DNA from: Bacteroidales bacterium
Lineage (GTDB): Bacteria > Bacteroidota > Bacteroidia > Bacteroidales > GWF2-38-335
Direction: 5' to 3'
Length of the DNA stretch: 35,958 bases
NCBI GenBank assembly: GCA_016936815.1
Contig: JAFGXD010000130.1
Span: 1-35,958, forward strand
Positions 1-35,958 of this stretch are shown piece by piece. The notes beneath the pieces are model-generated. The model did not search any database. It saw only the letters and a list, made by a program, of their open reading frames with translations, and had not been told where the DNA came from. The translations under genes were made by a program, and so were the position numbers. Position 1 is the stretch's first letter. Each line of letters starts with the position of its first letter.

Positions 1-1
1 A

Positions 2-1126
2 ACCGATAACTGCGGAACTGTAACTGTAACAAACGATGCTACATTGCCTATTTCAACTCAAGGAACAACTGTTTTTACTTGGACTTACAATGATGGTAAC
101 GGAAATACTTCAACTCAAACACAAAATGTTGTTATTGCTGACATTTCTGCTCCTGTTGCAGATGTTGCAACTCTAGCTGATGTAACTGCAGAATGTGAAG
201 TAACAAGTTTAACAGCTCCTACAGCAACCGATAACTGCGGAACTGTAACTGTAACAAACGATGCTACATTGCCTATTTCAACTCAAGGAACAACTGTTGT
301 TACTTGGACTTACAATGATGGTAATGGAAATACTTCAACTCAAACACAAAATGTTGTTATTGCTGATATTTCTGCTCCTGTTGCTGATGTTGCAACTTTA
401 GCTGATGTAACTGCAGAATGTGAAGTAACAAGTTTAACAGCTCCTACAGCAACCGATAACTGCGGAACTGTAACCGTAACCAACGATGCTACTTTACCAA
501 TTTCTGCTCAAGGAACAACTGTTGTTACATGGACTTACAATGATGGTAACGGAAATACTTCAACTCAAACACAAAATGTTGTTATTGCTGATATTTCTGC
601 TCCTGTTGCTGATGTTGCAACTTTAGCTGATGTTACAGCAGAATGTGAAGTTGTTTCATTAACAGCTCCAACTGCTACAGATAATTGTGGAACTGTAACT
701 GTAACCAACGATGCTACTTTACCTATTTCAACTTCGGGAACAACTGTTGTTACTTGGACTTACAATGATGGTAATGGAAATACTTCAACCCAAACTCAAA
801 ATGTTGTTATTTCTGACATTTCTGCTCCTGTTGCGGATGTTGCAACTTTAGCTGATGTTACAGCAGAATGTGAAGTTGTTTCGTTAACAGCTCCAACTGC
901 TACAGATAATTGTGGAACTGTAACTGTAACCAACGATGCTACTTTACCTATTTCTACTCAAGGAACAACTGTTGTTACTTGGACTTACGATGATGGTCAT
1001 GGAAATACTTCAACTCAAACTCAAAATGTTGTTATTGCAGATGCTATAGTACCAACAATTACCTGCCCTAATGATACAGTTGTTTGCGAACCCATTGTTA
1101 GTTACACAGCACCGGTAGGATCGGAT
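2..1126 (+). repeat. 225-bp tandem coding repeats (five units)
   Basis: The units start at 2, 227, 452, 677 and 902, exactly 225 bp apart, each encoding one 75-residue HYR-like domain. Units 1-3 use the codons ACC GAT AAC TGC for the TDNC motif, while units 4-5 use ACA GAT AAT TGT, so there are two nucleotide subtypes. A partly matching TAC->GAT, AAT->GGT change (YNDGNG to YDDGHG) marks the last unit. The end of unit five grades into a diverged copy around 1121. Such near-identity suggests recent expansion or gene conversion, and copy number could be collapsed or variable in assemblies. Confidence 0.95.
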
Positions 1127-1750
1127 AATTGTACAGTTGTATCTACCTTACAAACTCTTGGATTAGGTAGCGGCTCAACTTTCCCTATTGGAGTTACCAC
1201 TGAAGAATATACCGTAACTGATATTGCCGGAAATACAGCAAGTTGTAGTTTTACAATAACATTAAATGAGGCACCAATTGTTAATCTTGGAATTGATACC
1301 ACAATTTGCGAAGGAGATACTGTTATTCTAGATGCAGGTGTTTTTGACAGCTATTTATGGTCTAATGGAGAAACAAGTCAAACAATACTTGTTGATTCAG
1401 CCGGCTTAGGTATTGGAACACATGCTTTCATTGTTACAGCAATTGATAATAATGGCTGCGAAGCTATTGACACTGTTTTTGTTACAATTGAAATTTGTTC
1501 TGGTGTTGAAAATAATCTTTCACTTAATACTATTCAAGTTTATCCAAATCCTTCACATGGATTGTACACAATATCTGCTGATGGTAATTTTAACTACTTA
1601 ATTATGGATATTACCGGTAAACAAATTTCAGCCGGAAAACTTGAAGATAAAACAAGTCAGATTGATATTTCTAATCATGCTCCCGGAATTTACCTAATAA
1701 GGTTTGTAAATGAAGAATTTAGTAAAACTATTAAATTAATTAAGGAATAG
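2..1750 (+). CDS. T9SS-exported surface protein with tandem HYR-like repeats (5' partial)
   Basis: The reading frame is open from base 2, so the N-terminus lies outside the window; the first apparent start (44) is only an internal Leu TTG codon. About 582 residues are visible. First come five HYR/Ig-like repeats of 75 residues, each with the elements TDNCGTVTVTNDATLPIS, GTTVVTWTY and ADVTAEC, so each repeat has two Cys that could form a disulfide. A sixth diverged HYR-like unit follows, then a Bacteroidota PKD/Ig-like module beginning near the stretch LGIDTTICEGDTVILDAG. The last ~70 residues (VYPNPSHG ... GIYLIRF ... KTIKLIKE) form a type A T9SS sorting domain. The protein is therefore predicted to be secreted and anchored on or released from the surface, with an adhesin-like or structural role. 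Function beyond that is unknown. Confidence 0.9.
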   Translation, partial: TDNCGTVTVTNDATLPISTQGTTVFTWTYNDGNGNTSTQTQNVVIADISAPVADVATLADVTAECEVTSLTAPTATDNCGTVTVTNDATLPISTQGTTVVTWTYNDGNGNTSTQTQNVVIADISAPVADVATLADVTAECEVTSLTAPTATDNCGTVTVTNDATLPISAQGTTVVTWTYNDGNGNTSTQTQNVVIADISAPVADVATLADVTAECEVVSLTAPTATDNCGTVTVTNDATLPISTSGTTVVTWTYNDGNGNTSTQTQNVVISDISAPVADVATLADVTAECEVVSLTAPTATDNCGTVTVTNDATLPISTQGTTVVTWTYDDGHGNTSTQTQNVVIADAIVPTITCPNDTVVCEPIVSYTAPVGSDNCTVVSTLQTLGLGSGSTFPIGVTTEEYTVTDIAGNTASCSFTITLNEAPIVNLGIDTTICEGDTVILDAGVFDSYLWSNGETSQTILVDSAGLGIGTHAFIVTAIDNNGCEAIDTVFVTIEICSGVENNLSLNTIQVYPNPSHGLYTISADGNFNYLIMDITGKQISAGKLEDKTSQIDISNHAPGIYLIRFVNEEFSKTIKLIKE

Positions 1751-1770
1751 TATTTTATACTAATTCAATA

Positions 1771-1807
1771 AAAAAAGGGGCTGTCTTAATAAGACGGCCT
1801 TTTTTTT
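1771..1807 (+). terminator. Rho-independent terminator after the repeat protein
   Basis: The arms GGCTGTCTT and AAGACGGCC pair over 9 bp with one G-U pair and a very short AAT loop, followed by a run of eight T. The 5' flank is A-rich, so it may also act weakly on the minus strand. It lies 20 bases after the stop codon of the surface protein. Confidence 0.85.
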
Positions 1808-2059
1808 AACTAATATGCCTACTAATTTAGAGGCAAGATGCCCACAAAAATAATTTGATGAAAGCGTAAAATGAAGCAGATAAAAACATAGATTATTATA
1901 AGATAAGGTATGTTATAGACTTAGTTATATCTAAATCTTTGTGTTTTGAAGTTCTGAAATTTATTATATTCTTCAAGCATACCAAGCTCAGATTGCAAAC
2001 ATTCAATTCATAAATTCAATATTCTTTTAACTTTATTTCGTTATACCCCTAAAAAAAAA
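1808..2059. other. Intergenic spacer without a recognisable gene
   Basis: AT-rich DNA between the terminator and the promoter of the DUF4199 gene. No ORF of useful length, tRNA-like fold or clear repeat is visible. Confidence 0.6.
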
Positions 2060-2067
2060 TATCTTTG
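2036..2067 (+). promoter_or_regulatory. Bacteroidota-type promoter for the DUF4199-GT operon
   Basis: A TATCTTTG box at 2060-2067 matches the -7 consensus TAnnTTTG. The sequence TTTCG at 2036-2040 sits 19 bp upstream, where the -33 TTTG is expected. The start codon is 18 bases downstream of the box. Confidence 0.5.
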
Positions 2068-2084
2068 TTCTTTTAAAAAAAAAT

Positions 2085-2642
2085 ATGCAAGAAAATAAAT
2101 CTGTTTGGTACAATGGAATGCTATATGGAGCATATCTGGGAGTTAGTATGATTATTTTGAGCCTAATTTACAGCTCACTTAAAGTCGAAAACTCTAGTCT
2201 TACAAACTTCTTAACCATTAGTTTGCTTATTGTTTGGATTGTTTTGGGAACCAGAAAATATAGGGCAAATTTGGGAGGTTTTGTGTCTTACTCAGGCGCT
2301 TTAGGTGCCGGAGTGGTTATTACTCTTTTTGCAGGTGTTCTTGCAGCTTTCTTTTCTTACATTTTTCTTACTGTTATTGAACCCGATACTATTGCCAATA
2401 GCATTGTTGAGTTCGAAAACAATTTAATTGAAAATGGCGACGATGAGGAGACTATTGCCACTTCTCTAAAAATGTACAAGAAATTCGCCACGCCTACATT
2501 TTTTGCAATTTTTGCTTTTCTTGGTAACTTATTAATGGGCTTTTTGGTTTCTCTCATTACTTCTCTATTTTTGAAAAGAAAAAATCCTAACCCATTTGCA
2601 AATGTTGGTGACGAACAAATTATTGATTCTGAAATAAAATAA
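2085..2642 (+). CDS. DUF4199 family membrane protein
   Basis: A 185-residue protein with four hydrophobic segments, at about residues 11-30, 39-55, 70-98 and 132-160, and short charged ends, fitting the DUF4199 family of Bacteroidota inner-membrane proteins. The motif MLYGAYLGV near the N-terminus and the loop with ENNLIENGDDEE between segments three and four are typical in kind. The biochemical role of the family is not known. It is the first gene of a tight plus-strand run and its stop is followed after 1 base by the GT2 start, an arrangement often seen for DUF4199 genes, so a role connected with lipid-linked sugar transfer in the membrane is an inference only. Confidence 0.8.
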   Translation: MQENKSVWYNGMLYGAYLGVSMIILSLIYSSLKVENSSLTNFLTISLLIVWIVLGTRKYRANLGGFVSYSGALGAGVVITLFAGVLAAFFSYIFLTVIEPDTIANSIVEFENNLIENGDDEETIATSLKMYKKFATPTFFAIFAFLGNLLMGFLVSLITSLFLKRKNPNPFANVGDEQIIDSEIK

Positions 2643-2643
2643 T

Positions 2644-3606
2644 ATGGATATTTCTGTTGTTATACCGCTCTTTAACGAAGAAGAATCGCTTCCCGAACTG
2701 CACACTTGGATACAAAAGGTTATGAAGGAACATGGTTTTTCTTACGAAATAATAATGATAGACGACGGTTCTAACGACAAATCGTGGGAGGTAATTGAAA
2801 AACTGGCCAAAGAAGATTTTAATCTAAAAGGACTTAAATTCAGAAGAAATTACGGAAAATCTGCTGCCTTGTTTTCTGGATTTGCTGCTGCAAACGGAGA
2901 TGTGGTAATTACTATGGATGCCGATTTGCAAGACAGTCCCGAGGAAATTCCGGAATTATACAGAATGATTACCGACCAAAATCTGGATATTGTTTCGGGA
3001 TGGAAAAAAACCAGATACGACTCTTTTATTAAAAATAATACCAGCAAAATTTATAACTGGGCTGCCCGTAAAGCAACAAAAATTAAACTCCACGATTTTA
3101 ACTGCGGTCTAAAAGCATATCGAAACAAGGTTATTAAAAGTATTGAAGTTTACGGCGAAATGCACCGATATATTCCTGTGTTGGCAAAAGAAGCAGGCTT
3201 TACCAAAATTGGTGAAAAACCGGTTCAGCACCAAAAACGAAAATACGGAACAACAAAATTTGGTCTGGAACGCTTTGTTAACGGTTTTCTCGACCTAATG
3301 TCAATTTCCTTTATGACTCGCTTTGGAAAAAGACCGATGCACTTTTTTGGAACCTTAGGAATTCTAATGTTCTTTCTTGGATTTATTGCTGCTGCTTATC
3401 TTGGAATTAGAAAACTCTACTTTGTTTATAACAATGTTTTAATTGAAAGAGTTACCGAAAGTCCATATTTTTTCATATCGCTAACATTAATGATTATTGG
3501 TGTTTTGCTATTTGTGGGAGGCTTTTTGGGCGAAATGATTTCAAGAAACTCTCCAATTCGAAACTTTTATCATATCGATAAAAAGCTAAATGTTGAAGAT
3601 CGTTAA
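2644..3606 (+). CDS. GT2 family membrane glycosyltransferase (DPM1/GtrB-like)
   Basis: A 320-residue glycosyltransferase. The N-terminal GT-A domain begins with ISVVIPLFNEEESLPEL, has the IDDGS nucleotide-binding motif near residue 40 and the metal-binding MDADLQD (Asp-Ala-Asp at 92-94). Two C-terminal transmembrane helices lie at about 232-258 and 275-300. This architecture matches polyprenyl-phosphate sugar transferases (DPM1, GtrB, ArnC-like), which load a sugar from a nucleotide donor onto undecaprenyl phosphate at the cytoplasmic face. The donor sugar cannot be read from sequence. It starts 1 base after the DUF4199 gene and overlaps the next glycosyltransferase by 17 bases, so the three are likely co-translated. 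Confidence 0.9.
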   Translation: MDISVVIPLFNEEESLPELHTWIQKVMKEHGFSYEIIMIDDGSNDKSWEVIEKLAKEDFNLKGLKFRRNYGKSAALFSGFAAANGDVVITMDADLQDSPEEIPELYRMITDQNLDIVSGWKKTRYDSFIKNNTSKIYNWAARKATKIKLHDFNCGLKAYRNKVIKSIEVYGEMHRYIPVLAKEAGFTKIGEKPVQHQKRKYGTTKFGLERFVNGFLDLMSISFMTRFGKRPMHFFGTLGILMFFLGFIAAAYLGIRKLYFVYNNVLIERVTESPYFFISLTLMIIGVLLFVGGFLGEMISRNSPIRNFYHIDKKLNVEDR

Positions 3607-4735
3607 CATAGGTCCCGCATTTCCTTTAAGAGGTGGAATTTCCAATTTCAATATGGCTCTTTCTAATGCGCTTATTAAACAAGGACACGAAGTTTTTGTT
3701 CATTCTTTTTACATGCAATATCCCGGCTTTCTTTTCCCCGGAAAAACACAGCGCGAATCGGGTTCAAAGCCTTTTGATGTAAATATTTTCAATACCATTA
3801 GCTCTGTTAATCCTCTTTCGTGGCATAAAACAGCAAAAAAAATAAAGAAACAAAAACCCGATTTGGCAATAATTCATTACTGGATGCCTTTTATGGGGCC
3901 TTCACTAGGATATATTGCAAGAAGTTTGAAAAAGGCCGGAATTCCTGTTATTGCTATTACTCATAATGTTTTGCCGCATGAAAAACGTTTGGGAGACAAG
4001 TTTCTTACAAAGTATTTTCTGAAATCATGCAACGCTTTTGTAGCATTAGCAAAATCGGTTGAGGAAGATTTAAAATTGTTTGTTAAAAATCCTACTTCAG
4101 CTTTTATTCCTCACCCCGTTTACGATATTTTTGGCGAGAAAATAAGCATGGAAGTGGCAAGAAAAAATTTAGGCTTTTACGAAAACGAAAATTACCTTTT
4201 GTTTTTTGGAATTGTTAGAGAATACAAAGGGCTGGATTTAATGCTTGAAGCTTTGGCAGATCAAAAGTTAAAAGATTTGAATGTTAAGCTTGTTGTTGCA
4301 GGAGAGTTCTATGAAAATAAAGAAAAATACATTTCAATTATTGAAAAATTTGGACTTGAAGAAAGACTAATTATTCACGATATTTTTATTCCTTCCGAGG
4401 ATGTTAAAAATTATTTTTGTGCATGCGATATGGTTACACAGACCTACCATACTGCAACTCAATCGGGTGTTACACAAATTGCTTATCAGTTTGAAGTTCC
4501 AATGCTGGTTACAAATGTTGGAGGACTTGCAGAAATTGTTCCTCATGAAAAAGTGGGCTATGTAACAGAAAAAGACCCAAAAGAAATAGCAAACGCTATT
4601 TTCGATTTTTACAAGAACAAAAGATATGCTGAATTTGTTAATAATGTTATTAAAAACAAATCGTTGTTTTCTTGGGATAATATGGTTGCAGGAATAATGA
4701 CGCTTAGGGAAAAAATAATAAATAATCAGGCTTAA
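3590..4735 (+). CDS. GT4 family glycosyltransferase
   Basis: A 381-residue GT-B fold glycosyltransferase of the group 1/GT4 type. The N-terminal glycine-rich acceptor-side motif is NIGPAFPLRGGISNF, and the C-terminal donor-binding region is TQSGVTQIAYQFEVPMLVTN followed by GGLAEIV. The ATG at 3590 lies inside the end of the GT2 gene (17-base overlap) and gives a normal N-terminus for the family. It probably elongates a glycan started on the carrier loaded by the neighbouring GT2 enzyme, or acts on a surface glycan or glycolipid. Specific donor and acceptor cannot be stated. No signal peptide is visible, so it should act in the cytoplasm. Confidence 0.88.
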   Translation: MLKIVNIGPAFPLRGGISNFNMALSNALIKQGHEVFVHSFYMQYPGFLFPGKTQRESGSKPFDVNIFNTISSVNPLSWHKTAKKIKKQKPDLAIIHYWMPFMGPSLGYIARSLKKAGIPVIAITHNVLPHEKRLGDKFLTKYFLKSCNAFVALAKSVEEDLKLFVKNPTSAFIPHPVYDIFGEKISMEVARKNLGFYENENYLLFFGIVREYKGLDLMLEALADQKLKDLNVKLVVAGEFYENKEKYISIIEKFGLEERLIIHDIFIPSEDVKNYFCACDMVTQTYHTATQSGVTQIAYQFEVPMLVTNVGGLAEIVPHEKVGYVTEKDPKEIANAIFDFYKNKRYAEFVNNVIKNKSLFSWDNMVAGIMTLREKIINNQA

Positions 4736-4760
4736 TTTTGTTTAACCAAAAGTTTAAGAA

Positions 4761-5087
4761 ATGATAAAAACAACAGGAAATCATCCGGAACTGGAAGCCA
4801 AAATATCTGAAGTTTTGGAAGGAATATACGATCCGGAAATACCGGTAAATATTTTAGACTTAGGACTAATATACGAGATTAATATTCAAGAAGATAAAAC
4901 TGTTGAGGTGGTAATGACTCTTACCGCACCAAATTGTCCTATGGCAGATGATTTACTTACTGAAGTTCATGAAAAAACCAATGCTGTTGAAGGTGTAACA
5001 AAAGCAAGTGTAAAACTTGTTTTCGATCCGCCATGGGATAAGGATATGTTGTCGGATGAGGCAATGCTTGAACTTGGATTACTATAA
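4761..5087 (+). CDS. SufT/MIP18-type DUF59 iron-sulfur assembly protein
   Basis: A 108-residue single-domain DUF59 (MIP18) protein. The motifs YDPEIPVNILDLGLIYEI, TLTAPNCPMAD with the conserved Cys, and FDPPWDKDMLSDEA are all present. Bacterial homologues (SufT, and the related PaaD) assist maturation or transfer of Fe-S clusters in the cytoplasm. In Bacteroidota this gene often stands near suf genes, but none are seen here; it stands in the glycosyltransferase-folB run. Length is normal and the start follows the GT4 stop by 25 bases. Confidence 0.88.
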   Translation: MIKTTGNHPELEAKISEVLEGIYDPEIPVNILDLGLIYEINIQEDKTVEVVMTLTAPNCPMADDLLTEVHEKTNAVEGVTKASVKLVFDPPWDKDMLSDEAMLELGLL

Positions 5088-5088
5088 A

Positions 5089-5274
5089 ATGAAAACAACT
5101 TTAACTTTACTTCTACTAACAATAATCGTTTTCTCTGCATGTAACAAAAAAGAGGAAAAGAAGGACCCCGTTATGGTAAAATTGTATTTTTTTGATGAGA
5201 AGATTAAAGACATAAAGGTTGATACAAATCTTATTAAAAAATTAGAACCTGTTGAAGTAAAATCAGTTGATTAA
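5089..5274 (+). CDS. Tiny lipoprotein of unknown function
   Basis: A 61-residue ORF whose ATG at 5089 comes one base after the stop of the DUF59 gene. The N-terminus (MKTTLTLLLLTIIVFSAC) is a short lipoprotein signal with the lipidated Cys at residue 18, followed by a Lys/Glu-rich linker and a mature part of only ~40 residues. No domain is recognised. A longer reading of the same frame from 5017 runs inside the DUF59 gene and is not credible because the lipoprotein signal defines the start. Confidence 0.65.
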   Translation: MKTTLTLLLLTIIVFSACNKKEEKKDPVMVKLYFFDEKIKDIKVDTNLIKKLEPVEVKSVD

Positions 5275-5287
5275 TAATAAAAAACAA

Positions 5288-5638
5288 ATGGGAAAAATTG
5301 AAATTGAAGGAATGGAATTTTACGCATTCCACGGGCATTTTGAGGAAGAACAAATTGTTGGAAACAAATTTTTGGTTTCAATATCTCTTGAAACAGATAC
5401 AAGCAAAGCAGAAAAATCCGACAACCTTCATGATGCACTTGATTATCAGATTGTCTATAAGATAATTAAGGAGCAAATGGAAATTAAATCCTATCTTTTG
5501 GAAAACATAGCCTCAAGAATAATGGATAAGCTTTTCGAAACATTTAGCTGCCTAGAAAGTGCCACCCTAAAAGTATCTAAAATAAATCCACCAATGGGAG
5601 GGCAAATTCAGAAAGTTAGTGTTAGCCTTAGCAGATAG
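5288..5638 (+). CDS. folB: Dihydroneopterin aldolase
   Basis: A 116-residue FolB. It converts 7,8-dihydroneopterin to 6-hydroxymethyl-dihydropterin and glycolaldehyde in cytoplasmic folate synthesis. The family signatures are visible: N-terminal KIEIEGMEFYAFHGHFEEEQ with the substrate-side Glu, the central DALDYQIVYKII stretch, LLENIASRIMDKLF, and the C-terminal VSKINPPMGG with the catalytic Lys. The ATG at 5288 gives the usual length; an upstream TTG at 5267 in the same frame would overlap the lipoprotein end and is less likely. It is the last gene of the plus-strand run and faces sppA. Confidence 0.92.
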   Translation: MGKIEIEGMEFYAFHGHFEEEQIVGNKFLVSISLETDTSKAEKSDNLHDALDYQIVYKIIKEQMEIKSYLLENIASRIMDKLFETFSCLESATLKVSKINPPMGGQIQKVSVSLSR

Positions 5639-5662
5639 TTAGAGCCAAATTCTACAAACCTT

Positions 5663-7426
5663 CTACAAACCTTTTACAACAATATCAAAAGCCGGTCGTG
5701 CCTGAATGCCTTTCATCTTTAAAATTTCTTCTACCTTTAAAACAAGTTTGTAAGTTTCTGTAAATTCCTGAGTAACAATTTGCGCCTGATTATTAAGAAT
5801 GTCTTTAAAAATTTCCTTAAAAGGATCTTCTTGTTTTGGCAGTTCAAGAATAGAATAATTTTTTAAACCGGCCTTATCTGCAGCTATTTCAATGGCTTTT
5901 TTCAATCCTCCGTCCATATCAACCAAGCCGTTATTAAGTCCGCTGGCTCCGCTCCAAACTCGTCCCTGACCAATACTATCAACATATTCCACATCTAGCG
6001 AACGACCTTTTGCAACATGTTGTTTAAAATCCAAATAAATTCTATCCACTTCCTCCTGAATGACCAAATATTCATCTTCAGTCATTTCCCTTGTAAACGA
6101 ACCAATATCGGAATGAGCATTAGTTTTTACAGTATCAATTGTAATTCCTAAAGTATTGTTTAGCAATTTTTTAGCATTAAACAAAACGCCAAAAACACCA
6201 ATGGAGCCGGTAATAGTTGTAGGGCTGGCCAAAATAGTATCGGCATTACAAGCAATGTAATATCCACCGGAAGCCGCTACATCGCCAAAAGATACAATTA
6301 GAGGCTTTTCTTTCTTTGCAAGTTCCATTTCTCTCCATATTACTTCTGAAGCAAGAGCAGATCCTCCCGGAGAGTTTATTCTTACCACTATTGCCTTTAC
6401 TTCTTTGTTTTTTCTTGCGGAACGAATTTGAGCAGAAAGTTTTTCGGAACCTATTCCATCGCTGGCTCCTTCGCCCATATCAATTGTTCCGGCAGCATAA
6501 ATAACAGCAATACGATTTGGATTATGAGGTCGTTTAAACGATTTTTTGTAACGATTAAAATTTATTGAATGAAGGTTTTCATCGTCCTTAATTCCGGTTT
6601 TGTTTTTTAGAATATCCAAAACCTCATCATAGTAAACCAGACTGTCAATTAATTTCAATTCAACACAGGCATTTGGATTTTTAACCTTCATTAAATTGGC
6701 ATATTGGTTAAGTTCTTCAACAGAAATATTTCTTGATTTTGAAATGCTTGTAAGAATATGATTCCAAATTGAATTTAAATATACTTGTGTCATTTCTCTA
6801 CTGGCATCGCTCATTTGCTCGTACATAAAAGGCTCTACGGCCGATTTAAACTTGTTGTTAGAACCTCTAATAATAACAGGCTCTAATTCAAGTTTTTCCA
6901 AAGCTTTTTTATAGAACATTATTTCAGCGGTAAGACCTCTAAATTCTACTAAACCCTGAGGATTAAGAAAAACTTTATCGGCAATTGAGGCCAGATAATA
7001 AGAACCCTGAGAGTAAAAATCTGAATAAGCATAAATAAATTTCCCTGACGATTTAAACAGTTCCAGTTCGTCTCGTATTTCCTCGATAGTAGCTGCCCCA
7101 GCCGAGAAATTTGTAAAATGAAGAAGAATTCCCTCAATTTTAGGGTTAGTTTTTGCATGGTCTAAAACATTAAGAATCTGATTTAACCCCATTTTTTTAT
7201 TCGGTTGCATGGTCGAAATATCAAAATCGTCGAAGGGGTTGGTTGATGCCCTGTCAACAATTTCGTTTTCGAATTTAATAACCAGAACGGAATTATCTTT
7301 TACAATGGGTTTTTCTTTAGAAGGAATTAAAGAGCTAATAATTCCAAGACCGATAAAAAGTAGAATTATGCCTGCAATTAAGGCTCCAAGAAACGATGAA
7401 AGTAGGTTTTTGAAGAAGCTTTTCAT
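5663..7426 (-). CDS. sppA: Signal peptide peptidase SppA (67K type)
   Basis: A 587-residue protein of the double-domain S49 family (E. coli-like SppA), a membrane-bound serine protease with a Ser-Lys dyad that degrades cleaved signal peptides and damaged membrane proteins. One N-terminal transmembrane helix covers about residues 12-33. The N-terminal half holds the general-base Lys in NKFKSAVEPF (Lys194), and the C-terminal half holds the nucleophile in GDVAASGGYYIA (Ser386), preceded by the SPGGSA oxyanion-region motif at 352-357. Length matches the family. It is transcribed alone on the minus strand, with a promoter-like pair upstream at 7456-7485. Confidence 0.93.
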   Translation of the reverse strand: MKSFFKNLLSSFLGALIAGIILLFIGLGIISSLIPSKEKPIVKDNSVLVIKFENEIVDRASTNPFDDFDISTMQPNKKMGLNQILNVLDHAKTNPKIEGILLHFTNFSAGAATIEEIRDELELFKSSGKFIYAYSDFYSQGSYYLASIADKVFLNPQGLVEFRGLTAEIMFYKKALEKLELEPVIIRGSNNKFKSAVEPFMYEQMSDASREMTQVYLNSIWNHILTSISKSRNISVEELNQYANLMKVKNPNACVELKLIDSLVYYDEVLDILKNKTGIKDDENLHSINFNRYKKSFKRPHNPNRIAVIYAAGTIDMGEGASDGIGSEKLSAQIRSARKNKEVKAIVVRINSPGGSALASEVIWREMELAKKEKPLIVSFGDVAASGGYYIACNADTILASPTTITGSIGVFGVLFNAKKLLNNTLGITIDTVKTNAHSDIGSFTREMTEDEYLVIQEEVDRIYLDFKQHVAKGRSLDVEYVDSIGQGRVWSGASGLNNGLVDMDGGLKKAIEIAADKAGLKNYSILELPKQEDPFKEIFKDILNNQAQIVTQEFTETYKLVLKVEEILKMKGIQARPAFDIVVKGL

Positions 7427-7455
7427 TTTAATAATATTTAAAAATTATTTTGCAT

Positions 7456-7485
7456 TAAAGGTATCAATTCTTTATTAATATGCAA
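7456..7485 (-). promoter_or_regulatory. Predicted sppA promoter
   Basis: On the minus strand TTG (7485-7483) is followed after 19 bp by TACCTTTA (7463-7456), one mismatch from the TAnnTTTG consensus. The sppA start is 29 bases further down. Confidence 0.45.
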
Positions 7486-7661
7486 TTTGGTTTAAGAATT
7501 TTTAAAGATTGTCTTTATGCAGGCTATATTTTTCATTACAATTTCTTTACAAAAACTTCTAATAAACTTAACCTGAATAAATTCTCCGGTTTTTCATAAA
7601 TACTTAAAATTGAAAAGAATTTCTGTGAAAGCAGATTTCTTTAAATTTAAAGATTCACATA
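7486..7661. other. Intergenic spacer, sppA-ppk1
   Basis: AT-rich spacer upstream of sppA. Nothing beyond the sppA promoter to its left and the small ORF to its right is visible. Confidence 0.5.
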
Positions 7662-7775
7662 ATGGTATCTTATCGAAGAAAACGTTTACTGGTGCACGTT
7701 TTTAGAAAGAATTTTGAGCTTTATCACATTGTTTTTTGGCTCGTGGTTTTAGCTGCTTTTTTACTTTTTATTTAA
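7662..7775 (+). CDS. Possible 37-residue membrane peptide
   Basis: A short ORF with a basic N-terminus (MVSYRRKRLLVHVFRKNFEL) followed by a ~17-residue hydrophobic segment ending at the stop, as expected for a single-pass small membrane protein. Codon choice looks like the neighbouring genes. It overlaps the 3' end of ppk1 by 15 bases on the opposite strand. No ribosome binding site or strong promoter is seen, but these are rarely visible in Bacteroidota. It could also be a remnant of a larger sensor-type membrane protein. Unproven. Confidence 0.3.
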   Translation: MVSYRRKRLLVHVFRKNFELYHIVFWLVVLAAFLLFI

Positions 7776-9800
7776 TTGGTCTGCAAGATATTTGTAAAGT
7801 TCAATTTGAGACCTGAAGGGAGGATTATTGTTGGAATAAAAATTGTTTCTTAATTCACAATCTAAAATTCTAGCTTTAACGTTATCTTTCCACTGAATCA
7901 TAAAAATATCCTTTAACTGTTTCTGAATATTTTTGTCATAAATAGGGCAGGTAACCTCCACACGTCTTTCAATATTTCTTGTCATCCAGTCGGCAGATGA
8001 AATAAAGTATTTTTCATCTCCATTATTACAAAAAATAATAAATCTGGTGTGTTCTAAATATCTATCAATAATTGCTTTAGCCTCAATATGGTCTGAAAAG
8101 CCCTTTATACCCGGAATTAACGAAAACATTCCCCTTACATTAAGTTTAATATCTACTTTTGCTTTAGAGGCTTCATAAAGCCATTCGATTATTTCCCTGT
8201 CAACCAAGTTATTTATTTTAAGGTAAATAAAGGCCTGTTTACCTGCTTTTGCATTTTCAATTTCGGTTTGAATAAGGTTTATGAACCGATTTCTTGTATA
8301 GAAAGGTGAAAGGATAAAATGATTGAAATTTTCTCGTTTAAAGTTTCTTTCAAAGAAATTGAATACCTTAACTACTTCATTTGTAATTTTTCTATCGAAA
8401 GTAAGCAAAAGATGATCGGTATAAATTTTTGCAGTATCCTCGTTAAAATTTCCGGTGCCAACTCCTGCAAAGTTTACTAAACTCTTGTTTTCTTGTCTTG
8501 TTATTAATAATAGTTTTGAATGCACCTTTAAATTGGGTACACCATAAATTACTTTAACTCCTCCATCGCTAAGTTTTTGAGACCAATAGATATTTGCTTC
8601 TTCATCGAAACGAGCTTGTAGTTCAACTATTGCAATAACTGTTTTACCATTTTTTACAGCATTTATTAATGCATTAATTACTGTAGAATTTTTTGCAAGT
8701 CGGTAAAGTGTTATTTTAATTGTTTGAACTTTAGGGTCAATTGCTGCTTCTCTTAATAAATCAATGAAATTGTTAAATGAATGATAGGGAAAATATAACA
8801 AAATATCTTTTCTAACCGGTTTAGCAAAAAAACTTTTTCCCGGAATAAACTCAGGATGAGGAATTGGTAAAATTTGTGGGTTAATATTGCCTTCACCTCC
8901 AACTTTAGGGAAACTAATAAAATCCTTAAAATTGTGATATCGTCCTCCTGCAATAACAGCATCCAGCTTATTAAATTTTAGTTTCTCGGTTATGTAATAA
9001 AGAAGTTTTTCAGGAATATTTCTATCGTAAACAAATCTAACAGGGTTATTTTTCTTTCTCCTCTTCAAGCTTCTGGTCATATTTTCCACATAGCTTTCCG
9101 AAATATCGTCAACAATATCAAGTTCGGCATCTTTAGTAAGTTTTATTGTAAAAGCTTTTGCTTTATCGTAATCGAAAACCGGAAATACATCTTTTAGTCT
9201 AAATCTTATAATATCATCTAAAAGAATAATATATGTTTTTTCTTTTGAAGGGATTTGAAGAAAGCGCGGCAAAGAACCTGGTATTTCCAGAATTGCATAT
9301 TGCTCTCTTTTTTCTGAAAGTAATTGAATGGCAAAATAAATTTCATTTTCTTTTAAATCGGGAAAATTAATCGCCTGGTCTAGCATAATAGGATTTAAAC
9401 GAGGACGAACATTGTGATAGAAATAATCAGAAATAAAGGCTTCATGTTCTTCTAGTAACTCATCTTCGTTTATTATATGTATATTCTGTTCGGCTAGTTG
9501 TAAAAGTATTTTTTTATAATTTATTTCAAACCTTTTTCTTTGATCTACAACTATGCTGTTTATTTCAAGAAGAACCTCCTTTGGGTCGTAACCAAGAAAC
9601 TGTTTGGCTTTTTTACCCATATTTGAAAGTCTTTTAAGAGTGGCAACTCTAACACGAAAGAATTCATCAAGATTATTGGAATATATACCTAAAAATTTAA
9701 TTCTTTCAATTATGGGAACATCTTCACTTTCAGACTCCTGCAAAACCCTTTCATTAAAGGCTAGCCAACTTAATTCTTTGGCTCTATATAATTTTTCCAT
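7761..9800 (-). CDS. ppk1: Polyphosphate kinase 1
   Basis: A 679-residue PPK1, which reversibly transfers the gamma phosphate of ATP to inorganic polyphosphate through a phosphohistidine. The N-terminal helical domain opens with RAKELSWLAFNERVLQE, the middle has FPYHSFNNFIDLL, and the catalytic core shows NLKVHSKLLLITR with the autophosphorylated His427, plus the second conserved His in RYLEHTRFIIF and SSADWMTRNIERRVEV near the C-terminus. Length is normal (about 690). Its ATG begins at the base next to the sixA stop, so translation is likely coupled to that phosphohistidine phosphatase gene. Confidence 0.97.
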   Translation of the reverse strand: MEKLYRAKELSWLAFNERVLQESESEDVPIIERIKFLGIYSNNLDEFFRVRVATLKRLSNMGKKAKQFLGYDPKEVLLEINSIVVDQRKRFEINYKKILLQLAEQNIHIINEDELLEEHEAFISDYFYHNVRPRLNPIMLDQAINFPDLKENEIYFAIQLLSEKREQYAILEIPGSLPRFLQIPSKEKTYIILLDDIIRFRLKDVFPVFDYDKAKAFTIKLTKDAELDIVDDISESYVENMTRSLKRRKKNNPVRFVYDRNIPEKLLYYITEKLKFNKLDAVIAGGRYHNFKDFISFPKVGGEGNINPQILPIPHPEFIPGKSFFAKPVRKDILLYFPYHSFNNFIDLLREAAIDPKVQTIKITLYRLAKNSTVINALINAVKNGKTVIAIVELQARFDEEANIYWSQKLSDGGVKVIYGVPNLKVHSKLLLITRQENKSLVNFAGVGTGNFNEDTAKIYTDHLLLTFDRKITNEVVKVFNFFERNFKRENFNHFILSPFYTRNRFINLIQTEIENAKAGKQAFIYLKINNLVDREIIEWLYEASKAKVDIKLNVRGMFSLIPGIKGFSDHIEAKAIIDRYLEHTRFIIFCNNGDEKYFISSADWMTRNIERRVEVTCPIYDKNIQKQLKDIFMIQWKDNVKARILDCELRNNFYSNNNPPFRSQIELYKYLADQLNKK

Positions 9801-10292
9801 TTACTTCTTGTTTTTTTCAAATAGCAATAGTTTTCTTTTCTGTTGAAAAAAATCGGTCCAATTTTCTGCAACAGATTCAATTACAACTACACTTGTTTTT
9901 GGCATATAAATATCTGAATAACCTGTAAGCTCTGAGGCAATATCGGTTAAACCGGGATTATGACCAACAATTGCAATTGCATTATGTTCATTTTCTACTG
10001 TTTGCAGAATTTCTTGTAAAGATTCTGAACAAAAACCGGAGTATATTTCTTTCTTTAATTTTATTTCTGAAAACGGAAACCCTAATTCATCTGCAAAAAT
10101 AATAGCTGTTTCAATTGCTCTAAAAGCAGGGCTTGAATAAATAGCATCGAACCTTATTCCTTTTTTGCCTAATTTTTCTGCAATGTCCCTACTTATTTGT
10201 TTGCCTTTTTTTGTAAGACTTCTTTCAAAATCGGAATTAATGAAATCGTATTCTTCAGCTTTTCCATGCCTAATTATTATTAACTGTTTCAT
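9801..10292 (-). CDS. sixA: SixA-type phosphohistidine phosphatase
   Basis: A 163-residue histidine phosphatase superfamily protein. The RHG motif with the catalytic His9 opens the protein (LIIIRHGKAEEYDF), the second catalytic His is in AIVGHNPGLTDIA, and YSSPAFRAIETA supplies the second Arg. The short length and missing helical insert are typical of SixA, which removes phosphate from phosphohistidine in signalling or PTS proteins in the cytoplasm. It sits 16 bases after a lipoprotein-like gene and abuts ppk1 with no gap, which makes a link with polyphosphate or phosphate metabolism attractive, but the substrate is not shown by sequence. Confidence 0.85.
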   Translation of the reverse strand: MKQLIIIRHGKAEEYDFINSDFERSLTKKGKQISRDIAEKLGKKGIRFDAIYSSPAFRAIETAIIFADELGFPFSEIKLKKEIYSGFCSESLQEILQTVENEHNAIAIVGHNPGLTDIASELTGYSDIYMPKTSVVVIESVAENWTDFFQQKRKLLLFEKNKK

Positions 10293-10308
10293 AGTTAAAG
10301 AAATTACT

Positions 10309-10776
10309 TTACTTTATTCCAAGTCTTTCAGCCTCTTCAGGACTCTGTTTTTTAAGCAATTCGAAATCGGAATACTGTGTAATAATATTCATAGAAGCAA
10401 TAATCTGATATAAATCCCAGTCTTCCTGACCAATAGGGCTTGCTTTGCTATTAATTACATCCAGTCTTTTTGGGTCGGCACCGGTAAAAACATCCCAAAG
10501 AACTTGGTCACATTTAACTCTTTCAGCAGCATCAAGTTTTTCCTTTTGTTTTCCGTATGCAACAAATATTTTTATATACTTCTCCTTCAGATCTTTAATG
10601 GCAGGCCTAAGTTCGTCTAAGGGAAGATCTTTTAACAAAAGTTCTTCAAGTTCTTTTGTAGATTTAATAAAATCTTCTCCAATTGCTTTTCCCAAGTCCT
10701 TTCCGTTTGTAAAGGTCTTTTGGGTTTGTGAATCTTCTTTTTTATCAGAACCACAGGAAAAAAAAATTAAAAAGGT
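10309..10776 (-). pseudogene. Lipoprotein-like gene with disrupted start
   Basis: The conserved part encodes about 128 residues from a TTG at 10695, mostly helical and charged, with no recognised domain (WDVFTGADPKRLDVINSKAS, GQEDWDLYQIIASM). The frame continues upstream of that TTG to a stop at 10777-10779 and there encodes TFLIFFSCGSDKKEDSQ, which looks like the end of a lipoprotein signal with the lipidated Cys at 10753-10755. No ATG precedes this Cys in frame. Other frames just upstream carry further hydrophobic codons, so a one-base indel in the T/A homopolymers (10756-10773) would restore a normal signal peptide. Either the gene is recently broken, a rare start is used, or the sequence has an error. 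It is the first gene of the sixA-ppk1 run. Confidence 0.55.
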
Positions 10777-11002
10777 TTAAATAAATAATACAGTTAATTT
10801 TAAAGTTTTTAAGTCAATTTTTTTTTAATAAGAGTTCAAAAATAATAATTATCTGTCGATTTTATATTAATGTAATGTTAAACACTAAAATAAAAACAAA
10901 AATTCTCCATGTAAAAGGCAAAATTTTAGATATTTTCGGACATTATTGATAAGAAAACATTAACAATACCAAGAAAAAATTTTAAGGGTAATACAAAAAA
11001 AC

Positions 11003-11010
11003 TAACTTTG
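11003..11010 (+). promoter_or_regulatory. -7 box upstream of the mutL operon
   Basis: TAACTTTG matches TAnnTTTG and lies 17 bases before the ATG at 11028. A T-rich stretch about 20 bp upstream could serve as the -33 element but is not a clean TTTG. Confidence 0.4.
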
Positions 11011-11027
11011 TAAGTAAAACAGAAAGC

Positions 11028-11345
11028 ATGGCAATATTATCAGGAGGTGTTTTTAAAACACAACAGAACAAGCGGTTTGAATATAAACCAAGGTATTTTG
11101 ATCCCGAAAAAGAAGATTTAGAAAGACGTGTAGCAGAAGCAAAAAAGAAATACGGTAATGAGGATGAAAATGGAGATATTCCTGATTACAAATACAATAT
11201 AAGAACTCAAATGCGGGCAAATCGCGATTATTCTTCACTTAAAGATAAATCTCATCGTAGGCTAAAATTCACTATTAGGGTAATTACTATTGCTTTTATG
11301 CTTATTGCAGGTGTTTTGCTTTACGAACTTATTAGAAATTTATAG
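11028..11345 (+). CDS. Small single-pass membrane protein upstream of mutL
   Basis: A 105-residue protein with a charged, Tyr/Lys-rich N-terminal region (FEYKPRYFDPEKEDLERRV) and one C-terminal transmembrane helix at about residues 83-100, so it should be tail-anchored with most of the chain in the cytoplasm. No known domain. Similar short proteins are commonly found before mutL in Bacteroidota, to my knowledge, but their role is unknown. Its stop lies 3 bases before the mutL ATG, so the two are co-transcribed. Confidence 0.75.
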   Translation: MAILSGGVFKTQQNKRFEYKPRYFDPEKEDLERRVAEAKKKYGNEDENGDIPDYKYNIRTQMRANRDYSSLKDKSHRRLKFTIRVITIAFMLIAGVLLYELIRNL

Positions 11346-11348
11346 TAA

Positions 11349-13178
11349 ATGTCTGATATTATTCGTCTTCTTCCCGATTCTGTTGCCAACCAAATTGCTG
11401 CCGGTGAGGTTATTCAACGACCTGCTTCTGTGGTTAAGGAATTAATAGAAAACTCCGTAGATGCGGGTGCTTCAAGTATAAAAATAATTATTAAAGACGC
11501 CGGAAAAACTCTTGTTCAGGTAATAGACAATGGTTGTGGTATGTCTGAAAAAGATTGTAGAATGAGTTTCGAACGTCATGCTACTTCCAAAATTAAAACT
11601 GCCGACGATTTATTTGCAATTAGAACAATGGGCTTCAGAGGCGAGGCTTTGGCATCAATTGCAGCTATTGCACAAGTGGAAATGCGAACCAAACGTTTTG
11701 AAGATGAATTGGGTAGTCGAATAGTTGTTGAGGGTTCTGAAGTTATTTTACAGGAACCAATATCTTGTCCCCAAGGCACAAATTTTATGGTTAAAAATAT
11801 TTTCTATAATGTGCCTGCTAGAAGAAAATTTCTAAAAGCAGATACAACAGAATTCAAGAATATTATAAATGAAATTCAGCGTGTAGCTCTTGCAAATCCG
11901 GATATTGCAATGATTCTTAATCACAATAATGAAGATGTCTATAATCTTTCTTCAGGAAACCATAGACAAAGAATTGTGCAACTTTTCGGGAAAAATATTA
12001 ATCAGCATTTGGTTTCGGTAAATACCGATACTTCAATGCTTAAAATATCCGGGTTTATAGGCAAACCCGAAATTGCAAGAAAAAAAGGCGGAGAACAGTT
12101 TTTCTTTATTAATAACAGGTATATGCGACATCCATATTTTTATAACGCTGTTGTAAAAGCTTACGAAAATATTTTGCCTCCTGATATGTCGCCAAGCTTT
12201 TTTCTTTTTTTTGAAGCCGACACTAGCACTATAGACATAAACATTCATCCCACTAAAACAGAAATAAAATTCGAGGAAGAACAAGCTATTTATCAAATAA
12301 TTCATGTTACAATTAAAGAAGGATTGGGAAAATTTAATGTAATGGCATCCATAGATTTTAATCAGAATACCGGCTTTGCAGTGCCATATGTTAAAAAAGA
12401 TACAGAAATTAGACCTCCCGAAATTAGAGTTAATCCCGATTTTAATCCTTTCTTAAAAGAAAATTCCCCCTATTCAACAAAAACTCATCACACAGCAGTA
12501 AAACACTGGGAAAAACTTTACGAAGGACTTAAGAACGAAAACACACCCGACATTAGAAATGAGTCCGATATTGAACCTTTTTCCGAAAATGAAAATTATA
12601 TCTTTTCAGGTGTTGAACAACCTCAATTCCTTCAGCTAAAAGGAAAATATATTCTTACTCCGGTTAAATCGGGCTTAATGATTATTGACCAAAGAAGAGC
12701 TCATGAAAGAATCCTTTACGATAATTATTTAAGCTTAATGCAAGAAGAAAAAGTGCATTCGCAAAAAAGTCTGTTTCCTGAAAGCATTAACTTCAATCCT
12801 GATGATTTTGAAATAATAAAAGAACTTATTCCAGACTTAAAAAAAATTGGTTACGATATTGAAATTATTGGTAAAAATAGTATTATGGTTAACGGAGTTC
12901 CGGCAAATGAAATTTCCGGTGACCTAAAAACAATTTTAGATTCTTTTCTGGAAACCAGTCAATCAGGTGCTTTTTCTACTTCAGAAAATAAAAAGGAACA
13001 GTTAGCATTAGTTCTGGCAAAATCTAACGCTATTAATTACGGCAAAATGCTTGAATATGAGGAAATGACAAATATTTTCAATGGACTGTTTGCAGGATTA
13101 AATCCAAATTTCACACCCTCCGGAAAACTAATTGTTACAATTGTCTCAATAAATGATGTAGAGACTTTGTTTAAATAA
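11349..13178 (+). CDS. mutL: DNA mismatch repair protein MutL
   Basis: A 609-residue MutL, the ATP-dependent coordinator of mismatch repair that links MutS to strand incision. The N-terminal GHKL ATPase motifs are intact: NQIAAGEVIQRPASVVKELI with the catalytic Glu31, DNGCGM, RHATSKI and TMGFRGEALASIAA. A low-complexity linker (about 345-425) leads to the C-terminal dimer domain. There the endonuclease motif DQHA(X)2E(X)4E reads DQRRAHERILYD (from residue 447), with Arg in place of the His, and the CPHGRP zinc motif is replaced by TPSGKL near residue 589. Nicking activity is therefore uncertain although the rest of the protein is normal. Confidence 0.96.
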   Translation: MSDIIRLLPDSVANQIAAGEVIQRPASVVKELIENSVDAGASSIKIIIKDAGKTLVQVIDNGCGMSEKDCRMSFERHATSKIKTADDLFAIRTMGFRGEALASIAAIAQVEMRTKRFEDELGSRIVVEGSEVILQEPISCPQGTNFMVKNIFYNVPARRKFLKADTTEFKNIINEIQRVALANPDIAMILNHNNEDVYNLSSGNHRQRIVQLFGKNINQHLVSVNTDTSMLKISGFIGKPEIARKKGGEQFFFINNRYMRHPYFYNAVVKAYENILPPDMSPSFFLFFEADTSTIDINIHPTKTEIKFEEEQAIYQIIHVTIKEGLGKFNVMASIDFNQNTGFAVPYVKKDTEIRPPEIRVNPDFNPFLKENSPYSTKTHHTAVKHWEKLYEGLKNENTPDIRNESDIEPFSENENYIFSGVEQPQFLQLKGKYILTPVKSGLMIIDQRRAHERILYDNYLSLMQEEKVHSQKSLFPESINFNPDDFEIIKELIPDLKKIGYDIEIIGKNSIMVNGVPANEISGDLKTILDSFLETSQSGAFSTSENKKEQLALVLAKSNAINYGKMLEYEEMTNIFNGLFAGLNPNFTPSGKLIVTIVSINDVETLFK

Positions 13179-13243
13179 TAAGCGGTTTTTAGATAACACT
13201 AGTTAAAAAATCCTATTTGGAAATTTTTTTGTTCAATTTGCCT

Positions 13244-13251
13244 TATATTTG
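13244..13251 (+). promoter_or_regulatory. -7 box upstream of the MoxR gene
   Basis: TATATTTG is an exact TAnnTTTG match 26 bases before the ATG at 13278. TTTG sequences occur upstream at 13228 and 13216, though neither is at the ideal 19-bp distance. Confidence 0.45.
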
Positions 13252-13277
13252 CATGATTCGAATTAATATTTTACCGA

Positions 13278-14249
13278 ATGATGAATTTTAAAAACGATGT
13301 GGAAGCTGTTGATGCTCTACGAAAAGCCAACGAAACGCTTCATAATGAGGTAAACAAAGTAATTGTTGGTCAACACCAGGTGCTTAGAGAAATTATTATT
13401 ACTATTTTCAGCAATGGCCATTGTTTGCTTATTGGTGTTCCCGGCCTTGCCAAAACTCTTATGGTTACTACAATTGCCGATGTTTTGGGTTTGAATTTCA
13501 ATAGAATACAGTTTACTCCCGATTTAATGCCATCAGATATTATTGGTACTGAAATTCTTGACGAAAACAGGCAGTTTAAGTTTATAAAAGGCCCCATTTT
13601 TGCAAATTTTATTCTTGCCGATGAAATTAACCGTACTCCTCCTAAAACTCAGTCTGCCATGCTTGAAGCTATGCAGGAAAGATCGGTAACTGCTTCGGGA
13701 AGGCATTTCGATTTAGAAAGACCATTTTTTGTAATGGCAACCCAAAACCCAATTGAACAGGAAGGAACATATCCTCTGCCTGAAGCCCAACTCGACCGTT
13801 TCATGTTTAATATTCTTCTCGATTACCCTAGTCTTGACGAGGAATTTTCTATTGTAAAACAAACTACTTCCGATTACAAACCAAATGTGCAGAAAATTAT
13901 GTCTGCCGAAGATATTGTTTTTTTTCAGGACTTAATTCGTAGAATTCCAATTAACGATAATGTTATGCGTTATGCAGTAAATCTTGCAACCGCAACCAGA
14001 CCCAATACACCTGCCGCTAAACCTATTGTTAACGAGTTTATTAACTGGGGAGCCGGTCCAAGAGCTTCTCAATATCTTATTATTGGCGCAAAAACCAATG
14101 CTGTGCTAAATGGTAAATATTCGCCCGACATTGAAGATATTAAAGCCGTTGCCAAACCAATAATTCGTCATAGGGTTGTTAAAAACTATAAAGCCGAGGC
14201 CGAAGGTATTTCTGTAGATAACATTGTTGATGAATTACTCAAAGCTTAA
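13278..14249 (+). CDS. MoxR family AAA+ ATPase
   Basis: A 323-residue AAA+ protein of the MoxR family, thought to act as chaperones that mature or activate partner complexes. Walker A is GVPGLAKT (53-60), Walker B is FILADEINR (111-119), the sensor region is VMATQNPIEQEGTYPLPEAQ followed by LDRF, and the C-terminal helical lid ends in NIVDELLKA. Two adjacent ATGs exist at 13278 and 13281. MoxR genes usually precede DUF58 and von Willebrand (Bat) genes in Bacteroidota; here the next gene, 3 bases on, is instead an OstA-like protein, so the usual partners must be elsewhere. Confidence 0.92.
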   Translation: MMNFKNDVEAVDALRKANETLHNEVNKVIVGQHQVLREIIITIFSNGHCLLIGVPGLAKTLMVTTIADVLGLNFNRIQFTPDLMPSDIIGTEILDENRQFKFIKGPIFANFILADEINRTPPKTQSAMLEAMQERSVTASGRHFDLERPFFVMATQNPIEQEGTYPLPEAQLDRFMFNILLDYPSLDEEFSIVKQTTSDYKPNVQKIMSAEDIVFFQDLIRRIPINDNVMRYAVNLATATRPNTPAAKPIVNEFINWGAGPRASQYLIIGAKTNAVLNGKYSPDIEDIKAVAKPIIRHRVVKNYKAEAEGISVDNIVDELLKA

Positions 14250-14252
14250 AAT

Positions 14253-16091
14253 ATGAAGCAATTCGTCTTCGGTTTATTACTATTTTCGGTAATTTTACCT
14301 CTGCAGTTTTTTGCTCAGGTAAAAAATCAGGAAAAGAAGGAATCAAGCGAAATAGAAATTCTTAATGCCGAATATCTCGAATATGTTGAAGTTCATGGAA
14401 ATTTTCAGAAACTTGTTGGAAATGTAGTTTTTAAACACGATAACGCCCTGCTTTACTGCGACACCGCTCATTTCTACAAAGACAATAATTCGCTTATTGC
14501 TTTTTCAAACGTATATATTCGTCAGGGCGATTCTTTGCACATGTACGGAAATTGGCTGAAATACGACGGAAAAACCAAAATAGCCAAGTTTAGAAAAAAA
14601 GTGAAGTTAGTAGACAAAGAACTCACCCTTTTTACAGATTCTCTTGATTTCGACCGAAATACAAATATTGGTAAATACGAACATGGTGCTTCAATAATTG
14701 ATAATGAAAACGATTTGGCCAGCAAAGTTGGATACTACTATTCCGACAAGAAATTGATGTTTTTTAAAGACTCTGTGGTTCTTATTAATCCGCAATACAC
14801 AATGTATAGCGATACTCTAAAGTACCACACCGGAACCGAAATTGCATATTTCTACGGTCCAACAAGAATTGTGTCCGACTCGAATCTTATCTACTGCGAA
14901 AATGGTTGGTACGATACCAAAAAAGATATTTCTAGGTTTTCAAAAAATGCCTTTTTGCAATCTCCAACGCAAAAACTTAGTGGCGACAGTTTATACTACG
15001 ACAGAAAATTAGGTTTTGGTGAAGGACTGAAAAATGTTGAAATTATTGATACCACCGAAAAACTAATATTAAGAGGAAATATTGGTCATTATTTTCAATC
15101 TCCGGAAAGAAGTATGATGACGGACTCTGCTGTTTTTATTAATTATTCAGAAGGCGACAGCCTATATTTACACGCCGACACATTAAGAATGCACACATTT
15201 AATGATACCATTAAGCAAAAAAGATTTATTAACGTTGCAGATTCATTAAGGTTATCGGATTCATTATTGGTAAACGCAGAGTTGCTTACAGACTCTTTGG
15301 GGCGAAAAAGAACCTCCAGAGAAATAAGAGTTTGGTATCCAATTGGACTTCCGACCGATACAGTTGTAGCAGTTTATGTTGACACCGCAATGGATTTTAA
15401 AATGGTAAGAGGCTTTTACAGAGTTAAAATGTATAAATCCGATTTTCAGGGAAAATGCGATTCTTTAGTATATTCAACAATGGATTCGACAATGAAACTG
15501 TATCACGACCCTATATTGTGGTCCGACAACAATCAGTTAACGGCAGAGTTTATTGAAATGCTTACCGGCAACAATACAATTAAAGAGGTAATGATGAGAA
15601 ACAAAGCCATGATAATTGCCGATCAGGATTCCATAAGATTTAATCAGATAAAAGGAAGGGAAATGAAAGGCTTTTTCAATAAAAGCGATTTACGAAGAAT
15701 TGATGTTAGTCAGAATTCACAGGTAATATATTTTATTGAAGACGATTCGGGCGACACAACAGATTTGGAAGAAAAAGAGTTTATTGGAGTTAACTATGTG
15801 GAATCCAGTAAAATGATTATCCATCTTGAAGATGGTGAGGTAAGCAGAATACACTTTATTCCGGCAAGCGATGGGAGAGTAATGCCCCTAGACGAAAAGC
15901 CGGCTAGTGAACAGAGATTGGAAGGCTTTGCTTGGAGAATTGAACACAGACCAAAAAAATTGGCTGATATTTTTCTTTGGGAAGGATTTAGTATTTCCGA
16001 TAAACTTGTTATAAAATTCGAAACAAAAGAAGAAGATATTGAGCAAATAGATAAGGATGAAACAGAAATTCTTGAAGAAGAAATTTTTTAG
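14253..16091 (+). CDS. OstA/LptA-like periplasmic protein
   Basis: A 612-residue secreted protein with a signal peptide (MKQFVFGLLLFSVILPLQFF, cleavage near AQ). The body has many beta-strand repeats of the OstA type: a hydrophobic pair, then LYCDTAHFYKDNNSL, MYGNWLKYDG, LFTDSLDFDR, MYSDTLKYH and LSGDSLYYDR, recurring about every 20-25 residues. This is the beta-jellyroll pattern of LptA and the N-terminal part of LptD, which carry lipopolysaccharide across the periplasm. The Bacteroidota OstA-like proteins are longer than LptA (~180) and lack a clear LptD barrel; LPS binding is inferred. It is 3 bases from the MoxR gene. Confidence 0.82.
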   Translation: MKQFVFGLLLFSVILPLQFFAQVKNQEKKESSEIEILNAEYLEYVEVHGNFQKLVGNVVFKHDNALLYCDTAHFYKDNNSLIAFSNVYIRQGDSLHMYGNWLKYDGKTKIAKFRKKVKLVDKELTLFTDSLDFDRNTNIGKYEHGASIIDNENDLASKVGYYYSDKKLMFFKDSVVLINPQYTMYSDTLKYHTGTEIAYFYGPTRIVSDSNLIYCENGWYDTKKDISRFSKNAFLQSPTQKLSGDSLYYDRKLGFGEGLKNVEIIDTTEKLILRGNIGHYFQSPERSMMTDSAVFINYSEGDSLYLHADTLRMHTFNDTIKQKRFINVADSLRLSDSLLVNAELLTDSLGRKRTSREIRVWYPIGLPTDTVVAVYVDTAMDFKMVRGFYRVKMYKSDFQGKCDSLVYSTMDSTMKLYHDPILWSDNNQLTAEFIEMLTGNNTIKEVMMRNKAMIIADQDSIRFNQIKGREMKGFFNKSDLRRIDVSQNSQVIYFIEDDSGDTTDLEEKEFIGVNYVESSKMIIHLEDGEVSRIHFIPASDGRVMPLDEKPASEQRLEGFAWRIEHRPKKLADIFLWEGFSISDKLVIKFETKEEDIEQIDKDETEILEEEIF

Positions 16092-16212
16092 TCGTCTTAC
16101 TCACTAGACCCTGTTTATCTAATTACGCAAAATTATTCTAATATTATTGTTTCTTAAGTCTTATTTATCCAGAATCAACAAGTTATTGTTAGTAAAAACC
16201 GAGAATTTACAT

Positions 16213-16241
16213 TTTGAACTTGTTGTTTTGTAGTATATTTG
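16213..16241 (+). promoter_or_regulatory. Promoter of the OmpA-like lipoprotein gene
   Basis: TTTG (16213-16216), 17-bp spacing, then TATATTTG (16234-16241), an exact match to TAnnTTTG. The ATG lies 25 bases downstream. Confidence 0.55.
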
Positions 16242-16266
16242 GCCGAAACCAAAAAAAATCGAAGAA

Positions 16267-17277
16267 ATGAGCAACAAAGTATTTTTTTCTATCGGAATTC
16301 TTCTTGCAGGATTGTTTTTATTCTCATGCGTTCCCGCCCGTAAATTCGGAGACATGAAAACTGCAAAAGAAAATTGCGAAACCAGCCTAGAAGAATGTAA
16401 AGCGCAAAATAACGAAATAAATATAAAACTAAAAGAACTTGAAACTCAGTTTGAACTTCTTAAAAAACAGTCAACCGGCCTCGTTAACGACACTACTGTT
16501 ATGGGTATTTCACTTAGAACAATTAAAACTCAGTATAACGATATTGAAAAGCTGAACAAAACCCTTCAAGACAAACTTAAAGAGCAATTAAAAGGAAATC
16601 AGGCCGAACAAATGAAATTGTTAGAGGAACTTGAACAAGCAAGAATTGATTTGCAGAAAAAACAAGATGCTCTTTTTGAACTAGAATCGGAATTAAACCA
16701 AAAACAGGCCAATATTGACAAATCGAAGGCCGAACTTGAAGCAAAAAACAAACGTCTTGCCGAACTTGAAAGAAAACTAACTTATAACGACTCCATTGTA
16801 AATGCTCTAAAAGACAAAGTTTCTGCTGCTCTTTTAGGTTTTGAAGGCGATGGACTAACCATTGAACAAAAAAATGGTAAGGTTTATGTCTCCCTAGATG
16901 AAAAATTACTCTTTAAATCAGGTCGTTGGGATGTTGATCCAAAAGGACAAACTGCTCTTAAAAATCTTGCCGGTGTTTTGGAAAAAAATGAAGATATTAA
17001 TATTGTAATTGAAGGTCATACCGACGATTTAGCTTATGGCGGAAATGGAAATATTCAGGACAACTGGGATCTTTCAGTTAAAAGAGCTACCGCAATTGTT
17101 AAAATAATTCTTAGCAATTCAAAAGTCGATGCCAAAAGACTAACAGCTTCCGGTAGAGGCGAATTTATGCCAATTGACGATTCAAAAACAAAAGATGCAA
17201 GAGCTAAAAACCGTAGAACAGAAATAATTTTAACTCCAAAACTAGACGAATTGTTCAGGATTCTTGAGTCTAATTAG
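16267..17277 (+). CDS. OmpA-family peptidoglycan-binding lipoprotein with coiled coil
   Basis: A 336-residue outer-membrane lipoprotein. The signal ends in the lipobox LFLFSC with Cys21. A long coiled coil rich in Leu, Glu, Lys and Gln covers about residues 35-175 and works as a spacer. The OmpA C-terminal domain covers about 200-330 and shows NIVIEGHTDD, with the Asp that binds diaminopimelate, and the loop after LTASGRGEFMPIDD ending in KNRRTEIIL with the conserved Arg. It should tether the outer membrane to the peptidoglycan. It is a single gene with its own promoter. Confidence 0.92.
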   Translation: MSNKVFFSIGILLAGLFLFSCVPARKFGDMKTAKENCETSLEECKAQNNEINIKLKELETQFELLKKQSTGLVNDTTVMGISLRTIKTQYNDIEKLNKTLQDKLKEQLKGNQAEQMKLLEELEQARIDLQKKQDALFELESELNQKQANIDKSKAELEAKNKRLAELERKLTYNDSIVNALKDKVSAALLGFEGDGLTIEQKNGKVYVSLDEKLLFKSGRWDVDPKGQTALKNLAGVLEKNEDINIVIEGHTDDLAYGGNGNIQDNWDLSVKRATAIVKIILSNSKVDAKRLTASGRGEFMPIDDSKTKDARAKNRRTEIILTPKLDELFRILESN

Positions 17278-17417
17278 GAAAATAGAATCATTAAAAACTA
17301 AAAGACCTCATAATCTTTTTTTAATAAAAACTTGTTTTCGCCTTATGTATTATTGATATTTGCAAGAGAAAAAATATTTGTATAATATTCTGTTTGTGGC
17401 TTACTTATTAATAATAC

Positions 17418-19649
17418 ATGAAAAGAAGAGAATTTATTAAGATTTCATCCATAGGTCTTGGCGGAATTGCTGTGGCTTCTTCTCTATACCGATGGGTTCC
17501 TTCCGATATTTTTGGAAAATATACCGAGAGTGGAGAGAAAGAAGATAATGTTAGAACCCCAACCTACTGCGAAATTTGCTTTTGGCAATGTGCCGGCTGG
17601 GTTCATACTACTTCGGAAGGCAGAATAAAGAAAATTACCGGTCACGACGACGACCCGCATTGCAACGGTCGTTTATGCCCCAGAGGAACCGGAGGCGTTG
17701 GTATGTTCTACGATGAAGACCGATTAAAAACCCCTCTTATTAGAACAAAAGAACGCGGTAAAGATGTTTTTCGAGAAGCTACATGGGACGAGGCATTCGA
17801 CTATATTGCCGAGAAACTAAAAGACATTGCCGCAAAACACGGTCCCGAATGTATTGCTCTTTTTACCCACGGTTCAGGAGGAAAATTCTTCGGTCATTTA
17901 CTTAAGGCTATGGGTTCCGATAATATTGGAGCACCTTCCTATGCTCAATGCCGCGGACCCAGGGAAGTTGCTTTTTATTCAACTTTCGGCTCAATAATTG
18001 GTTCTCCCGAACCTACCGATATTCGAGATACCCGTTGTCTGGTGCTTATTGGAAGTCACCTTGGCGAAAATATGCATAACTCACAGGTTCAGGAAATGTC
18101 GGATGCAATCGACAAAGGTGCTGCCATAATTACAGTCGACCCTCGTTACTCTATTGCGGCTTCAAAATCGAAATTCTGGCTACCAATAAAACCGGCTACC
18201 GATTTGGCTTTGCTTCTTTCGTGGATCCATGTGCTAATTTATGAGGAATGGTACGACAAAGATTATGTGGAAAGACGAACTTTTGGTTTCGAGCAACTTA
18301 AAAACCACGTAAAAGATTTTACCCCTGAATGGGCTCATGGAATTACAACAATTGAACCTCACATAATTAGAGAAACAGCAAGAGAAATGGCAACGGCCAG
18401 TCCTGCGGTTATCGTTCATCCGGGCCGACATGTTACTTGGTATGGCGACGATACTCAAAGAATGAGAGCAGTTGCTATTTTAAATGCTTTATTAGGTTCA
18501 TGGGGACGACGAGGCGGCTTTTTTAACCCCGAATCTCAATCCTTACCAAAATTCCCCCATCCCGAATATCCAAAACCAAAAAGAACCTGGAGAGACGCTT
18601 TCCCCGGAAAATACGTACTTGCAGGAGATGTTTTGGCATCCGGTATGTGCGATGCAACTATTCCAACCCCGGCAAGAGATTGCGAAATAAAAGCCTGGCT
18701 TGTTAATGGCACAAATCTTATAGAAACTCTTCCAAATAGAAAAAACACTCTCGAGGCGATTCAAAACCTCGAATTAATGGTTGTTGTAGATACAATGCCA
18801 ATGGAAATTACCGGCTGGGCAGATGTTGTTCTTCCCGAATGTACATATTTGGAAAGATACGATATGGTTAGAGCATCTGCACATAGAGAAGCTACTTTGG
18901 CTCTAAGAATGCCTGCCAGAGAGCCTCTTTATGATTCTAAACCGGCCTGGTGGATGGCAAAAGAACTAGGTCACCGACTTGGTCTGGATGAATATTTCAA
19001 TTACGAAAATATTGAGGAAATGCTCGACTGGCAGTTAAAACAGGTAGGGTCTTCTCTCTCAGAAATGCAAAAATTGGGAGTAAAAAGAATACCACGACAA
19101 TACGATGACTTATATTTCCGAGATAGCGATGAGGTTGAATTTAACACCAATTCAGGGAAAATTGAACTTTATTCGTCGGATTTAGCTAATGCAGGTTTCG
19201 ACCCAATTCCGGTTTATACTGCGCATCCGGAGCCTCCTCCGAATTTCTATCGTTTAAATTATGGAAGAGCTCCTATGCATACTTTTACTCGTACTGCCAA
19301 TAACCCAAATTTAACCGACTTAATGGACGAAAATACTCTTTGGGTAAATCCTAAAGTTGCAAAAATTTGGGATTTGAAAAACAATCAATACGTTAAACTT
19401 AAGAATCAGGATGGCGTTGTATCATCTTTTGCAATAAAAGTTAGGGTTACCGAAAGAATTCGTCACGATTCTGTTTATATGGTGCATGGTTTCGGACATT
19501 CAAACCCAAAACTTTCAAGAGCGCACGGACGAGGTGCTTCCGATTCGGAATTAATTACCAACGTAATGCTTGATCCTATTATGGGAGGAACAGGAATGAG
19601 AGGAAATTTTGTAACTTTTATTACTAATGTAGAGGAGGTACAGGCATGA
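17418..19649 (+). CDS. Molybdopterin oxidoreductase, polysulfide/thiosulfate reductase catalytic subunit type
   Basis: A 743-residue Mo-bisMGD enzyme of the PsrA/PhsA branch of the DMSO reductase family. The N-terminus has a Tat signal (KRREFIKISSIG followed by a hydrophobic stretch), so the folded enzyme should be exported. The 4Fe-4S site is CEICFWQC with Cys51, 54 and 58, then Cys87 in GRLCPRG. Cys178 in YAQCRGPRE stands where the Mo ligand is expected. The C-terminal molybdopterin-dinucleotide domain (ENTLWVNPKVAKIWDL) is complete. With the adjacent ferredoxin and NrfD subunits it would form a quinol-linked sulfur reductase, or act in reverse. Other substrates such as tetrathionate or arsenate cannot be ruled out by sequence alone, but sulfur neighbours favour polysulfide or thiosulfate. 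It overlaps the next gene by 4 bases. Confidence 0.9.
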   Translation: MKRREFIKISSIGLGGIAVASSLYRWVPSDIFGKYTESGEKEDNVRTPTYCEICFWQCAGWVHTTSEGRIKKITGHDDDPHCNGRLCPRGTGGVGMFYDEDRLKTPLIRTKERGKDVFREATWDEAFDYIAEKLKDIAAKHGPECIALFTHGSGGKFFGHLLKAMGSDNIGAPSYAQCRGPREVAFYSTFGSIIGSPEPTDIRDTRCLVLIGSHLGENMHNSQVQEMSDAIDKGAAIITVDPRYSIAASKSKFWLPIKPATDLALLLSWIHVLIYEEWYDKDYVERRTFGFEQLKNHVKDFTPEWAHGITTIEPHIIRETAREMATASPAVIVHPGRHVTWYGDDTQRMRAVAILNALLGSWGRRGGFFNPESQSLPKFPHPEYPKPKRTWRDAFPGKYVLAGDVLASGMCDATIPTPARDCEIKAWLVNGTNLIETLPNRKNTLEAIQNLELMVVVDTMPMEITGWADVVLPECTYLERYDMVRASAHREATLALRMPAREPLYDSKPAWWMAKELGHRLGLDEYFNYENIEEMLDWQLKQVGSSLSEMQKLGVKRIPRQYDDLYFRDSDEVEFNTNSGKIELYSSDLANAGFDPIPVYTAHPEPPPNFYRLNYGRAPMHTFTRTANNPNLTDLMDENTLWVNPKVAKIWDLKNNQYVKLKNQDGVVSSFAIKVRVTERIRHDSVYMVHGFGHSNPKLSRAHGRGASDSELITNVMLDPIMGGTGMRGNFVTFITNVEEVQA

Positions 19650-20179
19650 GATACGCAATGGCAATTGATACAAAAAAGTGTGTTGGCTGCAGCGACTGCG
19701 TAGTTGCTTGTCAGACCGAACATAACGTGCCCATTGGCTACTGCCGCGATTGGGTTGTTGAGGTAACCGATGGAACTTATCCTGTTTTAGAACTTGAAAA
19801 CCGCTCGGAAAGATGTAACCACTGCGAAAATTCTCCTTGTGTAAGATGTTGTCCCACAGGTGCCAGTCATTATTCCGAAGGTGGAATCGTTCTTGTAACC
19901 AAACACGAATGTATTGGCTGCGGAGCTTGTATTCAGTCATGCCCTTACGATGCCAGATACACTCATCCCGAAGGATATGTTGATAAATGCACATTCTGCA
20001 ACGACAGGGTTGGAAAAGGAATGCAGCCGGCTTGTGTTGCAGTTTGTCCAACAAAATGTATGTATTTTGGCGACTTGGATAATCCTAATTCGGAAATTTC
20101 GAAAATTCTTGCTTTAAGAAAACATAAAACATTAATTCCGGAAGCAGGAACTCAACCTCATGTTTATTTCTTAATTTAA
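19646..20179 (+). CDS. PsrB/NrfC-type four-cluster ferredoxin subunit
   Basis: A 177-residue electron-transfer subunit with four groups of Cys: CVGCSDCVVAC, CNHCENSPCVRCC, CIGCGACIQSC and CTFCNDRVGKGMQPACVAVC, giving 16 ligands for four [4Fe-4S] clusters as in PsrB, PhsB, DmsB and NrfC. It would conduct electrons between the membrane NrfD subunit and the Mo-enzyme. No Tat signal is present, as usual when it is exported together with the catalytic subunit. The ATG overlaps the stop of the catalytic gene (ATGA), which indicates coupled translation. Confidence 0.93.
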   Translation: MRYAMAIDTKKCVGCSDCVVACQTEHNVPIGYCRDWVVEVTDGTYPVLELENRSERCNHCENSPCVRCCPTGASHYSEGGIVLVTKHECIGCGACIQSCPYDARYTHPEGYVDKCTFCNDRVGKGMQPACVAVCPTKCMYFGDLDNPNSEISKILALRKHKTLIPEAGTQPHVYFLI

Positions 20180-20196
20180 AACAAACATAAACAGTA

Positions 20197-21189
20197 ATGA
20201 AAGAAGAAATTATTGTAAGCGGTAGGATGAACCCCAACATAGACCCTGTGTTGCATGTATGGCACTGGGAAATTCCTACTTACCTTTTTCTTGGCGGTCT
20301 TGCAGCCGGCATAATGTTTTTTGCAGGATTGTTTTATATTCAGGGTAAAGAAAATAAATTCCGCTCTGCTGTAAAATTTGCACCCTTTTTGGTTCCTGTA
20401 GCTTTGGGATTGGGATTGTTTGCGCTATTTCTGGATTTAACCCACAAATGGTATTTTTGGCAACTTTACACCACAATTAAATTAGAATCGCCAATGTCGT
20501 GGGGAGCTTGGGTGTTAATGATTGTTACTCCTCTTTCAATTATTTGGAGTTTAACTTACACACAAGAACTTTTCGACCATTGGAAAATGAATTATCCAAA
20601 AATTTACAAAAGAACAAAATGGGTTGAAAAAGTTATTTTTAAGTATAAGCTTATTAGAAATTTTATTTCAGGTGCAGCGCAACAGAGAAAAACAATGGCT
20701 TGGGTAATGATTTTTATGGCTATTATTCTTGGGATTTATACCGGAATTTTACTTTCGGCTTTTAACGCCCGACCTTTGTGGAATACCTCAATTTTAGGTC
20801 CATTATTTCTTGTTTCCGGACTATCTACCGGTGCAGCAATAATTATGTGGCTTTCAAAAGATTCTGTTGAAAGAAAATATTTCAGTAGAATTGATCTAAT
20901 GCTTATTGGCATAGAATTATTCCTAATTATTCACATGTTTATGGGTTTTATGGCCAGCACGCAGGTGCAAATAGACACGGCTCAAATGTTTCTTGGTGGT
21001 GAATTTACTCTTACTTTTTGGGTTTTTGTTGTTTTTATGGGACTGGTACTTCCGGGAATTCTGGAATTTTTAGAATTTAAAGGCTATCATTTGCCTGTTT
21101 TTATTCCCGCATTTCTAATACTTTTTGGAGGAGCAATGCTTAGAATAATAATGGTTGAAGCCGGTCAGGCCAGTAGATATTTGTATTGA
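20197..21189 (+). CDS. NrfD/PsrC family quinone-binding membrane subunit
   Basis: A 330-residue integral membrane protein with about eight hydrophobic helices, opening with WHWEIPTYLFLGGLAAGIMF, a strong NrfD/PsrC signature. These subunits bind menaquinol and anchor the periplasmic Fe-S and Mo subunits. Later helices hold STGAAIIMWLSKD and the final GGAMLRIIMVEAGQ. Length is in the range of PsrC (about 315). It starts 17 bases after the ferredoxin gene and completes a PsrABC-like complex. Confidence 0.92.
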   Translation: MKEEIIVSGRMNPNIDPVLHVWHWEIPTYLFLGGLAAGIMFFAGLFYIQGKENKFRSAVKFAPFLVPVALGLGLFALFLDLTHKWYFWQLYTTIKLESPMSWGAWVLMIVTPLSIIWSLTYTQELFDHWKMNYPKIYKRTKWVEKVIFKYKLIRNFISGAAQQRKTMAWVMIFMAIILGIYTGILLSAFNARPLWNTSILGPLFLVSGLSTGAAIIMWLSKDSVERKYFSRIDLMLIGIELFLIIHMFMGFMASTQVQIDTAQMFLGGEFTLTFWVFVVFMGLVLPGILEFLEFKGYHLPVFIPAFLILFGGAMLRIIMVEAGQASRYLY

Positions 21190-21214
21190 TTAATTATTTG
21201 AAAAAGAAAAAAAT

Positions 21215-21736
21215 ATGCTTGAAAAGAAAAAATGGAAATATATGAATCCCTATTTTGCAGGGACTCTGCTCGGCTTGGTTTTACTAGCTTCCTTCTACTT
21301 TGCAGGTCAGGGTTTGGGTGCCAGCGGTGCCGGTAAAAAGGTGGTTGTTACTTCGGTAATCGCAGTGGCGCCGGGATATGCAGAAAATAGCGATTTCTAC
21401 AAAGATTTTGCTGCTTCCGAGCACAGTCCTATGTACGACTGGCTTGTTTTTCAGGTTCTTGGGGTTCTTTTGGGAGGATTTCTTTCAGGAGCTTTGGCAG
21501 GAAGACTTACATGGAAAGTGGAAAGGTCGCCTAAAATTTCGCGCAGAAAACGATTAATATTTGCCGTAATTGGTGGAATGTTATTTGGTTTTGGGGCTCA
21601 ACTGGCCAAAGGTTGTACCAGCGGAGCAGCTTTAAGCGGAATGGCAACTCTTGCTCTTTCGGGCTTTGTTGCTATGGTTGGAATTTTTGGAACAGCCTTT
21701 ATGTTATCGTTCTTGTTTAAAAAACTTTGGGTTTAA
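21215..21736 (+). CDS. YeeE/YedE-type sulfur transporter, first half
   Basis: A 173-residue membrane protein corresponding to about half of a full YeeE/YedE (DUF395) thiosulfate channel (about 350 residues in E. coli TsuA). The key motif GAQLAKGCTSGAALSGMATL places the conserved Cys in a membrane hairpin, where YeeE passes thiosulfate along a row of Cys residues. About four hydrophobic segments are present, and a soluble loop at about 42-65 (AENSDFYKDFAASEHSPMYD) would face outside. It is followed after 10 bases by the second half-gene, and the two probably assemble as a heterodimer. Confidence 0.88.
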   Translation: MLEKKKWKYMNPYFAGTLLGLVLLASFYFAGQGLGASGAGKKVVVTSVIAVAPGYAENSDFYKDFAASEHSPMYDWLVFQVLGVLLGGFLSGALAGRLTWKVERSPKISRRKRLIFAVIGGMLFGFGAQLAKGCTSGAALSGMATLALSGFVAMVGIFGTAFMLSFLFKKLWV

Positions 21737-21746
21737 AAATATTGTT

Positions 21747-22367
21747 ATGGGACCAATTGTTCAAAATTTAGGATTATCAACGGAAATTAATTTTCTAATT
21801 GCTTTTCTGTTGGGAATAGGCTTCGGATTCGTTCTGGAACAAGCCGGATTCTCCTCATCTCGCCGTTTGGCAGGAATGTTTTACGGTTACGATACTACCG
21901 TGCTAAAAGTCTTCTTTACCGCTGCTATTGTAGCTATGGCAGGACTTTTCTTTATGAACTATTTAGAAATGATAAATCTTAATCAGGTTTACGTTCACGA
22001 TGCTGCTATTTGGGCTGCTGCTATTGGCGGAATTATTATGGGGGGAGGTTTTATTATGGGAGGTTTTTGTCCCGGCACCAGCGTTTCAGCCGCTGCTATT
22101 GGAAAAGTAGATGCTATTTTCTTTTTAGGCGGATTGCTTTTGGGAATTTTTGTTTTCGGCTTTTTTGCGCCAATGTTCTCGGGAATTATTTCTCCAGAAG
22201 AAGGAAGCTACTGGTTTGTTGATTCTCACAAGAAAATTAGCGATGCTCTAGGAGTTTCCGACAGCATCTTTGCTCTGCTTTTAATTGTTATGGCTGTTTG
22301 TATGTTTGTTTTTGGCGAATGGCTTGAAAAGAAATTTGCACGTCCCGATATTACTAAAGAAATTTAA
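21747..22367 (+). CDS. YeeE/YedE-type sulfur transporter, second half
   Basis: A 206-residue DUF395 membrane protein. The ATG at 21747 gives the natural start (MGPIVQNLGLSTEINFLIAF); the frame is open further upstream, but that part overlaps the first half-gene. The motif VLEQAGFSSSRRLAGMFYGY marks the N-terminal half, and GGGFIMGGFCPGTSVSAAAI carries the conserved Cys of the channel. About five to six transmembrane helices. Together with the previous gene it makes a complete set of YeeE Cys-bearing motifs, split over two proteins, and should move thiosulfate or another reduced sulfur species across the inner membrane. Confidence 0.88.
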   Translation: MGPIVQNLGLSTEINFLIAFLLGIGFGFVLEQAGFSSSRRLAGMFYGYDTTVLKVFFTAAIVAMAGLFFMNYLEMINLNQVYVHDAAIWAAAIGGIIMGGGFIMGGFCPGTSVSAAAIGKVDAIFFLGGLLLGIFVFGFFAPMFSGIISPEEGSYWFVDSHKKISDALGVSDSIFALLLIVMAVCMFVFGEWLEKKFARPDITKEI

Positions 22368-22378
22368 TATAATGCCTT

Positions 22379-22999
22379 ATGAGTAAACCACTTAGAATAC
22401 TTGCGGTAATAGTAATTCTGGCAGGAATTAGCATAGCTTTTCTTCCCGAAAGAAACAATGTTGTTCAATTGGATGCCGAAGAAATAATGTTTGAAATGAA
22501 AACCGAATCTAATATGGAATCGGTTGACAATCTGGCTAAAATGCTTATAGAAAAAGACCCTACTTTGCTAATTATTGACGTAAGAACTGCCGAAGAATTT
22601 GCTGAGTTTTCATTGCCGGGCTCTATGAATATTCCTTTGGAACAAATTCTTAATCCCGATTGGAAAGATCTTTTAGAAGATTTTGCCGGTGTTTACCACA
22701 AGGTTTTTGTTTCAAACGGAACAAGCAAAGCCTCAGAGGCCTGGATGATTTGCAGAAGACAAGGTTTTAAAAACAATTATGTGTTAAAAGGCGGGCTGAA
22801 TGAATGGTTCAACCTTGTGATTCATCCCGAAAAACCAAAATCAACTGAAGATACTAAGGCAATGGCAGATTATCAAAGAAGATTGGGTTTTCAGCAATTT
22901 TTTACCGGTGGAAAAGCATCGGTTGGTTCAATAGATAATTCGGCTGTTCCAACAATAAATATTAAGAAGAAAAAAGGCCCTTCGGGAGGCTGTGGATAA
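22379..22999 (+). CDS. Membrane-anchored rhodanese-fold protein without loop Cys, GGCG tail
   Basis: A 206-residue protein. An N-terminal hydrophobic segment (about 6-22) should anchor or export it. A rhodanese domain covers about 45-150: LLIIDVRTAEEFAEFSLPGS, then NIPLEQIL, and the conserved EAWMICRRQGF ... LKGGLNEW. At the active-site loop, where rhodaneses have Cys, the sequence is VSNGTSKASEAW, so the catalytic Cys is missing. The C-terminus is instead a flexible Lys/Gly-rich tail ending KKKKGPSGGCG, whose only Cys is the penultimate residue. The same tail ends the next gene. Sulfur carriage on the tail Cys is inferred. It follows the YeeE pair by 11 bases. Confidence 0.82.
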   Translation: MSKPLRILAVIVILAGISIAFLPERNNVVQLDAEEIMFEMKTESNMESVDNLAKMLIEKDPTLLIIDVRTAEEFAEFSLPGSMNIPLEQILNPDWKDLLEDFAGVYHKVFVSNGTSKASEAWMICRRQGFKNNYVLKGGLNEWFNLVIHPEKPKSTEDTKAMADYQRRLGFQQFFTGGKASVGSIDNSAVPTINIKKKKGPSGGCG

Positions 23000-23010
23000 A
23001 AATTAATTAT

Positions 23011-23637
23011 ATGAAAAAGATATTACCATTCATTTTTTTGGGACTTGCTTCCCTTTTTGTTATTGGCTTTGTTTTTTCCAAAGAATTAAAAGAAAGCAAA
23101 AAGTATGTGCTTAACGAAAGTGAAAGTCAAATACTTGAAAAAATACTTAACAAACAACAGTTTATTAATCCCGTTGAACTTTCGAAACTTATTGAAAGTA
23201 AAAATGAGACTTTTGTTTTGGTTGACATTCGCAATCCTCTAAATTACAGAAAGGGAAAAATTGGCGATGCAATAAACATTCCCTTTCAGCAAATTATAGA
23301 TTCTAAATGGGCAGAATTTTTTAAAGACAGTGCAAGCCTTAAGATACTTTATTGTAATTTAGATATTTATGCCAACGAAGCCTGGATGCTCCTAGACCAG
23401 CTTGGTTACCGAAATATTAAGGTGCTTGAAGGCGGCTATGATTTCTGGAAAGAAAATGTTGACAAGAACAACAAAGTAAAAAACAGTGAAGCACACGATG
23501 AAATTCCTGCATTCAAATATAAGGAGGAAATGATGAAGGCAGGCAACGGTGATACTACAAACCTTAAACAAGAAAACACACCTCCCATTCAAATAACCAT
23601 TAAGAAAAAAGGCGGACCTAAGGGAGGTTGTGGTTAA
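23011..23637 (+). CDS. Membrane-anchored rhodanese-fold protein with loop Cys, GGCG tail
   Basis: A 208-residue paralogue of the preceding gene, with an N-terminal signal or anchor (MKKILPFIFLGLASLFVIGF). The rhodanese domain (FVLVDIRNPLNYRKGKIGDA, NIPFQQII, NEAWMLLDQLGYRNIKVLEG) keeps a Cys at the active-site position in ILYCNLDIYANEAW, although the loop is not the classic CxxGxR. The C-terminus is PIQITIKKKGGPKGGCG, again with a lone tail Cys next to last. The pair thus has one catalytic and one non-catalytic rhodanese module with the same tail. Its stop overlaps the tatC stop by 4 bases on the other strand. Confidence 0.83.
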   Translation: MKKILPFIFLGLASLFVIGFVFSKELKESKKYVLNESESQILEKILNKQQFINPVELSKLIESKNETFVLVDIRNPLNYRKGKIGDAINIPFQQIIDSKWAEFFKDSASLKILYCNLDIYANEAWMLLDQLGYRNIKVLEGGYDFWKENVDKNNKVKNSEAHDEIPAFKYKEEMMKAGNGDTTNLKQENTPPIQITIKKKGGPKGGCG

Positions 23638-24440
23638 TTTTCACTTCTCAAAACCCAAATACTTGCCTCATAAAGCAAATACATTGGTAAAGCAACAAGA
23701 ATTTGAGAGAACACATCGGGTGGAGTAATAATTCCTGCAAAAATTATAAAAACAATTAATGCATGTTTTCGATATTTCTTTAGAAAACTTTTGGTTAACA
23801 TTCCTATTTTCCCTAACAAAAATGCAACTAAAGGAAGCTGAAAAGCCAATCCGGTAACCAAAACAAGCGTGGTAATATTCGAAATATACGAACTCATGGA
23901 AACAAGATTGGTTAATTGTTCCGAAAGTTCATAGTTTATTAAAAAATTAATGGTTAATGGAACTATAACAAAGTAGGCAAAAAGAACCCCTATAATTAGT
24001 AAAGTAAAGGAAATCAACACACTACCCTTAAGTTTTGAAGCAAGATTATCGCCGGCAACTTTTCTAATAAAACGAATAAACTCATATACCAAAAAGGGGA
24101 AAGTAAGCAAAAGAGCCGCCACAAATGAAGCAATTAAATGAAGGCTGAACTGTCCCGATAATTCGTAATTTATTAATTGAAAATTTGAGGAGTTTATACA
24201 CAAATCGGGAATACCAAAATATAAGGCCAAATTGCACATTAATAAGTTTGTTGGAAAACCGGGGCTTTTTGGCGCAAACAAAATCTGGTCGAAAAGAATT
24301 TCTTTATTTATAAAGACAAAGAAGAAAATTAATAATAAAAGAACAATATATCTAATAAGATGAATCCTAAAAGCATCGGCATAATCGTAAACTGAATTAT
24401 ACTTTTTTCTAGGGTTTTTTATTTTAAAAAGAGCCGACAT
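23634..24440 (-). CDS. tatC: Sec-independent protein translocase subunit TatC
   Basis: A 268-residue TatC with about six transmembrane helices, the receptor for twin-arginine signals. The loop and helix pattern is clear: LRYIVLLLLIF-like first helix, periplasmic loop with GFPTNLLMCNLALYFG, FPFLVYEFIRFIRK with the Glu-containing cytoplasmic face, LLIIGVLFAYFVIVPLTINF, and IIFAGIITPPDVFSQILVALPMYLLYE near the end. It lies 5 bases after a histidine kinase gene on the minus strand and ends against the sulfur operon, whose catalytic subunit has a Tat signal. TatA/B are not in the window. Confidence 0.92.
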   Translation of the reverse strand: MSALFKIKNPRKKYNSVYDYADAFRIHLIRYIVLLLLIFFFVFINKEILFDQILFAPKSPGFPTNLLMCNLALYFGIPDLCINSSNFQLINYELSGQFSLHLIASFVAALLLTFPFLVYEFIRFIRKVAGDNLASKLKGSVLISFTLLIIGVLFAYFVIVPLTINFLINYELSEQLTNLVSMSSYISNITTLVLVTGLAFQLPLVAFLLGKIGMLTKSFLKKYRKHALIVFIIFAGIITPPDVFSQILVALPMYLLYEASIWVLRSEN

Positions 24441-24445
24441 TTGCC

Positions 24446-25486
24446 TTATGCCATTTTAAGAGTAAAAGCAAAGGTTGTTCCTTGTCCGTGTTTAGAACGA
24501 ACATTAATGGTTTGATTATGAGCTTCAAGAATATGTTTTACAATTGAAAGTCCAAGGCCTGTTCCGCCCATTTCTCGGCTACGACTTTTGTCTATTCTGT
24601 AAAATCTTTCGAATAGTCGGTGAAGGTTTTTTTCTTCAATTCCAATTCCATTATCGGCCACTTCAATAAGAATATTAGAATCCATATCGAAGAAATCAAT
24701 AATTGTCTCACCTCCTGTTGTGCCATATTTAATTGAATTTACAACTAAATTTGTAACAACCTGAAAAATTTGTTTTTTGTCGGCTTTAACCTTTATTGGC
24801 TTGTCGTAATTAGCACCAAATTTTAGATTAATATTAAACTTTCTTGCTCTAATTTCCTGCATTTCATACACTTCCTTAACCAACTGAACAATATCAAAAT
24901 TCTCAAAATGCAGTTCTAGTTGACCGGTTTCAAGGGCTGAAATAGCTTCCAAATCCTCAACAATACTTATTAGCCGGTTAATACTTTTTTCTGTTCTTTC
25001 AAGATACAAACGATTAATTTTCTCGTCTTCCAAAGCACCGTCAAGCAAAGTAAGAACGTAACCCTGCACATTAAAAATTGGAGTTTTAAGTTCGTGCGAT
25101 ACGTTGCCAAGAAATTCCTTTCTATACTTTTCCATTTGTCGGAGTTGAGAAATTTGCTTTGTTTTGATATTAGCCCAATCGCTAACCTCTTTTGCCACCA
25201 TACCAATAATATCGCGGTCTTCGAACTTTTCGTTCATTTCCTCGTCGGGAATATTAATGTTATGAATAGTTTTATAAATAGGCTTTATCTTGTTAACAAT
25301 GAAATTTTTAAGTATGTAGTAAGTTGTAACATAACTTACAATAAACACAGATAACAAGGTAATAACCAGAAACTTCCAAACATCAGGGTCGGGCAAATAA
25401 ATAATTGCAACCTGAAAAGCACCCGACAAAACTGTAATAAGAATAGAAATAAATATTGCCAGTTGTCTTGGGGAAAAAGTTTTCAT
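24446..25486 (-). CDS. PhoR-like sensor histidine kinase
   Basis: A 346-residue membrane histidine kinase. Two transmembrane helices at about 8-30 and 38-60 leave almost no periplasmic sensor, so it may sense the membrane itself or a partner protein. A HAMP-like linker leads to the HisKA domain with FLGNVSHELKTPIFNVQGYV (phosphoaccepting His131), then the HATPase_c domain with VVTNLVVNSIKYG (N box), VADNGIGIEE (G1), RLFERFYRID (F box) and GGTGLGLSIVKHI (G2). This set is PhoR/ResE-like. No response regulator is next to it within the window, which is unusual since these are normally paired. It is followed by tatC after 5 bases. Confidence 0.9.
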   Translation of the reverse strand: MKTFSPRQLAIFISILITVLSGAFQVAIIYLPDPDVWKFLVITLLSVFIVSYVTTYYILKNFIVNKIKPIYKTIHNINIPDEEMNEKFEDRDIIGMVAKEVSDWANIKTKQISQLRQMEKYRKEFLGNVSHELKTPIFNVQGYVLTLLDGALEDEKINRLYLERTEKSINRLISIVEDLEAISALETGQLELHFENFDIVQLVKEVYEMQEIRARKFNINLKFGANYDKPIKVKADKKQIFQVVTNLVVNSIKYGTTGGETIIDFFDMDSNILIEVADNGIGIEEKNLHRLFERFYRIDKSRSREMGGTGLGLSIVKHILEAHNQTINVRSKHGQGTTFAFTLKMA

Positions 25487-25630
25487 CTTATTGAATTTAA
25501 GTTAATAACCTAAAAAAAGCAAGAACAAAAGTAATATAAATAATGGTAAGATGAAAGACAATCAATACACTTACATAGAAGCCTAATATTTTACTATTAC
25601 TACTTTTTTATATGGCTTTTTTTGAATAGA

Positions 25631-26119
25631 TTAATCTACAAACAGCCCATTTTCTTCCACCACATATCCTTTGTCATCAGGTAGGTTTGGTAATTTAGAA
25701 GCTTCAACAGCCAGAACATCGCATCTTTCGTTTTCTTTTATGTTTGAATGCCCTTTTATCCAATGGAATTTTACTTTATGTTTTCTGTAAACTTTTAAAA
25801 ATCTTTGCCATAGGTCGGGATTTTTTTTGTTTTTAAAACCCTTTTTTTCCCATTGAAAAACCCAACCAAGACTTACTGCATCAGATACATATTTTGAATC
25901 GGTGTAAATATCAACAATGCTTCCATCTTTTCTTAAAGCTTCTAATCCCATAATTACAGCAAGAAGTTCCATTCTGTTATTTGTGGTTAATGCAAATCCT
26001 CCCGATAGTTCCTTGCGGTGAATTCCCGACATTAAGACAACACCATAACCGCCCGGTCCCGGATTTCCCTTGGCAGCACCATCGGTATAAATTATTATTT
26101 TGGGATTATTATCTGCCAA
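25631..26119 (-). CDS. rnhA: Ribonuclease HI
   Basis: A 162-residue type 1 RNase H that cleaves the RNA strand of RNA-DNA hybrids. All catalytic residues are visible: Asp13 in IYTDGAAKGNPGPGGYG, Glu51 in NRMELLAV, Asp74 in IYTDSKYV, His124 in IKGHSN and Asp134 in ERCDVLA. The basic protrusion is present (WVFQWEKKGFKNKKNPDLW). No ATG precedes the first catalytic motif, so TTG at 26119 is the best start, giving MADNNPKIIIYTDG. It overlaps the end of the marC-like gene by 11 bases, which suggests translational coupling. Confidence 0.93.
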   Translation of the reverse strand: MADNNPKIIIYTDGAAKGNPGPGGYGVVLMSGIHRKELSGGFALTTNNRMELLAVIMGLEALRKDGSIVDIYTDSKYVSDAVSLGWVFQWEKKGFKNKKNPDLWQRFLKVYRKHKVKFHWIKGHSNIKENERCDVLAVEASKLPNLPDDKGYVVEENGLFVD

Positions 26120-26699
26120 AATCAATTCCTGTGTTAGAAGTAAAAAGCTTAATAGCAATGGCAAGCAGAATAATACCAAAGGCTTTTCTCAAAATCATTA
26201 CACCGCCTTTGCCAATAAGTTTCTCGAAAAAAGTAGTTGCTCTAAGAACAAAATACACAATTACCATATTAAGAAACAGTGCAATAATAATGTTTACCAT
26301 GGCATATTCGGCTCTTAGAGAAAGCAAAGAAGTAATAGAACCTGCACCCGCAATTAAAGGAAAAGCAATTGGAACAATAGATGAAGAGCCTGAGTGATCG
26401 GATTTAAAAAGCTCTATTCCTAAAACCATTTCCATTCCAATTAAAAAAACCACAATAGCACCGGCAATTGCAAAAGAGTAAATATCAACACCGAAAATGT
26501 TTAGCAAAGGTTCACCAATTAGCAAAAAAGCCAACATTATTCCAAATGCCACCAGAGTAGCCTTTAAAGGTTTTATTGCTCCGGTTTTGGTTTTAATATC
26601 AATAATAATTGGAATTGAACCCGGAATATCAATAACTGCAAACAAGACCATAAAGGCAGAGAATATTTGCAGAAAATCAAGTAGTTGAACAGATAGCAT
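26109..26699 (-). CDS. MarC/UPF0056 family membrane protein
   Basis: A 196-residue integral membrane protein with six hydrophobic helices. Signature parts of the MarC family are visible: FMVLFAVIDIPGSIPIII near the N-terminus, VFLIGMEMVLG in the middle, IVPIAFPLIAGAGSITSLL and the closing ILLAIAIKLF. The family was once tied to multiple antibiotic resistance, a link later withdrawn; transport activity is suspected and the substrate is unknown. Its end overlaps the rnhA start by 11 bases. Confidence 0.9.
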   Translation of the reverse strand: MLSVQLLDFLQIFSAFMVLFAVIDIPGSIPIIIDIKTKTGAIKPLKATLVAFGIMLAFLLIGEPLLNIFGVDIYSFAIAGAIVVFLIGMEMVLGIELFKSDHSGSSSIVPIAFPLIAGAGSITSLLSLRAEYAMVNIIIALFLNMVIVYFVLRATTFFEKLIGKGGVMILRKAFGIILLAIAIKLFTSNTGIDFGR

Positions 26700-26715
26700 A
26701 GTAAATTATTTTGTG

Positions 26716-26723
26716 CAAAATTA
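26716..26723 (-). promoter_or_regulatory. -7 box of the marC-rnhA operon
   Basis: On the minus strand the sequence reads TAATTTTG, an exact TAnnTTTG match, 16 bases before the ATG at 26699. A -33 element at the ideal distance is not clear. Confidence 0.4.
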
Positions 26724-26823
26724 GTTAATTTTGAGATAATCTATTAGAATCAACTAATAAATTGCAACAGAATTTTCAGCTCTTCATTAATAAAAAATAA
26801 TATAACCACTTAAAATTAACTAA

Positions 26824-28725
26824 CTAAAAATCCGATTTTGAATATTTCTGATAGACCAATACCTTAAGTGCTTTTAAAAATACCCCTTTATTTACCTTTG
26901 CCGCCTTTGGGTTTTTTGCTTTTTCTATTATTTTGGCAAAAATTTCTTTCATTCTTTTATAATCGACAAAGGTTTCAAGGTCGGTTTTTTCAAGATCTTC
27001 AATAAGTTTTATAATATTTTCCTTATCGTTTAAAATTCTAAGGTCTACGGTAGAAATAGTAGTTCCTGTTTTATCAGCGCGATATTGAACTTTCTTTGGA
27101 ACATATCCTTCAAGAGCTTTTCTGTATATATATCTTCCCTTTCCATTACCAAATTTTATTTCTGAGGGTATTGAAAAGAAAAACTCCATTAATCGTCTGT
27201 CCCACAAAGGATAAGTGTATTCAAGTTTATAATTACGGGCTGCAATATAGCAGGTTTCATGACGTAAAGAAACATGAGGAAGATTAAATCTTTTATATTG
27301 CCTCATTTCCATACTTTTATCTGTTGGAAACCCTTTCATTACCGAATATCGCTTTCTAATATTCATTTTTTTGCCAAATTCTTTATCGAAAAGTAATTCC
27401 CTATATCTTTCTTTAACCCATTTATTTCTATTCCTAAACAACTTATAAACAAAGGGTAAATAATTTTCAAACATAAATAATTTCAGTCTGAAAAGCCTAT
27501 ACAGCGGAATCTTATTTTTAGAAGGAATCTTTTTATAAGCTTTTCTAAATTTAAATTTGTGAACCAACGATTCCAGATATCCGGAGCAGGAGTTCGAAAC
27601 AAACTCATCGCCGCCAAATCCTGAAAGCAAGGTTCTGCATCCTTTTTCTGCCGCCATTTCATACAAATTGTCGGAAAAAAGGTATAGATTCTGACCCATA
27701 ATCCCATCTTGCAAATCAATTGCAGCCTTCATTTCCTTAATAATAGTTTTGTCTTCGGAAGTTACATATAAATGGTTTTCAATACCAGCATATTGGCAAA
27801 CCAAATTCGAAAATTCTCTTTCATCGGAAAAGGGATGAACTTTTCCTAAAAGATTATCGGGCAAAACATGTGAAAGAGCATAGAAACGCGAGTTATCTTT
27901 ATTAATTTTGTTAAAAGCTATTGAACTAACACCGGAAGAATCTATTCCCCCACTAAGTTCGGAGGCAACAGGATAATTTGTTTTTAATCTGCAGGCTACA
28001 GCCTCATCAAGAATTTCTCTGAATTTATTAATATAATCGTTTTCGCAATTTAACTTAGTTTTGGTGGAGAAATCCAAATCCCAATATTTTGTAATTGAAC
28101 TATTTGTTTTTCCAACACAAATACTGTGTGCCGGTTTGAGTCGAAAAACCTCGTTATACATAGTTCTTTCTTTGGCCTGAGCAATAGTGGCAATACTATC
28201 TGCTATCCATCCATAATCAACCGAAAGAGATATTTCAGTCAAAGCTTTAATTCCTTTTATTTCAGAAGAAAAAACAAATTTTTCATCGTCGCTATAGAAA
28301 AAAAAAGGTCTAAATCCGGCATGATCTCTCGCACAGAATAACTTTTCCTCATTTCTATCCCATATAGCAAAAGCATAATCGCCAACAAGATATTTTGGAC
28401 AGTCTTCCTTCCAAACATTGTAGGCAGTTGCAATAAGTTGACTATCAGGAATATCTTCATTACAAGTTAGCAGTGCTGAAAGTTCTTTTCTATTGTCAAT
28501 TCTGGCATCAGCAATAACAATAGTATTTTGGGAAACAAAAGGTTGTTGTTCTTTTTCTGAAAAGACAGAGTTATAAAGTGTCATTGCTCCCATGCCAATA
28601 TTTCTGTCAATAAACAAATCTGATTGGTCTGGATTCCAGTAATTTAATTTTTGCATCATAGCATCTATTTTAGCCTTTGCCACGATGTTTTCGGTTTTAT
28701 ATACTATGCCACAAATTGAACTCAT
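26824..28725 (-). CDS. Asparagine synthetase-like amidotransferase, Cys not N-terminal
   Basis: A 633-residue protein with an N-terminal glutamine-amidotransferase (Ntn) domain of about 200 residues and a C-terminal Asn-synthase domain. The synthetase P-loop is ASELSGGIDSSGVSS, followed by LSGFGGDEFVSNS. The N-terminus reads MSSICGIVYK: the Cys that must be the first residue after Met removal in true AsnB (MCGI) is here residue 5, so glutamine use is doubtful unless it is processed. The ATG at 28725 was chosen over a distant in-frame TTG because family homology begins there and a promoter lies just upstream. Such enzymes may make asparagine, cyclise peptides (lasso-peptide cyclases) or modify surface polysaccharides. 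No lasso precursor or protease is next to it. Confidence 0.8.
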   Translation of the reverse strand: MSSICGIVYKTENIVAKAKIDAMMQKLNYWNPDQSDLFIDRNIGMGAMTLYNSVFSEKEQQPFVSQNTIVIADARIDNRKELSALLTCNEDIPDSQLIATAYNVWKEDCPKYLVGDYAFAIWDRNEEKLFCARDHAGFRPFFFYSDDEKFVFSSEIKGIKALTEISLSVDYGWIADSIATIAQAKERTMYNEVFRLKPAHSICVGKTNSSITKYWDLDFSTKTKLNCENDYINKFREILDEAVACRLKTNYPVASELSGGIDSSGVSSIAFNKINKDNSRFYALSHVLPDNLLGKVHPFSDEREFSNLVCQYAGIENHLYVTSEDKTIIKEMKAAIDLQDGIMGQNLYLFSDNLYEMAAEKGCRTLLSGFGGDEFVSNSCSGYLESLVHKFKFRKAYKKIPSKNKIPLYRLFRLKLFMFENYLPFVYKLFRNRNKWVKERYRELLFDKEFGKKMNIRKRYSVMKGFPTDKSMEMRQYKRFNLPHVSLRHETCYIAARNYKLEYTYPLWDRRLMEFFFSIPSEIKFGNGKGRYIYRKALEGYVPKKVQYRADKTGTTISTVDLRILNDKENIIKLIEDLEKTDLETFVDYKRMKEIFAKIIEKAKNPKAAKVNKGVFLKALKVLVYQKYSKSDF

Positions 28726-28742
28726 ATTTTTATTAAAGAATG

Positions 28743-28773
28743 TAAAGTTAATATAAGAAAGAGTGAATACAAA
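28743..28773 (-). promoter_or_regulatory. Promoter of the asparagine synthetase-like gene
   Basis: On the minus strand TTTG (28773-28770), exactly 19 bp, then TAACTTTA (28750-28743), one mismatch from TAnnTTTG. The ATG follows after 17 bases, which supports 28725 as the start. Confidence 0.55.
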
Positions 28774-28826
28774 TTTGTTTGGTAAAATTGACAATTAGCA
28801 CTTTGTTTCCTTCTTAGATTAAAAAC

Positions 28827-29078
<252 letters not shown>

Positions 29079-29081
29079 TAC

Positions 29082-29109
29082 AAAAAAAACCTCACTTTTT
29101 GTGAGGTTT
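29082..29109 (-). terminator. Terminator following the tRNA-Val fragment
   Basis: A perfect 9-bp stem (AAACCTCAC with GTGAGGTTT) and a 5-base loop are followed on the minus strand by a run of eight T in total. It begins two bases after the tRNA 3' end and is the natural terminator of the original tRNA gene. Confidence 0.85.
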
Positions 29110-29110
29110 G

Positions 29111-29153
29111 TGGGAACTGCTGGATTCGAACCAGCGACCCCCTGCTTGTAAGG
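29111..29153 (-). tRNA. 3' fragment of tRNA-Val(TAC), attachment site (attL-type)
   Basis: On the minus strand this reads as the tRNA from C31 through the anticodon loop CTTACAA (anticodon TAC, Val), GCAGG stem half, variable region GGGTC, T arm CTGG-TTCGAAT-CCAG and the acceptor strand AGTTCCC with discriminator A; CCA is not encoded. The 5' half is missing: the bases that should pair in the anticodon stem change to CACTGT, and no D arm follows. This is the footprint left when an element integrates into a tRNA gene by site-specific recombination. A complete tRNA-Val gene is expected at the far end of the element, beyond the window. Confidence 0.85.
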
Positions 29154-29243
29154 ACAGTGGGTTAGACCTTTTTTCGACCTATTAATCAACACATTACACA
29201 ACACTCTATCACAATGTACAAGTAAAATTACAAGTGAAGCTGG

Positions 29244-29747
29244 TTAAACATACTTAAATAGATTTGATAATGTACAACCTCCGGTACAAAGTGTCGACAT
29301 ATATCCTTCATCTTCGAGTGATACATATTTATTATGTGGTGAAACTATCAGGTGATCTAATAACTTGATATTATAAAGCTCTAAGGCGATCTTTAAGCGA
29401 GTTGTCAAGCTAATATCATTGTTAGAAGGCTTAAGATTACCACTGGGATGATTATGAGCAATAATTACCCCACTTGAAAAAAGTTTTATACCTACTGCAA
29501 CAACCAGCTTCAGGTCAACCATAGTACCTGTCTGGGTCCCTGAAAACATATTTCTCACACCTATTATTGTATTGCTGTTATTTAGATACAACACTACAAA
29601 CTGTTCCTGAATACTTAAACTGTGCTTGTTGAAAACACACATAGATGCCTTGAAGGCCTCACTGCTGTTTGTAATCTTAAACCTGTTTTGAATACCACTC
29701 TTGTACTTGTAAGATACTTGGATCTCACCTAAATCTTTTGTGTTCAT
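29244..29747 (-). CDS. RadC-family JAB/MPN domain protein
   Basis: A 167-residue protein of the RadC-like JAB (MPN) metallo-isopeptidase fold. The JAMM metal motif is visible: Glu in LSIQEQFVVLYLN, then VIIAHNHPSGNLKPSNNDIS, giving His-x-His-Pro and the downstream Asp. The N-terminal helix-hairpin-helix of full RadC (about 220 residues) is absent, which is the usual form on Bacteroidota mobile elements. The JAMM residues are complete, so it may be catalytic; its actual role is not known despite the old DNA-repair label. It is the first gene inside the island, next to the attachment site. Confidence 0.88.
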   Translation of the reverse strand: MNTKDLGEIQVSYKYKSGIQNRFKITNSSEAFKASMCVFNKHSLSIQEQFVVLYLNNSNTIIGVRNMFSGTQTGTMVDLKLVVAVGIKLFSSGVIIAHNHPSGNLKPSNNDISLTTRLKIALELYNIKLLDHLIVSPHNKYVSLEDEGYMSTLCTGGCTLSNLFKYV

Positions 29748-29980
29748 GATAGAATGTATTTGAAATTAATACTGATTGAAGAAGTAAATAGATGAGGTTT
29801 AAACCAATAAGTTTAACTCTGATGAATATAAACTCAATCGTTTACCTCAATATTCAGGGGGGTAGGTTAGTTATTCATTGAAGGGCGGGAGCATGATCAT
29901 GTAGCATCTATTACAGGGACTTATATATATAATTCTGTATACCATATTATTAATCCAGCCAGCTCAAATGATGATATTGG
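29748..29980. other. Intergenic region between radC-like gene and envelope operon
   Basis: Divergent spacer. It holds a 10-bp palindrome CATGATCATG at 29893-29902 and a G-rich run near 29858. No gene is evident. Confidence 0.4.
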
Positions 29981-30013
29981 TTGTTGACATTCAGAATAAG
30001 TTTTGTATATTTG
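29981..30013 (+). promoter_or_regulatory. Promoter of the three-gene envelope operon
   Basis: TTGTTG at 29981-29986, 19-bp spacing, then TATATTTG at 30006-30013, an exact TAnnTTTG match. The ATG at 30041 follows after 27 bases. This is one of the best promoter matches in the window and argues that the cargo operon is expressed. Confidence 0.6.
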
Positions 30014-30040
30014 TCATGTAAATTATTTGAAGCTTTAGAC

Positions 30041-30454
30041 ATGAAAAGTTCCCTAACAATAATAGCACTGATACTGATCGTTTTACCATTATTTACTTTC
30101 TCACAGAACAAAGTTCAATACTCAGGTGATAGCCTTTACAACGTAACTGAACACATCATCGATTACCAGCTATACATAGAAACTGTTACTATTGGGTATA
30201 ATCCTAAATTTACCTTTAATACAATTTCTAAAGGATGGAATATTGTTTATACTACAATGGATGGAAAAACCTTTGGTTGGACGTTAGAGCACATTAAAGA
30301 TATGGACGACTGCATCCTGATGAAGGATAATGGTGGTGATTACTGGGAAGTAATGGATAATATTTCAGAACGTGGAGTAATATTGTTTAATAAGAACAGA
30401 AAACCAGGAACTCCATATATAAAGATTGATGGTATTGTAAAAGTTAAGAATTAA
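30041..30454 (+). CDS. Secreted protein of unknown function
   Basis: A 137-residue protein with a clear signal peptide (MKSSLTIIALILIVLPLFTF, cleavage near SQ). The ATG at 30041 is chosen because it gives this signal directly; an upstream in-frame start at 29981 lies inside the promoter. The mature part is Trp/Tyr/Asp-rich (GWNIVYTTMDGKTFGWTLEH, GGDYWEVMDNISERG) and may be a small beta-rich domain. No family is recognised. It is the first of three genes in the island cargo operon, 3 bases before the next. Confidence 0.65.
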   Translation: MKSSLTIIALILIVLPLFTFSQNKVQYSGDSLYNVTEHIIDYQLYIETVTIGYNPKFTFNTISKGWNIVYTTMDGKTFGWTLEHIKDMDDCILMKDNGGDYWEVMDNISERGVILFNKNRKPGTPYIKIDGIVKVKN

Positions 30455-30457
30455 AGT

Positions 30458-30862
30458 ATGAAGATATTATTTTTAATCTTTGGAATAAATACAATTCTTT
30501 TAGGAAATGTTTTGAGTCAGGAAATAGAATGTAATTTCATCACCAGATCAAACGTTTTAAGCTTCGATAAGTTCAATAATAACTATACAGAGAATGACTC
30601 TCTGAAGGCCTGTATCAGTCTATATGTTATACTTATTTCTCTAGTTTCTAACTTCCTGATCAAAATCTTTGAGTACTACCTTGTTGAATCCATAAATACT
30701 GAAAAGTATGATGGGATCGTAACTCAAATCCACAAGGCTACCGACATCAATGATATGGAGCTAATAATTAAGACTCAGGTACCTCACCAAGATGGTGGTT
30801 CCAATATATGTGCCACCTATGAGGATTACCAGTACAGGTTTTATGGTCATTACAAATACTAA
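30458..30862 (+). CDS. Hypothetical secreted or membrane-anchored protein
   Basis: A 134-residue protein with an N-terminal signal (MKILFLIFGINTILLGNVLS) and a second hydrophobic stretch at about 50-68 (ISLYVILISLVSNFLIKIF). The C-terminal part (TQVPHQDGGSNICATYEDYQ) contains a Cys; others are at about 24 and 51. No known domain. Being second in the cargo operon, between two other exported proteins, it probably acts in the periplasm or membrane. Confidence 0.6.
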   Translation: MKILFLIFGINTILLGNVLSQEIECNFITRSNVLSFDKFNNNYTENDSLKACISLYVILISLVSNFLIKIFEYYLVESINTEKYDGIVTQIHKATDINDMELIIKTQVPHQDGGSNICATYEDYQYRFYGHYKY

Positions 30863-30886
30863 TTTCAAATGTAAACTCAAGATATC

Positions 30887-31942
30887 ATGAAATTGTCTAT
30901 TTATACTTTACTTCTACTGTTTATAATATCTGGTTGTGACAGCTCTAAGCAGAAAAGAGATGTCTATAGAGTTGATGTATTAGCGATTTATCGCAAACTA
31001 TTAACCTACGATATGTATATCGCGGTTACACATAAAGAATATGGATTATTAAGATTAGTATTAGCTGATGATATAATAGGTGAAGGTTTAAGCACTATTA
31101 ATAAACTAAAACAAGCATCAGAAGGAGCTAATGTTACTTTTACAGATCGTGAAAAAGCAATGCTTCGAATGATTGGCGATACTATTGGATATAATATAAA
31201 ACCAGAAAATTTTGAAAATGATTCTGGTGGAGGTATTGAACAAAAAGCATTAGAGGCAATTATGATAGGTACTTATAAGTATGCTAAAGAACAACTTCCT
31301 ATGTATGCTGAGTCTGGAAATGTTCCTGATAATATTGCAGAAACAATAGATGCTTTTTGGGATGTAGCAAGTAGTATGGAAATGATTGTTGAAAATCGCG
31401 GGATTGCTGAACGTAATTTAAGAAATATTAGTGAACTGATACTAGATCCTAGTAGTAACGTAAAACCTGAATTTGCAGGTGCAAAAATTGAAGGTTGGAT
31501 GCCAGATGGTACTCCGATTATTAATCCTAAAAATTTACAATTTGATAAAAAAGATGAACTTGAGAAAGAAGTTTCCATAAAGCCTATAGCTTACTCAGAG
31601 GATGATATAGAATATAAACATGGTTATCTTTGGTGGCAACCCTCTTTTCCTGCTTCAGCAGATAAGTCAATATCTAAACCAATAGGGAAGAATGTCTCAG
31701 TTAAGTATGATGGTCATTTTAAAACTTATAGTGTTTTTTATGAGGATAAAAAAGGCGAAATAAAGGATATAATATTTGAATACTGTGATAATGGATTCCA
31801 TAAACATCAGGATATTTACTATCTCATTTGGGATAATACAAAAATTAATCATATTGATTATATCAATATCGTTGCAATCTCTGATGAGAATTTTTGGACT
31901 AATTCATATACAATTACCAGTTTAAAGTCAACTGCAGATTAA
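30887..31942 (+). CDS. Hypothetical lipoprotein
   Basis: A 351-residue predicted lipoprotein with the signal MKLSIYTLLLLFIISGC and lipidated Cys17. The middle is mainly helical (about 20-200, including VLADDIIGEGLSTINKLKQA). From about 200 comes a Pro/Gly-rich section (KIEGWMPDGTPIINPKNLQF) and a beta-rich C-terminal region with many Tyr, Trp and Asp. No family is recognised. It is the last and largest gene of the island cargo operon and starts 24 bases after the second gene. Confidence 0.65.
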   Translation: MKLSIYTLLLLFIISGCDSSKQKRDVYRVDVLAIYRKLLTYDMYIAVTHKEYGLLRLVLADDIIGEGLSTINKLKQASEGANVTFTDREKAMLRMIGDTIGYNIKPENFENDSGGGIEQKALEAIMIGTYKYAKEQLPMYAESGNVPDNIAETIDAFWDVASSMEMIVENRGIAERNLRNISELILDPSSNVKPEFAGAKIEGWMPDGTPIINPKNLQFDKKDELEKEVSIKPIAYSEDDIEYKHGYLWWQPSFPASADKSISKPIGKNVSVKYDGHFKTYSVFYEDKKGEIKDIIFEYCDNGFHKHQDIYYLIWDNTKINHIDYINIVAISDENFWTNSYTITSLKSTAD

Positions 31943-32254
31943 GAGATAGCTCCGATTACTTTATTAAGTCATTTTTTAAACAGTTTAAATATCACCTTTA
32001 TGACCTCGGTAATGACTTTGATTACCTTTAAGTAACATCGGCACATCCTGTACTTAGGAAGTTGCAGTTAGCTATCTAATAAAAGATAGTTCTTTCAAAA
32101 ATTGATTTACTGATTAGGTTTTAATATTACAAGGTAGGATAGTTATCTCTTAACTCACATACATTTGAAGTATATAATAAAGCGGACTTGTTATTGGGGT
32201 TAAATTATTCCGCTTAAAGACTAAGCGAAATTATTATGAAACTATTGCTGTATA
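31943..32254. other. Non-coding spacer with hairpins and one degenerate repeat copy
   Basis: No ORF is credible here. A copy of the TAGCTATCTAAT repeat is at 32062-32080, where CTATCT and AGATAG (32072-32089) can form a hairpin. The inverted pair AAGCGGA (32180-32186) and TCCGCTT (32209-32215) flanks a 22-base loop. Confidence 0.4.
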
Positions 32255-32899
32255 TTAATCTTTTACACATCTAACAGCTAATACAAATAATTTATCAGCA
32301 CTGTAATTATCTAAATCCTCGCCATTGTATTTTATTACAACATAGGCAGCTTCTGGAGTTGAAAATTGTGTTGAAGTCCAAAACTGTGCATATTTACCAA
32401 GGTTCAAATAATCACCTTGGATGTCTCTAAATCCACTTGGTAATGCTTTAAAACCTACCTCGTCAGTAGCTCCAGTATTTGGAGATTCCCAGTGAACTAT
32501 TCCAGTTTCCTTAAGCTTTCCTCCTGCTACACTCATTCCTCCAAGATAGTCTACTAATTCTCCCCATTCAGGGTTAGTTGGCAGATGCCATCCATCTGGA
32601 CAAACCTCACATGCTGTTTCCCAATCATATAATCTTCCATATGTATTTCCATTGCTGGTTACATCATCATAAACCCAGCTACCACTACCAGGATCATAAT
32701 TAAAATTCTCAGCCATCCAAGTCTGAGAGCCAACCTCAATCGTTTCATATATTTGTCCATCTCGGGAATCTGTCATTTGACCTTCTATCTCTACTGGTGA
32801 TGGATCGACCTCATCTTCAGATTCATCAGGAGAACAACTGGAAATTAATAATATTCCTAGTAGAAAGATTGAGGTTAAGTCTAAGACTTTTATTTTCAT
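32255..32899 (-). CDS. FISUMP-domain lipoprotein
   Basis: A 214-residue lipoprotein with lipidated Cys22 (LLISSCSPDESEDE) followed by an acidic linker and a FISUMP (Fibrobacter succinogenes major paralogous) domain, a C-type-lectin-like fold. Hallmarks are QTWMAENFNYD, YGRLYDWETACEVCPDGWHL, the Cys in VRCVKD at the end, GFKALPSGFRD and FWTSTQF. Such proteins are common outer-membrane or surface proteins in Bacteroidota; ligand unknown. It stands alone on the minus strand in the island. Confidence 0.88.
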   Translation of the reverse strand: MKIKVLDLTSIFLLGILLISSCSPDESEDEVDPSPVEIEGQMTDSRDGQIYETIEVGSQTWMAENFNYDPGSGSWVYDDVTSNGNTYGRLYDWETACEVCPDGWHLPTNPEWGELVDYLGGMSVAGGKLKETGIVHWESPNTGATDEVGFKALPSGFRDIQGDYLNLGKYAQFWTSTQFSTPEAAYVVIKYNGEDLDNYSADKLFVLAVRCVKD

Positions 32900-33100
32900 A
32901 GTATGAGAATTTAAATTTGCTTCTGGTATTACGTATAAATCATATAAAAGTTTCTGGTTGTTAGAACTTATTCATTAATCGTATTTACATGGAATCTTTA
33001 TATCTAGATTATGAATTAGGTACTACTAATTTAAAAGTACCCTCTTTAACCATTCCAACTACTCCTAGTATAAACTATGCTAACCTAAGTATAGATTATA

Positions 33101-33231
33101 TACCAGGATTACTCTGCAGTAGCTATATAATGGCGATGCTTTAAGGCCATACTCTCTAATCCTTATATATCAGCAGCAATAACCTTCTCGTAAAAATCTT
33201 ACCGGGGCTGTTCTGGGCTAGCTATCTAATG
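33101..33231 (+). repeat. Pair of 32-bp diverged direct repeats (third partial copy at 32062)
   Basis: Both copies start TACC and end TAGCTAT(A/C)TAATG, at 33101-33132 and 33200-33231. Most of the nine differences are A/G or C/T changes. The core TAGCTATCTAAT also appears at 32069-32080, preceded by TTGCAGT, giving three copies across two spacers of the island. Confidence 0.4.
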
Positions 33232-33263
33232 CACATAAGTACATAAGCAAATTTATTCGTTGA

Positions 33264-33476
33264 ATGAGTGTGATGTATTGCATGGTGGAGAATCTGCTTA
33301 AACTCACAAATACTTATAATATGATCTTCAGTAGTGGTGTTATGTGGGTCTATGAGAAAATGTCACTGCTCAAAATTGCACAGACTAAGTACTTTAATAA
33401 TCAGAACAAACCACTACCAATGTTTCTTAACTTAAAACATCATATTCCATTCTTTAAGAGAGAGAAAATAGTTTGA
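33264..33476 (+). CDS. Doubtful 70-codon ORF
   Basis: A 70-residue frame without a recognised domain, signal peptide or promoter, in an otherwise non-coding stretch. The Met-rich start and lack of any strong pattern make coding uncertain. Listed only for completeness. Confidence 0.15.
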   Translation: MSVMYCMVENLLKLTNTYNMIFSSGVMWVYEKMSLLKIAQTKYFNNQNKPLPMFLNLKHHIPFFKREKIV

Positions 33477-33488
33477 CAGATATAGACC

Positions 33489-33830
33489 TCACACAAGGGA
33501 TGCGCAGATTTTACACTTAGATTTGACAAATTCACCATTAGCAAGTTTTTCTTGTACTCTTTTCTGTGCTTCAGCTTTGCGCTTCTTAGCAAGATACTTG
33601 GCATATTCATCAGTATACTTTAACTTAACTACTTCTTCAAGCTTATTATAAGCAGTGCATACTAATTTTGCTTTTCTTAGATTGTCAGAGTTGATAACAT
33701 TCCAGAGTCTTAATGGGTCATCTTTTATCCATGCATCAACTCTCTTGAATATCTTAGTTCCTGAATCATCAATGTAAAGAGAAAGAGGATCTTGTAAACG
33801 TAGTTTATATGAGATATTAAATTCTTTCAT
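33489..33830 (-). CDS. Small charged hypothetical protein with C-terminal CxxC
   Basis: A 113-residue cytoplasmic protein with no recognised family. It has a basic helical stretch (EYAKYLAKKRKAEAQKRVQE) and ends in FVKSKCKICASLV, a CxxC pair that could bind a metal. Basic composition suggests nucleic-acid binding, which is inference. It is preceded by a palindrome and a plausible promoter, so it seems to be a regulated single gene of the island. Confidence 0.55.
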   Translation of the reverse strand: MKEFNISYKLRLQDPLSLYIDDSGTKIFKRVDAWIKDDPLRLWNVINSDNLRKAKLVCTAYNKLEEVVKLKYTDEYAKYLAKKRKAEAQKRVQEKLANGEFVKSKCKICASLV

Positions 33831-33837
33831 AACAGTG

Positions 33838-33860
33838 CCTTAGACAGATTAATTCTAAGG
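33838..33860 (-). promoter_or_regulatory. Operator-like inverted repeat upstream of the 113-residue gene
   Basis: CCTTAGA and TCTAAGG form a perfect 7-bp inverted repeat around 9 bases, starting 8 bases before the ATG. Just upstream on the minus strand TTGACA and, after 18 bp from TTG, TAACTTGC resemble promoter boxes, so the palindrome lies between promoter and start where a repressor would block transcription. Confidence 0.4.
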
Positions 33861-34048
33861 TGCAAGTTACGAATTAATGCAATTTGTCAAGTGTCTTTTT
33901 ATTAACAGAAAATCATGTAAAACCCTTAATATCAGAGCTATTAAATACCACCATGGTGAAGGTTTGTAAAATATGTTGATTAACAAGTGATTAAGAGTAT
34001 GTGTTTTAGAGAAAAAACCTGTTAATAAGTTTATGCAAATAATATGTC

Positions 34049-34906
34049 CTAAGACATATTTGCTTGAAAATCTCTTAGAGAAGTTCCATCTTTAAGTTTC
34101 CACTCTGTCAAACAATTTGCATTTCTTCCCATAACAATACTTGCAGCAGCAGAAGCGCTGGAGAATAAATAATCATCTGGAAAAAAAAGTTCTCCATTTT
34201 TTTCTATTATCACTTCTTGCTCTAAAAGATAGCTTCTAAGTTTAATTAAATTGCCAGTGAAGGATGGAGAAGTACTATTAGCAGCTTTTGATTCTTTGAA
34301 GACAAGAAATCCATCAGAAGTTGCCTCACCTTTTGCATCAGCTCCTCTAGCAGCCTTAATTAGAAAGGTTTCTTGCGATTGTTGAACATTGGATTTGAAA
34401 ATACGCTTTTCTTCAAAAACTTTATGTCCTAAGGTATTTGTCAAAAGCTTAATATTTTCAATGAATTCCTCCATTTCTGATCTGTCAGACTCAGATATTG
34501 AGGATTGAGTAGGAATTGTAGAATTATCAATATGATAACGATTTACTGTTTTTGCAATCTCATACAACCGATTCTCTAAAAATTTAATATGTGCCTTATT
34601 AAGATTTTCATCTTTACTAATAAAGACAATTGCCTCGTTCCAGAATTCTTTTTGACTCAAGTGCTGATTTAAACGCTTTAATACCGTTTCTGCTTCACCT
34701 ATATAGACAAGGTCTTTTCCTAACTCATCTTTTCCAAATAAGAGGTATACACCAGGATTATTTAGATCAGGCCTATCTGAGCAATCCTTAATTTTAATTC
34801 TTGGAATCTTGTACGATTTCCCTGTCCAATTTGAGAGTTCACATGTTAACCTGCCGTTTGGTTCACCATCTATTAGAAATAGCTTTATTGTTCTTCCAAA
34901 TTTCAT
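34049..34906 (-). CDS. GIY-YIG nuclease-like protein with DUF4357 domain
   Basis: A 285-residue protein with a GIY-YIG domain at about 45-130 (PGVYLLFGKDELGKDLVYIG followed by EAETVLKRLNQH) and a C-terminal DUF4357 domain (GELFFPDDYLFSSASAAASI, NCLTEWKLKDGTSLRDF). The GIY-YIG motif is in the GVY...VYIG form, Arg in VLKRLNQH and the Glu in KFLENRLYEIA are present, so nuclease activity is plausible. This architecture is widespread on mobile elements and near restriction or defence genes; its targets are not known. Single gene, own promoter-like box (CAAATATA at 34945-34952, minus strand TATATTTG). Confidence 0.85.
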   Translation of the reverse strand: MKFGRTIKLFLIDGEPNGRLTCELSNWTGKSYKIPRIKIKDCSDRPDLNNPGVYLLFGKDELGKDLVYIGEAETVLKRLNQHLSQKEFWNEAIVFISKDENLNKAHIKFLENRLYEIAKTVNRYHIDNSTIPTQSSISESDRSEMEEFIENIKLLTNTLGHKVFEEKRIFKSNVQQSQETFLIKAARGADAKGEATSDGFLVFKESKAANSTSPSFTGNLIKLRSYLLEQEVIIEKNGELFFPDDYLFSSASAAASIVMGRNANCLTEWKLKDGTSLRDFQANMS

Positions 34907-34944
34907 CTCATTATAGTTTGAGTTAGTTGACTATATAAGTTATT

Positions 34945-34952
34945 CAAATATA
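34945..34952 (-). promoter_or_regulatory. -7 box of the GIY-YIG/DUF4357 gene
   Basis: Minus-strand TATATTTG, exact to TAnnTTTG, 38 bases upstream of the ATG. No clean -33 element at 19 bp is seen. Confidence 0.35.
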
Positions 34953-35104
34953 TACATTAAATTTCAATTCTAAAAGTATTTGATTGATGATCATTCTACA
35001 ACGCTTGAGGAGGCTATTTTGCATAATCCTATTATCTTGTCATACTTGTCAGATAATCTCGAGTTATGTAATATAGCTTAGGTTGTGTGAAAGCTGAACA
35101 ATTT

Positions 35105-35146
35105 CTGTACAGGAACCCACTTAGATTTGTGGGTTCTTTAGTACAG
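35105..35146. other. Interrupted long hairpin over the integrase stop codon
   Basis: CTGTAC, then GAACCCAC, an 8-base loop TTAGATTT, GTGGGTTC, then GTACAG: two nested perfect inverted repeats of 8 and 6 bp, with the integrase stop in the loop. There is no proper T run on either strand, so it may be an attenuated terminator, an mRNA-stabilising structure or a protein-binding site. Confidence 0.5.
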
Positions 35147-35958
35147 CGTTTACAATCATCTCATGAGCCTTATCAAGCTCTTCCTGATTATAATTATTCA
35201 GATAGATACTTGTCACTGCATTACCATAAGAATGACCTAAGAGTGCAGCTATGATTTCATTTGAGACACCTATGTCTTTTGCGATATTTGCAAAGCTATA
35301 GCGAAAAGTATAGCTTGTGATCTTATCATCAATGTAAGCAAAAAATGATATCCATTTTAAGTGTTTATTGATGAGTTTTCGCTTCTCTGTATACTTAGCT
35401 TCAAAGCTTATACTGTCCTTATAATACTTAAGGTAGTTATCAAGGACACATAGCAAGGTTTCACCGCTGTGCTTCAACATTGGTTCAAGTATCATCTTTG
35501 TTTCAGGCAAAATCTTTACACTATACAAGCGTTTAGTCTTACTGCGCTGGTAAACAATCCGATCTCCACGGATATTGTCCTTATTAAGGAGTAATAAATC
35601 TTTAAGATTAATACCACAGAGCAGGAAAATAAGCTTACCGATGATGTAAGCTTTCTGGTATCTGTGAGAGAAAGGAAGTTTTAATGCAAAATACTTCTGC
35701 ATGTCTTGAAGTGAGATATTTCTTGGCATTGTCTTAGTTTGTTTAATGGCGAACTTATGAAATGGGTAGTAAATCTGGTCAACCAGATCCATCTTTATTG
35801 CTTTGTTGTAAATTGACCTCATAGATCGCAAGTAAACAGAGATTGTGTTTGCACTTACTCCATCCTTAAGAAGCTCAGATTCAATCTTTACAAGATCAGC
35901 ATAGCTAACCTTTTCCATTCGCTTTTCAAGGTCAACAATCTTAGATATCCTTTTAAGA
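35121..35958 (-). CDS. Tyrosine recombinase/integrase (N-terminus outside window)
   Basis: About 279 residues are visible and the frame stays open to the window edge, upstream of the apparent Met at 35918, so the N-terminal arm-binding part is missing. A SAM-like core-binding domain (GVSANTISVYLRSMRSIYNKA) precedes the catalytic domain. Visible catalytic features: Lys in the RSKTKRLYSVKI beta hairpin, Arg in YTFRYSFANIAKDIG (with Tyr in place of the usual first His), His in ALLGHSYGN and the nucleophile Tyr in TSIYLNN. The first catalytic Arg region reads LLCGINLKDLL without Arg, as in some Bacteroidota integrases such as IntDOT. It is the likely enzyme for integration at tRNA-Val. Confidence 0.85.
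   Translation of the reverse strand, partial: LKRISKIVDLEKRMEKVSYADLVKIESELLKDGVSANTISVYLRSMRSIYNKAIKMDLVDQIYYPFHKFAIKQTKTMPRNISLQDMQKYFALKLPFSHRYQKAYIIGKLIFLLCGINLKDLLLLNKDNIRGDRIVYQRSKTKRLYSVKILPETKMILEPMLKHSGETLLCVLDNYLKYYKDSISFEAKYTEKRKLINKHLKWISFFAYIDDKITSYTFRYSFANIAKDIGVSNEIIAALLGHSYGNAVTSIYLNNYNQEELDKAHEMIVNAVLKNPQI

Follow-up and report, generated by a model that had tools for sequence, protein, structure and literature searches.

Sulfur carriers and the psrABC-yeeE-rhodanese operon

DsrC is a sulfur carrier with a conserved Cys by the C-terminal end of a mobile arm, and it works with an NrfD-type membrane complex. The Wolinella polysulfide-sulfur transferase Sud (PDB 1qxn) has a rhodanese fold and is thought to feed sulfane sulfur to PsrA. 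In SoxY, sulfur is carried on the Cys of a C-terminal GGCGG (PMC6067878, PMC5336275); in a published survey, a divergent soxY was found next to an octaheme tetrathionate reductase gene, and a further one next to YeeE and DMSO reductase-like genes (PMC11237559). A psrABC-DUF395-rhodanese set (PSRLC2-like) has been noted in Ca. Thermonerobacter, with psrABC resembling those of Melioribacter and Ignavibacterium (PMC6338057).

Here, we describe an operon in a 35,958-nt stretch of DNA from a Bacteroidales bacterium (contig JAFGXD010000130.1; hereafter, the window). The genes at 17418-23637 run psrA-psrB-psrC-yeeE1-yeeE2-rhoA-rhoB, with rhoA and rhoB at the operon's end (Table 1). Compared by description only, this is the gene set of the Ca. 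Thermonerobacter cluster, and the passage on that cluster mentions neither the tail Cys nor the missing loop Cys reported below (PMC6338057). An earlier note on this DNA, made from the sequence, had presented the system as not known to be described. The operon has been reported before; the tail has not, in the open-licence literature, where we found no paper that mentions it.

Table 1. Features of the operon and its convergent neighbor in the window.
Feature	Position	Strand	Description	Profile match
psrA	17418..19649	+	Tat-exported molybdopterin oxidoreductase (Psr/Phs type), 743 aa	PF00384/PF01568/PF04879
psrB	19646..20179	+	4Fe-4S electron-transfer subunit, 177 aa	PF13247
psrC	20197..21189	+	NrfD/PsrC-type membrane quinone subunit, 330 aa	PF03916, 153 bits
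yeeE1	21215..21736	+	YeeE/YedE-family half channel, one invariant Cys (GCTSG)	PF04143
yeeE2	21747..22367	+	second half channel, one invariant Cys (CPGTS)	PF04143
rhoA	22379..22999	+	membrane-anchored pseudo-rhodanese, loop VSNG without catalytic Cys	PF00581
rhoA arm VPTINIKKKKGPSGGCG	22946..22996	+	GGC invariant in 39/39 aligned rhoA	
rhoB	23011..23637	+	second rhodanese-fold protein, loop Cys here (YCNLDIY)	PF00581
rhoB arm PIQITIKKKGGPKGGCG	23584..23634	+	similar to the rhoA tail of the same genome	
tatC	23634..24440	-	convergent neighbor	PF00902, 163.6 bits

The operon encodes a Psr/Phs-type molybdenum oxidoreductase: a Mo-pterin subunit with a Tat signal, a 4Fe-4S subunit, an NrfD subunit, and a Mo-ligand-type Cys. 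The best NCBIfam match of PsrA is PhsA (NF012032) at 462 bits, under the equivalog cut-off of 694. Twin-Arg is found in 46/47 PsrA homologues, and all 47 have four Fe-S Cys and one Mo-ligand-type Cys (PSYAQC), which from its position is probably the Mo ligand. The tatC gene, which adjoins the operon in several relatives too, is a component of the PsrA export route and lies outside the carrier system. The two YeeE proteins fall in the YeeE/YedE transporter family by profile and by a pore-type Cys that occurs once per half and is invariant in 54/54 homologues of YeeE1 and 54/54 of YeeE2; the start of yeeE2 is the ATG at 21747, within a longer ORF beginning at 21651. The halves resemble PmpB and PmpA, with one conserved Cys each (PMC11582611). 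In this operon, a periplasmic tailed rhodanese stands in place of the cytoplasmic TusA-like partner of TsuA/YeeE-TsuB/YeeD and PmpAB.

Elsewhere in the window, positions 44-1750 encode the C-terminal part of a large surface protein with near-identical repeats and a sorting-type C-terminal domain. The same genome also has a second sulfur locus (L040; contig C188, 25000-42802) with a full-length YeeE, a porin-like gene, TusA, DsrE, and Hdr-like genes, and two lipoprotein-like rhodaneses whose catalytic loop is intact and whose end, SGGCGG, is SoxY-like. Homologues of its 161-aa rhodanese mostly retain a GGCGG, GCGG, or GGC end. This locus resembles the YTD cluster, which is linked to sulfur disproportionation.

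RhoA shares the rhodanese fold with Sud, and the RhoA profile matches 1qxn at 6e-5. Sud uses the Cys of its catalytic loop and is not known to have a Cys arm, whereas RhoA is the reverse. DsrC differs in being cytoplasmic, in its fold, and in having two arm Cys; none of the window proteins matches the DsrC family. With SoxY/SoxYZ, RhoA and RhoB would share a periplasmic location and a sulfur-presenting Cys on a Gly-rich C-terminal swinging arm, which for RhoA and RhoB is our proposal. They further share YeeE-family channel partners and, with divergent SoxY, the company of octaheme tetrathionate reductase or DMSO reductase-like genes (PMC11237559, PMC11582611). They differ from SoxY in fold (PF00581) and in an arm that ends in GGC, GGCx, or EGC instead of GGCGG, and the tailed rhodaneses are membrane-anchored or fused to YeeE2. 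Neither RhoA nor RhoB matches the SoxY profile PF13501, nor does any protein of the window's genome. SoxY scored above cut-off in 0/34 genomes with tailed rhodaneses, while the same search found it in 3/6 genomes of family f136; SoxZ and soxXAB were not seen among the operon neighborhoods as annotated. Our best reading of these comparisons is that the tailed rhodanese would work like SoxY, yet is no SoxY.

Tail and loop cysteines in RhoA and RhoB

The RhoA/RhoB pair matches PF00581 above the cut-off (53 and 57.3 bits). As the earlier note had read them, both ORFs end in GGCG with the Cys penultimate; their C-terminal ends are PTINIKKKKGPSGGCG and PIQITIKKKGGPKGGCG. The pattern GGNGGNTGYGGNTRA (GGCG plus a stop) has exactly two sites in the 3.58 Mb genome, rhoA and rhoB, and the reversed control gave 0. 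The note was also right that the RhoA loop (VSNGTSK) lacks Cys and that the RhoB loop (YCNLDIY) has one. The P-x-I-x-I-KKK module that it assigned to both copies is exact in RhoA, whereas RhoB has P-I-Q-I-T-I-KKK. Its statement that RhoA keeps only the tail Cys does not quite hold for this protein, which has an additional, non-conserved Cys125 (MICRRQG), though it does hold for 38/58 rhoA homologues. An AlphaFold model of RhoA (pLDDT 45.8, built from two sequences) is unreliable for the arm and for docking. A RhoB search of genome contigs returned a single match, cyanobacterial and irrelevant.

The tail Cys is conserved throughout the homologues, as the earlier note's idea of a carrier demanded. 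Taking from each operon the first rhodanese that follows yeeE2 or is joined to it, 105/106 have the Cys among their final three residues. The lone exception (L074, genome G110) is a rhoA with a frameshift near its end, and KKAVQGGCS is intact in the other frame. As background, 43/1,817 ORFs (2.4%) have a Cys among the last three residues, and a Gly-Cys(x) ending occurs in 0/1,817 non-rhodanese ORFs of the fetched neighborhoods. Among 58 rhoA, the tail Cys is present in 57, the 58th being the frameshifted gene, and the loop position is Ser in 56/58, Gly in 2/58, and Cys in 0/58. The note had described the loop Cys of the first copy as lost; the Cys is indeed absent, but this is not a one-off degeneration. 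A loop without Cys is the family rule, which makes RhoA a pseudo-rhodanese. The tail Cys of rhoB is present in 34/34 and the loop Cys in just 9/34. Across 78 separate rhodaneses, the tail Cys is the only Cys in 56.

Alignment of 39 rhoA sequences shows D67, R69, N84, P86, G138, G139, N141, Y165, G203, G204, and C205 to be invariant, including the rhodanese D-x-R/GG signature (D67, R69, G138, and G139), and the linker preceding the tail differs freely among them, in length as in sequence. In a wider alignment of 43 sequences from three architectures and two phyla, G204 and C205 are the only columns without variation, and 0/43 have the catalytic loop Cys. The family tail consensus is GGC/GGCx/EGC, with no trailing GG; the window proteins have GGCG, and many tails are EGC, DGC, or RGC, without the first Gly. 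The rhoB tails are of the GGC type in 30 of 34, CPDLN in three, and GSCG in one. Those of L090, L097, and L099 end in [NDE]CPDLN, another conserved type of tail, in which the Cys is kept as the fifth residue from the C terminus but Gly-Gly is not.

Three artificial origins of the tail were considered and ruled out. Chance is excluded by the count of the genome pattern (two sites against 0 in the control) and by the ORF background. A Shine-Dalgarno artefact, with GGAGG in the tail codons, is excluded by synonymous variation and by the scarcity of downstream genes: the genes use every one of the four Gly codons, both Cys codons, and each of the three stops, and only 25/105 genes have a same-strand gene start within 60 nt downstream. 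Since synonymous codons vary at all three tail positions, selection acts on the peptide. Search bias toward tail-bearing matches is excluded because homologues were found by similarity of the body, and the tail is three residues.

Distribution and operon architectures

We searched the 39-rhoA profile across the phylum and examined neighborhoods at 40 places. About 55 further genomes of the order have the identical gene order, with between one and three rhodaneses. The third rhodanese (about 340-390 aa) has a lipoprotein-like signal and often ends in GGC as well; two examples seen in full consist of two rhodanese segments with loop Cys. In L088 and L092, the third rhodanese ends in EVCD, and rhoA and rhoB end in GGGCD. 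The co-occurrence with PsrABC that the earlier note had put forward for testing is borne out: 89/295 genomes of the order have a PsrC orthologue, and all 89 carry a homologue of P0002 (genome lists compared by eye). One decayed operon (L071, genome G125), with psrA and psrC broken and an in-frame TAA, has an intact rhodanese and tail.

Tailed rhodaneses occur in three architectures. The first is psrABC-yeeE1-yeeE2-rho with a K-rich arm and a GGC end. The second is the same operon in other classes, with the tail KKKK(x)EGC and a tail Cys that is nearly always the sole Cys. The third has no psrABC; it comprises an octaheme c-type cytochrome, a thiosulfate reductase-like cytochrome b, yeeE1, and a yeeE2-rhodanese fusion ending in KRVxGGC. 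The octaheme cytochrome belongs to TIGR04315, the octaheme tetrathionate reductase family (578 bits against a cut-off of 375). The proposal that a rhodanese with a carrier arm serves PsrABC and YeeE is supported in part: the tail is upheld throughout, but it is not bound to PsrABC, as an octaheme cytochrome c with cytochrome b takes that place elsewhere. The arm is common to two unrelated oxidoreductases (Psr/Phs type and TIGR04315), each of a family whose known chemistry concerns S-S bonds.

Fusion of the rhodanese to yeeE2, seen in 28 operons, brings the arm to the channel. One psrABC operon (L178) has the fused yeeE2-rhodanese. In the neighborhoods examined, the octaheme and cytochrome b genes are accompanied by yeeE1 and then the tailed yeeE2-rhodanese, which is split in L239, except in family f136; octaheme proteins of about 460 aa without cytochrome b have neither yeeE1 nor a tailed yeeE2-rhodanese alongside. 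The octaheme cytochrome, cytochrome b, yeeE1, and yeeE2-rhodanese form a conserved four-gene set (L167, L174, L186, L188, and others), often downstream of a MarR-like regulator. Outside the phylum, a plasmid of Gemmatirosa kalamazoonensis (Gemmatimonadota) carries the yeeE halves followed by a rhodanese with the loop LYSEGG and its sole Cys in RLRRRGC. Among 34 tested genomes with tailed rhodaneses, 32 have a haem-copper oxidase; none was found in the window's own genome or its same-genus relative.

A proposed sulfur-carrying arm and its alternatives

Judging from these patterns of conservation, RhoA and RhoB are probably membrane-tethered periplasmic sulfur carriers, with a terminal Cys on a flexible arm carrying sulfane sulfur. 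The rhodanese domain would be mainly a docking scaffold, and the working group would be the single Cys at the tip of the flexible, usually Lys-rich arm, bearing sulfane sulfur in the form of a Cys persulfide or S-thiosulfonate. At one end of its swing, the arm would reach the mouth of the YeeE1-YeeE2 channel, and at the other, the active site of a quinone-linked sulfur oxidoreductase in the periplasm (PsrABC in this operon, the octaheme cytochrome with cytochrome b elsewhere). We infer that the rhodanese domain faces the periplasm and that the Cys carries sulfur between channel and enzyme; RhoB, with its loop Cys here, may charge or discharge the arm through the usual rhodanese reaction. Flow could be in the direction of reduction, with carrier-bound sulfane converted to sulfide, or of oxidation. 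The same arm recurs alongside either of two unrelated enzymes and on a fused channel, which a carrier of a shared substrate explains better than a docking tag for one partner.

The arms themselves suggest a common partner. An N-terminal membrane helix is present in 76/78 rhodaneses, and the arm extends 36-47 residues after R168, the last conserved core residue, with a mean net charge of +4.7. Over the 12 residues before the tail Cys, rhoA and rhoB are 63% identical within a genome and 38% identical between genomes; 0/5,000 permutations reached the observed value (largest 46%). The bodies show 26.4% identity within and 25.4% between genomes. Relatedness among the genomes somewhat inflates the result for the arms. 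Particular tails recur in pairs: KKKETVIEGGC has two copies in one genome, KKKSAAGGGCD has two in another, and KKEEEGGC has two in one genome, where a third copy ends in EEEGGC. Arms that match within a genome on bodies that do not are expected if one partner reads both, and the paired tails would imply either such a common reader or gene conversion limited to the tail. As a separate observation, acidic arms (EEEGGC, EDEGGC, and DDVGGC) accompany a longer PsrC of about 336-339 aa, against 313 or 330 (L059, L081, L086, L091, and L096).

Counting against the carrier are the CPDLN tails of some rhoB lineages, and the conserved terminal Cys could instead provide disulfide tethering or metal binding. 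If the arm is a tag for docking or tethering, its basic stretch and terminal Cys would hold the protein to YeeE or to the oxidoreductase, possibly through a mixed disulfide, with no substrate sulfur ever on the Cys. The net positive charge of the arms and the matching of paralogues within one genome, as in a docking peptide, fit such a tag, and one invariant Cys per YeeE half is available for pairing. However, the basic stretch varies freely, up to EEEGGC or VIEGGC, whereas Gly-Cys is invariant, and proteins covalently fused to YeeE2 keep the arm, so the arm is not there to hold the protein to the channel. We regard the tag as unlikely.

A processing or modification site is very improbable. 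The terminal Cys would be lipidated, or cleaved off after Gly-Gly to leave a thiocarboxylate carrier, as reportedly happens in QbsE, and a C-terminal Gly-Gly-Cys-x does resemble such precursors. Yet export takes the protein away from ATP-dependent activation, the operons show no recognisable ThiF/MoeB-like or JAMM gene, and the first Gly is missing from many tails. It is harder still to see RhoA and RhoB as ordinary sulfurtransferases with a working rhodanese loop and an incidental tail; the PF00581 fold and the loop Cys of the window RhoB would suit this, but the loop Cys is absent from 58/58 rhoA, 25/34 rhoB, and 43/43 of the wider set, and the tail Cys is retained. A dedicated Mo-enzyme assembly factor (e.g., for cofactor sulfuration or metal delivery to PsrA) is scarcely credible: within the window's order, the tailed protein is always encoded alongside PsrABC, but it also accompanies a molybdenum-free octaheme cytochrome, and PsrA is presumably exported folded via Tat, a step that comes after cofactor insertion.

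For the sulfur-carrier reading, a broader claim seems to us evenly balanced between right and wrong: that the tailed proteins are a new class of extracytoplasmic carrier built on a dead rhodanese, convergent with SoxY and DsrC and linking a split YeeE channel to interchangeable respiratory modules, and that, in the window's phylum and Gemmatimonadota, these complexes have carrier-bound sulfane as their true substrate in place of free polysulfide, thiosulfate, or tetrathionate. Psr/Phs-type enzymes and octaheme tetrathionate reductases are usually annotated as acting on free sulfur compounds. The arm tip holds the only invariant residues and is kept through the exchange of the enzyme and fusion to the channel, which suggests that many of these complexes work on sulfur bound to a protein and are connected with transmembrane transport. 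A carrier role would also account for the survival, in such operons, of rhodanese genes lacking an active-site Cys, and a loop without Cys together with a terminal Gly-Cys offers a cheap sequence test for their reannotation.
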